DNA of 64,000 nt from Streptomyces sp. NK08204 (GTDB lineage Bacteria; Actinomycetota; Actinomycetes; Streptomycetales; Streptomycetaceae): NCBI RefSeq assembly GCF_020400585.1, contig NZ_JAINVF010000011.1, positions 1-64,000 on the forward strand, given 5' to 3'. The position numbers were made by a program, and so were the translations under genes. Below are positions 1 through 64,000 of the stretch, piece after piece. Position 1 is the stretch's first letter; each line of letters starts with the position of its first letter. The notes under the pieces are model-generated. The model did no database searches, was not told the origin of the DNA, and saw only the letters and a list, made by a program, of their open reading frames with translations.

Positions 1-65
1 AACGACGACGACCCGAGAACCTCAGTAGCTGTTGGAGCACCTCATGCGCCGAGGTGCCGGTCCGG

Positions 66-1403
66 TCAGGGAGTCGGTGGCCCGTCTGGTCGGTTGTCGG
101 GGGTGTGAACGGTCGAACGGTTCCTGGCCACTTGCCGGCGGACGGCCTCCGCCTCCGCGTGGGCGAGGGCGAGGTCGGTCGGCTGCGCCACCTCTCGCTC
201 GGCGTCGGCGATGACGACGCGGGCCTGTTCCTCGATCGCCGTCGACCGCTCGGCATCGTCGGCGACCACGGCGGCGCAGTTGTGCAGCAGGCGGAGCAGG
301 GCATGCGCGACGGTCGGTTCGCGGGCTCCGTAGCGTCGGATGAGCCCGCACATCACGGCGAGGTATTCCGGAAACCGCCGCCCGGGAATGATCACGGCCC
401 CAGCGGCGTCGCGGACGACGTGGTTGCCCAGGGGGCGCCTGGCGAGCACACAGAAGATCACGGACAGGTGGTCGATGGCCTGCACCGCCGTGTACGGGTC
501 GTTGACCGCCGGAGACAGCGCCTTGCAGGCGACGTCGACCAGTTGCCGGATTCCGAACGCAGCGTCCTGTTCCAGGGTGCGCTCGAATCCGATACGGACG
601 CCGGCGTCCATCACCTGCGAGAACTCATGAGGGGCCGGAGCGGGATCATGCGGTGAAGCCCGCCAGACCCATGCCAGTGTCGTTCCCGCGACGACGTGTT
701 CGCCCACCCGGGGCCGCAGCCGCAGACAGACACCGTGCTCGGCCGCGGTCCGCAGCAGCAGGTGCGGGCGCACCACCTGCACGTACCCGGAGCGGTGGGA
801 GGCAATGGCCACGGCCCACTCCGGCACCTCGACAACAGCTTCGCCACCCGCGAACACCCCGTCGCGGATCACGTGGACGGTGTTGCGCTCCACCACGTTC
901 ATGATCGCGTCGACCTGGATGGAGTGCACTAGATGGTCGGCGAAGAACACCAGCAGGCCGAGGCTGACGAACAGCAGCACGAGCGCGCCGCTCACCGCAA
1001 ACCGGGGAAAGTTCTCGGAGCGGCCCCCTCCCGAAACACCGACCGTGTAGAGACCTGCCGCGCTGTAGGCGAAGGTAGCCACGAAGACGCTGAGCACGAT
1101 CTGATTGGGCCGGTCGCGGAGAAAGTTGCGCAGCAGCCGCGGCGAGAACTGGGTGGACGACAGTTGCAGCGCGACCACGGCCAGGCCCAGCAGCACGGCG
1201 ATGACCGTCACCATCGTCCCGGTGATCCCGATCAACAGCGTCCGGGCATCGTCGGCGGTCCCCTGAAACGCCAGCGGCGAGCCCGAGCCGGTCTTGATGA
1301 GGGACAGCAGCGCCCCGGTGACCAGTGCGGCCATCACGGACAGGGTGGGAAGCACCCACAGCGACCCGCGAACGTACTCCGCCAGCGCATCACGTCGGAT
1401 CAT
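66..1403 (-). CDS. DUF2254 family integral membrane protein
   Basis: A 445-residue protein recognised as DUF2254 by overall sequence. Four hydrophobic segments fill the first ~150 residues (for example around VLPTLSVMAALVTGALL and GTMVTVIAVLLGLAVVAL), with the family-typical stretch LSSTQFSPRLLRNFLRD between them. A long soluble C-terminal part follows, ending in a charged tail. The biochemical role of the family is unknown; it is an inner-membrane protein. An upstream GTG at 1418 is possible, but ATG at 1403 has GGGGG eight bases before it and a well-formed promoter lies at 1443-1471. It appears monocistronic and divergent from the toxin-antitoxin pair. Confidence 0.85.
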   Translation of the reverse strand: MIRRDALAEYVRGSLWVLPTLSVMAALVTGALLSLIKTGSGSPLAFQGTADDARTLLIGITGTMVTVIAVLLGLAVVALQLSSTQFSPRLLRNFLRDRPNQIVLSVFVATFAYSAAGLYTVGVSGGGRSENFPRFAVSGALVLLFVSLGLLVFFADHLVHSIQVDAIMNVVERNTVHVIRDGVFAGGEAVVEVPEWAVAIASHRSGYVQVVRPHLLLRTAAEHGVCLRLRPRVGEHVVAGTTLAWVWRASPHDPAPAPHEFSQVMDAGVRIGFERTLEQDAAFGIRQLVDVACKALSPAVNDPYTAVQAIDHLSVIFCVLARRPLGNHVVRDAAGAVIIPGRRFPEYLAVMCGLIRRYGAREPTVAHALLRLLHNCAAVVADDAERSTAIEEQARVVIADAEREVAQPTDLALAHAEAEAVRRQVARNRSTVHTPDNRPDGPPTP

Positions 1404-1442
1404 GGGCAACCCCCGCACGTCGGTGCTTGGCCGGGTATGGCC

Positions 1443-1471
1443 AGTATCTGACGTGCGCGTCGACTGTCCAA
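1443..1471 (-). promoter_or_regulatory. Sigma-70-type promoter of the DUF2254 gene
   Basis: Read on the minus strand, a -35 hexamer TTGGAC (1466-1471) is followed by exactly 17 bases and the -10 hexamer GATACT (1443-1448). This is close to the HrdB consensus of Streptomyces. The expected transcription start is near 1436, giving a leader of about 33 bases before the ATG at 1403. Confidence 0.6.
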
Positions 1472-1600
1472 GTGATCACGCTCCCTGAGATCACGGCGTT
1501 CCGAGCAGTCCGCGCCCTCGGTCACCCCTGCTCATCGGGTCACCCCATAGCGGGCAGACGGACGGATGACTCAAGGAGGATTGGAGGGAGGATAAAGGGC

Positions 1601-1864
1601 ATGAGCGAGCCCACCGGCAAGTACTCGATCACCATGCCGCGCGACATCGCTGAGGCCGCCAAGGCCCGCAGTGGTCCCTCCGGCCTGTCCGCCTACGTGG
1701 CCGCCGCCGTCGCCCGGCAGATCGAACGCGACAACCTCAACGAGCTCATCCAGGTCGCCGAGGCCGAGCACGGCCCCGTCACCGACGAGGAGATCCAGGC
1801 GCTGCGCGACCAGCTCCACCAGAACCGCCTCGAGCAGACCCGCGGCAGGGCGGACGCGGCGTGA
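1601..1864 (+). CDS. VapB-like antitoxin (CopG/RHH-type)
   Basis: An 87-residue protein. The N-terminus KYSITMPRDIAEAAKARSG is a beta strand plus helix, as in ribbon-helix-helix DNA-binding antitoxins, and the remainder is an acidic helical tail that would wrap the toxin. A GGAGGGAGG ribosome-binding site precedes the ATG by 9 bases. The stop codon overlaps the GTG start of the next gene (GTGA), so the two are translationally coupled in the standard antitoxin-first order. It probably represses its own operon. The assignment rests on size, architecture and the PIN-domain partner. Confidence 0.75.
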   Translation: MSEPTGKYSITMPRDIAEAAKARSGPSGLSAYVAAAVARQIERDNLNELIQVAEAEHGPVTDEEIQALRDQLHQNRLEQTRGRADAA

Positions 1865-2274
1865 CCCGCTCTCCCGCCGTACCCGGCGGCACCTTGGTCC
1901 TCGACAGCGAGGGGCTGTCCAAGGCCGTGCTGCGCGACCGTACGGTCACCGGCTGGTTCGCCCTGGCCCGCGCCGACGACCTGAGGGTGATCACGTCTGC
2001 GGCCACCCTGGTCGAGGTGGTCCATCCCCGGATCAATCGCCCCGCCCTGGAGCGGACCCTCTCCCGCCTCATCGTGGAGCCGGTCACCGAGCCGATCGCC
2101 CGGCACGCCGCCGCCCTCCTCGCCGGCACCGGCCTGCACGGCCACAAGCACGCCATCGACGCCATGCTCAGCGCCACCGCCCTCGCCGCCCCCGGCCCCG
2201 TCACGATCCTCACCTCGGACCCCGAGGACCTGACTCCCCTGTGCAGCGGCCAGGCCACCGTGATCAAGATCTGA
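1861..2274 (+). CDS. VapC-like PIN-domain ribonuclease toxin
   Basis: A 137-residue PIN-domain protein. The acidic residues expected to bind Mg2+ are all present: Asp15 (LVLDSEGLSK), Glu52 (LVEVVH), Asp100 (HAIDAML) and Asp120 (LTSDPEDL). PIN toxins cleave RNA, often tRNA or rRNA, and are neutralised by the co-expressed antitoxin, here the gene that overlaps its start by 4 bases. The N-terminus has a short extra segment before the first strand. The location beside an integrase relic at a tRNA gene fits a cargo module of a decayed mobile element. Confidence 0.8.
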   Translation: MTRSPAVPGGTLVLDSEGLSKAVLRDRTVTGWFALARADDLRVITSAATLVEVVHPRINRPALERTLSRLIVEPVTEPIARHAAALLAGTGLHGHKHAIDAMLSATALAAPGPVTILTSDPEDLTPLCSGQATVIKI

Positions 2275-2314
2275 CCCAGGCGCTCGTCGGCCAGGGCCCC
2301 CTTCAGCCCTGCCT

Positions 2315-3063
2315 CTACTCGCCATCAGGCTCGGGTGGCTGGTCGCAGGAGCTCAGGAGCTCTTCGATGCGCTGATTGTTGACGGACTGCGGGTCGTACA
2401 GGCACTTCGCGTACCGGCTCAGCAGGACCTCGACGCTGCACCCCGCCCGCTCGGCGACCTCGGCCGGGTCCGCACCCGCTCCCGCTCCCGCTCCCGCGCA
2501 CAGCCACGCGGACAGCGCCGAGTGCCGAGTGCCGAGTGCCGCAGATCGTACGGCCGCTTCGCGAGCGAAGGCCTCGTGAGAGCGGGAGACAGGGCGAACT
2601 CCCGGGTCTCGTGCCAGACCCGGTGATAGGTGATGCAACTGATGACCCGGCCCTGCTTGGAAGAGCAACCGCCCATCGTCGGCCGCACCGAACGCGGTGA
2701 CATGCCCCCTCCGCATCGCCACAAGATGCGGCGGCAGCGGCACCGCCCGCGCTTCCCCTGGCGGGCGGTTCTTCAGCCCGCGCTCGTCGTGGTACTCACC
2801 ACTGTCGGTCCACCGTTTACCGGCCTGCGACCGAGTGCGATACAGGATCAACTGCCTCCAACCGCTCCGCGGCAGGCGGCAGTCCGGCAGCGCAACCGCC
2901 TCCTCGGGACGCACCGGCAGATCGCTGAAAGTATCGAAGCGATTGCACAGTGCATCCATGCGGCAGGCGCGGACAAGAGAGGCCCGCCCCATGAAGCCTT
3001 CGGGATCGAAATTACCTGCGAACGCAGCGAGGACCGCGACCATAAGGTCGAGGCCCTCGTCTC
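2315..3063 (-). pseudogene. Tyrosine integrase remnant, frameshifted
   Basis: The catalytic half of an actinobacterial site-specific tyrosine recombinase is readable only by changing frame. One frame gives RPEEAVAL and AGKRWTDSGEYHDERGLKN (about 2640-2910). A second gives TYHRVWHETREFAL and LAKRPYDLRHSAL (about 2535-2640), and the first frame resumes with AEVAERAGCSVEVLLSRYAK to the stop. The break after RHSAL sits on a slipped direct repeat of CGAGTGC (about 2518-2545), and the following AGAGAGAGA run is also repeat-expanded. The N-terminal arm and core-binding domains are missing. It lies directly downstream of tRNA-Leu, the usual place for such an integrase. Confidence 0.8.
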
Positions 3064-3080
3064 CGTATCGTCAATCGTTG

Positions 3081-3165
3081 TGTCCGAGGGGGGACTTGAA
3101 CCCCCACGCCCGATAAAGGGCACTAGCACCTCAAGCTAGCGCGTCTGCCATTCCGCCACCCGGAC
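3081..3165 (-). tRNA. tRNA-Leu (anticodon GAG)
   Basis: The 85-base minus-strand sequence folds as a class II tRNA. The acceptor stem is GTCCGGG with CTCGGAC. The D arm is GGCGGAATGGC and the anticodon stem CTAGC/GCTAG encloses the loop TTGAGGT, giving anticodon GAG. A long variable arm TGCCCTTTATCGGGCG and T arm GGGGGTTCAAGTCCCCC follow. The 3' CCA is not encoded. The integrase remnant starts about 20 bases past the 3' end, so this tRNA probably served as an attachment site. Confidence 0.95.
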
Positions 3166-3419
3166 TAGGTGTCTGTCGCCTTACCGGGGCTGTTCCCCGC
3201 GGCGACATGGATAACAATACCAAGGTTTCGGAGTGCGTTTCACCTGCGTATCCGCCCCGGGGACGGCGTCCGGGGCGACGGCGGCACGGCGATGGCGGCC
3301 GTGCACGAACCGTGATCGGCCGGTCACGAGTCGACGTCGGTGGCCGGGAAGCTCCCAGGCGGCCGGCTGCTGTGTCCCGGCTCTACGATCTGCTCACGAT
3401 CGCGGAGGGGGAACACCGT

Positions 3420-4694
3420 ATGGACGCCACACGTGTGGGTGCCGCACAGTCCGGGCCCATACCGCCCGGGCCGACACCCGGGATCACGCCGTCAGGGATC
3501 ACGCCGCCGGACACCGCGCCGCCAGTCCCGGACGACGAGGAGCCGGGGCGTCGCGTCACCAGTCTCGAGCTCTTCTTCGATCTCGTCTTCGTCTTCACGC
3601 TCACCCAGCTGACGGTGCTGCTGGCGCACAATCTGTCGTTCGCGACGGCCGCCCGGGTGGCGCTCATCCTGGTCGTGCTGTTCTGGATGTACGGCGCCTA
3701 TGCCTACCTGACCAACCAGGTGCCGCCCGACCGGCCGTCGAGACGGCTGCTGCTGATGCTCGGCATGGCCGGCTTCCTGGTGTGCGCGCTGGCGATCCCG
3801 CGTGTCTTCGACGACACCGGCGTGGTCTTCGGCCTCGGCTTCCTCCTGGTGGTCGTCGTCCACACCGCGTTGTACACGCGCAGCCACGGCTGGGACTCCG
3901 TCTGGTACGGCGCCTCGAACGCGCTGGCCGCCCTGTCGGTGACCGGCGCAGGCCTGGTCGACGGGTTCGCGGCGGACGGCCTGTGGGTGCTCGCGCTCGG
4001 GCTGCAGTTCGTGACCCCGTTCGTCGCCGAGCACGGTCCCGGCCGCCGGGACGGGCGCAGTGCGGCGGCGATGCGGGAGCAGCTGGGCAGCCTGGATCCG
4101 GCGCACTTCGTGGAACGCCACGGGCTGCTGCTGATCATCGCGTTCGGCGAGTCCGTGATCTCCATCGGTGTCGGCATCGGTGATCTGCCGCTCACGCCGG
4201 GCCTGTTCTGCGGGGCGTTCCTGGCGCTCGCCCTCGCGGTCGCGATGTGGTGGACGTACTTCGTACGGGACGAGGAGGCTGCGGAGGCAGCGTTCCGTGC
4301 CACCCCCGCCCCGCAGCGCTGGCGGCTCGCGATGAACGCCTACTACTACGCCTTCCTGCCGATGCTCCTCGGTATCGCCTACCTCGCGGCAGGCCTCAAG
4401 AAGACGCTGGGCCACCTGGACGAACACCCGCACTGGGGGCCCGCGTTGGCCCTTGCGGGCGGGGTGGCTCTGTTCTTGGCGGGCGACGCGGCCTTCCGCA
4501 CGGCCATGGGACTGCGGCCGGTTCGTCATCGCGCGGCCACGGCCCTGCTCGCCCTCGCGACCGCCCCGGCCGCCGTCCGGCTCCCGGTCTACGCCGAACT
4601 CCTGCTGCTCGTGGCCGTGTTGGTCGGCATGCTGGCAGTGGAGGCCCGCCGGTGCGCGTCACCGGCCCGCGCCGAGCACCCGGCCGGGGCATGA
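3420..4694 (+). CDS. LtrA family low-temperature-requirement membrane protein
   Basis: A 424-residue multi-pass membrane protein with the LtrA signature near residue 45 (TSLELFFDLVFVFTLTQLT) and later EHGLLLIIAFGESVISIGVG-like motifs in the second half. About ten to twelve hydrophobic segments alternate with short loops. The first 40 residues are a Pro/Gly/Thr-rich cytoplasmic tail. LtrA was named from a Listeria mutant unable to grow in the cold; its molecular activity is not known. The start at 3420 is preceded by GGAGGGGG. The open frame continues upstream to 3207 but without a plausible start. Confidence 0.85.
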   Translation: MDATRVGAAQSGPIPPGPTPGITPSGITPPDTAPPVPDDEEPGRRVTSLELFFDLVFVFTLTQLTVLLAHNLSFATAARVALILVVLFWMYGAYAYLTNQVPPDRPSRRLLLMLGMAGFLVCALAIPRVFDDTGVVFGLGFLLVVVVHTALYTRSHGWDSVWYGASNALAALSVTGAGLVDGFAADGLWVLALGLQFVTPFVAEHGPGRRDGRSAAAMREQLGSLDPAHFVERHGLLLIIAFGESVISIGVGIGDLPLTPGLFCGAFLALALAVAMWWTYFVRDEEAAEAAFRATPAPQRWRLAMNAYYYAFLPMLLGIAYLAAGLKKTLGHLDEHPHWGPALALAGGVALFLAGDAAFRTAMGLRPVRHRAATALLALATAPAAVRLPVYAELLLLVAVLVGMLAVEARRCASPARAEHPAGA

Positions 4695-4716
4695 GAGCAG
4701 CCGGGATCTGAAGCGA

Positions 4717-4734
4717 CCCGCCCCGGGCGGCGGG
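4717..4734. terminator. Possible bidirectional hairpin after LtrA gene
   Basis: CCCGCC (4717-4722) and GGCGGG (4729-4734) form a 6-bp GC stem with a 6-base loop between the convergent LtrA gene and the small minus-strand ORF. It is short and has no U-tract. Confidence 0.35.
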
Positions 4735-4735
4735 A

Positions 4736-5035
4736 TCAGGTCTTGGCGCTCTCGTGGCAGGCGTGGCAGGCGTGGCAGGCGTGTCGGGTGCGCTCGGTGC
4801 GTTCGGTGCGTCGTGCATCAGGCGGCCGGCGAGCTGCTGATCGCCGTCCGGTGATCGTGTCCACCGACTGCCGGAGCTCCGACCACGTGGTGCCGCCGCG
4901 CAGACCGGCCCCCGGGGTGCGGTAGCAGCCCTCGGCGTTCAGCCGCTGCAGCGCCTCGCGGACACGGTCGCGCAGCGGGCCGGGGCGATCCGGCCTGGCT
5001 CGGACACCGATGCCTGCGGTGGTCCGGACGAACAT
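4736..5035 (-). CDS. Small hypothetical ORF with CHA repeat tail
   Basis: A 99-codon ORF starting 13 bases after the stop of the KAS III gene, so it could be translated from the same transcript. The first ~60 residues look like a small folded domain (PLRDRVREALQRLNAEGCYR, then a Trp-containing helix). The C-terminus is generated by 9-bp tandem repeats: ERTERTR from one and HACHACHACH from three copies of GTGGCAGGC at 4754-4780. No family is recognised and the ribosome-binding site is weak. It may be a chance ORF created by the repeats. Confidence 0.35.
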   Translation of the reverse strand: MFVRTTAGIGVRARPDRPGPLRDRVREALQRLNAEGCYRTPGAGLRGGTTWSELRQSVDTITGRRSAARRPPDARRTERTERTRHACHACHACHESAKT

Positions 5036-5048
5036 GCCAAGGGCCCGC

Positions 5049-5996
5049 TCATGGGCAGCGGACGACCTGTCCGGCGTAGGACAGGTTTCCGCCGAAGCCG
5101 AACAGCAGCGCCGGGTCGCCGGTGCGGACCGCGCCCTGTTCGATCAGCTTGGACAGGGCGAGGGGGATGCTCGCGGCGGAGGTGTTGCCGGATTCGGTGA
5201 CGTCCCGCGCGACCACCGCGTTGACGGCGCCGAGCTTCCGGGCGAGGGGCTCGATGATGCGCAGGTTGGCCTGGTGCAGGACGACCGCGGCGAGGTCGGC
5301 GGGGTCGATGCCGGCCTTCTCGCAGGCACGGCGGGCGATGGACGGCAGCTGGGTGGTGGCCCAGCGGTAGACGCTCTGCCCCTCCTGCGCGAACCGGGGC
5401 GGGGTGCCCTCGATCCGCACGGCGTGCCCCATCTCCGGCACCGAACCCCACAGCACCGGTCCGATCCCCGGCTCCTCCCCCGGTGCGCAGGCCTCGACCA
5501 CGGCGGCCCCCGCCCCGTCGCCGACCAGGACGCAGGTGCTGCGGTCGCTCCAGTCGGTGATCTGGGACATCTTGTCGGCGCCGATGACGAGCGCCCGGGT
5601 GGCCGCGCCGGCCCGGACGGTGTGGTCGGCGGTGGCGAGGGCGTGCGTGAACCCGGCGCAGACGACGTTGACGTCCATGGCGGCCGGCCGCGGGATGCCG
5701 AGCCGGGCCGCGACCCGGGCGGCGGTGTTCGGGGAGCGGTCGATAGCGGTGGAGGTGGCGACCAGCACCAGGTCGATGCCGTCCGGCGTGAGTCCGGCGG
5801 CGGCGAGGGCCTTGGCGGCGGCGTACGCGGCGAGTTCGTCGACGGGTTCGTCGGGGCCCGCGATGTGCCGGGTACGGATGCCCGCGCGGCTGCGGATCCA
5901 CTCGTCACTGGTGTCCACCATGCCGGCCAGGTCGTCGTTGGTGAGCACCCGGGCGGGCTGGTAGTGACCGATGGCGGTGATGCGCGAGCCGTTCAT
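5049..5996 (-). CDS. 3-oxoacyl-ACP synthase III (KAS III / FabH-like)
   Basis: A 315-residue thiolase-fold condensing enzyme. The KAS III catalytic triad is intact: Cys113 (NVVCAGFTHA), His241 (VLHQANLRI) and Asn271 (ESGNTSAASI). The C-terminal FGFGGNLSYAGQVV loop is also typical. Such enzymes condense acyl-CoA with malonyl-ACP to start fatty acid or polyketide chains. It stands alone, without fabD, acpP or fabF neighbours, so it is probably an accessory FabH paralogue rather than the housekeeping enzyme. The ATG at 5996 is preceded by GAGGGGAT. It diverges from fdhD across a 195-base spacer in which I see no clear operator. Confidence 0.88.
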   Translation of the reverse strand: MNGSRITAIGHYQPARVLTNDDLAGMVDTSDEWIRSRAGIRTRHIAGPDEPVDELAAYAAAKALAAAGLTPDGIDLVLVATSTAIDRSPNTAARVAARLGIPRPAAMDVNVVCAGFTHALATADHTVRAGAATRALVIGADKMSQITDWSDRSTCVLVGDGAGAAVVEACAPGEEPGIGPVLWGSVPEMGHAVRIEGTPPRFAQEGQSVYRWATTQLPSIARRACEKAGIDPADLAAVVLHQANLRIIEPLARKLGAVNAVVARDVTESGNTSAASIPLALSKLIEQGAVRTGDPALLFGFGGNLSYAGQVVRCP

Positions 5997-6191
5997 GGAC
6001 GTATCCCCTCGTTGCCTTGGGTAGCGGGATTCACCAGTGTGTTCGGTGACCCGTGGGTACGAGGGCAGGTGAAGCCACAGGAAAGGGACCCGGCGGTTGT
6101 CGGCTTCCTCAAGGCGTGTGCGACCTCACGCTCCATGTGCAGGACAATGAGACCGTGAACCAGCACGCACGGAACCGGGGCTGATCAGGAC

Positions 6192-7040
6192 ATGGGACGA
6201 GTCACGGAACGACGCAGGGTGCTCCGCATCCGGGACGGAGCGGTCTCCACCCGTCCGGACACGCTCGTCGCCGAGGAACCCCTGGAGATCCGGCTCAACG
6301 GCAAGCCCCTCGCCGTCACGATGCGCACGCCCGGTGACGACTTCGCGCTGGCGGCCGGTTTCCTGGTGAGCGAAGGAGTTCTGGCCGCCGCCTGCGATCT
6401 GCAGAACATCGTCTACTGTGCGGGGGCGACGGCAGACGGTTCGAACACCTACAACGTGGTCGATGTGAAGACCGCCCCGGGCGTCGCCCTGCCCGACTTC
6501 ACGCTGGAGCGGAACGTCTACACGTCCTCGTCCTGCGGGCTGTGCGGCAAGGCCAGCCTGGACGCGGTGCGGACGACGGCACGCTGGCCGATCGCCGACA
6601 CTCCTCCCCTCCGGGTCACCCCGCAGCTGTTGGCAGCCCTGCCCGACCGGCTGCGGGAGGTCCAGCGGGTGTTCGACCGGACGGGTGGCCTGCACGCGGC
6701 GGCCCTGTTCGGCGAGGATGGGGAACTGCTGGACGTGCGGGAGGACGTGGGCCGGCACAACGCGGTCGACAAGCTCGTGGGGCGGGCCCTGCAGAACGGG
6801 GATCTGCCGCTGTCGCGGACGATCCTGCTGGTGTCCGGGCGGGCCTCGTTCGAGCTGGCGCAGAAGGCGGTGATGGCGGGCATTCCGGTGCTCGCGGCGG
6901 TGTCGGCGCCGTCGTCCCTCGCCGTGGACCTGGCCGCCGAGACCGGGCTGACCCTGGTGGGCTTCCTGCGGGGCAGCTCGATGAACGTGTACGCGGGCGA
7001 GGACCGCGTCGCCCTGGAGGCTGTGCCCACCCAGGGCTGA
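6192..7040 (+). CDS. fdhD: FdhD formate dehydrogenase sulfurtransferase accessory protein
   Basis: A 282-residue protein recognised as FdhD. It has the essential CxxC pair at Cys115 and Cys118 (SSSCGLCGK), the [15 protein letters not shown] motif near residue 50, and the later GRHNAVDKL and [11 protein letters not shown] motifs. FdhD moves sulfur from a cysteine desulfurase to the molybdenum cofactor of formate dehydrogenases, and is needed for their activity in the cytoplasm. No formate dehydrogenase structural gene is in this window, so it acts on an enzyme encoded elsewhere. It diverges from the KAS III gene. Confidence 0.92.
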
Positions 7041-7085
7041 CCGCTGCCCCGCGGCACGGCGGCGGCGCGGACGGCGGGGAGCGTC

Positions 7086-7366
7086 CGTCACGGAGGTCCC
7101 CCCTGCCATCAGGGGTGCCGCTGTCACGAAGGCGCTGCCCTGTCACGAAGGCGCTGCCCTGTCACGAAGGCGCTGCCCTGTCACGAAGGCGCTCCCGGCC
7201 ACGGAGTTGCTGCCCGGTCCGGAAATACTGCCTGGTCCGGAGAATGCTGCCCGGCCCGGAGAATGCTGCCGGACCGCGCAGACGCTGCCGGACCACGCAG
7301 ACGCTGCCGGACCACGCAGACGCCGCCGGACCACGCAGAGACTGTCCGGCCGCAAGGCGCCGTCCG
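7086..7366. repeat. Degenerate 19-bp tandem array in fdhD 3' spacer
   Basis: This ~280-base gene-free stretch is almost entirely an 18-19 bp tandem repeat. Four near-identical units TGTCACGAAGGCGCTGCCC lie at 7122-7197. Diverged units follow (GTCCGGAGAATGCTGCCCG at 7235-7253), then a second homogenised block GGACCACGCAGACGCTGCC at 7271-7327. All units keep a GCTGCC core. The period is not a multiple of three and the open frames across it are compositional artefacts, so it is not coding. Confidence 0.85.
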
Positions 7367-7385
7367 GACCGGGCTCCGACATGGG

Positions 7386-7913
7386 TCAGTCGGCCGCGAA
7401 CCGGAGCTGATCGGCCGTCGCGACGGTGCCGAGCCTCGGGAAGTCGAGCCGGGTGGACGCCTCGTGCTCGGCGGCGGTGAAGGCGGTCATGGCATCCTCG
7501 GCGAAGACGAGCCGGTAGCCGAGGTCGGCGGCGGCGCGGGCGGTGGACTCCACACCGAGGTTGGTGGCGATGCCGCCGAACACCAGGGTGGTGATGCCGC
7601 GTTCACTCAGCCGCTCGTGCAGGCCCGTGCCCTGGAAGCCGCCGATCGTCCGCTTGACGATCTCCAGGTCGCCCTCCCGTGCCAGGCCGGGCACCAGCCC
7701 ACTGCCGGGCGGTTGTTCGGCGACCGAGGGCCGCTCGACGCGCACGAGTACGACGAGCGCCCCGGCCGACCGGAAGACCGACGCCAGCTCCTCTGCGGTG
7801 GCGAGGACTTCGGCGCCTTTGCGGGGTTCCAGGGGCAGCGCGACCATGCGTTCCATCAGGTCGACGAGGACAAGGGCGGTGCGCTGCGGATCGAGCGGGG
7901 GAGCTGCGGTCAT
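7386..7913 (-). CDS. Isochorismatase-fold protein lacking the catalytic Cys
   Basis: A 175-residue cysteine-hydrolase-fold protein. The family Asp is at residue 18 (LVLVDLMERM) and the Lys at residue 87 (EIVKRTIGGF). The position that normally holds the nucleophilic cysteine is glycine (Gly120 in GGIATNLGVESTARAA). Family members hydrolyse isochorismate, nicotinamide or carbamoyl compounds through that cysteine, so this one is probably inactive as a hydrolase or uses another chemistry. Gly at this site occurs in a recognisable subgroup of the family. The MarR gene lies 19 bases upstream on the same strand and may co-transcribe it. Confidence 0.8.
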   Translation of the reverse strand: MTAAPPLDPQRTALVLVDLMERMVALPLEPRKGAEVLATAEELASVFRSAGALVVLVRVERPSVAEQPPGSGLVPGLAREGDLEIVKRTIGGFQGTGLHERLSERGITTLVFGGIATNLGVESTARAAADLGYRLVFAEDAMTAFTAAEHEASTRLDFPRLGTVATADQLRFAAD

Positions 7914-7932
7914 GACGGAACGTTAGCCGTTG

Positions 7933-8370
7933 TCAGCCGTCCGTGCCGGAGATCCGGATCAACAGGGCCGTGAACTGATCGCGTTCGGCCGCGGAGAGAG
8001 GTGCGAGGAGTTCGTCGTTGGCCGCGCGGGCCGCCTGCTCGCAGCGGGTGAGCAGGCGGGCTCCGTCGTCGGTGAGGGTGACCGCGTTCTTGCGGCGGTC
8101 CCTCGGGTCCGGGGCGCGGACGACGAGCCCGGCGGACTGCAGGTCGTTGAGGACGCCGACCACGTCCTTCGGGTCCAGCCCCACGCTGCGGCCGAGGTCG
8201 GCCTGGGCGACGGGGCCGAGATCACGGACGGCGGAGAGCAGCACGTGGTGCCACATCTTCATGCCCTCGACGGCGAGGGCGTCGGCGACCAGGCCGCGAC
8301 CGCGCGCGGCGGCCCTGCCGAGGAGCCAGCTGGGCAGGGAGCGGATCTCGGACAGGGGTGCTTCGGCCAT
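7933..8370 (-). CDS. MarR family transcriptional regulator
   Basis: A 145-residue winged-helix protein. The recognition-helix region is AQADLGRSVGLDPKDVVGVLNDLQSAGLV and the wing motif RAPDPRDRRKNAVTLTDDG is diagnostic of MarR. It diverges from the zinc-type oxidoreductase at 8498 across 127 bases and is followed closely by the isochorismatase-fold gene. The expected role is ligand-responsive repression of one or both neighbours. TTGGGATCACCAA in the spacer (about 8424-8436) is a weak inverted repeat that could be the operator. Confidence 0.88.
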   Translation of the reverse strand: MAEAPLSEIRSLPSWLLGRAAARGRGLVADALAVEGMKMWHHVLLSAVRDLGPVAQADLGRSVGLDPKDVVGVLNDLQSAGLVVRAPDPRDRRKNAVTLTDDGARLLTRCEQAARAANDELLAPLSAAERDQFTALLIRISGTDG

Positions 8371-8497
8371 GCCGACAGCCTACCGAAGAAATCGTTGGAC
8401 TTCCCTACGACCTTCCGATTACCGTTGGGATCACCAATGAATCTATGGGTACTCCCCGCGATGATCGGCCGGGTCCGTCCGGCCACTGGAGGTTGCG

Positions 8498-9415
8498 ATG
8501 CGCCGTGTCCGGTACGACAGCACCGGCGGTCCGCTGTTCCTCGAAGAGGCCCCCGTCCCCGCACCCGGACCCGGCGAACTGCTGGTGCGCTGCAAGGCGG
8601 TCGGTGTGACGCTGCCGGTGGTGCGCAAGGTCACCGAGGCCGCCGAGCCGATCCCGCTGGGCGGCGAGATCGCCGGCCGCGTGGTGGCGGTGGGCGAGGG
8701 CGTCACCCGCTTCGGCACCGGCGACCGGGTCACCGGGCTGTGCTTCGGGCACGGGTACGCCGACTTCGCCGTACTGCACGAGACCATGGCCTCCCCCGTA
8801 CCGGAGGGGGTCGGCGCCGTCGACGCGGTCGCACTGGTGCGCAGCGGCCTGGTGGCCTTCGGCGCGCTGGAGGCGGCGCGGCCCGCCCCCGGTGAGACCG
8901 TCCTGGTCACGGCTGCGGCGAGCGGTGTCGGGCACCTGGCGGTGCAGCTGGCGCGGGCTCGGGGTGCGGGCCGGGTGATCGGCGCCGTCTCCGACCCGGC
9001 CAAGGCGGACTTCGTCCGCTCCCTCGGCGCGGACGACTGCGTGCAGTACGCGGACGACAGCTGGGGAGAGCCCGTCGACTGTGTACTGGACGGGGTCGGC
9101 GGTGACCTGCTCACCCCCGCCCTCGCCGCACTCGCCCCGCACGGCCGTCTGGTGGCCTACAGCTCTGGCGGCGGCGCGATCCGGGCGTACGACCTGCTGG
9201 TGGGCGCCAAGTCGGTGATCGGGTTCCAGATGGCGCTGATCGCCCGCGGCCGGCCGGAGCTGTACGAGCGGTGGCGACAGGAGCTGTGGCGGCTGTACGG
9301 CGAGGGGATCCTCCGGCCCGCCGTGCACGGCGAGTTCACCCTCGGGGACGCGGCGAGGGCCCACGCGGTGATCGAGTCGCGGGCCAACCTCGGCAAGGTG
9401 GTCCTGCGCCCGTGA
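8498..9415 (+). CDS. MDR-family NADPH:quinone oxidoreductase-like protein
   Basis: A 305-residue medium-chain dehydrogenase/reductase. The N-terminal GroES-like half carries LGGEIAGRVVAVGEGVTRFGTGDRV. The Rossmann half has ETVLVTAAASGVGHLAVQLARARG, the AxxGxxGxxA-type nucleotide-binding turn of quinone oxidoreductases. The zinc-binding cysteines and histidines of alcohol dehydrogenases are absent. It would reduce quinones or alpha,beta-unsaturated carbonyls with NADPH in the cytoplasm. The neighbouring divergent MarR gene suggests induction by a toxic quinone-like compound. The start MRRVRYDS follows GGAGG six bases upstream. Confidence 0.88.
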   Translation: MRRVRYDSTGGPLFLEEAPVPAPGPGELLVRCKAVGVTLPVVRKVTEAAEPIPLGGEIAGRVVAVGEGVTRFGTGDRVTGLCFGHGYADFAVLHETMASPVPEGVGAVDAVALVRSGLVAFGALEAARPAPGETVLVTAAASGVGHLAVQLARARGAGRVIGAVSDPAKADFVRSLGADDCVQYADDSWGEPVDCVLDGVGGDLLTPALAALAPHGRLVAYSSGGGAIRAYDLLVGAKSVIGFQMALIARGRPELYERWRQELWRLYGEGILRPAVHGEFTLGDAARAHAVIESRANLGKVVLRP

Positions 9416-9430
9416 GTGCCCGCACGGTTA

Positions 9431-9459
9431 TTGCTGAGGGTGAGGCCCCCCACTACCGT
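9431..9459 (+). promoter_or_regulatory. Sigma-70-type promoter of the sialidase gene
   Basis: A -35 hexamer TTGCTG (9431-9436) and a -10 hexamer TACCGT (9454-9459) are separated by 17 bases. The predicted start near 9466 lies just before the GGACAT/ATGTCC inverted repeat, so a protein bound there would block transcription. Confidence 0.5.
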
Positions 9460-9475
9460 CGATGGGGCGCACGTT

Positions 9476-9500
9476 TGGACATGGGATGTCCGGATGTCCA
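9476..9500. promoter_or_regulatory. Operator-like inverted repeat upstream of sialidase
   Basis: GGACAT (9477-9482), GGG, ATGTCC (9486-9491) is a perfect 6+6 palindrome, and a third half-site ATGTCCA at 9494-9500 pairs with TGGACAT at 9476-9482. It lies between the predicted promoter and the sialidase ribosome-binding site, the position of a repressor operator. Confidence 0.45.
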
Positions 9501-9529
9501 TACCCGGCCGACGAAGGGCAGGTCGCACC

Positions 9530-11407
9530 ATGCCGTCAGGTCTTCGCGTCCGTCTCAGATCTCTCCTGGCCGCCACGGCCGCCGCCACGGCGCTGCTGGT
9601 TGTTCCGCTCGTCGCACCGCACCCCGCGCAGGCCCAGCCCGCCGCGCAGCCGGCGCCGTTCCAGCAGCAGGTCCTGTTCAGGGCCACCCAGGATCCGGGC
9701 TACGCCTGCTTCCGCATCCCGGCGATCGTACGGACGAACGACGGGGTGCTGCTGGCGTTCGCCGAAGGCCGGGTCCTGAACTGCGGGGACGCGGCCGACA
9801 TCGACATCGTCCTCAAGCGCTCCACCGACGGCGGCCGCACCTGGGGCCCGCTGCAGGTGGTCAACGAGGGAGCCGGCGACACACACGGCAATCCGGCACC
9901 CCTCGTGGACCGCGACACCGGCCGGATCTGGCTCGCGGAGACGTACAACACGGGCCGCAAGGACGGCGCCGGCTGCTCCGTGCCCTGCGACCGCACCCCC
10001 CACCTGCAGTACAGCGACGACGACGGTGGGACCTGGTCCGAGCCCCGCGACCTCAGCCCCGAGATCCTGCCCGCCGACTGGAACTCCTGGTACGCGACCG
10101 GCCCCGTGCACGGTGTCCAGCTCACCCGCGGCCGGTACGCCGGCCGGCTGGTCTTCGGTGTCAACACCGAGACATGGGACGGCAGCCGGGTCACCGCCAA
10201 CCACGCGGCGCTCATCGTCAGCGACGACGACGGCGGCCACTGGCGGATCGGCGCCACCGACACCTGGCCGATCGCCGCCGACGGCACCTTCCGGCAGAAG
10301 CCTTCCGAGCTGACCCTGGTCGAGCGCGGCGACGGTTCGCTCCTGGTCAGCGGCCGAGAGCAGGACGGCACCGACCTCGGCCACCGCACCGAGGCGGTCA
10401 GCCGCGACGGCGGCTCCAGCTTCGCCGCACCCTTCCGCGCTCTGCCCGACCTGTACACCCCGCAAGTGCAGGGCTCGATGCTGCGGCTGGGCGACCGCAT
10501 CCTGCTCGCCTGCCCCGCCGACCCGGACCGACGCCGCACGATGATGATCCGGTCCTCCTACGACGGCGGACGCACCTGGGACAGCGTGGACCGCGGCACG
10601 GTCGTCACCACGGACTGGTCGGGCTACTCCGACCTGGTGCGCGCCGACGAGGACACCGTGGGCCTGATGTACGAGGGCGGCGCGGTGGACGCGCGCGACG
10701 AGATCCGGTTCGCGCGTTTCACCGAGGACTGGCTCGCGCCGCGCCGCGGCCCGGACCCGGTCACCCCCGACCTCGCCCCGTATGCCCGCCCCGCCGCGGT
10801 GCTCGGCGACGCCGAGGAGACGGACGGCGTCCTCGGCGGCGCGCTGGAGTTCGACGGCGCCGACGACGCCGTACGCCTGCCGTACCGGGACGGGCTTCCC
10901 CTGGCCACCAAGGACTTCACGGCGAGCCTGTGGTTCCGGTACACGGCCAGGAGCGGGGAGCAGCCGCTGATGTGGATGGGTGGCATCGGCACCGGTCAGC
11001 CGCAGGTGTGGGTGCGTGGCGAGCCGGCGAACAACCGGATCCAGGGCCTGATCACCGTGCGCAGCGGCGCCACCCCGGCGCGGAGCGTGTCCGTGCGCTC
11101 GGACACCGCGTACAACGACGGCCGCTGGCACCACCTGGCGCTCCGCCGCGGCGGCGGCCGGCTGTCGCTGTCCGTCGACGGTACGCAGTGGTCCGTGGCC
11201 GGCGTACCGGGGTCGGTCAGCCGTAATTCCCCCTTCGGGGTGCATGTGGGTCAGCGCATGGACAGCCGTGCCTACTTCACCGGAGCGATCGACGAGGTGC
11301 ACGTCTGGGACCGGGCGCTGACCGACGAGGAGCTGTCCGACCCGAAGGCGCTGCGCTCACCGCAGGACACTGTGCTGTGGCTGCCCCTGGACGAGGTGAG
11401 CGGCTGA
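9530..11407 (+). CDS. Secreted exo-alpha-sialidase with C-terminal LamG-like domain
   Basis: A 625-residue exported protein. The signal peptide covers residues 1 to about 32, ending near PAQAQPA. The catalytic six-bladed propeller (about 40-440) has the sialidase FRIP motif (ACFRIPAIV) and four Asp boxes of the form SxDxGxTW (STDGGRTWG, SDDDGGTWS, SDDDGGHWR, SYDGGRTWD). A concanavalin/LamG-type module (about 470-620) would bind carbohydrate. It releases terminal sialic acid from glycoconjugates outside the cell. ATG at 9530 follows AGGGCAGG; an earlier in-frame ATG at 9494 is less likely. The 3' end overlaps the convergent symporter gene by 51 bases. Confidence 0.92.
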   Translation: MPSGLRVRLRSLLAATAAATALLVVPLVAPHPAQAQPAAQPAPFQQQVLFRATQDPGYACFRIPAIVRTNDGVLLAFAEGRVLNCGDAADIDIVLKRSTDGGRTWGPLQVVNEGAGDTHGNPAPLVDRDTGRIWLAETYNTGRKDGAGCSVPCDRTPHLQYSDDDGGTWSEPRDLSPEILPADWNSWYATGPVHGVQLTRGRYAGRLVFGVNTETWDGSRVTANHAALIVSDDDGGHWRIGATDTWPIAADGTFRQKPSELTLVERGDGSLLVSGREQDGTDLGHRTEAVSRDGGSSFAAPFRALPDLYTPQVQGSMLRLGDRILLACPADPDRRRTMMIRSSYDGGRTWDSVDRGTVVTTDWSGYSDLVRADEDTVGLMYEGGAVDARDEIRFARFTEDWLAPRRGPDPVTPDLAPYARPAAVLGDAEETDGVLGGALEFDGADDAVRLPYRDGLPLATKDFTASLWFRYTARSGEQPLMWMGGIGTGQPQVWVRGEPANNRIQGLITVRSGATPARSVSVRSDTAYNDGRWHHLALRRGGGRLSLSVDGTQWSVAGVPGSVSRNSPFGVHVGQRMDSRAYFTGAIDEVHVWDRALTDEELSDPKALRSPQDTVLWLPLDEVSG

Positions 11408-12439
11408 GATGCCGGGGGCCTCCTCCGGGTCGCGGGCGCGCCGTTTGGCGATGACCGCGCACACCATGAGCTGCATCTGGTGGAAGAGCATCAGCGGCAG
11501 CACGGCGAGGGAGGCGTGGGCGCCGAACAGGACGCTCGCCATGGGCAGCCCGGAGGCGAGGGACTTCTTCGAGCCGGCGAACTGGATGGCGATCCGGTCC
11601 GCCCGGCCGAAGCCCAGGGCCTTGCCGCCGTACCAGGTCAGGGCGAGCATCACGGCGAGCAGGACGGCCTCGACGGCGAGCAGCGCGGCGAGGCGCGCGG
11701 GGCTGACCTGGTGCCACATGCCCTGGGTCATGCCCTCGCTGAACGCGGTGTAGACGACCAGCAGGATCGACCCGCGGTCGACCAGTCCGAGGACCTTCTT
11801 GTGCCGGGCGACGAAGGCGCCGATCCACCGGCGCGCCAGCTGCCCGGCGAGGAACGGCACGAGCAGCTGGAGCACGATCTTCACCAGCGAGTCGGCGGAG
11901 AACCCGCCGCCGCTGCCGCCGAGCAGGGCCGCGGCGAGCAGCGGGGTGAGGACGATGCCGGCGAGGGAGGAGAAGGAGCCCGCGCAGATGGCGGCGGGCA
12001 CGTTGCCGCGGGCGATCGAGGTGAAGGCGATGGACGACTGGATCGTGGACGGCACCAGGGTCAGGAACAGCAGGCCCTGGTACAGCGGATGGGTCAGCAG
12101 CGCCGGAACGAGAGCGCGCGCGCCGGTCCCCAGCACCGGGAAGACGACGAACGTGCAGGCCAGGACGGCGGTGTGGAGTCGCCAGTGCCGCAGCCCGTCC
12201 AGGGCCTCACGGGTGGACAGGCGGGCGCCGTAGAGGAAGAAGAGGAAGGCGATCGCGGCCGTGGAGGCACCGGAGGCCACGTCGGCGCCGGTGCCCCGGG
12301 CGGGGAACAGCGCGGCGAGGCCCACCGTGCCGAGCAGCAGCACGATGTAGGGGTCGATCGGCATCCAACTCGGCCAGTGAGGGCGTTTCACGGTGCTCCG
12401 ATGTGCTGTGCGTGTCCGTCGCTGTGCGTGTGTGTCCAT
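11357..12439 (-). CDS. Bile acid:sodium symporter family transporter
   Basis: A 360-residue membrane protein of the SBF/BASS-like fold with about nine to ten transmembrane segments. Family motifs include LVPSTIQSSIAFTSIARGNVPAA and the later FAGSKKSLASGLPMASVLF, which is characteristic of the YfeH-type subgroup. It probably takes up an organic anion with sodium. The first 35 residues are a basic cytoplasmic tail. Upstream ATG at 12454 is an alternative start. The divergent LysR gene 85 bases away is the likely regulator. The last 17 codons overlap the end of the sialidase gene on the other strand. Confidence 0.85.
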   Translation of the reverse strand: MDTHAQRRTRTAHRSTVKRPHWPSWMPIDPYIVLLLGTVGLAALFPARGTGADVASGASTAAIAFLFFLYGARLSTREALDGLRHWRLHTAVLACTFVVFPVLGTGARALVPALLTHPLYQGLLFLTLVPSTIQSSIAFTSIARGNVPAAICAGSFSSLAGIVLTPLLAAALLGGSGGGFSADSLVKIVLQLLVPFLAGQLARRWIGAFVARHKKVLGLVDRGSILLVVYTAFSEGMTQGMWHQVSPARLAALLAVEAVLLAVMLALTWYGGKALGFGRADRIAIQFAGSKKSLASGLPMASVLFGAHASLAVLPLMLFHQMQLMVCAVIAKRRARDPEEAPGISAAHLVQGQPQHSVLR

Positions 12440-12524
12440 CGTCGCCCTCCGCACGCCGATCGGGAATCCCGTACACCACTCTGACTGTCATCACGATCGA
12501 CGATGACTGCGTATGCTGCACTTC

Positions 12525-13394
12525 GTGTACGACCCGACGCAGTTGCGCACCTTCCTCGCGGTCGCCCAGACGCTGAGCTTCACCCAGGCCGCCCGGCGGC
12601 TCGGGCTGCGTCAGTCGACGGTCAGCCAGCACGTGCGCCGGCTGGAGGACGCGGCGGGACGCCAGCTGTTCTCCCGGGACACCCACTCGGTGGAGCTGAC
12701 CGAGGACGGCGAGGCCATGCTCGGCTTCGCCCGCCGGATCCTGGAGGTGCACGAGCAGGCGACGGTGTTCTTCTCCGGCACCCGGGTGCGGGGGCGGCTG
12801 CGCTTCGGCGCCTCGGAGGACTTCGTCCTCACCCGGCTGCCGGAGATCCTCGAGGGCTTCCGCTACGACCACCCCGAGGTCGACCTGGAGCTGACGGTGG
12901 AACTGTCCGGCACCCTGCACGAGCAGCTGGCCGCCGGGAAGCTCGACCTGGTGCTGGCCAAGCGGCGCCCGGAGGACCCCCGCGGCGAGCTGGTGTGGCG
13001 CGACGACCTGGTGTGGATCGGCGCCGAGCGGCTGCGTCTGGAGGCCGGCCGGCCTGTCCCGCTGATCGTGTACCCCCCGCCGGGCATCACCCGGGCCCGG
13101 GCCCTGGAGACGCTGGAGGAGCAGGGGCGGCCGTGGCGGATCGTCTGCACGAGCGGCAGCCTCAATGGACTGATCGCGGCGGCGCGGGCCGGACTCGGTG
13201 TGATGGCCCACTCCCGGCGGCTGATCCCGCCCGGCCTGTTCCGGCTGCCGGACCGCGCCGGCCTGCCCGAACTGGGCAAGGTCGACTTCGTCCTCGTGCA
13301 TGGCCGGCGCCGGGGCGCGGCGGAGGACGCCGCGAACGCGCTGGCCGCGGCGGTCCTCGCGGGCGGCGAGCGGCTGCGGCGGCGGGTCGGCTGA
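12525..13394 (+). CDS. LysR family transcriptional regulator
   Basis: A 289-residue LysR protein. The winged HTH lies at residues 1-62 (LRTFLAVAQTLSFTQAARRL, then STVSQHVRRLEDAAG) and the periplasmic-binding-like effector domain at about 85-285. A TATGCT -10 element at 12512-12517 ends 7 bases before the GTG at 12525, so the mRNA is probably leaderless and starts on this GTG. An ATG at 12513 in frame would lie inside the -10 box. It is divergent from the symporter, which it likely controls, as is common for LysR/transporter pairs. Confidence 0.88.
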   Translation: MYDPTQLRTFLAVAQTLSFTQAARRLGLRQSTVSQHVRRLEDAAGRQLFSRDTHSVELTEDGEAMLGFARRILEVHEQATVFFSGTRVRGRLRFGASEDFVLTRLPEILEGFRYDHPEVDLELTVELSGTLHEQLAAGKLDLVLAKRRPEDPRGELVWRDDLVWIGAERLRLEAGRPVPLIVYPPPGITRARALETLEEQGRPWRIVCTSGSLNGLIAAARAGLGVMAHSRRLIPPGLFRLPDRAGLPELGKVDFVLVHGRRRGAAEDAANALAAAVLAGGERLRRRVG

Positions 13395-13431
13395 CGACCG
13401 CTCGCGGCGCGCCGGCATCTCGCGCGGCAGG

Positions 13432-14415
13432 TCAGCGTCCCGCGCGGTAGGTCAGCTGCTTGACCCGGCGCAGGAACGGGGTGGCCTCCACGTGCTGGAC
13501 GCCGTCCAGGGCGCCGAGCGGGCCGCTCAGGTAGGCGTACAGGTCCGCGGTGTCGCGGACGACGGCGGTGACGACGATGTGGGAGGGGCCCGCCGTGGCG
13601 GAGGCGAAAGCGACCTGGTCGTGTCCGGCGAGGGTCTGGCCGACCGTGTGCAGGGCACCGGGCGTGGTGGTGATCCACAGGATGGCCGCCGCAGAGTAGC
13701 CGAGGATCTCCGTGTGGTACTCGACGTCGATGTACACGGCGCCGGAGGCGATCAGGGCGGACAGACGGCGTTTGACGGCTGACTCGGAGCGGCCGGTGAG
13801 GCGTTCGAGCTCGGGGTAGGTGGCGCGGCCGTCGCGCTCCAGAGCGGCGAGCAGCGGGGCGTCCTCGGGTTCCAGCCGTAGCGGGGCGGCAGGCGTCCCG
13901 GCCGGGGTGGGGCGCAGGGCGGCGATCTGCTCGTCGGTCAGGGCCCGGAACTTGCGCAGCCAGCCGTCCGGGCCGCCGTGGAAGCGGTGCAGGAGTTGCA
14001 GGGCGCGGATCTCCACGACGCTCGGGGTGCGGGGCAGTTTGCCGAGGAGGAGGTCGTCGTGGTCGGAGGGGCTGCGCGGCCGGGTCAGGCAGAGGATCTC
14101 GGTCCCGCCGGAGGCCAGGCCGATCCACTGGGTGTCGGGCCGTTTGGCGAGCGCGTCGGCGATGACGGCGGCGCCGTCGGGGGCGCAGCGCAGGCGGAGC
14201 ATCCACTGGTCCTGGCCGAGCCGTGCGGCGTCGCGCACGGCGACGACCCGCAGGCCCCCTTGCGCACACAGCCGACGGTAGCGGCGGGCGATCGTCTGGT
14301 CGGAGACGCCGAGCACCGCGGCGATGCGGCGGAAGGAGGCGCGGCCGTCGATCTCCAGCGCGGACAGCAGCTTCAGGTCCAGCTCGTCGAAGGTGTCGGA
14401 TTCCATCTCGAGCAT
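13432..14415 (-). CDS. Lrp/AsnC family regulator, duplicated HTH type
   Basis: A 327-residue protein with two Lrp-type modules. The first HTH is at residues about 8-55 (LDLKLLSALEIDGRASFRRIAAVLG) and the second at about 165-215 (LERDGRATYPELERLTGRS), each followed by part of an AsnC ligand-binding domain. This long double form is typical of actinobacteria. ATG at 14415 follows AGGAG at a spacing of 6. It is divergent from the MFS exporter and is its likely regulator, perhaps sensing an amino acid. Its last codons are duplicated just past the stop (CTGACCTACCGCGCGG, CTGACCTGCCGCGCG), a small slippage scar. Confidence 0.87.
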   Translation of the reverse strand: MLEMESDTFDELDLKLLSALEIDGRASFRRIAAVLGVSDQTIARRYRRLCAQGGLRVVAVRDAARLGQDQWMLRLRCAPDGAAVIADALAKRPDTQWIGLASGGTEILCLTRPRSPSDHDDLLLGKLPRTPSVVEIRALQLLHRFHGGPDGWLRKFRALTDEQIAALRPTPAGTPAAPLRLEPEDAPLLAALERDGRATYPELERLTGRSESAVKRRLSALIASGAVYIDVEYHTEILGYSAAAILWITTTPGALHTVGQTLAGHDQVAFASATAGPSHIVVTAVVRDTADLYAYLSGPLGALDGVQHVEATPFLRRVKQLTYRAGR

Positions 14416-14582
14416 GGCTTCTCCTGTCGGATTTCTCCGGTCCAGGGCCTTCTTGGCCACTGTTCGGTCGTGACATGGACATCGTATGGAGCGACAGGGA
14501 TCGACAGGGGCGGACGCGAACGGACACGAACGGACGTGACGGACGTGACGGACGCGGACGGCCGCGGAGGGGGAGAGGGATC

Positions 14583-16118
14583 ATGCGGACCTGGGGGACG
14601 CTCACGGCCGTGTGCCTGGGCACGTTCATGTTGCTGCTGGATGTGACGATCGTGGTGGTGGCGCTGCCGGACATGGCGCGGGCGCTGCACGCGTCGCTCG
14701 GCGAGCTGCAGTGGGTGGTGGACGCGTACGCACTCGCGCTGGCCGCGCTGGTGCTGGGCGTGGGTGCCGCGGCCGACATGGTGGGGCGCCGCCGGGTGCA
14801 TGTGGCGGGTGTGGCGCTGTTCGCGGGCGCGAGCATGGTGTGCGGTCTGGCGTCGGGACCGGGGCTGCTGGTGGCGGCGCGGGCGGTGCAGGGGGTGGGC
14901 GCGGCGGCGATGCTCGCCACCACGCTGCCTCTGCTGGGCTCGGCCTATCACGGGCGGCGGCGGTCGGCGGCCTTCGGTGTGTGGGGCGCGGTCAGCAGCG
15001 CAGCCGCGGCGGTGGGGCCGGTGCTGGGCGGGCTGATCGCCGAGGGGCCGGGCTGGCGGTGGATCTTCTTCGTGAACCTGCCGGTGAGTGTCGCCGCGGT
15101 GTGGCTGACGCTGCGGACGGTTCCGGAGTCCCGCGGTGCGTCCGCCGAGGCCGGGCCGGGTGCGTCGGCGGAGCCGGGTGCGTGGGCGAGGGTCGACTGG
15201 CCGGGTACGGCGGCCTTCGCGGCGTTCGCGGGCGGCACGACGTATGCGGTGGTGCGGGCCGGCGACGACGGCTGGACGGATCCGGTGACACTCGCGGCGT
15301 TCGGGTCTGCCGCGGTGGCGCTGGCGGTGTTCGTGCTGGTGGAGCGGCGGGCGGTGCGTCCGCTGCTGGATCTGTCGCTGCTGCGCAGGCCCGCGTTCGC
15401 CGGGGTGCTGCTCGGTTCGTTCGCGTTCAACGGGGTGGCGTTCGGCTCGGTGGCGTATCTGTCGATCTGGATGCAGACGCTGCTCGGGCTGTCGCCGGTG
15501 CGCGGCGGGCTGACGCTGCTGCCGATGACGGCCGTGTCCATGGTGGTCGCGCTGCTGGTGGGGCGGCTGCTGCACGGGGTGCCGGCGTGGCTGACGATCG
15601 GTGGCGGGCTGCTGCTGGTCGGTGCGGGCACGCTGGGCCAGGCGGTGCTGGACGCGGGCTCCGGCTGGACGGCCCTGCTGCCCGGGTTCGTGCTGGTCGG
15701 CATCGGCACCGGGCTTGTCGCGCCGACGGCGGCCGGGGCGGCGCTGGCGGCGGTGCCGGCGGAGCAGGCAGGGATGGCGAGCGGTGCGGTGAACACGGTC
15801 AGGCAGCTCGGGTACGCGCTCGGGGTCGCCGTCTTCGGCACCGTCCTCACCTCCCGGATGACCGGCCCGCTCCCCCGCGATGCCGCCCACGCCCTGGCCG
15901 GCGGCGGCGCGGCGGCCCTCCGCGGCGGCATGGGCGACCACGCCCTGCGGGCCGCGTTCGCCTCGGGTCTGAACGGGGCGCTCGTCGTCGCCGGGCTCGC
16001 GGGGCTCGCGGCGGGCACCGCGGTGCTGCTGCTGGTGCGCGCGGGGCGGCCGGCGGCCGGGGCGGTGGCACCGGCGGCCGAGCCGGTGCGCGCGGAGGCG
16101 GGGGCGCCGCGCGGGTAG
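14583..16118 (+). CDS. DHA2-type MFS drug/proton antiporter (EmrB/QacA family)
   Basis: A 511-residue transporter with 14 predicted membrane helices. Motif D1 of the DHA2 family is near the N-terminus (LLLDVTIVVVALPDMARAL), motif A follows helix 2 (GAAADMVGRRRVHVAG), and motif C is in helix 5 (GAVSSAAAAVGPVLGGLIAE). Such proteins export hydrophobic drugs or the cell's own products in exchange for protons. The gene is divergent from a duplicated Lrp regulator. The start ATG follows GGGGAGAGGG. The spacer before it contains short ACGGACGTG repeats (about 14510-14560). Confidence 0.88.
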   Translation: MRTWGTLTAVCLGTFMLLLDVTIVVVALPDMARALHASLGELQWVVDAYALALAALVLGVGAAADMVGRRRVHVAGVALFAGASMVCGLASGPGLLVAARAVQGVGAAAMLATTLPLLGSAYHGRRRSAAFGVWGAVSSAAAAVGPVLGGLIAEGPGWRWIFFVNLPVSVAAVWLTLRTVPESRGASAEAGPGASAEPGAWARVDWPGTAAFAAFAGGTTYAVVRAGDDGWTDPVTLAAFGSAAVALAVFVLVERRAVRPLLDLSLLRRPAFAGVLLGSFAFNGVAFGSVAYLSIWMQTLLGLSPVRGGLTLLPMTAVSMVVALLVGRLLHGVPAWLTIGGGLLLVGAGTLGQAVLDAGSGWTALLPGFVLVGIGTGLVAPTAAGAALAAVPAEQAGMASGAVNTVRQLGYALGVAVFGTVLTSRMTGPLPRDAAHALAGGGAAALRGGMGDHALRAAFASGLNGALVVAGLAGLAAGTAVLLLVRAGRPAAGAVAPAAEPVRAEAGAPRG

Positions 16119-16195
16119 GCGGTGAGGCAGCGCGTGGGTGGCCGACGGTGCGAACGGTCACGGCCGGGCGCGCCGAGGTGCGGCGTGACGGTACG

Positions 16196-16232
16196 GCGAG
16201 GGCGGCCCGGGGCACCGGCGGGCCGCCCTCGC
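16196..16232. terminator. Strong hairpin terminator after the MFS gene
   Basis: GCGAGGGCGGCCCG (16196-16209) pairs perfectly over 14 bp with CGGGCCGCCCTCGC (16219-16232), loop 9 bases, about 80 bases past the MFS stop codon. There is no T-tract, as usual in Streptomyces. Confidence 0.7.
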
Positions 16233-16327
16233 GGCGTTCGGTCGACCGTTCCCGGACGCCGCGGCGCCGGGGCACCGGGGGCGTAACCGGCAGGTACAGA
16301 TTCGGTGGAGATTAGGGTGCCGGAACT

Positions 16328-16343
16328 TACTGACTCGTCAGTA
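16328..16343. promoter_or_regulatory. TetR-type operator candidate upstream of acyl-CoA ligase
   Basis: TACTGACTCGTCAGTA is symmetric except for the two central bases. It lies about 170 bases before the fatty acyl-CoA ligase start, in the only AT-richer part of a 397-base spacer. TACTGAC/GTCAGTA half-sites resemble operators of TetR-family fatty-acid-degradation repressors. Apart from this palindrome and the hairpin at 16196, I see nothing else in the spacer. Confidence 0.5.
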
Positions 16344-16515
16344 TTGTGTCCTGCCGTTCCCCATGTGCGGGCATTTTCCGGTCGGCGGACGGGAGAAAGA
16401 TGGGGTTTGCTGTGTTTCCGCACCCCTCCCGCCCGGTGTGCGCGTGGGGTAGCTTTCACCGCGCTGTGGGGAGCGACACGCACATGACCGAGGAGCGAGG
16501 GACCAGGGAGCGGCT

Positions 16516-18342
16516 TTGCGCGAGTTCACCAACCCTCCGGTGGTGTCGCCGCCGCCTGCGGGCGGTCTGGCCGACGTCGTCTTCGACCATGCCCTGACGG
16601 ACCCCCGGCACGTCGCGCTCGGCCGCAAGGACGAGTCCGGGCAGTGGCGGGACGTGACGTCGGCGGAGTTCCGTGACGAGGTCCTCGCGCTCGCCAAGGG
16701 ACTCCTTGCGAGCGGCATCCGCTTCGGCGACCGGGTCGCCATCATGTCCCGCACCCGCTACGAGTGGACCCTGTTCGACTTCGCGCTGTGGACGATCGGC
16801 GCCCAGGTGGTGCCGGTCTATCCGACGTCCTCGGCCGATCAGTGCTTCTGGATGCTGTACGACGCCGAGGTGTCGGCGGCGATCGTGGAGCACGAGGACC
16901 ACGCCATGACCATCGCCACGGTCATCGACCGGCTGCCGCGGCTGCGCCGGCTGTGGCAGCTGGACGCGGGCTGCGTGCAGGAGCTGTACGACGCCGGGGC
17001 GCATCTGGAGGACGAGGTGGTGCACCGGCACCGGCAGGCCGTCACCCCCGACTCGGTCGCCACGATCATCTACACCTCGGGGACGACGGGCCGCCCCAAG
17101 GGCTGTGTCCTCTCCCACGGCAACTTCATGTGCGAGGCGGACACGGTGATCCGCCGCTGGGAGCCGGTGTTCCACGCCAAGAAGGGCGACGAGGCCTCCA
17201 CGCTGCTGTTCCTGCCGCTCGCGCACGTCTTCGGGCGGATGGTGGAGGTCGCCGCGATCCGCGGCCGGGTGCGTTTCGGGCACCAGCCGCAGCTGCACGC
17301 CGCCGCCCTGCTGCCCGACCTCGTCGCGTTCCGGCCGACGTTCATCCTCGCGGTGCCGTACATCTTCGAGAAGGTGTTCAACGCGGCCCGGCGCAAGGCG
17401 GAGAAGGACGGCAAGGCGGCCCCGTTCGAGAAGGCCGTCGACATCGCGGTGAAGTACGCGGAGGCGGTGGAGGCCAAGGCCTGGGGCACCGGGCCCGGCC
17501 CGTCGGCGGGGCTGCGCATGCAGCACCAGCTGTTCGACAAGCTCGTGTACGCGAAGGTCCGCGCGGCGATGGGCGGCCGGATACGGAACGCGATGTCCGG
17601 TGGATCGGCGATGGACCGTCGGCTGGGGCTGTTCTTCGCGGGCGCGGGCGTGCAGATATACGAGGGGTACGGGCTGACCGAGTCGACCGGCGCGGCGACC
17701 GCGAACCCGCCCGAGCAAACCCGCTACGGCACGGTCGGCCGGCCCGTCCCGGGCATGACCGTGCACATCGCGCAGGACGGGGAGATCTGGCTGCACGGCG
17801 GCAGCGTCTTCCAGGGCTACCTCAACAACCAGAAGGCCACCGACGAGACGCTGCACGAGGGCTGGCTCGCCACCGGCGACCTCGGCTCCCTCGACGAGGA
17901 CGGCTATCTGACCATCACCGGCCGCAAGAAGGAGATCCTCGTGACCTCCGGCGGGAAGAGCGTCTCCCCGGGCGTCCTGGAGGAGCGGGTCCGCGACCAT
18001 CCGCTGGTCAACCAGTGCATCGTCGTCGGCAACGACCGCCCCTACATCGCCGCCCTGGTCACCCTCGACCAGGAGGCCGTCGAGCACTGGCTGCAGATGC
18101 GCGGCAAGCCGGGGCTGACCTCGCGTCAGCTGGTGCGCGACCCCGACCTGGAGGCGGAGGTACGGCGTGCGGTGGTCGCCGCCAACACCCTGGTCTCCCA
18201 GGCCGAGTCGATCCGTACCTTCCGGATCCTCGCCCAGCCGTTCACGGAGGAACACGGCCTGCTGACACCGTCGCTGAAGCTGAAGCGCAGGGCGATCGAG
18301 AAGGCCTACGAGGCCGAGGTGGAGGCCCTGTACCGGGCCTGA
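16516..18342 (+). CDS. Long-chain fatty acid--CoA ligase (AMP-forming)
   Basis: A 608-residue adenylate-forming enzyme of the FACS type. The ATP/AMP motif IIYTSGTTGRPKG is near residue 190. The second motif YEGYGLTESTG is at about 380 and the hinge region GWLATGDLGSLDEDGYLTITGRKKE at about 455-480. It activates long-chain fatty acids to acyl-CoA for beta-oxidation or lipid synthesis. Translation starts at TTG, with AGGGAG 5 bases upstream; no ATG or GTG near the family start fits. The 16-bp palindrome upstream suggests control by a TetR-family repressor encoded elsewhere. Confidence 0.92.
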   Translation: MREFTNPPVVSPPPAGGLADVVFDHALTDPRHVALGRKDESGQWRDVTSAEFRDEVLALAKGLLASGIRFGDRVAIMSRTRYEWTLFDFALWTIGAQVVPVYPTSSADQCFWMLYDAEVSAAIVEHEDHAMTIATVIDRLPRLRRLWQLDAGCVQELYDAGAHLEDEVVHRHRQAVTPDSVATIIYTSGTTGRPKGCVLSHGNFMCEADTVIRRWEPVFHAKKGDEASTLLFLPLAHVFGRMVEVAAIRGRVRFGHQPQLHAAALLPDLVAFRPTFILAVPYIFEKVFNAARRKAEKDGKAAPFEKAVDIAVKYAEAVEAKAWGTGPGPSAGLRMQHQLFDKLVYAKVRAAMGGRIRNAMSGGSAMDRRLGLFFAGAGVQIYEGYGLTESTGAATANPPEQTRYGTVGRPVPGMTVHIAQDGEIWLHGGSVFQGYLNNQKATDETLHEGWLATGDLGSLDEDGYLTITGRKKEILVTSGGKSVSPGVLEERVRDHPLVNQCIVVGNDRPYIAALVTLDQEAVEHWLQMRGKPGLTSRQLVRDPDLEAEVRRAVVAANTLVSQAESIRTFRILAQPFTEEHGLLTPSLKLKRRAIEKAYEAEVEALYRA

Positions 18343-18343
18343 C

Positions 18344-18371
18344 GCACCCGACCCGCCCCCGGGCGGGGTGC
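18344..18371. terminator. Hairpin after acyl-CoA ligase gene
   Basis: CCCGCCC pairs with GGGCGGG and, across a small bulge, GCAC (18344-18347) pairs with GTGC (18368-18371). It begins directly after the ligase stop codon and separates it from the aldo/keto reductase. Confidence 0.5.
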
Positions 18372-18448
18372 GCCCAGGAATGCGCATCGACGCCTGATCG
18401 TTGACGATGGTGGTATCACCTGTCGACAACCGAAGGATCAAGAGGCTC

Positions 18449-19285
18449 GTGAGCAGCAAGGTCCCCCCGATCATCCTCAACAACGGCGTCGAGATGCCCC
18501 AGCTGGGCTTCGGTGTCTGGCAGGTGCCGGACGACGAGGCCGAGCAGGCCGTCGCCACGGCGCTGGAGGCCGGGTACCGCAGCATCGACACCGCGGCGAT
18601 CTACGGCAACGAAGCGGGCACCGGCAAGGCGATCGCCGCCTCCGGCCTTCCCCGCGAGGACGTCTTCGTCACCACCAAGCTCTGGAACAGCGACCAGGGG
18701 TACGACTCCACACTGCGTGCCTTCGACGCCTCGCTCCGGAAGCTGGGGCTGGAGTACGTCGACCTGTACCTGATCCACTGGCCGCTGCCGTCCCGGGACA
18801 CCTATCTGGAGACGTACAAGGCGTTCGAGAAGCTCTACAGCGACGGCCGCGTCCGCGCGATCGGCGTGTCCAACTTCCTTCCGGAGTACCTGGAGCGGCT
18901 GATCGCCGGAACCTCCGTCATCCCGGCGGTCAACCAGATCGAACTGCACCCGCATCTGCAGCAGCACGCGGCCCGTGAGTTCCACGCCGAGCAGGGCATC
19001 CGCACCGAGGCCTGGTCGCCGCTCGGGCAGGGCAAGGGCCTGCTGGAGGTGCCGGCGATCGTGGCCATCGCGCAGAAGCACAACCGCACCCCGGCCCAGA
19101 TCGTGCTGCGCTGGCACATCCAGCTCGGCAACCTCGTGATCCCGAAGTCCGTGACGCCGTCACGGATCAGGGAGAACATCGATGTGTTCGACTTCAGCCT
19201 GGACACCGAGGACCTCGCGGCGATCAGCGCGCTGAACGAGGACCGCCGTATCGGCCCCGACCCGGCCACCTTCGACATCGGCTGA
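18449..19285 (+). CDS. Aldo/keto reductase (AKR5-like, 2,5-diketogluconate reductase type)
   Basis: A 278-residue TIM-barrel oxidoreductase. The catalytic tetrad is visible: Asp and Tyr in SIDTAAIYGNE, Lys in VTTKLWN, and His in YLIHWPLP. The NADPH-binding C-terminal segment VIPKSVTPSRIRENIDVFDF is also intact. It reduces aldehydes and ketones with NADPH. GTG at 18449 gives the normal family start (SSKVPPIILNNGVEMP) with AAGGA upstream; an ATG at 18401 is in frame but gives an unusual extension. It is flanked by terminators on both sides and is probably a single-gene unit. Confidence 0.9.
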   Translation: MSSKVPPIILNNGVEMPQLGFGVWQVPDDEAEQAVATALEAGYRSIDTAAIYGNEAGTGKAIAASGLPREDVFVTTKLWNSDQGYDSTLRAFDASLRKLGLEYVDLYLIHWPLPSRDTYLETYKAFEKLYSDGRVRAIGVSNFLPEYLERLIAGTSVIPAVNQIELHPHLQQHAAREFHAEQGIRTEAWSPLGQGKGLLEVPAIVAIAQKHNRTPAQIVLRWHIQLGNLVIPKSVTPSRIRENIDVFDFSLDTEDLAAISALNEDRRIGPDPATFDIG

Positions 19286-19321
19286 CTGACGCCTCGGGGT
19301 GCTCACTCGCCTCCACGGCGA

Positions 19322-19355
19322 CCGTCCGCCCGCGCCCGAACGGCGCGGCGGACGG
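19322..19355. terminator. Bidirectional hairpin between convergent genes
   Basis: CCGTCCGCCCGCGCC (19322-19336) pairs with GGCGCGGCGGACGG (19342-19355) with a single bulged C and a 5-base loop CGAAC. It lies between the aldo/keto reductase (+) and the ABM-like gene (-) and can serve both. Confidence 0.7.
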
Positions 19356-19369
19356 CCCCGGTTGTTGCG

Positions 19370-19981
19370 TCAGTCGGCCCGCGCGTCCGCGTGCACGACC
19401 TCGAACTCCTCCAGGCCGACGACCGTGACGCGCGCCTTGGCCGCGCCCTCGCGCCGGACGGCGGCCTGACCGGCGCGGGAGGCCACGAGGGAGGGCCGGT
19501 CGGTGAAGAGCACGCCCACGAGGCCGCGCCCGCGCTCCCGGTCCAGCAGCAGGGCCGCCCGGGACAGTCCGGGCAGCGCCTCCAGCCGGGGCACCACCGT
19601 GCCGCGGAAGGTTTCGGTGAACAGGTCCGCGTCCGCGGTGTCGAACTCCACGCGCGACATGCGCAGTCCGCCGCCGGTGGTGGGGTGCGGCAGCGCGTGG
19701 AAGACGGGAGCCTCGTAGTTCTCGACCGCCACGGTCCCGGCGAAGGGGTCCATCAGCGCGGACCTGCGCACGCGCATCACCTCGTCGCTGTTGCGCCGGG
19801 CCTCCTCGGTCTCCCACCAGCTCACGGCGAACAGTTTGCCGAGGCCACGATCGACGAAGACGCCCGCGCCCCGGTAGCCGGGCCGGCCCTCGAGCAGGTC
19901 GCGGCCCTGGCTGTTCAGGGACCGGACGGCCGTGTCGAGCCTGGCCGGATCGCCGGTCGCGTACACCGCGCGTACGAACAT
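19370..19981 (-). CDS. Putative antibiotic-biosynthesis-monooxygenase-like (dimeric alpha/beta barrel) protein
   Basis: A 203-residue protein with two related ferredoxin-like halves. The first half (MFVRAVYATGDPARLD through KLFAVSWWETEEARR) has the pattern of ABM-superfamily domains: a strand, a helix, then a strand with a conserved Trp and ETEEA. The second half (MSRVEFDTADADLFTETFRG onward) repeats the topology. Such proteins are heme-degrading enzymes, cofactor-free monooxygenases or stress proteins; I cannot choose among these. ATG at 19981 follows GGGAGGAG at 6 bases. Confidence 0.65.
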   Translation of the reverse strand: MFVRAVYATGDPARLDTAVRSLNSQGRDLLEGRPGYRGAGVFVDRGLGKLFAVSWWETEEARRNSDEVMRVRRSALMDPFAGTVAVENYEAPVFHALPHPTTGGGLRMSRVEFDTADADLFTETFRGTVVPRLEALPGLSRAALLLDRERGRGLVGVLFTDRPSLVASRAGQAAVRREGAAKARVTVVGLEEFEVVHADARAD

Positions 19982-20124
19982 GACGCCACTCCTCCCGGGA
20001 CCGCGCCCTGGGCGGCGGCCGACATGCCCGGCGACAGCGGCGGACATGTCCGGACCGTTCGCTCTCTCCAGTCTTGCCCGGGCGGCTGAGCGCCGCAATG
20101 CGCACGTCGCCGAGGGAGCCTGTG

Positions 20125-20826
20125 TCAGTTGGGCTGGCCCAGCGGGCGCACGACCACGGTGTTGACGTCGACCCCGTCCGGCTGCCGGATCGCCCACACG
20201 ACGGAGTCGGCGATCTGGTCGGCGGTGAGCAGCCGGCCTGGCGGCAGGGTGCCGAGCCCGTCCCAGAAGGGGGTCTCCACCCGGCCGGGTGCGACGAGCG
20301 TGACGCCGATACCGAACTCGGTGACCTGACGCCGGGTGTTCTCCGCGAGACCGGTCACCGCCCACTTGGTGGCGCCGTAGACGTTGCCGGGGGTGTTCAC
20401 GAATCCGGCGACGCTGCCGATGAGCACGATCCGCCCGCGGGTCTCCTTCAGCGCGTCGACGGAGGCCCGGACGAGGAGGGCGGGACCGAGGACATTGGTG
20501 AGCACCATCTCGGTCCAGCCGGCCGGGTCGCCGTCGGCGACCGTGTCGTGGGTGGCGAAGCCGGCGTTGGCGACGACCGTGTCGAGTCGACCGTACGCCT
20601 CCAGGGTGCGGTCGACCGCATTCTGTATGTCGTCGAATGCGGACGCGTCACCGACGACCGTCTGAAGTTCCTTGGGATGGCCCATCCGCTCGGCGAAGTC
20701 CCGCAGCCGCGCCTGGCCTCGTCCGGTGACGGTGACCCGGTATCCGGAATCCAGCAGTTGCCGGGCGACGGCGGCTCCGATACCGCTGCCGCCTCCCGTG
20801 ATGAGCGCAACCGGCGCGTCGTTCAT
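20125..20826 (-). CDS. Short-chain dehydrogenase/reductase
   Basis: A 233-residue classical SDR. The cofactor motif TGGGSGIG is at residues about 10-17, NAG at about 85 (VVANAGFA), and the catalytic Ser-Tyr-Lys set lies in LIGSVAGFVNTPGNVYGATK. It performs NAD(P)H-dependent oxidoreduction of an unknown alcohol or carbonyl. ATG at 20826 follows AGGGGG at 7 bases and gives the family start MNDAPVALITGG. It is transcribed with, or just upstream of, the ABM-like gene (143-base gap). Confidence 0.88.
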   Translation of the reverse strand: MNDAPVALITGGGSGIGAAVARQLLDSGYRVTVTGRGQARLRDFAERMGHPKELQTVVGDASAFDDIQNAVDRTLEAYGRLDTVVANAGFATHDTVADGDPAGWTEMVLTNVLGPALLVRASVDALKETRGRIVLIGSVAGFVNTPGNVYGATKWAVTGLAENTRRQVTEFGIGVTLVAPGRVETPFWDGLGTLPPGRLLTADQIADSVVWAIRQPDGVDVNTVVVRPLGQPN

Positions 20827-20947
20827 GGATACCCCCTGTTGTCCTGAGCCGTTCCGCATGGATGTGCGTCGCAGAGTCCACCACTTGGAGAGCGCTCGAA
20901 GTCAAGGTGCCGCCGTGCCGCCGTCGCCCGCGCCGGCCGGAGGGGGT

Positions 20948-21874
20948 CTACGCCGGTCGGACCGCCGTGTGCACCGTGTACGCGCCCAGCAGGAACACGT
21001 CGGGCCTGCGGTGCACGCTCGCCGGGTCGGCCGGGTCGAGCAGACGGCCCAGGGTGGCCATGTCCTCGGCCTCCAGCGTGTCGGTGAAGGCGTCGCGCAG
21101 GCGGGCGAGGGAGGCGGCGACGTAGGCGCGGGCGCGGTCGGGCGCGGGGGCGGGCAGGTCCAGGAGGAAGCTGCGGGTGCGGGGGTGCTCGAGGCCCGCG
21201 GAGGTCAGCAGCGCCGGCCAGTCCTCGGTGACGGAGACGGACCCGGGCAGACCGTCCCGCATGCGGGCGAACCACTCCTCCTCCAGCGCGTCGAGCCTGG
21301 CCTGGAGTCCGGGCCGGCCGATGCCGATGTCCCGGGGCAGGAAGCGCGAGGGCAGTCCGCCTTCGAGGAGGGCGAGGGTGCCGCCGGGGGCGAGGTGGGC
21401 GGCGAAGGCGGTGAGCGCGGCCTGCTGGTCGCCGAGGTGGTGCAGGCTGCGGCTGGCCCACAGCAGGTCGACCGGGTGGTCCAGCTCGTCCAGGACGGCG
21501 GGCAGTTCACCGGCGAGGGTGTCGAACCGGTCGGCCACCCCCTGGTGCGCGGCGCGGGCGCGGGCGCGCTCCAGCAGCGGCGCGGTGCCGTCGACGGCGA
21601 CGACCTCGGCCCCGGGGAAGGCCTCCGCGAACAGGCAGGCGACGACGCCGGGTCCGCTGCCCGCGTCCACGATCAGCGCGGGCTTGGTCACTTCCTGCCC
21701 GAGCCAGGCCATGGCCCGCTCGTAGACGGGGGTGAACAGCTCGGCCTGCGCCTCCAGCAGGGGGCCCAGTTCGTTCCAGTCGATGTCGGCGTCCCCGTGC
21801 CCGTGCTGGTGCTGGTGCTGGTGTTCGTTCGTGTGGCCCGGCGTGTGCGGGTGCTGCTCGTGCTCGTACTCCAT
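20948..21874 (-). CDS. SAM-dependent methyltransferase with histidine-rich N-terminus
   Basis: A 308-residue class I methyltransferase. Motif I is LIVDAGSGPGVVACL at about residues 67-80, followed by AEVVAVDGTAPLLERAR and ASRSLHHLGD. The first 28 residues hold nine histidines, mostly alternating (HQHQHQHGHG), before the fold begins. That tail resembles metal-binding His-rich tails and is unusual for a small-molecule methyltransferase; it could bind Ni2+, Zn2+ or Cu2+. The substrate is unknown. The ATG at 21874 is the only start that keeps the tail, with AGAGAGGC upstream. Confidence 0.8.
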   Translation of the reverse strand: MEYEHEQHPHTPGHTNEHQHQHQHGHGDADIDWNELGPLLEAQAELFTPVYERAMAWLGQEVTKPALIVDAGSGPGVVACLFAEAFPGAEVVAVDGTAPLLERARARAAHQGVADRFDTLAGELPAVLDELDHPVDLLWASRSLHHLGDQQAALTAFAAHLAPGGTLALLEGGLPSRFLPRDIGIGRPGLQARLDALEEEWFARMRDGLPGSVSVTEDWPALLTSAGLEHPRTRSFLLDLPAPAPDRARAYVAASLARLRDAFTDTLEAEDMATLGRLLDPADPASVHRRPDVFLLGAYTVHTAVRPA

Positions 21875-22106
21875 GATGTTCAGCCTCTCTTCCGGATGCG
21901 GTCATCGTGCGACGGCACACCGGGCGGAAGCCGGTTCTGTTGCCGGTACGGCAAAAACGGGTGGGCGAAAGGTGAGGTAACGGCAAGTCCGGCCGGGCAG
22001 GAACGACCGGCCGGAGCGGGCAGACGGGGACCGTTCGGCCGTGGAGCGCGCGATCCGCCGGGGTCTGTCCCTGGGCGGGGTCCGACCCCGGCGGAGTCTC
22101 AGCCGG

Positions 22107-22347
22107 TCAGGACAGCGGCGGGTCGATGCGCATGCCGATGTCCGAGTTGAAGCCGGCGAGGCCAGTTGGCTGCGGAAGGCCTGGTCGAAGGACAGCTCGT
22201 CGACGTAGCGGTTCCGGTCGACCCACTTCGACCGGCGCACGGAGGTGCCGTGGTACTTGTCGATCTCGGTGGGGCCGAGTTCGCCGTTCGAGGCGAGGGC
22301 GGCGCGGTCGCGGCCCGGCAGGTCGTGGATCACGAGCTGGACGACCC
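22107..22347 (-). pseudogene. GH6 cellulase (cellobiohydrolase) remnant
   Basis: Two pieces of a glycoside hydrolase family 6 catalytic domain are fused. VQLVIHDLPGRDRAALASNG is the strand and loop near the start of GH6 catalytic domains. GTSVRRSKWVDRNRYVDELS continues as the C-terminal GH6 region, and after a +/-1 frameshift GFNSDIGMRID follows, then a stop. The roughly 150-200 residues normally between them, including the catalytic aspartates, are deleted, as are the signal peptide and carbohydrate-binding module. It is non-functional. The flanking bases 21875-22106 and 22348-22408 hold nothing recognisable. Confidence 0.75.
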
Positions 22348-22408
22348 CCCACCGTGCGCGGGATCCGCGGTATCACGGCCGGGTGCCGGCACTGACAGGC
22401 GCCGTTCG

Positions 22409-23170
22409 TCACCCGGCGGGCGGCTTACGGAATGCCCGCACGGTGAACCGCGGGTCGGGGCGCGGGCGGTCCTGGTCCGGGAGGAGGGACAGCTCCGCGG
22501 CGAACTCCTCGATGCGCGGATCACCGGGCGGCAGGAGGGTGAACCAGCCCCGGCGCAGATCGCCGATGGCGGAACGGGGGCTGCGGCCCTGTCCGACGCC
22601 GGGGAAGGTGGCCTGCCCGGCGGGGGCCAGCGCATGCTCGGCGGCGTACGCGGCGACGGTGTCGCCGGCGTCCTGGGCGGGGACGCCGGGACGCCGGGCG
22701 AGGACGGCGTCGATGTCGCTGCCGACGTCGTGCGCGTCGGTCTTGTCGACGGTGGTGACGTAGACCCCGCCGGGCCGAAGGACGCGAGCGCACTCGGCGA
22801 CGATGGCGCGGACGTCGGCGGCGTCCTCCAGCAGGTGCAGCAGCCAGACGCTGGTGACCGCGTCGAAGGTCGCGTCGGCGAACGGCAGCCGACGGCTGTC
22901 GGCCGTGAGGACGGCGCCGGGAAGGCGGGCCGCGGCCATCCGGGTCATGGCGGGGGCGAGGTCCGCGCCCGCCACCCGCAGATCCGGCCTCGCCTCGACG
23001 AGCCGCCGGGTGACGATCCCGGTGCCGCAGGCGACGTCGAGGAGACGGCCCGGAGCGTCCCCGGACCGGTCGGGCAGCAGGCGCAGGACGGCCTCGGCCG
23101 CCGCTTGCGCACGGGGCTCGCCGCCGCGGGAGGCGTCGTAGGCCCGGGCTTCTTTGTCGTAGTCCAACAC
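22409..23170 (-). CDS. SAM-dependent methyltransferase (UbiE-like)
   Basis: A 253-residue class I methyltransferase. Motif I is LLDVACGTGIVTRRL at about 43-57, motif II VAGADLAPAMTRMAAARL, and motif III FDAVTSVWLLHLLED followed by RVLRPGGVYVTTVDK. The N-terminal DYDKEARAYDASRGGEPR is the usual substrate-gating lid. It transfers a methyl group from SAM to an unknown small molecule. It lies 5 bases after the pterin dehydratase stop on the same strand and is probably in one operon with it. Confidence 0.85.
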   Translation of the reverse strand: MLDYDKEARAYDASRGGEPRAQAAAEAVLRLLPDRSGDAPGRLLDVACGTGIVTRRLVEARPDLRVAGADLAPAMTRMAAARLPGAVLTADSRRLPFADATFDAVTSVWLLHLLEDAADVRAIVAECARVLRPGGVYVTTVDKTDAHDVGSDIDAVLARRPGVPAQDAGDTVAAYAAEHALAPAGQATFPGVGQGRSPRSAIGDLRRGWFTLLPPGDPRIEEFAAELSLLPDQDRPRPDPRFTVRAFRKPPAG

Positions 23171-23175
23171 GCCCC

Positions 23176-23481
23176 TCAGTGTGCCCCGTGGCCTGGAGCG
23201 ATGTCCTCCACCCTGCGGGCGAGCGCGAAGTCCTTCGCAGTGACGACACCCCCCGCGCTGTGTGTGTTCACGCTGAGGGAGACGGTGTTGTAGCCGAGGG
23301 TGAGGTCGCTGTGGTGGTCCAGCTCGTCCTGGATGGCGGCGATGTGCGCGACCAGTGCCGCGGCGGCGACGTGCGAGCCGAGCCGGTAGCTGCGGGTGAG
23401 GCGGTCGCCGTCCACCGACCAGCCGGACAGCCCGGCCAGCCGGTCCTCGATCTCCTTCGGCGACAGCGGTTCGACGGCCAT
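23176..23481 (-). CDS. 4a-hydroxytetrahydrobiopterin dehydratase (PCD/PhhB)
   Basis: A 101-residue pterin-4a-carbinolamine dehydratase. The family pattern is complete: LDHHSDLTLGYNTVSLSVNTH followed within a few residues by AKDFALARRVED, with the two adjacent histidines and the later TH pair as active-site residues. It dehydrates the hydroxylated pterin made by aromatic amino acid hydroxylases so that it can be reduced again. No hydroxylase gene is in the window. ATG at 23481 follows GAAGGGAGA at 6 bases. It is the first gene of a short operon with the methyltransferase downstream. Confidence 0.92.
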   Translation of the reverse strand: MAVEPLSPKEIEDRLAGLSGWSVDGDRLTRSYRLGSHVAAAALVAHIAAIQDELDHHSDLTLGYNTVSLSVNTHSAGGVVTAKDFALARRVEDIAPGHGAH

Positions 23482-23674
23482 GGCCTGTCTCCCTTCGTGG
23501 CGGTCGGGTCCCCGCCCCAGCCTGCCACGACCGGCCTGCCTACGGCCTGCTGCGTTCGGCTCCCGGTGGAGCGGGCTGCCGTACACCGCCGACCGTCCAC
23601 CGCGCACCGACCGTCGCTCTGTGGTCCACGACCTGTCGCTGACCTCCGGTGCGTGTGCGAGTACGGTCGACTGC

Positions 23675-24505
23675 ATGAGCATTGTCGCGATCGGTCCGTC
23701 TCCCTCGGCAACCGCCCCCACGGACAAGGGCGTCGGCCCGCTGCTGCGCGCCTGGCGGGAGCGGCGCCGGATCTCTCAGCTGGAGTTGGCGCTGCGCGCG
23801 GACTCCTCGGCCCGGCACATCAGTTTCATCGAGACGGGCCGCTCCCGGCCGAGTGAGGAGATGGTGCTGCGGCTGGCCGAGCATCTGGACGTGCCGGTGC
23901 GGGAGCGCAACGCCCTGCTGCTGGCGGCCGGTTACGCCCCGCACTACCCGGAGACACCGCTGGACGATCCCTCGCTGGACGCGTTGCGCGACGGCATGGA
24001 GCGTCTCATCCGCGGCTACGAGCCGTATCCGGCGCTGGTGGTCGACGCCGGATACACGGTGGTCGCCGCCAACCGGGGCATCGCGATGCTGTTGGAGGGG
24101 GTGCCGGCAGAGCTCATGACACCGGCGCCGAACGCGATGCGGCTGACGCTGCACCCCGAGGGCCTGGCGCCGCGGATCCGTAATCTGCGGGAGTGGCGCG
24201 GGCACTTGCTGGCGCAGATGGAGCGGGAGATCGCCCTGTACCGCTCGGATGCGCTGCGTGCCCTGTACGAGGAGGTCGCCGGCTATCCGGTGCCCGAGGA
24301 CGCCTGCGGCGGCGAACCGGCGGAGCCGGTGCCGTACTTCGCGTTGCCGTTGCAGATCGAGCACGACGGGCGGGTGCTGTCGTTCGTGTCGTCGATCTCG
24401 ACGTTCAACACACCGATGGACGTCACGGTCTCCGAGCTGGCCATCGAGACGTTCCTGCCGGCGGACCGGGCGACCACCACCTACCTGCATGCGCTGATCG
24501 GTTGA
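23675..24505 (+). CDS. XRE-type regulator with MmyB-like ligand-binding domain
   Basis: A 276-residue protein. The helix-turn-helix (about 20-80) has RISQLELALRADSSARHISFIETGRSRPS, the form found in MmyB-type regulators. The C-terminal domain (about 105-270; YPALVVDAGYTVVAANRGIAMLL) is a PAS-like MmyB ligand-binding domain, thought to bind fatty acids or flavin-like ligands. There is no ribosome-binding site; a TACGGT -10-like hexamer about 8 bases before the ATG suggests a leaderless mRNA. It likely controls a neighbouring oxidoreductase or itself; no obvious target is adjacent on the plus strand. Confidence 0.85.
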   Translation: MSIVAIGPSPSATAPTDKGVGPLLRAWRERRRISQLELALRADSSARHISFIETGRSRPSEEMVLRLAEHLDVPVRERNALLLAAGYAPHYPETPLDDPSLDALRDGMERLIRGYEPYPALVVDAGYTVVAANRGIAMLLEGVPAELMTPAPNAMRLTLHPEGLAPRIRNLREWRGHLLAQMEREIALYRSDALRALYEEVAGYPVPEDACGGEPAEPVPYFALPLQIEHDGRVLSFVSSISTFNTPMDVTVSELAIETFLPADRATTTYLHALIG

Positions 24506-24596
24506 CCTTTCCCTGTTCGGACCGGTGCCGAGAGCGTGTGCGAAACGGCGTCCGCATGACACACTGCCCGGGGTAATTCGGCGCGTTGGGGAGGGC

Positions 24597-25466
24597 GTGG
24601 CGTTGAGTGAGCGGCGGGCCGCGCCCACGGTGGGCCAGGTGGTGCTCGGCAAGCGGTTGCAGGAACTGCGGGAGGCGGCCGGACTCAGCCGGGAGGAGGC
24701 CGCGCACGTCCTGCGGGTCGCGTCGGCGACCGTACGGCGGATGGAGATGGCCGAGGTCACGCTGAAGATCCCGTACGTGCAGGTGCTGCTGTCCGCGTAC
24801 GGCGTGCCCCCCGAGGAGGCGGAGGCGTTCGTCCGGCTGGCGGAGGAGGCGAACCAGCCGGGGTGGTGGCAGCGGTTCCACGATGTGCTGCCGGACTGGT
24901 TCAGCCTGTACGTGAGCCTGGAAGGCGCCGCCCGGATCGTACGCTCGTACGAACCGCACTTCGTGCCCGGCCTGCTGCAGACGGAGGAGTACGCACGGGC
25001 GGTGCTGGAGGCCGGCACGATCGGGCAGACCGGGCCGGAGACGATCGAACGGCATGTGTCGCTGCGCATGGAGCGGCAGCGGCTGCTGGAGCGGGACGAT
25101 CCTCCGCATCTGTGGGTGATCATGGACGAGACCGTGCTGCGGCGTCCGGTGAGCATGCGCGCCGAGGTGATGCGCAAGCAGGTGGACCGGCTGCTGGAGT
25201 ACGCGGAGCGGGACCGGGTCACCCTCCAGCTGGCCGAGTTCGCGGCGGGCCCGCATCCGGGGACGTACGCGCCGTTCACGCTGTTCCGGTTCGCCGAGCC
25301 GGAGCTGCCGGACATGGTGTTCACCGAGTACCTGACCGGTGCGCTGTATCTGGACTCCCGCCGGGAGGTCTCCGCGCATCTGGAGGTGCTGGACCACATG
25401 ACGGCGCGGGCCGCGTCCGCGCAGCGCACGAAGAAGATCCTGTGGGAGCACCGCGCGAACCTGTGA
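24597..25466 (+). CDS. XRE-type regulator with DUF5753 domain
   Basis: A 289-residue protein of a large Streptomyces family. The HTH is at about 12-70 (LGKRLQELREAAGLSREEAAHVLRV). The DUF5753 domain follows at about 90-280, with its signatures FVPGLLQTEEYARAVL, YSLEGAARIVRSYEP-like text and FTEYLTGALYLD. GTG at 24597 follows GGGGAGGG. These regulators often sit next to a small DUF397 gene and influence development; no DUF397 partner is found in the 144 bases downstream. The pair of XRE genes is in tandem with a 91-base gap. Confidence 0.88.
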   Translation: MALSERRAAPTVGQVVLGKRLQELREAAGLSREEAAHVLRVASATVRRMEMAEVTLKIPYVQVLLSAYGVPPEEAEAFVRLAEEANQPGWWQRFHDVLPDWFSLYVSLEGAARIVRSYEPHFVPGLLQTEEYARAVLEAGTIGQTGPETIERHVSLRMERQRLLERDDPPHLWVIMDETVLRRPVSMRAEVMRKQVDRLLEYAERDRVTLQLAEFAAGPHPGTYAPFTLFRFAEPELPDMVFTEYLTGALYLDSRREVSAHLEVLDHMTARAASAQRTKKILWEHRANL

Positions 25467-25610
25467 CGTCCGCCGCCCTGACCCGTACGGACGGTCTGAG
25501 CGAGTGCGTTCCCGTGCTCCCCCCTAGGTTCAGAACCACGGGGTGACGAACTTCCACGTGCTGCGCGGGCGGCGGACCGCCGGCGCAGCCGACGACGTGC
25601 GGGAGGCCCG

Positions 25611-26114
25611 ATGCCCTCGGACGCGGTGCTGTACCAGGCGGCTGCGCTCTGTCTCACCTACCCGGACGAGGACTTCTTCGCCCGGCTGCAGCTGCTGCGC
25701 GAAGCCGCCCCCCAGTTACGGAGGTTCACCGACCACGCGGCCCTCACCCCGCCGCAGGAGCTGGCCGCCCACTATGCGGAGGTCTTCGACTCCAAAAGCC
25801 GGCACAGCCTGTACCTGAGCCGGTGGCACGACGGCGACACCCGGCACCACGGTATGTCCCTGGGCCGCTTCAAGGACGCCTACCGTGCGCACGGGCTGGA
25901 GTTGAGCGGCGAGGAACTGCCGGACTTCCTGCCGGCGGTGCTGGAGTTCACGGCCCGCACCGGCGACACCGAGCTGCTGACCGAGTACCGCGACGGCCTG
26001 GAACGGCTGCGTCGCCGGTTGACCGGACACGGCACACCGTATGCCGCCGTGCTGGACGCGGTGTGCGCCGCACTGCCGACCGTACGCAGCGGACGGACCG
26101 GGATGCGCCCATGA
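25611..26114 (+). CDS. NarJ-like nitrate reductase assembly chaperone (orphan)
   Basis: A 167-residue all-helical protein of the NarJ/TorD group. The N-terminus is typical (LYQAAALCLTYPDEDFFARL), as is the central YAEVFDSKSRHSLYLSRWHDGDTRHHGMSL, where NarJ proteins carry the Y-x-x-F-D and L-Y-L motifs. NarJ delivers the molybdenum cofactor to the membrane-bound nitrate reductase alpha subunit. The normal narG, narH and narI partners are absent on both sides. The protein is at the short end for the family. TAGGTT at 25524-25529 could be its -10 box. Confidence 0.82.
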   Translation: MPSDAVLYQAAALCLTYPDEDFFARLQLLREAAPQLRRFTDHAALTPPQELAAHYAEVFDSKSRHSLYLSRWHDGDTRHHGMSLGRFKDAYRAHGLELSGEELPDFLPAVLEFTARTGDTELLTEYRDGLERLRRRLTGHGTPYAAVLDAVCAALPTVRSGRTGMRP

Positions 26115-26147
26115 GGGCTGTTCGCGGGGCGGCTGGAGGGTCGGGCG

Positions 26148-28025
26148 TCAGGCCGCCCCGCCCTTGTCCTCCCGTTCGTCGTCGACGATCTCCGCGTCGA
26201 CCACGCCTTCCTCGTCGGACGTGCCCTGCGCGCCGGACGGGCCGGACGGGCCGCCGGACGCGGCGGCGGACGCCGACGCCGACTCGTACATGGCCTGTCC
26301 CATCTTCTGGCTGACGGTGGCGAGTTTCTCGACCCCGGTACGCAGTGCCGCGGTCTCGGCATTGTGCTCCAGCAGGTTCTTCAGTTCCGTGACCGCCTCC
26401 TCGACCTCGCCGCGGGTGCCGGCGGGGACCCGTTCCTCGTTGTCGCGGAGGAACTTCTCGGTCTGGTAGACGAGTTGTTCGGCCTGGTTGCGGGTCTCGG
26501 CGGCCTCGCGGCGTTTGCGGTCCTCCTCGGCGTACTGCTCGGCGTCCCGCATCATGCGGTCGATGTCCTCCTTGGGGAGGGCGGAGCCGCCGGTGACGGT
26601 CATCTTCTGTTCCCGGCCGGTGGCGAGGTCCTTGGCGGAGACGTGCATGATCCCGTTGGCGTCGATGTCGAAGGCGACCTCGATCTGGGGCACGCCGCGC
26701 GGGGCGGGCGGCAGACCCGTGAGGTCGAAGACGCCGAGCTTCTTGTTGTAGGCGGCGATCTCGCGTTCGCCCTGGTAGACCTGGATGCCGACCGAGGGCT
26801 GGTTGTCGGTTGCGGTGGTGAAGATCTCGGAGCGGCGGGTCGGGATCGTGGTGTTGCGTTCGATCAGCTTGGTCATGATGCCGCCCTTGGTCTCGATGCC
26901 CAGGGACAGCGGGGTGACGTCGAGGAGCAGGACGTCCTTGACGTCGCCGCGCAGCACGCCCGCCTGCAGTGCCGCGCCGACGGCGACCACCTCGTCGGGG
27001 TTGACGCCCTTGTGCGGGTCCTTGCCGGTGAGCTGGCGGACCAGGTCCGTGACGGCGGGCATCCGGGTGGAGCCGCCGACCAGGATGACGTGGTCGATGG
27101 CGGACAGCTGGATCCCGGCGTCCTCGACGGCCTGATGGAAGGGTTTCTTGCAGCGCTCCAGCAGGTCCGCGGTCAGCTCCTGGAACTGCGCGCGCGTCAG
27201 CTTCTCCTCCAGGTGCAGGGGGCCTTCGGCGGAGGCCGTGATGTAGGGCAGGTTGATGTTGGTCTCCGACGACGAGGACAGTTCGATCTTGGCCTTCTCG
27301 GCGGCCTCCCGCAGTCGCTGCACCGCCATCTTGTCGGCCGCGAGATCGATGCCGTACTGGCCCTTGAACCGCTTGACCAGGTGGTCGACGATCCGCTGGT
27401 CCCAGTCGTCGCCGCCGAGGTGGGTGTCGCCGTTGGTGGCCTTGACCTCGATGACGCCTTCGCCGATCTCCAGCAGGGACACGTCGAAGGTGCCTCCGCC
27501 CAGGTCGAAGACGAGGACCGTCTGCTCCTCGCCGCGGTCCAGGCCGTAGGCGAGGGCGGCGGCGGTGGGCTCGTTGATGATCCTGAGCACCTTCAGCCCG
27601 GCGATCTCCCCGGCCTCCTTGGTCGCCTGCCGCTGGGCGTCGTCGAAGTACGCGGGTACGGTGATCACCGCGTCGGTGACCTCCTCGCCGAGGTAGGCCT
27701 CCGCGTCCCGCTTCAGCTTCTGCAGCACCCGCGCCGACAGTTCCTGGGCCCGCAGCCGGGTCCCGTCGATACTGCCCTGCTCGGGGAAGCGCCAGTTCGC
27801 GTCGCCCATGTGACGTTTGACGGAGCGCGCGGTGCGCTCCACGTTCGTCACCGCCTGCCGCTTGGCGACCTCGCCGACCAGCACCTCGCCGTTCTTCGCG
27901 AACGCGATCACCGAGGGCGTGGTCCGTGCACCCTCGGCGTTGGTCACGACGGTGGGCTCGCCGCCTTCCAGCACGGCCACCACCGAGTTCGTCGTCCCGA
28001 GATCGATACCGACCGCACGTGCCAT
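26148..28025 (-). CDS. dnaK2: DnaK-type Hsp70 chaperone (probable second paralogue)
   Basis: A 625-residue Hsp70. The ATPase domain has the phosphate-1 motif [16 protein letters not shown], the phosphate-2 motif [19 protein letters not shown] and the adenosine motif [12 protein letters not shown]. The substrate-binding domain and lid end in an acidic tail ([18 protein letters not shown]). It binds unfolded proteins in an ATP cycle. In Streptomyces the housekeeping gene is normally in a dnaK-grpE-dnaJ-hspR operon; here none of those partners is present, so this is probably an accessory copy. No HspR HAIR or CIRCE element is visible upstream. ATG at 28025 follows AAGGGGA. Confidence 0.92.
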
Positions 28026-28095
28026 CGCCGTCCCCTTCCGCCAGGGCGCCCGCTGCCCTTCCAGCACAGAACGTGCGTGCGGCGTTGTCAATGCG

Positions 28096-28130
28096 GCGAT
28101 GCCGCGCCCCGGGCGGGAACGCGGCATCGC
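28096..28130 (-). terminator. Hairpin between the OsmC and dnaK2 genes
   Basis: GCGATGCCGCG (28096-28106) and CGCGGCATCGC (28120-28130) form a perfect 11-bp stem with a 13-base loop, 32 bases after the OsmC stop. It indicates that dnaK2 is transcribed from its own promoter in the remaining 70 bases. Confidence 0.65.
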
Positions 28131-28161
28131 GGGGAGGTGCGGACCTGGTCCGGCCCGGCGG

Positions 28162-28587
28162 TCAGGCCAGCTCGGCGGTCAGGGTGATCGTCGTACCGGC
28201 CAGGGCCTGGCTGACCGGGCAGTTCTTCTTGGCGTCCTCGGCGGCCGACGCGAAGCCCTCCTCGTCGAGGCCGGGGACCTCGCCGCGGACGGTGATGTGG
28301 ATGCCGGTGATGCCCTCGCCGGGCTGGAAGGTGACGTCGGCCTTGGTCTCCAGCCGGGTGGGCGGGGTGCCGGCGCCGGTCAGCCCGTGGGAGAGAGCCA
28401 TGGAGAAGCAGCTCGAGTGGGCGGCGGCGATCAGCTCCTCGGGGCTGGTCCTGCCGTTCGCCTGCTCGGCGCGCGACGGCCACGACACCGGCTGCGCGGG
28501 GATGCCGGAGGAGTCGAAGGTGACGGTGCCGCTGCCCTCGAGCAGATTGCCTTCCCAGACGGTGTGTGCGGTGCGCGTGGTTGCCAC
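28162..28587 (-). CDS. OsmC/Ohr family peroxiredoxin
   Basis: A 141-residue protein with the two redox cysteines of the OsmC/Ohr fold: the peroxidatic Cys in [14 protein letters not shown] and the resolving Cys in [12 protein letters not shown]. The spacing and the SSCFSMAL context place it in the OsmC branch. It reduces organic hydroperoxides, using lipoylated proteins in studied members. GTG at 28587 follows AAAGGAAC and gives the family start [15 protein letters not shown]. Its position upstream of a second dnaK suggests a stress locus, although a hairpin separates them. Confidence 0.9.
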
Positions 28588-28707
28588 GACTGTTCCTTTC
28601 ACGTGTGGTACTGGTTTCCGGGGCCCCATCCGATCACATCCGGGCTCCGCGCACCCGCAAGACCGGTCCACACGCGGTGAACGGGATGTGTCGCGGTCCG
28701 GGCCGGT

Positions 28708-30795
28708 TCAGGCGGCCTGCTCATCCTCCGCGTCCTGCGCGGGGGCGGTGAGCGGCAGCCCCGGTGCGTTCAGCTCCTGCAGCCAGCGGCGCAGGACGCT
28801 GTGCACGTGCTCGGCACCGACCAGCTCCTCGTCCGGGCCCGTCGGCGGGGTCAGGGTGAGCGGGGAGAGCAGGAACGGATGGGACTGGGCGCCGCCGAGG
28901 CCGCCGTGGGAGCCGATCTGTTCCTCGAAGCAGAGGACTTCGCCGTCGGCGGGGTCGTGGGCCGAGTTCACCATGATGTCGGCGGCGTGCGGAAAGGTGT
29001 GGGTGCGGCGTACGGCGTCGGCGGCGCCGAGGCCGAAGCGGGCCAGCGGACCGGGCTCCTCGTGCAGTGCGGCCAGGGGGATCTCGGTGCCGTGGGGGCC
29101 GAGGACCACACCGTCGTGTTCCGCGCTGCGCACCAGGAGGAAGCCGACGCCGGGATGATGGGCGAGGGTGGTGAGCAGGGCGGGGTGGCGGGCGTCGATC
29201 TCCTCCTTGGTCATGCGGTGCGGTACGTCGGGGAAGGAGACGAGGCCGAGGTTGCCGGAGGCCAGCACGACGGGTTCGCGGCGGCGCGAGGGGCGGTGGT
29301 GTTCGCCGCGCTCCTCGACCGGGCGGCGCAGTGCGGCGCGTACGGCGGCGCGGGCCTCGGCGCCGCTGCGGGTTCGCTCGGCGCGGCGGGGCACGGGCAG
29401 TCCGCAGCCGGCCCGGACCAGGTCGGCGAGGGTGAGGCCGTAGCGGGCGCGGAAGGTTTCGCCGGGGCTCTGACCGTGGTCGGAGAGGACGACGAGGCGG
29501 TAGGGGCGGGGGGCGTGTTCGGCGACCCTCTCGATGAGCGCGAGGCAGCGGTCGAGGCGTTGCAGGACCTTCTCGGCGTCGCGGCTGCGCGGGCCGGAGT
29601 GGTGGGCGACCTCGTCATAGGCGACGAGGTCGGCGTAGACGGCGGCGCGGCCGGCGAGCATGTCGCCCATGACGGCGGCGACGACCACGTCGCGTTCCAC
29701 GACGGTGGCGAAGGCGCGGACGAAGGGGTACAGGCCGCCGCGTGAGACCCTCGGGCGCTGCCTGCCGATGCGGGCGCGGGCGGACTGGGCGATCTCGCGG
29801 ACGACTTCGGCGATGAAGGACAGGGCGGTACGGACGGCGTTGGCCGGGTCGGAGAAGTAGGCGAAGTAGCCGGCGCGGGAACGGTTCTCCCGGCCGCGGC
29901 GGCGGGTGGCGATGGACAGGACGAGGGCCTGTTCACCGGCGCCGCCGCTGAACAGGTTGCCGCGGCTGGCGCCGTCGACGGCGAGCAGTCCGCTGTCACC
30001 GGTGTGCCGTACGGCGCGGCGTTGCAGTTCGGCGGCGCTGGTCGGGCGGTTGCAGACCATCACCTCGCCCCGGTCCTTCTCGTACCAGCGGAAGGCGGGC
30101 ACGTCGAAGGTGCTGCCGTGCAGGATGCCCAGCTGGCTGGCCCCGGTCTGGCTGGACCAGTCGGTGCGCCAGCGGGTGAGCCGGTGAGTGGGGGGTGTGC
30201 CGTCGCCGGCCGACAGCCAGCGGGCGACGGTCGGCATCAGACCCTTGCCGACCGCGTCGCTGAGGACGTCGTGGCCGACGCCGTCGAGCTGTACGAAGAC
30301 CAGGGCGGGTGCGGTCGGGCAGGGCGGACCGGTGCCGCGGCGGCGGGTGGCGAGCCGGTGGAGACGGCGGCGGTAGGCCTCGTCGTCGCGTACGGCGAGG
30401 GCGGCGCCGGTGGCCGAGGCGACGGCGGACATCACGGCGGCCACCATGACGGCGGTCTCCGGTGCGGCCTCACCCCGGCCGGAGGGGTTCAGGCGCAGGG
30501 CGAGCAGCAGCAGGGAGCCGTTGAGGAAGAACACCAGCAGGCCGAGCACGAGGGCGGGGACGAGCAGCAGCAGCCGCACCAGGAGGGGCCAGACCAGGAC
30601 GGAGAGCACACCGAAGGCGCCGGCGCCGCACGCGGCGGTGACCGCGATCCGGGTGACGCTGTCGCCGTCGGGCGACTGGAGCCGGAAGTCGGGCAGGAGG
30701 CCGGCGAGCACGAGCATGGTGAGTGTGGAGACCGCCCACACCGTGACACTCCGTCCGATCTGGCTGGCAGCCCTCCGCCACGGTATGCCTCGCAC
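28708..30795 (-). CDS. Membrane-anchored alkaline-phosphatase-superfamily phosphodiesterase
   Basis: A 695-residue protein. The first ~150 residues hold about four hydrophobic segments resembling a holin-4 type membrane domain. The rest is a type I phosphodiesterase/pyrophosphatase domain with all metal and nucleophile motifs: FVQLDGVGHDVL, SSQTGASQLGILHGS (nucleophile region), AYDEVAHHSGPRS and VLSDHGQSPGETF. It would cleave phosphodiester or pyrophosphate bonds, with the catalytic domain on one face of the membrane; the substrate is unknown. GTG at 30795 is chosen because membrane segments start just after it, but upstream GTG codons are possible. Confidence 0.82.
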   Translation of the reverse strand: MRGIPWRRAASQIGRSVTVWAVSTLTMLVLAGLLPDFRLQSPDGDSVTRIAVTAACGAGAFGVLSVLVWPLLVRLLLLVPALVLGLLVFFLNGSLLLLALRLNPSGRGEAAPETAVMVAAVMSAVASATGAALAVRDDEAYRRRLHRLATRRRGTGPPCPTAPALVFVQLDGVGHDVLSDAVGKGLMPTVARWLSAGDGTPPTHRLTRWRTDWSSQTGASQLGILHGSTFDVPAFRWYEKDRGEVMVCNRPTSAAELQRRAVRHTGDSGLLAVDGASRGNLFSGGAGEQALVLSIATRRRGRENRSRAGYFAYFSDPANAVRTALSFIAEVVREIAQSARARIGRQRPRVSRGGLYPFVRAFATVVERDVVVAAVMGDMLAGRAAVYADLVAYDEVAHHSGPRSRDAEKVLQRLDRCLALIERVAEHAPRPYRLVVLSDHGQSPGETFRARYGLTLADLVRAGCGLPVPRRAERTRSGAEARAAVRAALRRPVEERGEHHRPSRRREPVVLASGNLGLVSFPDVPHRMTKEEIDARHPALLTTLAHHPGVGFLLVRSAEHDGVVLGPHGTEIPLAALHEEPGPLARFGLGAADAVRRTHTFPHAADIMVNSAHDPADGEVLCFEEQIGSHGGLGGAQSHPFLLSPLTLTPPTGPDEELVGAEHVHSVLRRWLQELNAPGLPLTAPAQDAEDEQAA

Positions 30796-30902
30796 TCCCG
30801 TACACCTCACGTCCCGGCCCGCTCGGCGCACGGCCTCGCTCCACCTTGTCACACGGGTGCGCTCGCGCGGGGCGTCCGCAGGCGGGACTTTCGGAACACG
30901 CC

Positions 30903-31334
30903 CTAGCGGCCGTCGTAGCCCGCCGTCGGCATCGACAGGCGGCGGTGCACCCGCGCCTTCATCTGGGCGTCGTACGACGGTTCGGCACGGCCCACCGTCT
31001 CCACACGCACGCCGCGGCGTGCGCACTCGGCGGTGAACTCCTCCACCGATGACAGGGCGCGCGCCAGCACGCGCCGGCTGGGGGCGACGAACACGTCCAC
31101 GCCGGGCCGCACATCGTCCCACAGTGCGCTGTGGTCGAAACGCAGTCCGCCCAGGAGGAGTTCCCGGGCGATGACGTAGCCGTGTTCGGCGGCCCAGCGG
31201 GCGCACATGGCGTGCTGGGTGCGGGAGTCCACCAGGAAGGGGTCGGTCTCCAGCTCCTCGAGAGGTGTCAGACTCGCGATGGCGGTGACCCGCACCGGTG
31301 CGGGCCCGTCGCAGGCACCTCGCGACTGTCCCAT
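30903..31334 (-). CDS. Resolvase-like conserved protein without catalytic serine
   Basis: A 143-residue protein. The region from ARWAAEHGYVIARELLL to LWDDVRPGVDVFVAPSRRVLARALSSVEEF has the strand-helix order and wording of serine-recombinase N-terminal domains (copied arginine and the LARA/SVEEF helix). The start of the fold, normally Y-x-R-V-S with the nucleophilic serine, reads AIASLTPLEE and lacks the arginine and surrounding context. There is no DNA-binding C-terminal domain. It is not a working recombinase; a regulatory role is possible. ATG at 31334 follows GAGGGGGG. Confidence 0.6.
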   Translation of the reverse strand: MGQSRGACDGPAPVRVTAIASLTPLEELETDPFLVDSRTQHAMCARWAAEHGYVIARELLLGGLRFDHSALWDDVRPGVDVFVAPSRRVLARALSSVEEFTAECARRGVRVETVGRAEPSYDAQMKARVHRRLSMPTAGYDGR

Positions 31335-31417
31335 CGCGCCCCCCTCACCTCGGGTTTCGTCGCCGACCCTACTCCTGCCCGTAGGCTTCGGGGAGTCGCG
31401 TGAAGGAGGCGAGGAGA

Positions 31418-32191
31418 GTGCCGGTGGAGATCACCTGGTGGGGTCACGCCACCTGCACGGTCGAGGACGCGGGCACTCGGGTGCTGACCGATCCTCTGTT
31501 CGCCCGCCGGCTCGCGCATCTGCGCCGCCGCCGGGGCGCCGTGCCGCCCGCCCAGGCGCGCCGCGCGGACGCGGTGCTCGTGTCGCATCTGCACGCCGAC
31601 CATCTGCACGTGCCGTCGCTGGCGGCGCTCGCACCGGGGGCGCGGCTGCTGGTGCCCCGGGGCGCGCCGCGTGCGGTGCCGGGTCTGCGCCGCCTGCGGG
31701 GGCTGCGGATCACCGAGGTGGTCCCGGGGGACGAGGTGCGCATCGGCGGGGTGCTGGTGCGGGCGGTGTCCGCGCGGCACGACGGGCGACGGCTGCCGGT
31801 CGGCCCGCACCGCTCCCCCGCGCTCGGGTACGTCGTCGAGGGTGAGGCCCGGACCTACTTCGCCGGGGACACGGGCCTGTTCGACGCCATGGCCGAGGAG
31901 GTCGGGCCGGTGGACGTGGCGCTGCTGCCGGTGGGCGGCTGGGGACCGTACCTGGGGCCGGGGCACCTGGACGCGGGGCGGGCGGCGCAGGCACTGGCCC
32001 GGCTGGCGCCGCGCGCCGCGGTGCCGGTGCACTACGGCACGTACTGGCCGATCGGCATGGACGCGGTGCGCCCGCACGAATTCCATGCGCCGGGGGACGA
32101 GTTCGTACGGCTGGCCGCCGTGGCCGCGCCGCAGGTGGCGGTGCGCCTGCTCGGGCACGGGGAGCGGATGCGGCTGGAGGTGGCGCGGTGA
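31418..32191 (+). CDS. Metallo-beta-lactamase-fold hydrolase (UlaG-like)
   Basis: A 257-residue MBL-fold protein. The signature HLHADH is in VLVSHLHADHLHVPS, the later metal ligands are in YFAGDTGLFDAM and PVHYGTYWP, and the start VEITWWGHAT is the UlaG-like form. It binds two metal ions and hydrolyses an unknown ester or phosphodiester, probably in the cytoplasm. GTG at 31418 has AAGGAGG at a good spacing; GTG at 31400 is an alternative. The stop overlaps the DedA gene start by 4 bases (GTGA), so they are coupled. Confidence 0.85.
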   Translation: MPVEITWWGHATCTVEDAGTRVLTDPLFARRLAHLRRRRGAVPPAQARRADAVLVSHLHADHLHVPSLAALAPGARLLVPRGAPRAVPGLRRLRGLRITEVVPGDEVRIGGVLVRAVSARHDGRRLPVGPHRSPALGYVVEGEARTYFAGDTGLFDAMAEEVGPVDVALLPVGGWGPYLGPGHLDAGRAAQALARLAPRAAVPVHYGTYWPIGMDAVRPHEFHAPGDEFVRLAAVAAPQVAVRLLGHGERMRLEVAR

Positions 32192-32829
32192 GCCGGCTGT
32201 CCTCCGCGGCGACGCTGGCCGCCGCGTCGACGGCGACGGTGCCGCCGTCGACGCAGCAGGCGATCGGTTATCCGTCCCTGTTCCTGCTGGTGCTGACAGG
32301 GGCGCTGGTGCCGGTGGTGCCGACCGGGGCACTGGTGAGTTCGGCGGCGGTGGTGGCGTTCCATCAGGCGGCGCCGTTCGCGCTGGCACTGGTGTTCGTG
32401 ACGGCGTCGCTGGCGGCGTTCGCGGGGGATGCGGCGCTGTACTGGCTGGGGCGGCGCGGGATGCGGTCACGCGGTGGCTCGCGCTGGCTGGAGGCGATAC
32501 GTTCCCGGGCGCCGGAGGAGCGGCTGACGGGGGCGCAGGGGAAACTGGCCGAGCACGGGGTGGCGGTGCTGGTGCTGTCGCGGCTGGTGCCGGCCGGCCG
32601 TATCCCGGTGATGCTGGCGTGTCTGCTGGCCGACTGGCCGCTCAGCCGGTTCAGCCGGGGAAACCTGCCGGCGTGTCTGGCGTGGGCGGTGACGTACCAG
32701 TTGATCGGGATCCTGGGCGGCTCGTTGTTCCCCGAGCCGTGGGAGGGGGTGGTCGCGGCGGTCATGCTGACGGTGGTGGTCAGTGTGACGCCGGGCGTGG
32801 TGCGACGCGTGCGGGGGTTCGCGCGGTAG
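32188..32829 (+). CDS. DedA family (SNARE-associated/VTT-domain) membrane protein
   Basis: A 213-residue membrane protein. The DedA features are present: a first segment with VTGALVPVVPTGALVSSAAVV-like text, a FAGDAALYWLGRRG turn, the re-entrant motif LSRLVPAGRIPVMLACLLAD with the conserved arginine, and a C-terminal hydrophobic pair. DedA proteins are needed for membrane homeostasis and some flip lipid carriers such as undecaprenyl phosphate. It is translationally coupled to the upstream MBL hydrolase by a 4-base overlap, suggesting a shared role at the membrane. It starts at GTG. Confidence 0.85.
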   Translation: MSRLSSAATLAAASTATVPPSTQQAIGYPSLFLLVLTGALVPVVPTGALVSSAAVVAFHQAAPFALALVFVTASLAAFAGDAALYWLGRRGMRSRGGSRWLEAIRSRAPEERLTGAQGKLAEHGVAVLVLSRLVPAGRIPVMLACLLADWPLSRFSRGNLPACLAWAVTYQLIGILGGSLFPEPWEGVVAAVMLTVVVSVTPGVVRRVRGFAR

Positions 32830-32857
32830 CGCCGTGGCGGTGCGGCTCCCCCGCGCC

Positions 32858-33937
32858 TCAGTCCTGCTCCAGCACTCTCGATCCGCCCACCGGGAGGTCC
32901 CACAGGTCCTGCGGCTCCCGTCCCGCCTTCTCCCAGGCGGCCCGCGCACGCGTGAGGGGTTCGAGGACCGGTTCCGCGGAGAGGATGAAGGTGCCCCAGT
33001 GCATCGGTGCCATGCGGCGTGCGCCGACGTCGAGGGTGGCCTGGACCGCCTCCTCGGGATCGCAGTGGACGTCGGCGAGCCACCAGCGAGGGTCATAGGC
33101 GCCGATGGGCATCAGGGCGAGGTCGATGCCGGGGTAGCGGCGGCCGATGCGGTGGAACCAGTGTCCGTATCCGGTGTCGCCGGCGAAGTAGAGGCGCGGG
33201 CCGCCCGGTGCGGTGAGGACCCAGCCGCCCCACAGGCTGTGGCAGGTGTCGGTGAGCGTGCGCTTGGACCAGTGGTGGGCGGGCACGAAGTCGAAGCGGA
33301 CACCGGAGAGTTCGGCGCCCTCCCACCAGTCCAGTTCGGTGACGCGGGTGAACCGGCGGCGCTGGAACCAGCGGCCGAGTCCGGCGGGCGCGAACACCGG
33401 TGTGTCGCGCGGGAGCCGGCGCACGGTGGGGGCGTCCAGGTGGTCGTAGTGGTTGTGGCTGATGACGACCGCGTCGACGGGCGGCAGGGCGTCCCAGGGG
33501 ATGCCCACGGGCGTGATACGGGCGGGGGTGCCGAGGATGCGGCGGGACCAGACGGGGTCGGTGAGGACGGTCAGTCCGCCGATCTGCACCACCCAACTGG
33601 CGTGGCCCGCCCAGGATACGGCGAGGGTGCAGGCGTCCGTGCGGGGCAGCGCGGCGGGCGCGTAGGGCAGTCGGGGGAGGTCGGTGAGCCCTTCGGCGCC
33701 GGGGCGTACGGCACCTTCGCGGGCGAAGCGGGCGAGGGCCTTCAGGCCGGGCAGCGGGGCGGTGAGCCGGTCGTGGAACGTGCGCGGCCACACCCGGTGC
33801 TCGCCCAGCGGGCGGGGCTCGGCCAGCGGCGGGAAGGGGGCGGCGAGGGCGGCGGACGGGGTCGGGTTCGTGGGGACGTCGGCCTGTGTGGTCGTCCTGG
33901 GCGTGGCGGGTGAACCGGGCTGCTGCGTCTGCGTCAT
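32858..33937 (-). CDS. MBL-fold hydrolase (NAPE-PLD-like)
   Basis: A 359-residue MBL-fold protein of the NAPE-PLD/RomA type. The signature VVISHNHYDHLDAPTVRRL carries the HxHxDH metal site. FVPAHHWSKRTLTDTCHSLWGGW and YFAGDTGYGHW and PMHWGTF add the family-specific ligands. Characterised relatives cleave N-acyl phosphatidylethanolamine or act in lipid metabolism. A poorly conserved Pro/Thr-rich stretch covers residues 1-45. The start ATG overlaps the stop of the aminotransferase-like gene (ATGA), so the two are coupled. Confidence 0.88.
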   Translation of the reverse strand: MTQTQQPGSPATPRTTTQADVPTNPTPSAALAAPFPPLAEPRPLGEHRVWPRTFHDRLTAPLPGLKALARFAREGAVRPGAEGLTDLPRLPYAPAALPRTDACTLAVSWAGHASWVVQIGGLTVLTDPVWSRRILGTPARITPVGIPWDALPPVDAVVISHNHYDHLDAPTVRRLPRDTPVFAPAGLGRWFQRRRFTRVTELDWWEGAELSGVRFDFVPAHHWSKRTLTDTCHSLWGGWVLTAPGGPRLYFAGDTGYGHWFHRIGRRYPGIDLALMPIGAYDPRWWLADVHCDPEEAVQATLDVGARRMAPMHWGTFILSAEPVLEPLTRARAAWEKAGREPQDLWDLPVGGSRVLEQD

Positions 33938-35190
33938 CGCGGAGGCTCCCATCGCTGAGCGTCGTCGCGGAGATCGTCGAAGACCGACTCGAGAGAGTTG
34001 AGGGCGCGCTGCACGTGCGGCAGTTCCAACGGCGTGGGCGACGTGAGGCATTCCGTGCGTTCCTCGTCGGTGCCGCCGAGCAGGGGCCCGGTGGCGAGCC
34101 GTACGCGCAGCGCCCCGAGGTCGTCGCCGAAGCGGTGGCCGCCGGGCGCGGGCATGCCGAGCCGTGCGGTGAGGTGGTCCTCCAGCTCCTGGGCGTCGCT
34201 GACGCCCCGCGCGCCGAGCGGCTCGCGCAGCGGGCCGAGGTCGGCGTACAGGTGGCGGCCGGCCTGCGGCGGCCGGGCGAGCGCCCCGGCGGCGACGACC
34301 GCGGCGTGCGCGGCGGCGGCCACGCGCGCGTGCAGGCGTACAACGGCCTCGCGGCGGTCGATGACGGGCGGGGGTTCGTCGAGCGCGTATCCGGCGGTCG
34401 CGGCCAGCGGTCCGGCGATCCGTGCGTCGAGCGCGGTGAGCACGTCGAGCACGCGCGCATGCAGCTGCCGGCCCTGCTCGCCGGCGGGGAAGCGTGCGAC
34501 GGCCGCGGGCCAGCCGGGCGGCAGCAGGCCGCCGGCCAGGTCGCTGACGACGGTGACCCGGTCGGGCAGCATCTCGGCGGGGCTGAGCAGCACGGTCTGG
34601 TGGGGGTCGTGCAGGGTGTCGCGCCAGGTCTCGTCGCTGACCAGGTGCAGGCCCTCGGCCGCGGCGGCCTCGACGGTCTCGTGCAGCAGTTCGGGCGGGG
34701 CGACGGTGGCGGTGGGATCGTCGGCGACGGACAGCACGAGCAGGCGGGGATCGCCGCCCTCGGCGCGGACCCGCCGGACCGTCTCCAGGAGGGCGTACGG
34801 GTCGGGTACGCCGCCGCTCTCGGCGGGCGTGGGCACGTGGAAGACGGGACGGCCGAGCAGACGCGCGTAGGGCGCCCACCAGGCGGCGCAGGGGCGCGGT
34901 ACGAGCACGTCGCCGCCGTCCCCGGCGAGCGCGGCGGTCAGGGCGAGCAGCAGGGCGGGCGCGCCGGGGCCTGCGGCGACCCGGTCGGGGGCGCAGGGCA
35001 GACCGCGGCGCGTCCAGTAGCCGCAGGCCGCCTCCAGCAGGGCGGGCGGACCGCCTACGGGCTGGGCGTCGGCGCGGGCCGCGGCGGCGGCGAGGTGGGC
35101 GGCCAGCTCGGGCAGGACGGGCAGGCCGTCGCCGGGCAGGGACGGCCCGTAGCGGACGGGGCCGTGGCCCTCGGGGTCCGTCCGCCGCAT
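33934..35190 (-). CDS. Aminotransferase-fold protein without any lysine
   Basis: A 418-residue fold-type I aminotransferase by sequence. The glycine-rich cofactor region is GPGAPALLLALTAALAGDGGDVLVPRP. The Asp that contacts the pyridine nitrogen and its neighbour are seen in LHLVSDETWRDTLHD, and a C-terminal LRVRLAT holds the substrate-carboxylate Arg. The PLP lysine should follow within ~30 residues in an S-x-S-K context; here the text is VVSDLAGGLLPPGWPAAVARF. The whole protein contains no lysine, so no internal aldimine can form. It is coupled by ATGA to the MBL hydrolase downstream. ATG at 35190 follows GGAGGCGGAC. Confidence 0.75.
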   Translation of the reverse strand: MRRTDPEGHGPVRYGPSLPGDGLPVLPELAAHLAAAAARADAQPVGGPPALLEAACGYWTRRGLPCAPDRVAAGPGAPALLLALTAALAGDGGDVLVPRPCAAWWAPYARLLGRPVFHVPTPAESGGVPDPYALLETVRRVRAEGGDPRLLVLSVADDPTATVAPPELLHETVEAAAAEGLHLVSDETWRDTLHDPHQTVLLSPAEMLPDRVTVVSDLAGGLLPPGWPAAVARFPAGEQGRQLHARVLDVLTALDARIAGPLAATAGYALDEPPPVIDRREAVVRLHARVAAAAHAAVVAAGALARPPQAGRHLYADLGPLREPLGARGVSDAQELEDHLTARLGMPAPGGHRFGDDLGALRVRLATGPLLGGTDEERTECLTSPTPLELPHVQRALNSLESVFDDLRDDAQRWEPPR

Positions 35191-35296
35191 GTCCGCCTCC
35201 GGGCAGTCGGTGGTGCGTCGTGTGCAGGGTGCAGTCGACTGTCGTTGTCTGTTGCCGTTTGCCGGTTGCCGTTGGTCGGTTGTCCGTTGCCGTTCG

Positions 35297-35331
35297 TCGC
35301 CTGTCGCCTGTCGCCTGTCGCCTGTCGCCTG
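35297..35331. repeat. Five perfect copies of a 7-bp tandem repeat
   Basis: TCGCCTG is repeated five times without error. It lies in a 267-base spacer (35191-35457) that is unusually T-rich on the plus strand, with several diverged GTTGCCG/GTCGGTT units before the array. I see no gene or terminator in that spacer. Confidence 0.85.
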
Positions 35332-35457
35332 TGGATCGTCGGCCCGATTCGATGGTGGCCCGGTCGTCGGGTGCCCTGCGTTGGTGTGTACCCGTCCCAC
35401 GGCCCGTCCATGGGCGGTAGCGCGCATCACCCGGTCACGCGCCGCGCCGCCGGCGTG

Positions 35458-36306
35458 TCAACGGTGCGCGGAGCGCCTGCGGCCGTACACCCGGTGGACG
35501 GCCGCCCCGCAGGCGGCGGCGATGAGCGTGCTGCCGGCCACCAGGGCGGGTACCGAGTCATTGAAGGCGCCTCCTGCCCCGGCCTCCACGCCGTGCTGCA
35601 CGCCGGGCGGAGGGCAGCCGCCGGGGTCTCGGAACTCGCGGCAGCCCGGGGCGTCCGGGCAGGACCGGTCCGCGGCGCACGGGTGTTCGTGGCCCCCGCC
35701 GCCGCCCACGTCGTCTCTGCCGCCCCCGCCGCCGCCCACGTCGCCTCGGCTGTCTCCGCCGCCGCTCACGTCGCCTCTACCGCCCCCGCCACCGCCCACG
35801 TCGCCTCTACCGCCCCCGCCACCGCCCACGTCGCCTCTGCCGCCCCCGCCACCGCCCACGTCGCCTCTGCCGCCCCCGCCACCGCCCACGTCGCCTCTGC
35901 CGCCCCCGCCGCCGCTCGCGTCGCCTCTGCCGTCGCCGCACTGGCCGGGCTCCCGGCAGTCGGAGCCGCTGGGGCAGGGCTGCCCCGGCGGGCAGGGCAT
36001 GCCGCTCTGGCAGTTCTCGCCTTGCCGGCAGTTGCTGCCGTCCCCGCACGGCGTGCCGGCCTGGCAGGGGCGGCCGTCGCCGCACTGCCGGGTGTCCGCG
36101 GTGCCGGTGCCCGCGTCGCCCCTCAAACCCTGTGGGACGGCGTGAAGGCCCGGCACGGCCCCGGTGCCAGGGTCGCAGGAGTCGGATGCGAAGACGGTGA
36201 CGGCGGCACCGGGCCGGGCGGGGCCGGCCTCGGCGGCGGGGCCGACCAGGGCGAGCACGGCACCGGCGACGAACGCGACGGACAGGGCACGGGCGGTGCG
36301 GCGCAT
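35458..36306 (-). CDS. Exported, C-terminally anchored Cys-ladder / RGDV-repeat protein
   Basis: A 282-residue protein of unknown family. A signal peptide spans residues 1-27 (AFVAGAVLALVGPAAEA). Residues 75-123 are a strict hexapeptide ladder with cysteine every sixth position (75, 81, 87, 93, 99, 105, 111, 117, 123), units such as CQAGTP and CPSGSD, glycine usually fourth. Residues 127-199 are a decapeptide repeat, consensus GGGGGGRGDV, with RGD at 127, 137, 147, 157, 167, 177 and 187 and RDD at 197. Four more cysteines follow, then a hydrophobic anchor (252-270) and a basic tail GRRRSAHR. There is no LPxTG motif. ATG at 36306 follows GAGGAG. Confidence 0.8.
   Translation of the reverse strand: MRRTARALSVAFVAGAVLALVGPAAEAGPARPGAAVTVFASDSCDPGTGAVPGLHAVPQGLRGDAGTGTADTRQCGDGRPCQAGTPCGDGSNCRQGENCQSGMPCPPGQPCPSGSDCREPGQCGDGRGDASGGGGGRGDVGGGGGGRGDVGGGGGGRGDVGGGGGGRGDVGGGGGGRGDVSGGGDSRGDVGGGGGGRDDVGGGGGHEHPCAADRSCPDAPGCREFRDPGGCPPPGVQHGVEAGAGGAFNDSVPALVAGSTLIAAACGAAVHRVYGRRRSAHR
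35707..35946 (-). repeat. 30-bp coding minisatellite (GGGGGGRGDV decapeptide)
   Basis: Eight 30-bp units run through the surface-protein gene, encoding residues 121-200. The central four units are nearly identical at the DNA level and the outer units are diverged, the pattern of recent expansion by slippage or unequal crossover. The period is a multiple of three, so changes in copy number keep the frame. Confidence 0.85.
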
Positions 36307-36501
36307 GGCGTGGGCTCCTCGGCGGAACGGCGGCGATGGGGTCGTACGGCGCTGTCGCGCGGTGGTGGGCACGTGGTGGTGCCCCTCGCTGCCATCACAG
36401 CCCCCCGGACGCCGGAGCGCCCGCGGCGAGACCCCATTCGCGGGACGCGAACGGCCCAATGGGTGACCCGCCCCGGCCCGCCCCGCCTCACCAGGTCTTG
36501 C

Positions 36502-36805
36502 CCGAGGGCCTGCTGCGCGTGCTGGATCCCGATGTCCGGCTGACTGCCGACACCCCTGACGGTGCGGTCGTCACGCTCGGCGCCACGAGGTCGCCGCCGT
36601 GGCGCGGCTGTCCGCCGCCGTGGCGGCGCGCGGGCGCGCGGTGCTCGTCAACGGCCTGCCCGCCAGGTGTCCTGGCGTGCGGACGGCACCCTGCTGTCGG
36701 TCATGACGTTCACGGTCGTCGACGGGCGGACCGCCGGCATCGCGACGTGGCCGACCCGGCCAGGCCCGCGCCGATGGACCTGCCGGGTCCGGAGCAGGTG
36801 CCGTC
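36502..36805 (+). pseudogene. ECF sigma factor (SigJ-type) C-terminal SnoaL-domain remnant
   Basis: Three pieces in alternating frames read as the SnoaL-like tail of actinobacterial SigJ-type sigma factors: GLLRVLDPDVRLTADTPDGA, then VSWRADGTLLSVMTFTVVDG with AGIATW, then ADPARPAPMDLPGPE. At least two frameshifts separate them, and the sigma2 and sigma4 DNA-binding regions are missing upstream. It is non-functional. Its 3' end runs into the convergent DUF6158 gene. Confidence 0.65.
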
Positions 36806-37063
36806 TCAGCCCGCGGGTGTGTCCGGAGTCGCCGACTCGCCGCAGCCTCGTTCGCGGGCGCCCTCGCGGGTGCGGCCCGCGGTGACCAGGCGGCGCGGGT
36901 TGCGGCGCAGGTACTCGCCCTCCAACTGCGCCATGCGCTCGTTGTGGGCCCGCAGCGCGTCGTTCGAGCCGTACAGGAGGGTGTCGTGGCGCGTGCGGTG
37001 GATGGTCTCCAGCTCCTTCATGAGCTGCTGGTCGTCCAGCCTGCTGGGGTCGACTCCGGTCAT
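36806..37063 (-). CDS. DUF6158 family small protein
   Basis: An 85-residue soluble protein recognised as DUF6158, an actinobacterial family. The conserved text DDQQLMKELETIHRTRHDTLL and LRAHNERMAQLEGEYLRRNP forms two long amphipathic helices, likely a coiled coil. Function is unknown. ATG at 37063 gives the usual family start MTGVDPSRLDD. An upstream in-frame start is unlikely. The 195 bases to the ABC-F gene hold no recognisable feature. Confidence 0.75.
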   Translation of the reverse strand: MTGVDPSRLDDQQLMKELETIHRTRHDTLLYGSNDALRAHNERMAQLEGEYLRRNPRRLVTAGRTREGARERGCGESATPDTPAG

Positions 37064-37258
37064 GGTGTGCCCCGCTCGTCGTGGTGTCGCGTCCGGTCCG
37101 GGTACCCGCCCGGCGTGCACTGTCACCGAGCGGTTCCCGGGAGGGAGCCGTGCAGCTCGTGTTCCTGCATCGACTCCACTGTACGAAGATCCCGGGCCCC
37201 GGGCCTGCTCAGCCGCTCGCGCCCGTGCGTCCCCGGCAGGCCGGGGTTTCCGGCAGGT

Positions 37259-38878
37259 CTAGCGGGCCCGCTCCACCCTGCGTTCGTCCCAGACCGGTTC
37301 GGGGGTCTCACGGACGCGTCCGTCGCTGCCGAAGACCAGGAAGCGGTCGAAGGAGCGGGCGAACCAGCGGTCGTGGGTGACGGCCAGGACCGTGCCCTCG
37401 AAGGCTTCCAGGCCTTCCTGGAGGGCCTCGGCGGACTCCAGGTCGAGGTTGTCGGTGGGCTCGTCCAGGAGGAGGGCGGTGGCGCCGGCCAGTTCCAGCA
37501 GCAGGATCTGGAAGCGGGCCTGCTGACCGCCGGAGAGCCGGTCGAAGGCCTGTTCCGCCTGTTGGGTCAGTTCGTAGCGGCGCAGCCGGGACATGGCCGC
37601 GCCCCGGTCCTGGGAGTGTTCCTTCCACAGGATGTCGAGGAGGGTGCGGCCCTGGAGTTCGGGGTGGGCGTGGGTCTGCGCGAAGTGGCCGGGTACGACC
37701 CGGGCGCCGAGCTTCCACTCTCCTGCGTGCGCCACTTCCTCCCCGGCCAGCAGCCGCAGGAAGTGCGACTTGCCGGAGCCGTTGGAGCCGAGGACGGCGA
37801 CCCGTTCGCCGTAGAAGACCTCCAGGTCGAAGGGCCTCATCAGACCGGTCAGCTCAAGTCCCTGGCAGGTGACGGCCCTTACGCCGGTACGGCCGCCCTT
37901 CAGGCGCATGGTGATGTCCTGTTCGCGCGGCGGTTCCGGGGGCGGGCCGGCCTCCTCGAACTTGCGCAGGCGGGTCTGGGCGGCCTGGTAGCGCGAGGCC
38001 ATCTCGTGGCTGACGGCGGCGGCCTGCCGGAGGTTCAGGACGAGTTTCTTCAGCTGGGCGTGTTTCTCGTCCCAGCGGCGGCGCAGTTCCTCGAAGCGGG
38101 CGAAGCGTTCGCGGCGGGCCTCGTGGTAGGTGGCGAAGCCGCCGCCGTGCACCCAGGCGTCGGCGCCCGCCGGTCCGGGTTCGACCGAGACGATCTTCTG
38201 GGCGGCGCGGGCGAGGAGTTCTCGGTCGTGGGAGACGAACAGGACGGTCTTGCGGGTTTCCCGCAGCTGTTCCTCCAGCCATCGTTTGCCGGGCACGTCG
38301 AGGTAGTTGTCGGGCTCGTCCAGCAGCAGGACCTCGTCGGTGCCGCGCAGCAGGGCCTCCAGGACGAGGCGTTTCTGCTCGCCGCCGGAGAGGGTGCGCA
38401 CCTGCCGCCACTGGGCGCGCTCGTAGGGGACGCCGAGCGCGGCCGTCGTGCACATGTCCCAGAGGGTCTCGGCCTCGTAGCCGCGTGCTTCGGCCCAGTC
38501 GGCGAGGGCCTGCGCGTAGCGGAGCTGGGCGGCCTCGTCGTCGACGGTCATGATGGCGTGCTCGGCGGCGTCGACGGCCTTCGCCGCCTCCCGGATGCGA
38601 GGCGGTGCGACGGACACGAGCAGGTCGCGTACGGTCGTCTCGTCGCGTACGGAGCCGACGAACTGGCGCATCACGCCGAGTCCGCCGCTGACGGTGACGG
38701 TGCCGCCGTGCGGTTTCAGCTCACCGGAGATCAGCCGGAGCAGGGTCGTCTTGCCGGCGCCGTTGGGGCCGACGAGGGCAACGGCTGCGCCTTCGCCGAC
38801 GCGGAAGGACACATCGCCGAGCAGCGCCCTCCCGTCGGGCAGGTGGTACTCGAGGTGCGCGGCTTCCAGATGTCCCAT
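37259..38878 (-). CDS. ABC-F family ATP-binding protein
   Basis: A 539-residue soluble protein with two ABC ATPase domains in one chain and no membrane segments. The Walker A motifs are GPNGAGKT (about 37-44) and GSNGSGKS (about 350), the signatures LSGGEQKR and LSGGQQAR, and the Walker B ends LLLDEPDNYLD and LLLDEPTDNLD. The linker between them (about 250-310) is the charged helical P-site tRNA interaction motif of ABC-F proteins. These act on the ribosome, some giving resistance to macrolides or other 50S-binding drugs, others acting in translation. Which applies here cannot be told from sequence alone. Confidence 0.9.
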   Translation of the reverse strand: MGHLEAAHLEYHLPDGRALLGDVSFRVGEGAAVALVGPNGAGKTTLLRLISGELKPHGGTVTVSGGLGVMRQFVGSVRDETTVRDLLVSVAPPRIREAAKAVDAAEHAIMTVDDEAAQLRYAQALADWAEARGYEAETLWDMCTTAALGVPYERAQWRQVRTLSGGEQKRLVLEALLRGTDEVLLLDEPDNYLDVPGKRWLEEQLRETRKTVLFVSHDRELLARAAQKIVSVEPGPAGADAWVHGGGFATYHEARRERFARFEELRRRWDEKHAQLKKLVLNLRQAAAVSHEMASRYQAAQTRLRKFEEAGPPPEPPREQDITMRLKGGRTGVRAVTCQGLELTGLMRPFDLEVFYGERVAVLGSNGSGKSHFLRLLAGEEVAHAGEWKLGARVVPGHFAQTHAHPELQGRTLLDILWKEHSQDRGAAMSRLRRYELTQQAEQAFDRLSGGQQARFQILLLELAGATALLLDEPTDNLDLESAEALQEGLEAFEGTVLAVTHDRWFARSFDRFLVFGSDGRVRETPEPVWDERRVERAR

Positions 38879-38932
38879 GGGCAGGCATTCTGCGGTCCGG
38901 ACGGAGGCCGCGGCAAACGCATATCCGGACGG

Positions 38933-39625
38933 CTAGCGCGGACGGCCGGCCGACGGTGTTCCGGGCCGCTGCCCCGTGGTGTCCACAGGTTCGCCCGCCG
39001 GGCCGCCGCCCGTCGCCGGTTCCACGGTGGCGCCGGCCCAGGACAGGGCCTTCCACCCGTCGGACGGGGAGCCTTCAAGGATCACGACACCGGTGTTGTC
39101 GAGCGCGTGGGAGGCGGCGAAGGACACGTCGACGTTTCCGGCGCGGGCGGCGGTCCACACGCGGATGGCGGCGCCGTGGCTGACCATGGCGACGGCCCCG
39201 GCACCGCTCGCCGCGGCCTCGGCGACCACGGCGTCGTACCGGGCCAGGGCCTCCTCGCCGCTCTCCCCGCCGGGGACGCGCAGCGCGGTGTCCCCCGCGG
39301 CCCAGGCGAACACGGTGCGCACGTAGCTGTGCCCGAGAGGGGAGTCGCCGGGCACCCTCTCCAGGTCACCTGCGGACAGCTCGCGGATGCCGTCGCGGAC
39401 GATCACGTCCAGGCCGCGAACGGCGGCGAGCGGGGCGGCGGTGAGCTGGGCGCGCAGCAGTGTGGAGGCGTAGAGGGCGTCGATGTCCTCGCCGGCGAGG
39501 GCCTCGGGCAGTGCGGCGGCCTGCGCCCGGCCGAGCGGGGTGAGTCCGGGACCGGGTACGTCGGTGTCCAGCAGGCGGGCCACGTTGGAGGGGGACTGGC
39601 CGTGGCGGACGAGGAGCAGGCGCAT
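38933..39625 (-). CDS. Histidine phosphatase family protein (phosphoglycerate-mutase-like)
   Basis: A 230-residue protein starting with the catalytic motif LLLVRHGQSPSN (phospho-accepting His with Arg). The second histidine is in AVAMVSHGAAIRVW, a Glu in GESGEEALARY, and LGRAQAAALPEAL is the usual second helix. It removes phosphate from a small molecule or protein. The C-terminal ~30 residues are a Gly/Pro-rich tail. ATG at 39625 follows GGAGATG. Three ACCGGTGAA iterons lie just upstream and may control it. Confidence 0.88.
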   Translation of the reverse strand: MRLLLVRHGQSPSNVARLLDTDVPGPGLTPLGRAQAAALPEALAGEDIDALYASTLLRAQLTAAPLAAVRGLDVIVRDGIRELSAGDLERVPGDSPLGHSYVRTVFAWAAGDTALRVPGGESGEEALARYDAVVAEAAASGAGAVAMVSHGAAIRVWTAARAGNVDVSFAASHALDNTGVVILEGSPSDGWKALSWAGATVEPATGGGPAGEPVDTTGQRPGTPSAGRPR

Positions 39626-39641
39626 CCGGGCATCTCCTTCC

Positions 39642-39680
39642 GCACCGGTGAACCGTACCGGTGAAACGCACCGGTGAAAC
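39642..39680. promoter_or_regulatory. Three 13-bp ACCGGT iterons upstream of histidine phosphatase
   Basis: Units GCACCGGTGAACC, GTACCGGTGAAAC and GCACCGGTGAAAC lie head to tail at an exact 13-bp period. Each holds the palindrome ACCGGT. They begin 17 bases before the phosphatase start codon. Confidence 0.5.
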
Positions 39681-39868
39681 GGCCGGCACACGGGGCTTTC
39701 AGCGTAGCCACAAGGCCCTGGGACCCCTCGTGAACGACTCCCCCGACACCACATGTGTCCATATGGCAAAACGCGGGTCTCATCATTCGACATGAGCGCG
39801 TACCGTGATCCGTACCGAGGAACGGGCCCGCCGGCCCCCGTGGCCGGTGCGACGAGAAGGGCACAGTC

Positions 39869-40690
39869 ATGCCGAAAGCGCAGGAGACCGCCGTCTACAC
39901 GCACGGTCACCACGAGTCGGTACTGCGTTCGCACACCTGGCGGACCGCGGCCAACTCCGCGGCCTACCTGCTCGGTTCACTCAAACCCCACATGAAGATC
40001 CTGGACATCGGCTGCGGTCCGGGAACCATCACGGCGGACCTGGCGGAACTGGTCCCTGACGGCCATGTCACCGGTGTCGACCGGGCACCGGACATCCTGG
40101 ACCGGGCCCGGTCCACCGCCGCCGCCCGCGGTCTGGCCAACGTCGACTTCACGGTCGCCGACGTCCACGCCCTGGACTACCCGGACGACACGTTCTGCGT
40201 CGTCCACGCCCACCAGGTGCTCCAGCACGTGGGTGATCCGGTGCAGGCGCTGCGCGAGATGCGCCGGGTGACGAGGCCGGGCGGGTACATCGCCGTACGG
40301 GACGCGGACTACGCGGCGATGACCTGGTATCCGGCAGTGCCGGGCCTGGACGACTGGCTGGAGCTGTACGAGCGTGTCGCCCGCGCGGGCGGCGGTGAGC
40401 CGGACGCCGGACGCCGGCTCACGTCCTGGGCGCTGGCGGCGGGGCTCACCGACATCACCGCCACCTCCGGCACGTGGACGTTCGCCGCGCCGGAGGAACG
40501 GGCGTGGTGGAGCGGCCTGTGGGCGGACCGCACCGTGGCCTCGTCGTATGCCGAGCGGGCCACGCAGGGTGGTCACGCGACTACCGAGGAGCTGGAGGCC
40601 GTCGCGGCGGCCTGGCGGGAGTGGGGCCGACGGGAAGACGGCTGGTTCACCGTCCTGCACGGTGAGATTCTGTGCCGTAAGGAACCCTGA
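39869..40690 (+). CDS. SAM-dependent methyltransferase
   Basis: A 273-residue class I methyltransferase. Motif I is ILDIGCGPGTITADLAEL at about 44-60, motif II HVTGVDRAPDILDRAR, and FCVVHAHQVLQHVGDPVQAL with MRRVTRPGGYIAVRD complete the fold. The N-terminal TAVYTHGHHESVLRSHTWRTA is a lid shared with many uncharacterised actinobacterial members. The substrate is unknown. ATG at 39869 follows GAAGGG. It converges with the GvpL/F gene after 16 bases. Confidence 0.87.
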   Translation: MPKAQETAVYTHGHHESVLRSHTWRTAANSAAYLLGSLKPHMKILDIGCGPGTITADLAELVPDGHVTGVDRAPDILDRARSTAAARGLANVDFTVADVHALDYPDDTFCVVHAHQVLQHVGDPVQALREMRRVTRPGGYIAVRDADYAAMTWYPAVPGLDDWLELYERVARAGGGEPDAGRRLTSWALAAGLTDITATSGTWTFAAPEERAWWSGLWADRTVASSYAERATQGGHATTEELEAVAAAWREWGRREDGWFTVLHGEILCRKEP

Positions 40691-40706
40691 TCGAGGAAGA
40701 GCCTGC

Positions 40707-41525
40707 TCAGGCGGCTCTCGTCACGTGCCCGCCCCTCGGGCCTCCGCCCCCCGGGTCCCTGCCCCCTGGGTCCCTGCCTCCCGGGTCCCTGCCCCCTGGA
40801 TCAGTGCCCTTCGGGCGGATGCCGGACTCGCCGGTGGGTTCGCCCGTGAACGAGTACGGCGCCCACGGGCCGGTCAGTTCCACCCGCACTCCGGTGACCT
40901 CCTGCTTCGTGCGGTCGATGAGTTCCACGAACTCCTCGGATTCCCTGCGCGGCACGAGGTAGGAGGCGTTCAGCACGTTCCCGCCGTACGGGGCGTACAG
41001 CCGGGAGTCCTCGGCGTGCCCGGCAAGGGTCGCGTGCAGATGACGCGCCAGCCGCTCGGCCTCCTCCTCCCGTGATTCCGGGGACTCCGGGGACTCCGGG
41101 GACTCCGGGGACTCCGGGGACGACTCCGGGTGCACCTGCACGCCCCACTCCACCCGGCCCTCCAACCGCTCCAGGGTGCGCAGGAAATCGGTCTCACGGG
41201 TCTCGAGCATGGCCCGTACGGCGCTGTCGTCGGGAAGGACGGTGGCGAGCCGGAGCGGCAGCGGGGTGGTCACGGTGGTGAGCGCGTCGATCACGCCCTC
41301 GTGGGCGCGGGCGGTCGCGGCCCGCCATTCCAGGTCCTCCAGGTGGGCACGCAGCCGCGCCTCGGAGAAGTCCTGCTCCGGGACGGTGCTGACCACCGCG
41401 ACCAGGTCGCGGTGTCTGAGCAGGCCGGGCGGGGCGCCGCCCACTCCGCACAACTGGGACTGGAGTGCCGCTTCGAACGGGCGGCACACGGCGTACACGT
41501 AGCGCAGTCCGGTCCGTGGGGTCAT
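40707..41525 (-). CDS. GvpL/GvpF family gas vesicle protein (orphan)
   Basis: A 272-residue GvpL/F protein. Recognisable parts are the N-terminal LRYVYAVCRPFE strand, the DLVAVVSTVPEQDFSEARLRAHLEDLEWRAATARAHEGV region and the C-terminal LNASYLVPRRESEEFVELID plus TGPWAPYSF. Two low-complexity inserts come from tandem repeats: SPE about five times (9-bp units GACTCCGGG at 41075-41125) and GGRDP repeats at the C-terminus (15-bp units, about 40740-40803). GvpF/L proteins are minor shell or assembly factors of gas vesicles. No gvpA or other gvp gene is in the window. Confidence 0.85.
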   Translation of the reverse strand: MTPRTGLRYVYAVCRPFEAALQSQLCGVGGAPPGLLRHRDLVAVVSTVPEQDFSEARLRAHLEDLEWRAATARAHEGVIDALTTVTTPLPLRLATVLPDDSAVRAMLETRETDFLRTLERLEGRVEWGVQVHPESSPESPESPESPESPESREEEAERLARHLHATLAGHAEDSRLYAPYGGNVLNASYLVPRRESEEFVELIDRTKQEVTGVRVELTGPWAPYSFTGEPTGESGIRPKGTDPGGRDPGGRDPGGRDPGGGGPRGGHVTRAA

Positions 41526-41763
41526 CGGGCCTCCCTCGGGTCGTGCTCCCACCCGTCGATGCCCAGCTCCTTCCGGCCCTACCGGGGCTCTTCGCTCCTA
41601 CCGGGGCTCTTCCCCCTTCCGGGTTCTTCCCACTTCCGTCAGGTTCCTCCCGTCCAGGTTCCTCCCGTCCAGGTTCCTCCCCTGCACTTCTCCGCTGTCG
41701 GGTTCGTTCCGGCTTTCCAGGGTGACGCCGCGGGCGCGGGTCGTCACGTCGAATCGGCGGCCG

Positions 41764-43629
41764 TCAGGCCGGGCCCGCCGCCGGCCGCCCTGTGACCTCC
41801 TCCACCAGCCTCCGGGCCGCGGCGGCGATCGCGGCGGCGTCGATGCCGGCCGCGTGCAGTTGTTCGTCGGGCGCGGCCGAGCCGGGCATGGTGCGTACCG
41901 CCAGCCGGACCAGGCGGGGCAGGGAACGGCCGTCAGCGAACGCCTCCGCGACGGCGTCCCCCAGGCCGCCCTCCGGGTGGTGGTCCTCGACGGTGAGCAG
42001 GCAGCCGGTGTCGGCGGCGGCCCGGCGCAGGGTGTCCGTGTCGACGGGCTTGACCGAGTACAGGTCGATCACCCGTACCGGGACGCCCTCCTCGGCGAGC
42101 CGGTCGGCGGCGGCCAGCGCCTCGGGCACGGTCACTCCGGCGGCGACGACGGTGAGCCGGTCCTCCGCGCTGGAGCGCAGCGTCTTGCTGCCGCCCAACT
42201 CGAACGCCTCCTCGGGGCCGTAGAGGACGGGGGTCTTGCCCCGCGAGGTGCGCAGATAGCGGATGCCCTCGCAGCCGGCCATGGCGGCGACCAGCTGGGC
42301 GGTCTGGTTGGCGTCGCACGGGTAGAGGACCGTCGAGCCGTGGACGGCACGGAACATGGCGAGGTCCTCCAGGCCCATCTGCGAGGGCCCGTCCTGCCCG
42401 ATGGCGACGCCCGCGTGGGAGCCCACCAGGTTGAGTCCGGAGCCGCTGATGGAGGCCATGCGGACGAAGTCGTGGGCGCGGGTGAGGAACGCGGCGAAGG
42501 TGGCCGCGTACGGCAGCCAGCCGCGGCTCGCCATGCCGACGGCGGCGGCGACGAGCTGTTGTTCGGCGATGTAGCACTCGAAGAACCGCTCGGGGTGTTC
42601 CTTGGCGAAGATCTCGGTGCGGGTGGAGTCGCCGACCTCACCGTCCAGGACGACGACGTCGCCGCGTGCGGTGCCGAGCGCGGCAACGGCCTTGCCGAAG
42701 GCGTCCCGGGTGGCGACCTCCTCACCCCTTTCGTAGCGCGGGAGTTGCAGGACCTCGATCGTGGTGTCGCGCAGCAGGGCGGCGGCGGGCGGTTCACTGA
42801 CGCGGACGTGCAGGTTGCGCAGGCCGCCGAGTTCGGCGACGGCCTCCTCGGGCTCGGGCAGCGGCTTGCCGTGCAGGCCCTCGCGGTCCTGGACGGCGGC
42901 AACACCCTTGCCCTTGAGGGTGCGGGCGAGGATCACGGCCGGCTGCCCGCTGGTGGACCGCGCCTCGCCGAAGGCCCGGTCGACGGCGTCGACGTCGTGG
43001 CCGTCGACCTCGATGGTGTGCCAGCCGAACGCCTGGAAGCGGCGGGCGTAGGCGTCCAGGTCGTGCCCGTGCCGGGTGGGCCCGCGCTGGCCGAGCCGGT
43101 TGACGTCGACGATCGCGGTCAGGTTGTCCAGATGCTCGTACGCGGCGTGTTCGGCGGCCTCCCACACCGAGCCCTCGGCCAGTTCGCTGTCCCCGCACAG
43201 CACCCACACGCGGGCGGGCGTGCGGTCCAGGCGTTTCCCGGCGAGCGCGATACCGACGGCGACCGGCAGTCCCTGGCCGAGCGAGCCGGTGGCCGTCTCC
43301 ACCCAGGGCAGCCGGCGTGGCGTGGGATGGCCTTCGAGCCGGCTGCCCAGCTTGCGGAAGGTGAGCAGCTCCCCGTCCTCGATGGCGCCGGCCGCCTTGT
43401 AGGCGGCGTAGAGCAGCGGCGAGGCATGGCCCTTGGAGAGGACGAAGCGGTCGTTGGCGGGGTTGTCGGGGCGTTCGAAGTCGTAGCAGAGGTGGTGGGC
43501 GAGCAGGACGGCCATCAGGTCGGCGGCGGACATCGATGAGGTCGGGTGCCCGGAGCCGGCCGCGGCGGCGGCGCGCACGCTGTCCACGCGCAACTGCTGG
43601 CCCAGTTCGGCGAGTTCGGCAGTGTTCAT
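41764..43629 (-). CDS. Transketolase
   Basis: A 621-residue single-chain transketolase. The thiamine diphosphate domain has HPTSSMSAADLM, FVLSKGHASPLLYAAY and the GDG-type motif GDSELAEGSVWEAAEH with the bound-metal Asn in VDVN. The pyrimidine domain has FFECYIAEQQLVAAAVGMA with the catalytic Glu. It moves two-carbon ketol units between sugar phosphates. It lies alone, without tal, zwf or opcA, so it is probably an accessory isozyme beside the main pentose-phosphate copy. ATG at 43629 follows GAAGGAGA. The 238-base spacer downstream holds three GTCCAGGTTCCTCCC-like repeats (about 41640-41690) and no gene. Confidence 0.92.
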   Translation of the reverse strand: MNTAELAELGQQLRVDSVRAAAAAGSGHPTSSMSAADLMAVLLAHHLCYDFERPDNPANDRFVLSKGHASPLLYAAYKAAGAIEDGELLTFRKLGSRLEGHPTPRRLPWVETATGSLGQGLPVAVGIALAGKRLDRTPARVWVLCGDSELAEGSVWEAAEHAAYEHLDNLTAIVDVNRLGQRGPTRHGHDLDAYARRFQAFGWHTIEVDGHDVDAVDRAFGEARSTSGQPAVILARTLKGKGVAAVQDREGLHGKPLPEPEEAVAELGGLRNLHVRVSEPPAAALLRDTTIEVLQLPRYERGEEVATRDAFGKAVAALGTARGDVVVLDGEVGDSTRTEIFAKEHPERFFECYIAEQQLVAAAVGMASRGWLPYAATFAAFLTRAHDFVRMASISGSGLNLVGSHAGVAIGQDGPSQMGLEDLAMFRAVHGSTVLYPCDANQTAQLVAAMAGCEGIRYLRTSRGKTPVLYGPEEAFELGGSKTLRSSAEDRLTVVAAGVTVPEALAAADRLAEEGVPVRVIDLYSVKPVDTDTLRRAAADTGCLLTVEDHHPEGGLGDAVAEAFADGRSLPRLVRLAVRTMPGSAAPDEQLHAAGIDAAAIAAAARRLVEEVTGRPAAGPA

Positions 43630-43876
43630 GGGTCTCCTTCGGCGGCGGATACGGGCCGTGGTTGGTCGGGTGCGAGGCCGACTCACGGTGTGGCTCATCC
43701 GAGGCTTTCCGCGTAACCGGGGGCAGGGCACCCGAAACGCCCGCCGGGTCACCCGTACGCCGGTCCGTGCACCCGGATGCCACTCCCCCGCCCGATGACG
43801 TGCCGAGGCCGGCGGTCGCCGCCGTCGGCAACCGGGGGCATGCGCCGGGCCGGGCGCCCCAACTAGGCTCGTCCGT

Positions 43877-44239
43877 ATGGATATTCTGGGCGCCTCGCTG
43901 CGCATCTGCGTCGAAGACCTCGAAGCCGCGATCCCGTTCTACGAGCGCCTGGCGGGCGGCAGAGCGCTCCGCTCCGAGCGCGGGGGTGTCCAGGTCGCCG
44001 CGGTCGGCTCGTTCCTGTTGATGAGCGGCCCGGAGTCGGAGCTGGAGATCCTGCGCAAGGTGACCGCGACGATCGCGGTGAAGGACGTGGAGGAGGCCCA
44101 CCGGCTACTGACGGACCTCGGCGCCCGGGTCGTCGCGGGACCGGTGCCGACGCCGGTGGGCCGGAATCTGCTCGCCGTACATCCGGACGGATCGGTGTTC
44201 GAATACGTGGACCACCACACCGGGGGTCATCAGGCCTGA
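43877..44239 (+). CDS. VOC (glyoxalase/bleomycin-resistance fold) protein
   Basis: A 120-residue vicinal-oxygen-chelate protein. The two beta-alpha-beta-beta-beta modules are at 1-55 (LRICVEDLEAAIPFYERLAG) and 60-115 (ATIAVKDVEEAHRLLTDLGA, ending VHPDGSVFEYVDH with the metal-ligand Glu). It could be a lyase, dioxygenase or binding protein. There is no ribosome-binding site; TAGGCT lies 7 bases before the ATG (43864-43869), so the mRNA is probably leaderless. The 247 bases before it hold no other feature. Confidence 0.82.
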   Translation: MDILGASLRICVEDLEAAIPFYERLAGGRALRSERGGVQVAAVGSFLLMSGPESELEILRKVTATIAVKDVEEAHRLLTDLGARVVAGPVPTPVGRNLLAVHPDGSVFEYVDHHTGGHQA

Positions 44240-44282
44240 CCGGGGGACCGCCGGGACGGGCCGATCGGCAGGGCCGCCCGGC

Positions 44283-46277
44283 TCAGGGTGTGCCGGGGTG
44301 CATGCGGAAGTCGTGGCGGGCGGGCAGGGGCTCGTCGGTGAGGCGGGACCAGAGCCGGCCGATCGTGTCCGCGCCCTCCCTCAGATCCGCGACCTCGAAC
44401 CCCGCGTCGAAGACGGCCCTGGCGTCGGCGAGCCTGCCCTCCGCGAGCAGCAGTTCGGCCTCCAGCAGCCGGAACCGGCCACGGCTGCGGACGGCGGGCA
44501 GGAGCCGTTCCCACACGGCCCGCGCGGTGGCCGTGCGCCGCACCGCGAGCAGGGCCTCGAGGGTCTCGCGGCCGAGCGCGGCCATGGCGGCCGTCCCTGC
44601 CTCGCCGTCGTCGGGCCGCTGCCGGCACAGGTCGTCGAAGGCCTCGACGTAGCGTTCCGCGGCCCGCTCGTGGTGGCCGGACTCCTGGTCGGCCACGGCG
44701 AGGCAGCGCAGCAACGGCCACATGGACGGGACCGGTCGCAGGCCGCGCTCCCAGCTGCGGACGGCCTGGGCGCGGTCACCGGCGTGCCACTGGGCGATGC
44801 CGAGGCGGTACTCGGTGTGCGGGGTGGCGGGTGCGGTCTCCAGCATGTCCCGCCAGTGCGGGGCGACCAGGGTCCGGCCCGGGGGCCATGCCCCGCGCGG
44901 CTCGGGCAGCGAGCCGGTGCGCAACAGCTCCAGCCAGGGCGCCTGCGCCTCACCGAGGGTGGTCCCGGGGAAGGGGGTGCCTGGCAACTTCCAGCCTCGG
45001 CACAGCACTTCGAGCGCGCCCCAGCCGGAGCCGGTGGCGAGGATCTCGCCGGGTTCGGCGTCGGCGTGCGGCAGCCAGGCCCGGTGGGCGGCCTCGACGC
45101 GGGCGCGGGGCAGGAGGGTCTCCAGGCGTTCCTCCGCTGCCCGGACGGCCTGCGGCCACGGGCCGTCGGGGGCTGTGTCGAGGGGGCCGTAGGCCTCTGT
45201 CCAGGACACTTCGCTCTCCGCGTCCAGGCGGACGTGTTCCAGTTGGGTGCCGGCGAGTCCGGCCTGGATCTCGCAGTAGCCGCCGGTGCCGGGCTCGGTC
45301 AGCCACTCCTGCCAGCGCCGTCCGCCGGGTCCGCTGCCCCACACGAACAGTTTGCGGCCGTGCAGTACGTCGGTGGAGGTCTGGACGAGCCCGTGCCCGT
45401 CGGCGTCGAGGGCGGCGATCCAGCGGCGGCGGCCGTCAGGCACCTCGTAGAAGTAGTCGGCCGCACAGGGGCTGTTGAGGGGGTGGCTGCGGTCGATGCC
45501 GTCGTGGACCGGTACGGGGACGCGGCGCAGTCGGCGTTCGTACCCGAAGTGCCAGGCCTGCTCGGCGGGGGCGAGGACGCGGCGGCCCTCGGGTACAGCG
45601 GTGTTGGACCACCAGTAGGTGGGCACCGGGCGCTCGTGCGGGTTGCGGACGCGGACGCCGACGTGGAGGAAGTCGGAGCCGTCCGGGAGCCACAGGTCGA
45701 CCTGGAAGGGCAGGTCGCGCAGGGGTTCCCATTCCCACAGGCGCAGCATGTCGCCCCCGTCGGGGGCAGGGACGCGGGCGGCGTGCAGGGGGGCGCAGGC
45801 CAGGGTCGTGTGACCGGTGGTGCCGATGTTCCATTCGATGCCGCCGGAGAACCAGGCACCGTTGAGGGCGAAGTTCGCGGGCTGGAACACCGGGTTGCGG
45901 TAGAGGAGTTCGCGTCCGGTGGGCAGGTGGAGGAGGGAGACGACACGGCCGCCGAGACCGGGCAGGACGGTGGCGCGCAGCCGGTCGTTCTCGATCACCA
46001 GGGCGTCCAGGCGGCGGGGGGCGCGGTTTCTCTCGTATCCGTCGCGGACGGGCACCGGCAGCAGGCTGCGCGGCGGCGCGTGGTCGAGTCGGCGGGCCAT
46101 GGCCCGCGGCATCGTGTCGCGGTCGCGGTCGTCGACGCGGTGGTCCCCCACTGCGTCGAGGGCGTGGGGAGTGCCCCCGTCGTCGAGCGGGCGGAGCGGG
46201 GGCAGCGGGTTGTCCGGTCCCAACTCGGCGGCGGGCAGTGTCAGTACCTCGCGTCGGATCCTGGTCACGGGGCCCAT
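44283..46277 (-). CDS. DUF5107 protein with C-terminal TPR-like region
   Basis: A 664-residue protein. Residues about 85-330 are a DUF5107 domain with a mutarotase-like beta-sandwich (VIENDRLRATVLPGLGGRVV, GAWFSGGIEWNIGTTGH, PTYWWSNTAVPEG). Residues about 470-640 are helical repeats of TPR type (YRLGIAQWHAGDRAQAVRSW, ERYVEAFDDLCRQ, LEAELLLAEGRLADARAVF). Such proteins are thought to bind or process carbohydrates, but activity is unproven. The ATG at 46277 gives MGPVTRIRREVLTLPA; the N-terminal 80 residues are less conserved. It is on the same strand as the peptidase cluster but 98 bases from the GNAT gene. Confidence 0.82.
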   Translation of the reverse strand: MGPVTRIRREVLTLPAAELGPDNPLPPLRPLDDGGTPHALDAVGDHRVDDRDRDTMPRAMARRLDHAPPRSLLPVPVRDGYERNRAPRRLDALVIENDRLRATVLPGLGGRVVSLLHLPTGRELLYRNPVFQPANFALNGAWFSGGIEWNIGTTGHTTLACAPLHAARVPAPDGGDMLRLWEWEPLRDLPFQVDLWLPDGSDFLHVGVRVRNPHERPVPTYWWSNTAVPEGRRVLAPAEQAWHFGYERRLRRVPVPVHDGIDRSHPLNSPCAADYFYEVPDGRRRWIAALDADGHGLVQTSTDVLHGRKLFVWGSGPGGRRWQEWLTEPGTGGYCEIQAGLAGTQLEHVRLDAESEVSWTEAYGPLDTAPDGPWPQAVRAAEERLETLLPRARVEAAHRAWLPHADAEPGEILATGSGWGALEVLCRGWKLPGTPFPGTTLGEAQAPWLELLRTGSLPEPRGAWPPGRTLVAPHWRDMLETAPATPHTEYRLGIAQWHAGDRAQAVRSWERGLRPVPSMWPLLRCLAVADQESGHHERAAERYVEAFDDLCRQRPDDGEAGTAAMAALGRETLEALLAVRRTATARAVWERLLPAVRSRGRFRLLEAELLLAEGRLADARAVFDAGFEVADLREGADTIGRLWSRLTDEPLPARHDFRMHPGTP

Positions 46278-46375
46278 GGAACCGGGCGGCGCGCGGGTCG
46301 GCCAGGGGCGCTGCCGGTCAGGATTACGCAAAGGTACGAAGCCGTGGCCTGCCCGGATCCTGGCGGCGGCTGCGG

Positions 46376-46933
46376 TCAGGCGCGCATCTCGGTGGTGAGC
46401 GCCCAGCGTTCATGGTCCCGCCATGCTCCGGCGATGTAGATCATGGCGGGTGAGAAGCCCTCCCGGCGGAAGCCGGCACCGCGGGCGAGGGCGAGGGAGG
46501 CGGTGTTGCCGGGCTGGGCGTTGATCTCCAGTCGGTGCAGGCCCATGGGTCCGAACGCGTACCCGATGACCAGGTCGAGGCCCTCGCGCATCAGGCCCCG
46601 CCCGGCGGAGTGGGCGAAGGCGCCGTAGCCCAGGGCACCGCACTGGAAGCCACCCCGGACGATGTTGTTGATGTTGATGAAACCGGCGATGGCCCCACCG
46701 TCCTTCTCGCACACCAGGAAACCGGCCCTGGCCGGGTCGTCGATCAGTGCCCCCGCGTAGGCGGCGTAGGCCTCCTCGGTCTCCGGCGGGAACAGCCACG
46801 GGTGGTGCAGGCGCTTGCTCTCGCGGGCCCGGGCGGTGAACTCGGCGCCGTCCTCGCGGGTGAAATGGCGGATGCCCACGCGGAGGCCCTCGGCGAGGTA
46901 GCCGGATCCGGAGTCGGGTATGGAGTGCGTCAT
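46376..46933 (-). CDS. GNAT family N-acetyltransferase (RimJ/RimL type)
   Basis: A 185-residue acetyltransferase. The acetyl-CoA pyrophosphate loop reads AHSAGRGLMREGLDLVIGYAF, and LHRLEINAQPGNTASLALARGAGFRREG is the RimJ/RimL C-terminal signature. It acetylates an amine, in relatives the N-terminus of a ribosomal protein or a small molecule. It lies 93 bases after the LD-carboxypeptidase on the same strand and could be the last gene of that operon, perhaps acetylating peptide or amino-sugar products. ATG at 46933 is the family start. Confidence 0.85.
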   Translation of the reverse strand: MTHSIPDSGSGYLAEGLRVGIRHFTREDGAEFTARARESKRLHHPWLFPPETEEAYAAYAGALIDDPARAGFLVCEKDGGAIAGFININNIVRGGFQCGALGYGAFAHSAGRGLMREGLDLVIGYAFGPMGLHRLEINAQPGNTASLALARGAGFRREGFSPAMIYIAGAWRDHERWALTTEMRA

Positions 46934-47026
46934 CGGCTCAGCGTACGTGCCACCGGCCCCGCACCTGCACGGCGTACGCCCGGCACGGGCCATCCGGGTG
47001 ACCGGTGCCGTCCGCGAAGGGGACGC

Positions 47027-47950
47027 TCAGCGCAGCGCGGGCTCGTCCAGTGTCAACGTGCCCGCGTCGGCGTCGAGTTCGGCCATGACACCGAAGGGCA
47101 CGGTCAACGCGCCCTCGCAGTGCCCGAACCCGGACTCCTCGAGGACGGGGACGCCGAGTCCGCCGAGCCGGTCGGCGAGCATGGGCCGTACCTGCTCGTA
47201 GGGATCGCACGCCGCCCAGGAGCCGAGCAGCACCCCGTGCACCCCGTCGAACCAGCCGGAACGCAGGAGCTGAGTGAGGTAGCGGTCCAGCCGGTACGTC
47301 TCCTCGCCGACGTCCTCGAGGCACAGCAGCCCGCCGCGCGCCGAGGGCCGGGCGCCGGGGACGCCGCGCTCGGCGGCGAGGAGGCACAGACAGCCGCCGA
47401 GGGTGACACCGCGGGCCCGTCCCGGGACGAGGGCGCTGCCGCCGGAGTCGATGGTGCGGACGGTCTCCGGGGCGAAGAGCGTGGCCCTGAGATGGCCTTG
47501 CGCCCGCTCGTTCTTGATGAAGTCGACGCCGGCCGCCATCGGCCCGTACAGGGTGGCGAGGCCCAGGCGGGTGGCGAAGGCCTCGTGCAGCACGGTGGTG
47601 TCGCTGAAGCCGACGAACACCTTCGGGCCGGCCGCGCGCATCGCATCCCAGTCGAGCAGGTCGATGATCCGCTGGACGCCGTAGCCTCCGCGGGCACACA
47701 GGACCGCGTCCACCGCCGGGTCGCACCAGGCCTGCTGGAAGTCGGCGGCTCTGTCGGCGTCCGTGCCCGCCAGGTAGGGGAACCGGCCGTGCCGGTCCAG
47801 CACGTGCGGGGCGGGAACCGGGTCGAGGTCCCAGCCGCGCAGCACGTCGAGGCCCGCCTGGAGCCGCTCCTCGGGCACCGGCCCGCTGGTGGCGACCACG
47901 GTCACGCGCGCCCCGGGGGCCAGCCGGGCCGGCCGTACCAGTTCTCTCAC
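47027..47950 (-). CDS. LD-carboxypeptidase (peptidase family S66)
   Basis: A 307-residue S66 peptidase. The nucleophile is Ser116 in VFVGFSDTTVLHEAF; the Glu and His partners are in LCLEDVGEETYRLDRYL and ESGFGHCEGALTVPFG. CARGGYGVQRIIDLLD is the usual substrate loop. S66 enzymes cut the L,D bond between diaminopimelate and D-Ala in muropeptides. Relatives also cleave microcin C-type toxic peptides (MccF). GTG at 47950 overlaps the stop of the upstream S9 gene by 4 bases, so translation is coupled. Confidence 0.9.
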   Translation of the reverse strand: MRELVRPARLAPGARVTVVATSGPVPEERLQAGLDVLRGWDLDPVPAPHVLDRHGRFPYLAGTDADRAADFQQAWCDPAVDAVLCARGGYGVQRIIDLLDWDAMRAAGPKVFVGFSDTTVLHEAFATRLGLATLYGPMAAGVDFIKNERAQGHLRATLFAPETVRTIDSGGSALVPGRARGVTLGGCLCLLAAERGVPGARPSARGGLLCLEDVGEETYRLDRYLTQLLRSGWFDGVHGVLLGSWAACDPYEQVRPMLADRLGGLGVPVLEESGFGHCEGALTVPFGVMAELDADAGTLTLDEPALR

Positions 47951-49935
47951 CTGTGCAACTCCAGCTCCGGGACGTCGGACACATCCAGACCGAACACCTG
48001 AGCGTACAAGGACAGCTCGGCCTCCAGTGCGCGGACCATGGTGGAGGCTCGCCGGAACCCGTGTCCTTCGCCCTCGAAGGTGAGATAGGCGTGCGGCACG
48101 CCCCGGCCGGCGATCCGGGCGAGGAAGCGTTCGCACTGGGCGGGCGGGCAGATGACGTCGTCCAGGCCCTGGAGCAGCAGGAAGGGCACGGTGAGCCGGC
48201 CGGCGTGCTCGGTGGGCGAACGCCCGGCGTACCGTGCGGGCACCTCGGCGCGTGGCCCGACCAGCGACTCCAGGTACCGGGACTCGAAGTCGTGGGTCTC
48301 CCCCGGCCCCCAGGTGGCGAGGTCGAGGACGGGGTAGACGATGGTGCCGCAGGCGTACACGTCGGTGGTGGTGAGGGAGACGGCGGCGGTCCAGCCGCCC
48401 GCGCTGCCGCCGCGGATCGCCAGCCGTGCGCGGTCGGCGGTGCCCTCGTCGGCGAGGGCACGGGCGACGGCGGCGCAGTCCTCGACGTCGACCACTCCCC
48501 ACTGCTCGCGCAGCCGTTCGCGGTAGGCGCGCCCATAACCGGTGGAGCCGCCGTAGTCGACCTCCGCGACGCCGATGCCGCGCGAGGTGAAGTAGGCGAT
48601 GGCGAGGTCCAGTACGAGCGGTGCCCGGCTGGTGGGACCGCCGTGCGCCCAGATGACGTAGGGCGGCAGTTCGCCGTCGGGGGCGGCGTGGCCGGGATTG
48701 TGCGGCGGGTAGACGTGGGCGTGCACCTCGCGGCCGGCCGGGCCGGTGAAGGTGCGGACCTGGGGCTGGGGGTAGTAGGCGGGGTCGACGGGATCCCGGT
48801 GGCGGGCTCCGATCGTGCGGGCCCGACCGCTCGCGGTGTCCAGTTCCACGACTTCGTAAGCGGTACGCGGGCCGGCGGCGACGGCGACGACCCGGCCGCA
48901 GCCGCCTGCCGCGCCGGCCGGGGTCCCGCTTCCGGTGGAGTGGGCGGTCAGGGCGGGGGCGAACTCCGACCAGGGGCCGGCCGCGTCGACCAGCTCACCG
49001 GATGCCGTGTCCAGAATGCCGAGTGCGGTCGGCCCGCGACCGTGTACGACCGCGATCAGACCGTTGTCCAGCGGCGTGAACCAGGACAGTCCGAGCTTCC
49101 ACAGCGGCCCGCCGAACTCCTCCTCGCGGGGGCACAGGGGTGCGCCGTCGCAGTACAGGTTCCACCATCCGCTGCGGTCGCTCGTGTACAGGATCCTGCC
49201 GTCTGCCGACCAGTCGACCTGCGCGACGGCCTCCTGCGGTCCACCGGCGACGGTGTCCGGCGGGCCCAGCGTGCCGTCGTCCGCGACCTCGGCGACGAGC
49301 AGTTCGGTGCCCTCCCAGGGCATCCGCGGATGGTCCCAGACGAGCCAGGCGGCACGCCGCCCGTCGGGCGAGAGGCGGGCGCCGGTGAGGAACCGGTGCC
49401 GGTCGTCGGTGAGTTCACGCACGGCGCCGCGGTCGTCGGCGGCCGACCCGTCGAGCGGTACGGCGGCCAGGACGCGCCGCACATCGCCGGGGCCGGCGCC
49501 GGTGAACTCCTCCAGCACGCACCACACCTCGCCGCGCGCGAGGTCGATCCGTGGCTCCGCCCAGCGCAGTCCGCCGCCCCGCGGTGACACGGGGGTCAGC
49601 GGGCGGGGCCGGTCACCGGGCCGGTAGCGGTACAGGCGCTGGTCGGCGAAGTGCGTGAACACCACCAGGGGCCCGTCCGACATCACCCCGGTCCAGGGCC
49701 GTCCGCCGTACTCGATGACCCGGTTGCGTACGTTCCACGGCGCGGGCAGGACCGACTCCTGCGTGCCGTCCACGAGCCGCCGTACGAGGGCGCGCCGACC
49801 GCCCTCGGCGGGGCGGGGCTCGGTCCACCAGACCTCGTCGCCGACGAAGGCCGGCCATTCGGGCTGCCCGTCGTGCGCGGCGGCCAGCGCCGCGTCGACG
49901 GGCGAGAGCCACGACCCGTACGCTGCTGTCCGCAC
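47947..49935 (-). CDS. Prolyl-oligopeptidase-family serine peptidase (S9)
   Basis: A 662-residue S9 peptidase. An N-terminal beta-propeller (about 30-370) contains SPDGRRAAWLVWDHPRMPW and DWSADGRILYTSDRSGWWNLY. The alpha/beta hydrolase domain has the nucleophile in RGGSAGGWTAAV, Asp in LQGLDDVICPP and His in FEGEGHGFRR. It has no signal peptide and would trim small peptides in the cytoplasm. GTG at 49935 starts 13 bases after the M20 stop and the gene overlaps the S66 gene by 4 bases. Confidence 0.9.
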   Translation of the reverse strand: MRTAAYGSWLSPVDAALAAAHDGQPEWPAFVGDEVWWTEPRPAEGGRRALVRRLVDGTQESVLPAPWNVRNRVIEYGGRPWTGVMSDGPLVVFTHFADQRLYRYRPGDRPRPLTPVSPRGGGLRWAEPRIDLARGEVWCVLEEFTGAGPGDVRRVLAAVPLDGSAADDRGAVRELTDDRHRFLTGARLSPDGRRAAWLVWDHPRMPWEGTELLVAEVADDGTLGPPDTVAGGPQEAVAQVDWSADGRILYTSDRSGWWNLYCDGAPLCPREEEFGGPLWKLGLSWFTPLDNGLIAVVHGRGPTALGILDTASGELVDAAGPWSEFAPALTAHSTGSGTPAGAAGGCGRVVAVAAGPRTAYEVVELDTASGRARTIGARHRDPVDPAYYPQPQVRTFTGPAGREVHAHVYPPHNPGHAAPDGELPPYVIWAHGGPTSRAPLVLDLAIAYFTSRGIGVAEVDYGGSTGYGRAYRERLREQWGVVDVEDCAAVARALADEGTADRARLAIRGGSAGGWTAAVSLTTTDVYACGTIVYPVLDLATWGPGETHDFESRYLESLVGPRAEVPARYAGRSPTEHAGRLTVPFLLLQGLDDVICPPAQCERFLARIAGRGVPHAYLTFEGEGHGFRRASTMVRALEAELSLYAQVFGLDVSDVPELELHR

Positions 49936-49948
49936 CTCGCCCCCTCGC

Positions 49949-51253
49949 CTAGACGGTCCGCAGGAAACGGTCGAGGACGCGTACGCCGAAGCGCAGCGCC
50001 TCGACGGGTACGCGCTCGTCCACGCCGTGGAACAGCGCCTGGTGGTCGAACCCCTCGGGGAGCTTCAGCGGCGCGAAGCCGTAGCAGGTGATGCCGAGCC
50101 GGGAGAACTGCTTGGCGTCCGTGCCGCCCGACATGCAGTACGGCACCACATGCCCCTCGGGCGCGAACTCCTGGACGGCGGCCCGCATGGCGGCGTAGGC
50201 GGGTGAGTCCAGGGGCGCCTGGAGGGCGACCTCGCGGTGGTGGAACTCCCAGTCCACGTCCGGGCCGGTGAGCTGGTCGAGGGTGGCGCTGAACTCGTCC
50301 TCGCCGCCGGGCAGACAGCGGCCGTCCACGAAGGCGACGGCCTCGCCCGGAATGACGTTGACCTTGTAGCCGGCGTCCAGCATCGTCGGGTTGGCGCTGT
50401 TGCGGACGGTCGCCTCGACCAGTTGGGCGGCGGGGCCGAGCTTCTCCAGCAGCCGGTCCACGTCCCTCAAGTCCGCCTCGATGCCGTACAGGGCGGCGAG
50501 TTCGGTGAGCGAGGCCCGCACGGTCGGGGTGAGCCGGACCGGCCACTCGTGTTCACCGATGCGGGTGATCGCGGCGGCGAGGCGCGTCACCGCGTTCTCC
50601 CGGTTGACCTTGGAGCCGTGCCCGGCCCGGCCGCGCGCGGTGAGCTTGAGCCAGCCGGTGCCCCGCTCACCGGCCGCGATGGGGTAGAGCTGCAGGCCGG
50701 AGCCGTCGTGGAAGGTGAAGGCGCCGGACTCGCCGATGCCCACGGTGCAGCCCTCGAACAGCTCGGGATGCCGGTCGGCGAGGAACCCCGAGCCGTCCTC
50801 GGCGCTCGCCTCCTCGTCGGCGGTGAACGCGACGACCAGGTCGCGGCGGGGCCTGATCCCCTGGCGGGCCCAGGACCGGACGACGGCGAGGATCATGGCG
50901 TCCATGTTCTTCATGTCGACGGCGCCGCGCCCCCACACCACACCGTCGCGGACCTCGCCCGAGAAGGGGTGCACGCTCCAGTCGGCGGCCTCGGCGGGCA
51001 CCACGTCGAGGTGGCCGTGGACGAGCAGCGCGTCCGCGGAGGGGTCGCTGCCGCCGATCCGGGCGACGACGTTGGTGCGGCCCGGCGTCCGCTCCAGCAG
51101 CAGCGGCTCCAGCCCGGCCCCGGCCAGTTGCCCGGCGGCGTACTCGGCGGCGGGCCGCTCGCGGCAGTCGCCGCCGCCCCGGTTGGTGGTGTCGATCCGG
51201 ATCAGGTCGGAGGTGAACTCCACGACCTCGTCAAGGGCCTGACGGTCAGCCAT
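49949..51253 (-). CDS. M20 family metallopeptidase
   Basis: A 434-residue M20 peptidase. The metal and catalytic residues are in LLVHGHLDVVPAE (His, Asp), GRGAVDMKNMDAM (Asp), FTADEEASAEDGSG (Glu-Glu pair) and the final FHGVDERVPVEAL (His). The lid domain carries RGRAGHGSK. It hydrolyses dipeptides or N-acyl amino acids. The ATG at 51253 lies inside the upstream gene's last codons (8-base overlap), with GGAGGAG-type text upstream, so it is coupled to the M55 gene. Confidence 0.9.
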   Translation of the reverse strand: MADRQALDEVVEFTSDLIRIDTTNRGGGDCRERPAAEYAAGQLAGAGLEPLLLERTPGRTNVVARIGGSDPSADALLVHGHLDVVPAEAADWSVHPFSGEVRDGVVWGRGAVDMKNMDAMILAVVRSWARQGIRPRRDLVVAFTADEEASAEDGSGFLADRHPELFEGCTVGIGESGAFTFHDGSGLQLYPIAAGERGTGWLKLTARGRAGHGSKVNRENAVTRLAAAITRIGEHEWPVRLTPTVRASLTELAALYGIEADLRDVDRLLEKLGPAAQLVEATVRNSANPTMLDAGYKVNVIPGEAVAFVDGRCLPGGEDEFSATLDQLTGPDVDWEFHHREVALQAPLDSPAYAAMRAAVQEFAPEGHVVPYCMSGGTDAKQFSRLGITCYGFAPLKLPEGFDHQALFHGVDERVPVEALRFGVRVLDRFLRTV

Positions 51254-52079
51254 ACTGCTCCTCCACCGCGGACGAGACGACCGTCGTGACCGCCTTGAAC
51301 GTCCGGATTCCCTCGTACATCGTGGCACTGGTGTACGCCACCTTGCGTTCTGCGACGCGGGCGACACCGGGCACGACGGTCGCGGCCATCGCCAGGTGCT
51401 CGGCGTCGAACTCCACGGCGACGGTGAACGGCCCGCCGACCAGCGGTTGGTGACGCACCGCCAGCTGTGCGGCCTCCTTGGCGGCGGCGCGGATGTCAGC
51501 GGCGGTGCGGGCCGGGGTGCGGCAGACGGCCGCGTACCGCGACACATGGTCCTTGACGGCGACCTTCAGCGCCTCGGGCGCGTAGCCGAGCGCGTCCTCG
51601 CAGGCCACGTCGTCACCGGTGACGAGGACGACCGGGACGCCGTACTCGGCGACGACGTGCGCGTTGAGCAGGCCCTCGCTGGCACGGACGTCGTTCAGCC
51701 ACACCCCGGTGATCTGGTTCGCGAGGTAGGTGTGGGCGAGGACGCCCTCCATGCCGGCGCCCGCGTGGTAGCCGACGAACGCGATACCGTCCACGTCACC
51801 GTGCTGGACGCCCTCCACCATGGAGAGCGCCTTGTGCCGGCCGGTGAGCATCTCCACGCGCTCGTCGAGCCGCTCCAGCAGCAGGTTGCGCATGGTCCAG
51901 TGGGCCTCGTTGACGAGCACCTGGTCGGCGCCGCCGTCGAAGAAGCCCTCGGCGGCGGCGTTCACGTCGGAGGTGAACATCGACCGGCACCGCTCCCACT
52001 GGGACGTCCCTGGCAGCACGTCGGCCGGCCAGGTGATGCCGGTGGCGCCTTCCATGTCCGCACTGATGAGGATTTTCAC
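51246..52079 (-). CDS. M55 D-aminopeptidase (DppA-like)
   Basis: A 277-residue M55 peptidase. The zinc ligands are visible in ISADMEGATGI (Asp and Glu), VNEAHWTMRNL (His) and GYHAGAGMEGVLAHTY (His), with TGDDVACEDALGY following. DppA-type enzymes remove N-terminal D-amino acids, for example from D-Ala-D-Ala. GTG at 52079 gives the family start VKILISADMEG with GGGACGGA upstream; ATG at 52094 is an alternative with no ribosome-binding site. It is the first gene of the peptidase operon. The 338 bases upstream to 52417 hold no gene I can support. Confidence 0.9.
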   Translation of the reverse strand: MKILISADMEGATGITWPADVLPGTSQWERCRSMFTSDVNAAAEGFFDGGADQVLVNEAHWTMRNLLLERLDERVEMLTGRHKALSMVEGVQHGDVDGIAFVGYHAGAGMEGVLAHTYLANQITGVWLNDVRASEGLLNAHVVAEYGVPVVLVTGDDVACEDALGYAPEALKVAVKDHVSRYAAVCRTPARTAADIRAAAKEAAQLAVRHQPLVGGPFTVAVEFDAEHLAMAATVVPGVARVAERKVAYTSATMYEGIRTFKAVTTVVSSAVEEQYG

Positions 52080-52417
52080 GCGAGTCCGTCCCATCGCTGA
52101 TCAGGAGCTTGCCGTCCGGCTGGTGACAGCAGTCTGCGACAGCATGCGGCGGAGACGGGGACTTCGTGACGGTTCGCATCACGCGTCGGCGAAGAATGCC
52201 TGGATCCGGGTCCCGTACGGCCAGAAGCCGCCGGGCGGGGCGAGTCGCCGGAGTACTGGACGGGACGTGCCGAGCAGGTTGCCGGCGAGACGGTCCGGGC
52301 GGTCGGTGCCCTGAGCACCCGGCAGTCCCCGGCGTCCAGGAACGCGGCCGGCGCGCGGCCGGACCGCCCGGAGGGGACACTGCCCCCACATGACCTGGCC
52401 CGATAGGGTGAAAGACG

Positions 52418-52918
52418 GTGAGCGAGGTCTCCCGGAACGGCACGCCGCTCGCCGACCGGCCGCTGGTGCTGACCACGTCGGTCGTGGTCGTCACCCTCGT
52501 CGGGCAGGGCTTCACCCTCGCCCCGGTCGTCCGCGCCTGGGGGATCGCCCTGGAGCCCGCGCACACGGCGCGTGAGGAGGCCGAGGCCCGCTCCCGTCTG
52601 ACCCACGCCGGTCTGGCCCGTCCGGAGGAGCTCGCCGAGCTGGAGGTCGTACCCGACGCCGTCCTCGACCGGCTCCGCCGCGGCCTGACCGCCCGCCTGA
52701 AGGACGCCCGGGGCCGCCTCGCCGGGAGCGACCGCGCCGACGGTACGGCCTCGGAGTCCGCCGACCGGGTCTACCGCCAGCTGCGCCGTGACCTGATCGC
52801 CGTCGAGACGACCGAGCTGCAGGGGCTGCTCTACGACGCCCACCGCATCAGCGACACGACCCGGCGCCGCCTCCAGCGCTCGCTGGACCTGGAGGAGGCC
52901 CGGCTCGCGGACGTCTGA
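52418..52918 (+). pseudogene. Truncated Na+/H+ antiporter (CPA1/NhaP C-terminal fragment)
   Basis: A 166-codon reading frame that starts in the last transmembrane helix of a CPA1-type Na+/H+ antiporter (DRPLVLTTSVVVVTLVGQGFT, then TLAPVVRAWGI). It continues through the helical cytoplasmic tail (EEAEARSRLTHAGLARPEEL, TTELQGLLYDAHRISDTTRR). The ten or so membrane helices that form the ion path are absent upstream, so it cannot transport. A GTG start and partial ribosome-binding site exist, so a tail-only protein could still be made. It is divergent from the peptidase operon. Confidence 0.7.
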
Positions 52919-52925
52919 GGGATCG

Positions 52926-52956
52926 CGGCGGCGTACCGCTCGGCGGTACGCCGCCG
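52926..52956. terminator. Hairpin after the truncated antiporter
   Basis: CGGCGGCGTACCG (52926-52938) pairs perfectly with CGGTACGCCGCCG (52944-52956), 13 bp with a 5-base loop, 7 bases past the stop codon. Confidence 0.7.
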
Positions 52957-53194
52957 GCCTCGGTCGCGCCCCGGACTCTTGCGCTCCACCACCCTCCCGG
53001 CCGCCGGGCCGGGGTTCCCACGGCGTGAGCTGTCCGCTCGGCAGGTCGCCGGGATACGCACACCAGTCTTAACGTGGTCTTGACGCGCTCGGAGGGCTCT
53101 CACGTAGGCCCAGGTGGCGCCGCCTGCATAGGCTGATGCGGCCGTCCGTGTGATGGCCGGAAAATCCCCCGCTGCACATCAGGAGAGCACGTCC

Positions 53195-55150
53195 ATGACC
53201 GCCACCGAACAGCCGCCGCCGAGCCGATTGCGGACGTGGATGCTGGAGGGCCTGTCCGACATGGGCAAGCACGGCGGCCCCCCGGGACCCCACGCCGAGC
53301 CCGAGGCGGCGCACAAGGGCCAGCGCTGGTACCGGGTGATGTGCCTGACCGGTGTCGACTACTTCTCCACCCTCGGTTACCAGCCCGGCATCGCGGCCCT
53401 CGCGGCCGGTCTGCTCTCCCCCGTCGCCACCCTCGTGCTCGTCGTCGTCACCCTGGCCGGCGCTCTTCCGGTGTACCGCCGGGTGGCCGAGGAGAGCCCG
53501 CACGGCGAGGGGTCCATCGCGATGCTGGAGCGGCTGCTCTCCTTCTGGAAGGGCAAGCTCTTCGTCCTGACCCTGCTGGGCTTCGCCGCCACCGACTTCC
53601 TGATCACCATCACGCTGTCGGCCGCCGACGCCTCCACCCACCTCATCGAGAACCCTCACCTGACGGGCGTGCTGCACGGTCAGCAGATGCTGATCACCCT
53701 GCTCCTGGTGGCCCTGCTGGGCGCGGTCTTCCTCAAGGGCTTCCTGGAGGCGATCGGTGTCGCGGTCGCCCTGGTGGTGGTCTATCTCGGCCTGAACGCC
53801 GTGGTCGTGATGGTCGGACTGTGGCACGTGCTCACCGCCGGGCACCTGGTCACCGACTGGACCGGCGCCCTGACCGCCGAGCACGGCAACGTCTTCGCCA
53901 TGGTCGGTGTGTCCCTGCTGGTCTTCCCGAAGCTGGCCCTCGGTCTGTCCGGCTTCGAGACCGGCGTCGCCGTGATGCCCCACGTCCAGGGCGACCAGGA
54001 CGACACCGAGGAGAACCCGAAGGGCCGGATCCGGGACACCAAGAAGCTGCTGACGGCCGCCGCGCTCATCATGAGCGTCTTCCTGATCGCCACCAGTTTC
54101 ATCACCACGGTGCTGATCCCGGCGAAGGAGTTCAAGCCCGGCGGCCAGGCCAACGGCCGCGCGCTCGCCTACCTCTCGCACGAGTACCTGGGCAGCGGCT
54201 TCGGCACGGTCTACGACATCTCGACCATCGCGATCCTGTGGTTCGCGGGCGCCTCCGCCATGGCCGGCCTGCTCAACCTCATGCCGCGCTACCTGCCCCG
54301 CTACGGCATGGCCCCGCACTGGGCCCGCGCCGTGCGCCCGATGGTCATCGTCTTCACCCTCGTCGCCTTCCTGGTCACGTGGATCTTCGACGCCAACGTC
54401 GACGCGCAGGGCGGCGCGTACGCCACGGGCGTGCTGGTGCTGATGTCCTCCGCGGCGATCGCGGTCACGATCGCCTCCCGCCGGGCCGCTCAGCGCGGCT
54501 GGACCGTCGCCTTCGCGACGGTGTCGGCGGTACTGCTCTACGTGACGGTCGCCAACGTCGTCGAGCGTCCGGACGGTGTGAAGATCGGTGCCTGTTTCAT
54601 CGTCGGCATCATGCTGATCTCACTGACGTCCCGGCTGGCCCGTGCCTTCGAGCTGCGTGTGACGAGTGTGACGCTCGACTCGATGGCGGAACGTTTCATC
54701 AGAGACATGGCCAGCCGCAAGATGCGGTTCATCGCCAACGAACCAGGCCGTCGCGACAAGGCCGAGTACCGAGACAAGATCGAGCAGATCCGGGCCGACA
54801 ACGACATGCCCGAGCAGGAGGACTTCGTCTTCGTCGAGGTCACGGTCACCGACCCCTCCGAGTTCGAGGCCGGGCTGACGGTCCGCGGCGAGGTCCTCCA
54901 CAACCGCTACCGCGTCCTGACGGTGGAGTCCTCCTCCATCCCCAATGCCCTCGCCGCGCTCGTCCTGCACGCCCGGAACATCACCGGCTGCACCCCGCAC
55001 ATCTACTTCGAGTGGACCGAGGGCAACCCCTTCGCCAACTTCCTGCGCTTCTTCCTCTTCGGTCAGGGCGAGGTCGCCCCCGTCACCCGCGAGGTCCTGC
55101 GCGAGGCGGAACCGGACCGGGTACGCCGGCCGCGGGTCCACACCGGCTGA
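53195..55150 (+). CDS. APC superfamily amino acid permease
   Basis: A 651-residue membrane protein. About twelve hydrophobic segments lie between residues 55 and 480, beginning with the APC helix-1 motif [22 protein letters not shown], where an unwound Gly-rich region binds substrate; [19 protein letters not shown] is the helix-6 equivalent. The last ~160 residues are a soluble cytoplasmic domain ([36 protein letters not shown]). It imports an amino acid or amine with protons or sodium. ATG at 53195 follows AGGAG at 11 bases. The preceding 238 bases contain the hairpin at 52926 and no other gene. Confidence 0.88.
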
Positions 55151-55246
55151 AGCCGCCGGGGCCCCAGACACCGCAGGTCAGCACCACGTCGGCCTGCGGA
55201 GTGGCGCCACGGTCCACGGCCACTCGGCACAGCACCCCGCCGGGCG

Positions 55247-55969
55247 TCACTCCCGTGCGAGGACGAACCAGCGGGCCGGAAGGTCGATGCGGGTGCCGTC
55301 CGCCATGTACTCGGTCTGCGGGAGTGCCGTGTCGCCGGAGGCGAGGATCTTCAGCCCGGCGGCACCGAGCAGGTGCGGGATCTCCTCGTCGGCGGCGTCG
55401 GCGGGCTTGAGGCCGTGGTGGATGACCCGGCGCAGCTTGGGCGGCGGGCCGTCGGGGCCGGACGCGGCACGCTGGAGCACCTCACGTGAGCCGGAGGTGA
55501 GTTCCACCACGAACGCCCGGCCCTCGGTGCCTATGATCTCGGCGACGGCGGCGGCGACCAGGGGGCGCGCGGCGGGCTCGCTCTGGTGGATGACGGCACG
55601 CATGTACACGTTGCTGTCGCCGAGGCGCTCGCGCAGGGCCCGTACGGCGTCCGTGTCGGTCAGGTCGAGTTGCTCGAACTCGACGACGGCGCCCTGCGGG
55701 GTGGCCCGGCGGGCGTGCTCGACGGCCGCGTGCGTGAGGTCGACGCCGACGGCGCGGGCGAACCGGGTGGCCAGGTAGCGGGTCTGGGTGCCGTTGCCGC
55801 AGCCGAGGTCGACGACGGTGAGCGCGGTGTCCGCGTACGGCAGGAGCAGTTCGCTGTGCGGCTCGGCGGCCAGCGAGGGGTCGGAGTCCCAGATCGCCTC
55901 GCCGGGGGTGTCGGAGGTATCTCGCCAGTAGCTCTCCCAGGCGTTGCGGTAGTCGTCCGAGACGTTCAT
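55247..55969 (-). CDS. SAM-dependent methyltransferase (thiopurine-methyltransferase-like)
   Basis: A 240-residue class I methyltransferase. The N-terminal YRNAWESYWRDTSDTPGEAIWDSDP is a lid found in a distinct actinobacterial subgroup. Motif I is VVDLGCGNGTQTRYLATRF at about 52-70, then AVGVDLTHAAVEHARRA. A Met/His-containing VYMRAVIHQSEP follows. The substrate is unknown. ATG at 55969 follows GGGGAGAT at 5 bases. It converges with the APC permease gene. Confidence 0.85.
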   Translation of the reverse strand: MNVSDDYRNAWESYWRDTSDTPGEAIWDSDPSLAAEPHSELLLPYADTALTVVDLGCGNGTQTRYLATRFARAVGVDLTHAAVEHARRATPQGAVVEFEQLDLTDTDAVRALRERLGDSNVYMRAVIHQSEPAARPLVAAAVAEIIGTEGRAFVVELTSGSREVLQRAASGPDGPPPKLRRVIHHGLKPADAADEEIPHLLGAAGLKILASGDTALPQTEYMADGTRIDLPARWFVLARE

Positions 55970-56072
55970 GCGATCTCCCCACGTCGGTTCCGTGATCGGA
56001 ATATCGCGGTCATCGGCGGTTCGGCAAGGGGCGGGAGTGAACCGCGTCGTTCGTGCGGCCCCGGCCCGCCGG

Positions 56073-58595
56073 TCACCTGACGGACTGCTCGAACCAGACG
56101 GTCTTGCGGTGACCGCTCGCGCCGGCGCCCCATTCACGGGCCAGGCGGCTGACCACGCGCAGGCCCCGCCCCGACTCGTCGTCGGGGCCGGCGGCGAGCA
56201 GGGCGGGCAGGGCGGGTTCTGCGTCGGTGACCTCGAACAGCAGGGCGTCGGCGCGGATCAGGCGCAGGCCGACCGGTTCGTCGCCCGCGTGCCGGACGGC
56301 GTTGGTGACGACCTCGCTGACCAGCAGCTGAGCGGTCTCCACGGCCTGCGGCAGGTCCCACTGGAGCAGCCGGTCACGGACCAGGCGGCGGGCGCGTGCG
56401 ACCTCGCGCGGGTCGGCGGCCAGCCGCCACTCGGCGACGTGCTCGTCGGGGATGCCGTTGAGCCGGGCCATGAGCAGGGCGACGTCGTCCTTGCGGCCGC
56501 CGCGGGTGTTCAGGGCACGGATGATGGTGTCGCAGGCGTCGTCCATGGAGGCGGCGGGGTGTGCGGCGGATTCGCACAGCGCGGCGAGGCCCTCGCCGAT
56601 GTCGCAGCCGCGCACCTCGACGAGACCGTCGGTGCACAGCACGAGCCGGTCGCCGGGCGCGACGCGGACGCGGACGGCCTCGAAGGGGACGCCGCCGACA
56701 CCGATGGGCGCGCCGGTGGGCAGGTCGAGGAGTTGGCTGCGGCCGTCCTCGGCGCGTACCAGGACGGGCGGGATGTGTCCGGCGTTGGCGAGGTGGAGTT
56801 CGCCGATGATCGGGTCGTAGACCGCGTACAGGCAGGTGGCGAGGTAGTTCTCGCCGAGCCGGCGGGCGAGGTCGTCCAGGTTGCGCAGCAGGTGCGCGGG
56901 CGGGGTCTCCATGGCGGCCATGGTCTGTACGGCGGTACGCAACTGGCCCATCATCGCGGCTGAGTTGAGGCCATGGCCCATGACGTCACCGACGACGAGG
57001 GCGGTGCGGGATCCGGGGAGTTTGATGGTGTCGAACCAGTCGCCGCCGATCCTGCCGAGCCGGGTGCCGGGCAGGTAGCGGGTGGCGATGTCGCAACCGG
57101 CCATCCGCGGGCTGACCTTCGGCAGCATGCTGTCCTGGAGGGTGTCGGCGACGTTCTCCTGGTAGGTGTACATGCGGGCGTTGTCGAGGACGAGCCCTGC
57201 GCGGGCGGCGAGTTCGGCGCCGGTGGTGCGGTCCATGTCGTCGAAGGGCACGCGGTCCGGGCGGCGCAGCAGCACCATGAAACCGAGCACGACGTTGCGT
57301 GCCTTGAGCGGGACGATCAGCAGGGAGCGGCCGCTGATGAGCGGCCTGAGATCGCGTTTCTCGAACTCGCCGGCGACGCGGTCGCCCAGTTCGTCGCTGA
57401 TCCTCGGGATGAGCACGGGTTCGCCGCTGACCATGCACTGGTAGAACGGGGTGTGTTCGGGGAAGGCGAAGGTCTCGCCCACGGGCACGGTGTCGTCCCA
57501 GCGGCCGGGTTCGTCGTTGTGTTCGACCCAGACGCGGTGCATGACGGTGCTGGCGTCCGGCGGGCCCTCGGGGAAGCCCTCGCCGGCGAGGACGGCGGCG
57601 CGCAGGTGGGTACCGGCGAAGTCAGCGAAGCGGGGGACGGCGGCACTGGTGACCTCGCGGATGGTCTCGCCGAGGTCGAGGGAGGTGCCGATGCCGGAGC
57701 TGACCTCGTTGAGGAATTCCAGGCGTTCGCGTACGGCCGCGTGCTCGAGGTCCTGTTCGGCGTCGGCGGGAATGACGGCGGCGGCCCGGTCGCGGGGCGC
57801 GGCGGCTTCGGTGCGCCTGCGTGCGGCGCGGCGGGGCACGCCCCAGTACGGGGTGACCGGCACCTGTTCGAGCTGGCTGAACTCCAGGACGGGATAGCCG
57901 AGTTCCATGATCTGGGAGACGATGCGGCTGCTCAGTCCCGGGCCCATGTTGGGGAGGATCTCGGGCAGGCGGCGTTCGAGCTCTTCGGCGGCGGGCAGTT
58001 CGGTGTGGCGGGCGAAGCCGGGTGAGACGCGCTCGGCGGTCTCGTCGTGGCCGCGCTCGTCGCGCAGCCGGGTGGCGTCGGCGGCGAGCACCAGGAGCCG
58101 GGTGGTTCCGGGGCCCACGAGCGGGTAGGCCCACCAGAGCACGTCGAGGCGGTCCTGGCCCGCGGGGTCCGGGTCCGGCTGCCCGGACGGAACCGATTGG
58201 TCCTTGCCGTGCGGCTGCTCGTCCCGGTACGGGAAGAGGCGGGCGCGGCCCGCGGTCGGGTAGGCGGTGCGGCCGCCGAGCGAGGCCTCCAGGTGGGGCC
58301 CTGACCCGTCGCAGGACGGGCAGGAGGCGTAGGACGGGCAGGAGGCGTAGGACGGGCAGGCGTCCGGGACGGTGTCGCCGGGGAGGTCCTCGCAGAACGC
58401 TCCGGAGACGGGCAGCAGGTCCAGGGCGGGGCGCCCGACGGCGTCCTGGCGGCTGATGCCGAACAGCCTGCGCGCGCCGCTGCTCCAGTGGGAGACCTGG
58501 CCGTCGCGGTCGACGACGACCACGGCCAGCGGAATCCGGCCGGCGTCGTCGGCGCCGCGGCCGGGAAGTGAGTCCCGCTCGCTGCCACCGTCCAT
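56073..58595 (-). CDS. PAS-GAF-SpoIIE phosphatase-HATPase regulator with Cys insert
   Basis: An 840-residue cytoplasmic regulator. A PAS-like domain (about 18-75) is followed by a Cys cluster in which CPSY and ASCPS repeat (Cys80, 86, 92, 95). A GAF domain spans about 290-470. The PP2C/SpoIIE domain (about 490-710) keeps its metal motifs RIGGDWFD, VVGDVMGHG, LCTDGLVE and DDVALL. A HATPase anti-sigma-kinase domain (about 720-835) has LLVSEVVTNAVRHAGD and ESGRGLRVV. It probably dephosphorylates an anti-sigma antagonist and may phosphorylate one. ATG at 58595 follows GGAGAGAGGG; ATG at 58616 is the alternative. Confidence 0.88.
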   Translation of the reverse strand: MDGGSERDSLPGRGADDAGRIPLAVVVVDRDGQVSHWSSGARRLFGISRQDAVGRPALDLLPVSGAFCEDLPGDTVPDACPSYASCPSYASCPSCDGSGPHLEASLGGRTAYPTAGRARLFPYRDEQPHGKDQSVPSGQPDPDPAGQDRLDVLWWAYPLVGPGTTRLLVLAADATRLRDERGHDETAERVSPGFARHTELPAAEELERRLPEILPNMGPGLSSRIVSQIMELGYPVLEFSQLEQVPVTPYWGVPRRAARRRTEAAAPRDRAAAVIPADAEQDLEHAAVRERLEFLNEVSSGIGTSLDLGETIREVTSAAVPRFADFAGTHLRAAVLAGEGFPEGPPDASTVMHRVWVEHNDEPGRWDDTVPVGETFAFPEHTPFYQCMVSGEPVLIPRISDELGDRVAGEFEKRDLRPLISGRSLLIVPLKARNVVLGFMVLLRRPDRVPFDDMDRTTGAELAARAGLVLDNARMYTYQENVADTLQDSMLPKVSPRMAGCDIATRYLPGTRLGRIGGDWFDTIKLPGSRTALVVGDVMGHGLNSAAMMGQLRTAVQTMAAMETPPAHLLRNLDDLARRLGENYLATCLYAVYDPIIGELHLANAGHIPPVLVRAEDGRSQLLDLPTGAPIGVGGVPFEAVRVRVAPGDRLVLCTDGLVEVRGCDIGEGLAALCESAAHPAASMDDACDTIIRALNTRGGRKDDVALLMARLNGIPDEHVAEWRLAADPREVARARRLVRDRLLQWDLPQAVETAQLLVSEVVTNAVRHAGDEPVGLRLIRADALLFEVTDAEPALPALLAAGPDDESGRGLRVVSRLAREWGAGASGHRKTVWFEQSVR

Positions 58596-58700
58596 GGCCA
58601 GGCCCTCTCTCCGCATGGCTGTCCGCAAACGATCTGTGCCGCCCGCCACTACGGTACGGCGGCGACCGGCGGCGATGTGGGGCAATCGTGGAATTGGATG

Positions 58701-61127
58701 TCAGTCCTCGTGCCCCAGTTGGAGGTCCCGTTCGGTGCGTCCGCCGCCCGCGACCTGCAGGACGGTGGCGACCGGCGGGTAGCCGGCGGCGATGACGGTG
58801 TACTCGCCGGAGGACAGGTCCACGAACCGGAACGATCCGTCGGGTCCCGTGGTGAGGGTGTCCACGACGTTCCCGGCGGCGTCGAGCAGGGTCACGCGCG
58901 CGTCCTCCACGGGGCGTCCGCCGCCGGCCCGGACGGTGCCCTTGAGCACGGCACCGCCGGCGAGTTCGACGTCCTGGCGGGTCTCCCGGGATGCCTGGAC
59001 GGTGACGGGGAGTGCGGCGGGCCGGAAGGCGGGGGCGCTGGCGGCGAGGGTGTACTCGCCGGCGACCAGTTCGCAGATGACGTAGCCGCCCTCCCGGCCG
59101 CTGCGGGTGGCGGCGACGACCTCGCCGTGGACGTTGGTGAGGGTGACGGTGGCGTCCCGGACGGGGGTGCCGTCGGCGGTGAGCACACTGCCGGCGAGGC
59201 GTCCGGCGCCGCCGAGGACGACGTCGAGCTCGACGGGGCGTTCGCCGACGGTGACGGAGACGGCCTGCGGCTGGTGGCCGCCGGCGGCGGCGATCAGGAC
59301 GTACGCCCCGGAGCCGGGGGTGGCGAGCGCGTACCGTCCGTCGTCGCCGCTCGCACCCCGGCCGATCTGCTGTCCCGCGACGTCGATGAGGGTGAGCGCC
59401 GCGCGGGGCACCACGGTCCCGTCGGGGTGCTGCACCGTGCCGCAGACGGGGATTCCCGCGGCGTACGGTGAACGGGCGTGCGGAACGGTGGTGTTCACCG
59501 AAAGCGGCGCGGTCTCCGGGTCGGTGGCGGGGGCGTTGTGGGACACCAGCGGTTTCTCCTTGAGGAAGAAGGCGATGAGCAGGCCGAGGACGAGCACCGG
59601 GACCAAGTAGAGGAAGATCCGGGGCATCGCGTCGGCGTAGGCGCGGACGTAGGCGTCGCGCAGCGCCGGGGGCAGGGCGTGCACGAGCTGCGGGGTGAGG
59701 GACTCGGCGTCGGGCAGCGGGCCGCCCCCGCGCGCGGGCAGTTCCCGGTGCAGGGCGTCGGTGAGCCGGCCCGAGAAGAGGGTGCCGAACACGGCGGCGC
59801 CGACGCTGCCGCCGATCTGCCGGAAGTAGTTGTTGGCGCTGGTGGCGGTGCCGAGGTCGGCGGCGCGGACGGAGTTCTGCACGGCGAGGACCAGGACGGG
59901 CAGCACCATGCCGATGCCCGCGCCGAGCAGGGCCATCCAGACGCTGTACTGGAGGCGGGGCGTGTCGGCTTCGAGGCGGGACAGCAGCCACATGCCGGCG
60001 GCGGCGAGGGCGCAGCCGAGCACGGGGAAGATCCGGTAGCGGCCGGTACGGCTGATGAGTTGTCCGCACAGGATGGAGGCGCCGACGATGCCGGCCATCA
60101 TGGGCAGCATCAGCAGTCCCGAGCCGGTGGCGCTGGCCCCGTCGACCATCTGCAGGAAGGTCGGCAGATAGCTGGCGGCACCGAACAGGGCGACTCCGGT
60201 GACGAGGCCGATCAGGCCGCTGATGTTGAAGACGGAGTCCTTGAACAGCCTCAGCGGAATGAGGGGTTCGGCGGCGAAGCGCTCGGCGGCGAGGAAGAGG
60301 ACGGTGGCGGCGAGGGCGCCCGCGCCGAGGCCGAGGATCTGCCGGGAGCCCCAGGCGTATTCGGTGCCGCCCCAGCTCGTCAGCAGGACCAGACAGGTCG
60401 AGGCGGCGGCCAGCAGCAGCGCGCCGGGCACGTCGAGGCGGGCGCGGCCTTGCCGCCTGGGCAGTTTGAGGACGGCGGTGACGACGGCCAGCGTGATCAG
60501 ACCGAAGGGCACGTTGACGTAGAAGCACCAGCGCCAGGAGAGGTGGTCGGTGAAGTAACCGCCGAGCAGGGGGCCGGCGACGGAGGCGAGGCCGAAGGCC
60601 GCACCGATCAGGCCCATGTACCGGCCGCGTCGGCGGGGCGGCACGATGTCGGCGATGATCGCCTGCACACCGATCATGAGGCCGCCCGCGCCGACGCCCT
60701 GGAGGGCGCGGAAGGCGATCAACTGGTCCATGCTCTGGGCGCGGCCGGCGAGCGCGGAGCCGACGACGAAGACCAGGATCGCGAACTGGAAGACGCCCTT
60801 GCGGCCGACGAGGTCGCCGAGTTTGCCGTACAAGGGCAGGCCGATGGTGGAGGTGAGCAGGTAGGCGGTGATCGCCCAGGACATCCTGTCCAGGCCGTGC
60901 AGGTCGCCGACGATCCTCGGCAGCGCGGTGGCGACGATCATCTGGTCCAGCGCCGCCAGGAGCAGCGCGAGCATGAGCCCGAAGAAGACCAGCCGCACCC
61001 GGCGCGGGCCGAGTCCGTCGGCCGGGACGGCGGGTGGCTGGGGCGGCGTGGCCGTCTCCCGCGTCGCCTCCAGCGCCGTCGCCGGTGGCTCGACCGGTGC
61101 GTCCTCCACCAGAGTCGTCCCGCCCAC
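58701..61127 (-). CDS. DHA2 MFS exporter fused to three carboxypeptidase-regulatory-like domains
   Basis: An 808-residue fusion. Residues about 45-515 are a 14-helix drug:proton antiporter with [32 protein letters not shown] (motif A) and [20 protein letters not shown] (motif C). After the last helix and a short linker come three ~75-residue beta-sandwich repeats (about 560-630, 635-705, 715-795) of the CarboxypepD_reg type, each with the G-x-V-x-(D/G)-G...V-x-D-A-x-V-x-L pattern and a GxYVI or GSFRFVDL turn. These would face the outside and may bind cell-wall or extracellular polymer. It is not preceded by a TetR gene. Confidence 0.9.
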
Positions 61128-61264
61128 GTGCCGCTCCCCTCGTCGCGTCCGTCACACAATTCCCGCGTAAGACGACAACTGCGAACAAGTACGGCGAGTT
61201 ACGGCATGGCCCGGGGCGGGCGGGAGATGCACTCGAACCGGTGACGGTGAGCCGTGAGGGCGAA

Positions 61265-61294
61265 CCGGTGAAGGGGACAACACCCCTTCACCGG
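61265..61294 (-). terminator. Hairpin between SRPBCC and MFS fusion genes
   Basis: CCGGTGAAGGGG (61265-61276) pairs perfectly over 12 bp with CCCCTTCACCGG (61283-61294), loop ACAACA. It lies 14 bases past the SRPBCC stop codon and upstream of the MFS gene, so the two are separate transcripts. Confidence 0.75.
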
Positions 61295-61307
61295 GCGGTC
61301 CTTGTGG

Positions 61308-61751
61308 TTACTTCTCGACCTCGGCGGCGAGCCTGGCGAGGACGGCGTCGTAGATCCGGGCGAGGCCCTTGGGTGCGAAGGTCCTCTCGAAGAAGCCGCC
61401 GATGCCGCCCGCGCCCTTCCAGGTGGTGGTGACGGTGACCCGGGACCTGCCCTCGCCGGCGGGGGTGACGCGCCAGGTGGTGACCATGGAGGAGTTGCGG
61501 TCCTTCTCGACCAGTTCGCCGTCGCTGGGCTCGGTGACCTCCAGGAGGCAGTCGCGCACGCGCTTGCTGGTGGCCTGGAGCCTCCAGTGGACGAGGGTGC
61601 CCTCGCCGTCGCCGCCCTCGCGCACCTCGTACTCGCTGAACTGCTCCGGCAGCAGTTTCTCGCGCGTGCCGCTGTAGTCGGCGAGGGCGTCGAACACCTT
61701 CTCCGCGTTCGCCGCGACGACCCGCTCCGTAGTGGCCTCGACCTGCGCCAT
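61308..61751 (-). CDS. SRPBCC (START/polyketide-cyclase fold) family protein
   Basis: A 147-residue protein with the helix-grip fold. The start AQVEATTERVVAANAEKVFDALADY is the first strand and helix; DGEGTLVHWRLQ, SSMVTTWRVTPAGEGRSRVTVTTTW and the long C-terminal helix follow. It has a hydrophobic cavity that may bind lipids or polyketides. ATG at 61751 follows GGAGGAAC. The annotated function is only the fold. Between it and the radical SAM gene is a 13-bp tandem array, so the two are divergent. Confidence 0.85.
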   Translation of the reverse strand: MAQVEATTERVVAANAEKVFDALADYSGTREKLLPEQFSEYEVREGGDGEGTLVHWRLQATSKRVRDCLLEVTEPSDGELVEKDRNSSMVTTWRVTPAGEGRSRVTVTTTWKGAGGIGGFFERTFAPKGLARIYDAVLARLAAEVEK

Positions 61752-61830
61752 TGCGTTCCTCCAGGACTGGTTGCTCGGGGGTTGGACAAAGCCAACCACC
61801 CCTGCACCCGCCCGCCCAAATCGGGGCCGC

Positions 61831-61908
61831 GCGAAGGGACCACGCGAAGGGACCGCGCGAAGGGACCGCGCGAAGGGACCGCGCGAGGGGGCCGCGCGAA
61901 GGGACCGC
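61831..61908. repeat. Six-copy 13-bp tandem repeat
   Basis: GCGAAGGGACCGC occurs six times in perfect register (61831, 61844, 61857, 61870, 61883, 61896), with changes only in the first and fifth copies. It fills most of the spacer between the SRPBCC and radical SAM starts. The period is not a multiple of three and no frame through it is plausible. Confidence 0.85.
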
Positions 61909-61940
61909 GCACGGCCCGGACACGGACCGCACGATCATGG

Positions 61941-61952
61941 GAACACATGTTC
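61941..61952. promoter_or_regulatory. LexA (SOS) box upstream of radical SAM gene
   Basis: GAACACATGTTC fits the actinobacterial SOS consensus GAAC-N4-GTTC without mismatch and is itself a perfect palindrome. It is 34 bases before the ATG at 61986, where LexA would block the promoter. Confidence 0.65.
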
Positions 61953-61985
61953 TATTGTGTACGACAGTGCTACCGAGGAGGCGTC

Positions 61986-63026
61986 ATGCGCTGGGAGAAC
62001 CTCACCGTGGAGCCCGAACACAGCCGGGCCGAGTCCGCGCTGTTCGGTGCGGACGCGGTCACGACCCGCACCTTCGACTCGCCCGAGTTCCGCGGGATCA
62101 CCTTCCACGAGGTCCGCGCGCGCTCGGTCCTCAACCGGGTGCCGGGCGCTTCGCGCATGCCGTTCGAGTGGACGGTCAACCCGTACCGCGGCTGCACGCA
62201 CGCGTGCGTGTACTGCTTCGCACGTAGGACGCACAGCTATCTGGACCTCGACACGGGGATCGGCTTCGACACCCAGATCGTGGTGAAGGTCAACGCGCCC
62301 GAGGTGCTGCGCCGCCAGCTCGCCTCCCGGCGCTGGCAGGGCGACCACGTGGCGATGGGCACCAACGTCGACTGCTACCAGCGCGCCGAGGGCCGCTACC
62401 GCCTCATGCCGGGCATCATCTCCGCGCTCACCGACCACGCGAACCCGTTCTCGGTCCTGACCAAGGGCACGCTGATCCTGCGCGACCTCGACCTGCTGGT
62501 CCGGGCGGCGGAGGTGACGGACGTGGGCATATCGGTCTCGGTCGGTTTCCTCGACGCGGAGTTGTGGCGCACGGTGGAGCCGGGCACGCCCGCGCCCGAG
62601 CGCCGCCTGGACGTCGTCCGGACGCTCGGCGAGCACGGCATCGGCTGCGGAGTGCTGATGGCGCCGGTGATCCCGTTCCTGAGCGACCACCCGGACCGGT
62701 TGCGGGCCACGGTACGGGCGATCGCGGCGGCCGGGGCGACCTCGGTGACCCCGCTGGTGCTGCATCTGCGGCCGGGCGCCAGGGAGTGGTTCATGGCCTG
62801 GCTCGGCCGCCACCACCCGCACCTGGTGCCCCGCTATGAGCGGCTGTACGCGGAAGGCGCCTACGCGCCCCGGTGGTACCAGCGCCGGATCACCCGTCAG
62901 GTGCACGAGCTGGCCCAGGAGTACGGCATCGGACCCACGCGCGCGGGAGCCGCCCGGCGGATCCGCGCCGAGCAGCCCGCGCCCGGCCCGGCCGGGTCCG
63001 GACCGACCCAACTCACCCTCGTCTGA
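61986..63026 (+). CDS. Rv2578c family radical SAM protein
   Basis: A 346-residue radical SAM enzyme. The [4Fe-4S] motif CxxxCxxC is in NPYRGCTHACVYCFARR. DYxxxI-like text, GTNVDCYQRAEGRYRL and the C-terminal TPLVLHLRPGAREWFMAWL are characteristic of the SplB-like Rv2578c family. It would use SAM to make a 5'-deoxyadenosyl radical; relation to spore photoproduct lyase suggests a DNA or RNA lesion substrate, but that is not shown. ATG at 61986 follows GAGGAGG. The SOS box upstream fits a DNA-damage role. Confidence 0.9.
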   Translation: MRWENLTVEPEHSRAESALFGADAVTTRTFDSPEFRGITFHEVRARSVLNRVPGASRMPFEWTVNPYRGCTHACVYCFARRTHSYLDLDTGIGFDTQIVVKVNAPEVLRRQLASRRWQGDHVAMGTNVDCYQRAEGRYRLMPGIISALTDHANPFSVLTKGTLILRDLDLLVRAAEVTDVGISVSVGFLDAELWRTVEPGTPAPERRLDVVRTLGEHGIGCGVLMAPVIPFLSDHPDRLRATVRAIAAAGATSVTPLVLHLRPGAREWFMAWLGRHHPHLVPRYERLYAEGAYAPRWYQRRITRQVHELAQEYGIGPTRAGAARRIRAEQPAPGPAGSGPTQLTLV

Positions 63027-63176
63027 GAGCGTTCGGGAACATCCGCTGGGCCCCATCGGGTCAAGCAATCGGGTCAAGTATTGACGTATCAGGTTCTACC
63101 AGGCCCCGATTCCGGGACGATGCGCCCAGAACCGTGACCCTCGCGGTTCGCACCACCCTCCGTCCCGGGAGAACGC

Positions 63177-64000
63177 ATGAGAACACGCGCAGCCCTGCTG
63201 TGCGCGGCCGCCGCCGTGCTGGCGGGCTCGGTCACGGCCGTCCCCGTGCGGGCGGCGGCCACCGCCCCGGCGCCGAAACTCGACTGGAAGAAATGCGGCA
63301 CCAGCGACTACCCGACCCTCCAGTGCGCGTCCCTGACGGTGCCGCTGGACCACGCGCACCCGGGCGGCCGGCGGATCACCCTCGCCCTGTCCCGCGTCCC
63401 GCACACCGCGCCGGCCTCGCTGGGTCCGCTGCTGGTCAACCCTGGCGGCCCCGGCGGCAGCGGTCTCACCCTCGCCGGGTTCGTGGCCTCGGCCCTGCCC
63501 AAGAAGGTGGCGGCCCGCTACGACGTCATCGGCTTCGACCCGCGCGGGGTCGGCAGGAGCACCCCCGCCCTGGACTGCGCCCCCGGCCGTTTCAAGCCGG
63601 TCCGCCCCGACACCGTGCCGGCCACGCCCGCGCTGGAGCAGGCCAACCTGAAGCGGGCCCGGTCCTTCGCCGCCGACTGCGGCAGGAGGTACGCGGACGT
63701 GCTGCCGTTCATCGACACCGTCAGCACCGCGCGGGACCTGGACGCCGTCCGGCGGGCACTCGGCGCTCCGCGGATCAGCTACTTCGGCTACTCGTACGGC
63801 ACGTACCTCGGCGCGGTGTACGCGAAGCTGTACCCCGCGCGCGTACGCCGCCTGGTGCTGGACTCGATCGTCGACCCGACCGGCGTCTGGTACGACGACA
63901 ACCTCGGCCAGGACTACGCCTTCGACGACCGCCACCGTGCGCTGATGGCATGGATCGCCAAGTACCACGCCACGTACCGGCTCGGCAGGGACCCCGAGAA
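63177..64000 (+). CDS. Secreted alpha/beta hydrolase (tripeptidyl aminopeptidase-like), partial
   Basis: The reading frame is open to the last base, giving the first 274 residues of a protein that usually has about 480-530. A signal peptide (about 1-27, LLCAAAAVLAGSVTAVPVRA) precedes the alpha/beta hydrolase. The oxyanion loop is VNPGGPGGSGLT, FDPRGVGRSTPALDC follows, and the nucleophile is in YFGYSYGTYLGAVYAKLYP. Family members remove tripeptides from secreted proteins. ATG at 63177 follows GGGAGAA. The acid and histidine of the triad are beyond the window. Confidence 0.88.
   Translation, partial: MRTRAALLCAAAAVLAGSVTAVPVRAAATAPAPKLDWKKCGTSDYPTLQCASLTVPLDHAHPGGRRITLALSRVPHTAPASLGPLLVNPGGPGGSGLTLAGFVASALPKKVAARYDVIGFDPRGVGRSTPALDCAPGRFKPVRPDTVPATPALEQANLKRARSFAADCGRRYADVLPFIDTVSTARDLDAVRRALGAPRISYFGYSYGTYLGAVYAKLYPARVRRLVLDSIVDPTGVWYDDNLGQDYAFDDRHRALMAWIAKYHATYRLGRDPE

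Follow-up and report, generated by a model that had tools for sequence, protein, structure and literature searches.

Which function could be served by a predicted surface protein of an actinomycete in which nine cysteines recur at every sixth residue and are followed by a regular array of RGD tripeptides? The question is raised by a gene of Streptomyces sp. NK08204 that lies in a 64,000-nucleotide stretch of DNA, hereafter called the window. An earlier note on this locus had regarded the protein as an anchored adhesin displaying multiple RGD, and its cysteine ladder as a left-handed beta-helix or a disulfide-stapled rod.

The open reading frame (Table 1) begins with an ATG preceded by a GAGGAG sequence, the GC fractions at its three codon positions are 0.79/0.71/0.89, and both ends of the protein are kept in frame across the orthologues of the stalk gene. 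The hydropathy of the protein peaks from residue 7, in the region of the signal peptide, the conserved start of which supports the earlier proposal of an exported protein; export would proceed by the Sec route, judging from this signal peptide. The protein contains 15 cysteines, six of them outside the ladder (residues 44, 210, 216, 222, 231 and 266), and in the second, shorter cluster C222 is invariant and C231 nearly invariant among 16 family members chosen for alignment. Scanning the whole protein at E<=1 returned DUF3188 alone from Pfam (E 0.25) and zero NCBIfam models, the Rfam scan of window positions 35200-36900 gave no match at E<=1, and a plasmid search, from which records of the own genome were possibly excluded, gave no match at 1e-5. 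About 125 bp past the stop codon, a 7-bp perfect tandem repeat (GTCGCCT, 5.3 copies) occupies window positions 35296-35332.

Table 1. Features of the stalk gene and of its upstream region, in window coordinates
Feature	Position	Strand	Basis
Anchored stalk protein CDS, 282 aa + stop	36306..35458	(-)	ORF; ends in frame with orthologues
Ribosome-binding site GAGGAG	36315..36320	(-)	Upstream sequence comparison
Sec-type signal peptide, residues 1-27, cleavage site inferred	36226..36306	(-)	Conserved MRRTARALSV-like start
Cysteine ladder, residues 75-123, C-x-x-G-x-x units	35938..36084	(-)	
RGD decapeptide array, residues 121-200, seven RGD and one RDD	35707..35946	(-)	
Second short cysteine cluster, residues 210-231 (210, 216, 222, 231)	35614..35679	(-)	
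C-terminal anchor, residues 234-282: GVEAGAGG motif, membrane helix, basic tail	35461..35607	(-)	
Conserved upstream block, probable promoter/operator	36392..36467	(-)	Orthologue upstream comparison
Leader inverted repeat GGGCAC-N6-GTGCCC	36367..36384	(-)	

The window protein is not an orphan; it is one of many orthologues in a Streptomyces family that has no family-level Pfam or NCBIfam model. At E<=1e-3 the whole protein has matches in 51 of 150 genomes of the genus, some few of which involve low-complexity stalk alone, and a profile of the last 49 residues matches 172 of 392 genus genomes at E<=1e-6, the weakest of which could belong to sorting-type proteins of another kind; outside the genus, but within the same bacterial family, the best match has an E-value of 9.6e-7. 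The 155 distinct family proteins compared below, which include the short L096 and the masked L159, were taken from 183 loci among the matches listed rather than from all 172 genomes. L153 (G181), which gives the best whole-protein match, has GGGRDGGGRDG within its stalk. The family is recognised by a signal peptide, a C-terminus, a gene order and a promoter block that its members share, and all four are found at the window locus. With regard to gene order, the window and 20 homologous loci share a holin/phosphodiesterase-like gene (in 20), an MBL-fold gene (17), a VTT-domain gene (15), DUF6158 (10) and an ABC-F-like gene (9), these counts being lower bounds owing to the short stretches taken around the stalk gene; the synteny rests on clusters other than cluster 1, where the window gene is absent (wrong-strand gene call). 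Neither the profile scans nor the open-access literature searched yielded a described family of such kind, in keeping with the earlier note, which was aware of none, but the protein does have many orthologues.

Among the aligned members the two ends of the protein are constant and the middle is hypervariable. The common plan of the family runs from the signal peptide through an Ig-like domain and a variable low-complexity spacer to the anchor. The Ig-like domain, profiled from 35 members that contain it (selected for pattern, length and list order), is matched in 115 of the 155 proteins at E<=1e-5. In the AlphaFold2 model of L019 (residues 31-140) it comprises seven strands, with pLDDT of 90-97 in all ten-residue blocks except two (82 and 67). 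Foldseek returned no hit at E<=0.001 with this domain, and VIA gave generic Ig-like matches (best Z 8.1), from which, being generic, we do not infer its function. Neither the Ig-like profile nor the ladder nor L017 (a ladder-containing relative) retrieved a PDB entry at E<=10 in sequence searches. The spacers of other members include PT repeats, Gln-rich and Cys-rich stretches, and GQDG, GRDG, KQDG, GHDG and PRDG repeats.

Searching the window protein for the Ig-like domain gave no match. The domain is similarly undetectable in 11 of the 15 members that possess a ladder, window protein included, versus 29 of the 140 others. The four ladder members that keep an Ig-like match are L003 (48.6 bits), which is the nearest row to the window protein in the tree, L016 (partial), L046 and L167, so that the replacement of the domain by the ladder is not strict. 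The branch to which the window protein belongs would mostly have lost the Ig-like domain, and its spacer would hold the Cys-x-x-Gly-x-x ladder.

The translated reading frame confirmed the nine-cysteine ladder at exact period 6 (residues 75, 81, 87, 93, 99, 105, 111, 117 and 123), with cysteine in 9/9 units and glycine at position C+3 in 8/9. We propose that the ladder is probably under selection; four observations are relevant to its origin. First, when the stalk (residues 29-232) was shuffled 20,000 times, no more than 6 cysteines fell in register, whichever period between 2 and 15 was considered, so that a run of nine was never reached. Second, relatives keep the six-residue period, the loss of which would have spoken against the earlier proposal: 14 of the 154 other proteins have at least three cysteines at spacing 6, the window protein having the longest exact run (nine), before L017 (eight) and L095 (six), with runs of five in six members, of four in two and of three in four. 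Family-wide, 6 is also the commonest distance between cysteines (136 pairs, as compared with 6 pairs at distance 5, 41 at 7 and 55 at 8). Third, the ladder clusters on the family tree, a weakly supported tree built from the constant ends (148 of the 155 members, 65 columns, 13 of 145 inner branches starred). There the five rows nearest to the window protein are all ladder proteins, and the ladder label requires 6 changes versus a mean of 12.5 when shuffled among the 42 rows that make up the two groups tested, none of 500 shuffles being as low. Fourth, outside the cysteine and glycine codons the ladder units of the window protein are only 38% identical in DNA; that cysteine and glycine are kept despite this divergence points to selection on the Cys/Gly frame rather than to recent slippage. 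In a further member, L021, which keeps the Ig-like domain, cysteine spacings alternate between 8 and 6, placing 11 cysteines in register at period 14 and giving a ladder of a different kind.

These observations also bear on whether the ladder and the RGD repeats could both be slippage products that merely fill the space between the two ends, which together with the promoter would be all that matters. The wide differences in length and sequence between the stalks of family members would suit such an unconstrained filler, as would the low pLDDT of the ladder (see below). We nevertheless consider it improbable, in view of the retention of cysteine and glycine by units that have diverged in DNA, of the recurrence of spacing 6 in diverged relatives that cluster on the tree, and of the length of the run as compared with shuffled stalks.

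As regards the structure of the ladder, the left-handed beta-helix proposed earlier was not supported. The AlphaFold2 model of the ladder is of low confidence (block pLDDT 38-65) and contains no regular helix, and hexapeptide profiles of Pfam matched neither the window protein (E<=1) nor 16 family members (E<=0.1). Left-handed beta-helix hexapeptide repeats carry an aliphatic residue at the repeat position, where the window protein has a cysteine. Most likely, the ladder would form a disulfide-stabilised rod-like segment, which would extend the protein in the envelope or crosslink it there. The best reading of the sequence is that the stalk protein may act as a surface-tethered spacer stiffened by disulfides, and the number of ladder cysteines being odd, one of them would pair elsewhere or stay free.

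More tentatively, and as a reading that is less likely than not, we propose that the ladder could be an independently evolved bacterial disulfide rod, either a beta-helix or a zipper, that would have replaced the Ig-like domain on a developmentally controlled stalk. By analogy with the beetle antifreeze proteins, its beta-helix form would be right-handed, with 12 residues per turn, each turn being closed by a C(i)-C(i+6) bridge. The beetle antifreeze beta-helix is indeed described as having cysteines 2 and 8 of each 12-residue coil bridged, and the repeat of TmAFP (1EZG) as TCTxSxNCxxAx, with inward-facing C, S, C and A at every third position (PMC8038014). Cysteine recurs at every sixth residue in both proteins, and the C-x-x-G-x-x pattern of the ladder equals the inward pattern C-x-x-S-x-x-C-x-x-A given in that source (PMC8038014), a likeness that is one of analogy, not of homology. 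The window ladder differs in being devoid of TCT, in having glycine in place of serine or alanine, and in containing several prolines, and searches of Pfam and PDB (the latter at E<=10) found no sequence match between the two.

In the zipper form, the rod would be intermolecular: the ladder would adopt a polyproline-II-like strand presenting cysteine or glycine at each third residue on one face, and its cysteines would pair in register with those of neighbouring chains, thereby crosslinking a surface layer. The period-3 alternation of cysteine and glycine, the proline at the sixth position of 4/9 units and the odd number of cysteines are all consistent with in-register pairing. This variant of the rod, to which geometry leads us, is seen in no structure or homologue, the ladder model is of low confidence, and we regard it as unlikely in its own right.

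In contrast to the ladder, which is probably selected, the RGD array is probably not. Its seven copies occur at every tenth residue from 127 to 187, one further copy lies at residue 62, and the eighth in-register unit reads RDD (residue 197). The description of the array as a GGGGGGRGDV decapeptide repeat stood with regard to the exact ten-residue distance between the seven RGD, but the exact decamer is present in four units alone (147, 157, 167 and 177). Shuffling the stalk (20,000 times, residues 29-232) gave at most 6 RGD. In DNA, the array is a 30-bp tandem repeat of 8.3 copies with 91% matches, which supports the in-frame expansion suggested earlier, and the seven RGD decamers are 90% identical to one another, as is expected of a recent tandem duplication.

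Looked for across the family, conservation of RGD by selection was not found. RGD occurs in 10 of 154 stalks (the masked protein being set aside) versus 18.2 +/- 3.5 expected by shuffling; since fewer proteins will contain a given tripeptide when stalks are repetitive, this shortfall is to be read as a lack of enrichment, not as avoidance. The related tripeptides GRD, RDG, DGR, GDR and DRG occur in 25, 22, 21, 9 and 6 of these stalks, and the copies amount to 56 for GRD, 41 for DGR, 38 for RGD, 35 for RDG, 14 for GDR and 7 for DRG. Given the alternative Gly/Asp/basic repeats of other stalks, such as that of L153, RGD is one of several permutations of such a repeat. Three or more copies are found in just three of the 155 proteins (the window protein, L169 and L177), which corresponds to two changes on the weakly supported tree. 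L169 and L177 carry separate RGD arrays of 14 and 9 copies, mostly at period 8, and keep the Ig-like region. It is the frequency below shuffled expectation, the two origins of the arrays and the 90% identity of the units that lead us to regard the array as probably unselected.

The same data weigh on the adhesive role that had been attributed to RGD, according to which the stalk would present multiple RGD to the integrins of an animal host or of another eukaryote. Seven RGD at exact spacing on a predicted exported and anchored stalk are what such an adhesin would possess, the separate arrays of the two relatives could be seen in the same light, and the most diverged decamer (at 187) still reads RGD, a weak hint of constraint. 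This role is nevertheless very improbable, since RGD is rarer in stalks than shuffling predicts, arrays are few and trace to two changes on the tree, recent duplication explains the likeness of the units, and one of the eight units reads RDD. We rather propose that the Gly-rich array would be a flexible charged spacer, grown by tandem duplication of the 30-bp unit, in which the RGD tripeptide is incidental. More generally, where RGD lies within a Gly/Asp/Arg-rich repeat, its reading as an integrin ligand needs a family-wide control.

How the stalk would be held at the surface depends on its C-terminus. The C-terminal membrane anchor proposed earlier was supported by a modelled helix (residues 251-280) and a basic tail (RVYGRRRSAHR), as in GVDTG-type C-termini. 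In the family as a whole the C-terminus consists of GVxAGxGG, a membrane helix and a basic tail, and resembles the sorting signals of class F sortases. A V/M-x-[T/A]-G-x-G-G motif, a membrane helix and an Arg-rich tail are common to these C-termini and to those of GVDTG_CTERM proteins (NF058571). At E<=1 NF058571 matched all 21 family C-termini given, a level at which it also matches 10 of 14 control genomes, none over the cut-off; at E<=0.1 it matched 20 of the 35 full-length Ig members. The window C-terminus scores 23.5 bits, below the cut-off of 29. The threonine that precedes the glycine, invariant in 18 aligned GVDTG C-termini, is replaced by alanine in 152 of 153 family members and by glycine in one.

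Aligning the two sets of C-termini with hhalign gave a probability of 92.5 and superimposed GVxAGxGG on HVxTGxGG; 21 of 28 family C-termini were used, together with 18 of 24 GVDTG strings (near-copies and one wrong-frame string being excluded), 6 of 30 GVDTG loci having given no string. With the 21-row alignment the real score was 34.3, full column shuffles reached at most 27.8, and shuffles of the motif half reached up to 40.1; with the 153 members, 2 of 200 motif-half shuffles reached the real score. As motif-shuffled controls of the 21-row alignment exceed the real score, a good part of the resemblance is due to the membrane half. Because of these mixed controls and of the alanine in place of threonine, the stalk C-terminus is best termed sorting-signal-like, at the level of sequence, rather than a class F substrate.

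Within approximately 1.5 kb of 26 of the 30 over-cut-off GVDTG loci (L297-L326), a sortase-like ORF bears the signature [LI]R[VL]ITC, which we take to be that of class F sortases, an assignment that does not come from a class-specific model. The GVDTG exported proteins and their adjoining sortase-like ORFs are likely to form dedicated enzyme-substrate pairs. The genome of our strain encodes seven sortases (PF04203), four with the signature LR[VL]ITCGG, two with TLTTCTP and one with neither. A GVDTG-profile hit is found close to each of those on contigs C20, C27, C91 and C1, the hit on C20 alone being over the cut-off, and the own-genome GVDTG-type loci L275, L279, L281 and L283 stand beside sortase-like ORFs. 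The stalk gene differs from these loci in that none of the PF04203 hits is on its contig (C13), besides the alanine in its motif and its sub-cut-off score. With regard to the other sorting signals, TIGR01167 had no match listed for the window C-terminus and weakly matched 2 of 21 relatives' C-termini (best E 0.05). The protein would be held at the surface either by its single membrane helix or by way of a class F-type sortase that would transfer it to the wall, the latter being a possibility.

Two kinds of surface proteins invite comparison. Chaplins are Streptomyces surface proteins with cysteines, some of which are sortase-anchored; the window protein has no chaplin Pfam match (E<=1) and no LAXTG, and a search for LPXTG- or LAXTG-type sortase substrates found no such pentapeptide before its membrane helix. 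SspA of Actinoplanes missouriensis is described as exported, 191 aa long and needed for rigid sporangia; its ectodomain is predicted to be disordered, and its C-terminus bears a wall-sorting signal (PMC13293333). Its anchoring is assigned to the class E sortase (PMC13251363). Compared by description, SspA resembles the stalk protein, an actinomycete protein with predicted export and a sorting-signal-like C-terminus, and is unlike the window protein in that the available description mentions neither a cysteine ladder nor an RGD array (PMC13293333). As reported, SspA shows that reproductive structures can owe part of their strength to a wall-sorted protein of disordered structure, and it is the closest functional precedent that we found (PMC13293333, PMC13251363).

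A possible link of the stalk gene to development comes from its upstream region. A block of approximately 76 bp lies upstream of 140 of the 155 members (15 with weaker cores were dropped from these counts), mostly about 110 bp before the ATG; the upstream alignment used 19 of 20 strings, L009 being excluded. The pattern GTCACCC..GCGAAT, which joins the left half of the block to its core, has a single match in the own genome when up to 3 mismatches are allowed, and the core by itself is matched more loosely at other places, which are less numerous than those of the reversed control. TCACCC stands in its set place in 132 of the 140 members versus 0 of 136 in a control stretch. It is the half common to both motifs published for BldM, namely TCACcCgnncGgGTGA for BldM sites (Group I) and TGnnCCGnnCGGGTGA for BldM-WhiI sites (Group II), as given in PMC4125116. 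Of these sites, the TCACC half and GG are retained in the family block, which is devoid of the outer second half; the BldM-like site of the window, TCACCCATTGGGCCGT, is imperfect, its second half fitting neither published motif. Scans for sigma-70 promoters and terminators found none. Closer to the gene, the leader inverted repeat has a mean stem of 7.68 versus 5.25 when shuffled (133 members) and could be an operator or an RNA hairpin. The conserved block with its BldM-like half-site would direct expression during aerial growth or sporulation, and the stalk gene is perhaps expressed in development under putative BldM control.

Together, these data lead us to favour, with fair though not strong confidence, the proposal that the gene encodes a Streptomyces cell-surface stalk protein comprising a probable disulfide-stabilised ladder and a spacer in which RGD is incidental. 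To our knowledge, surface proteins of Streptomyces other than chaplins and rodlins have received little charting. Here the cysteine ladder offers a small and concrete structural motif that is open to testing, and the family, widespread and syntenic, in which the two ends and the promoter are conserved but the middle evolves freely, amounts to a natural experiment on what the envelope needs from a spacer.
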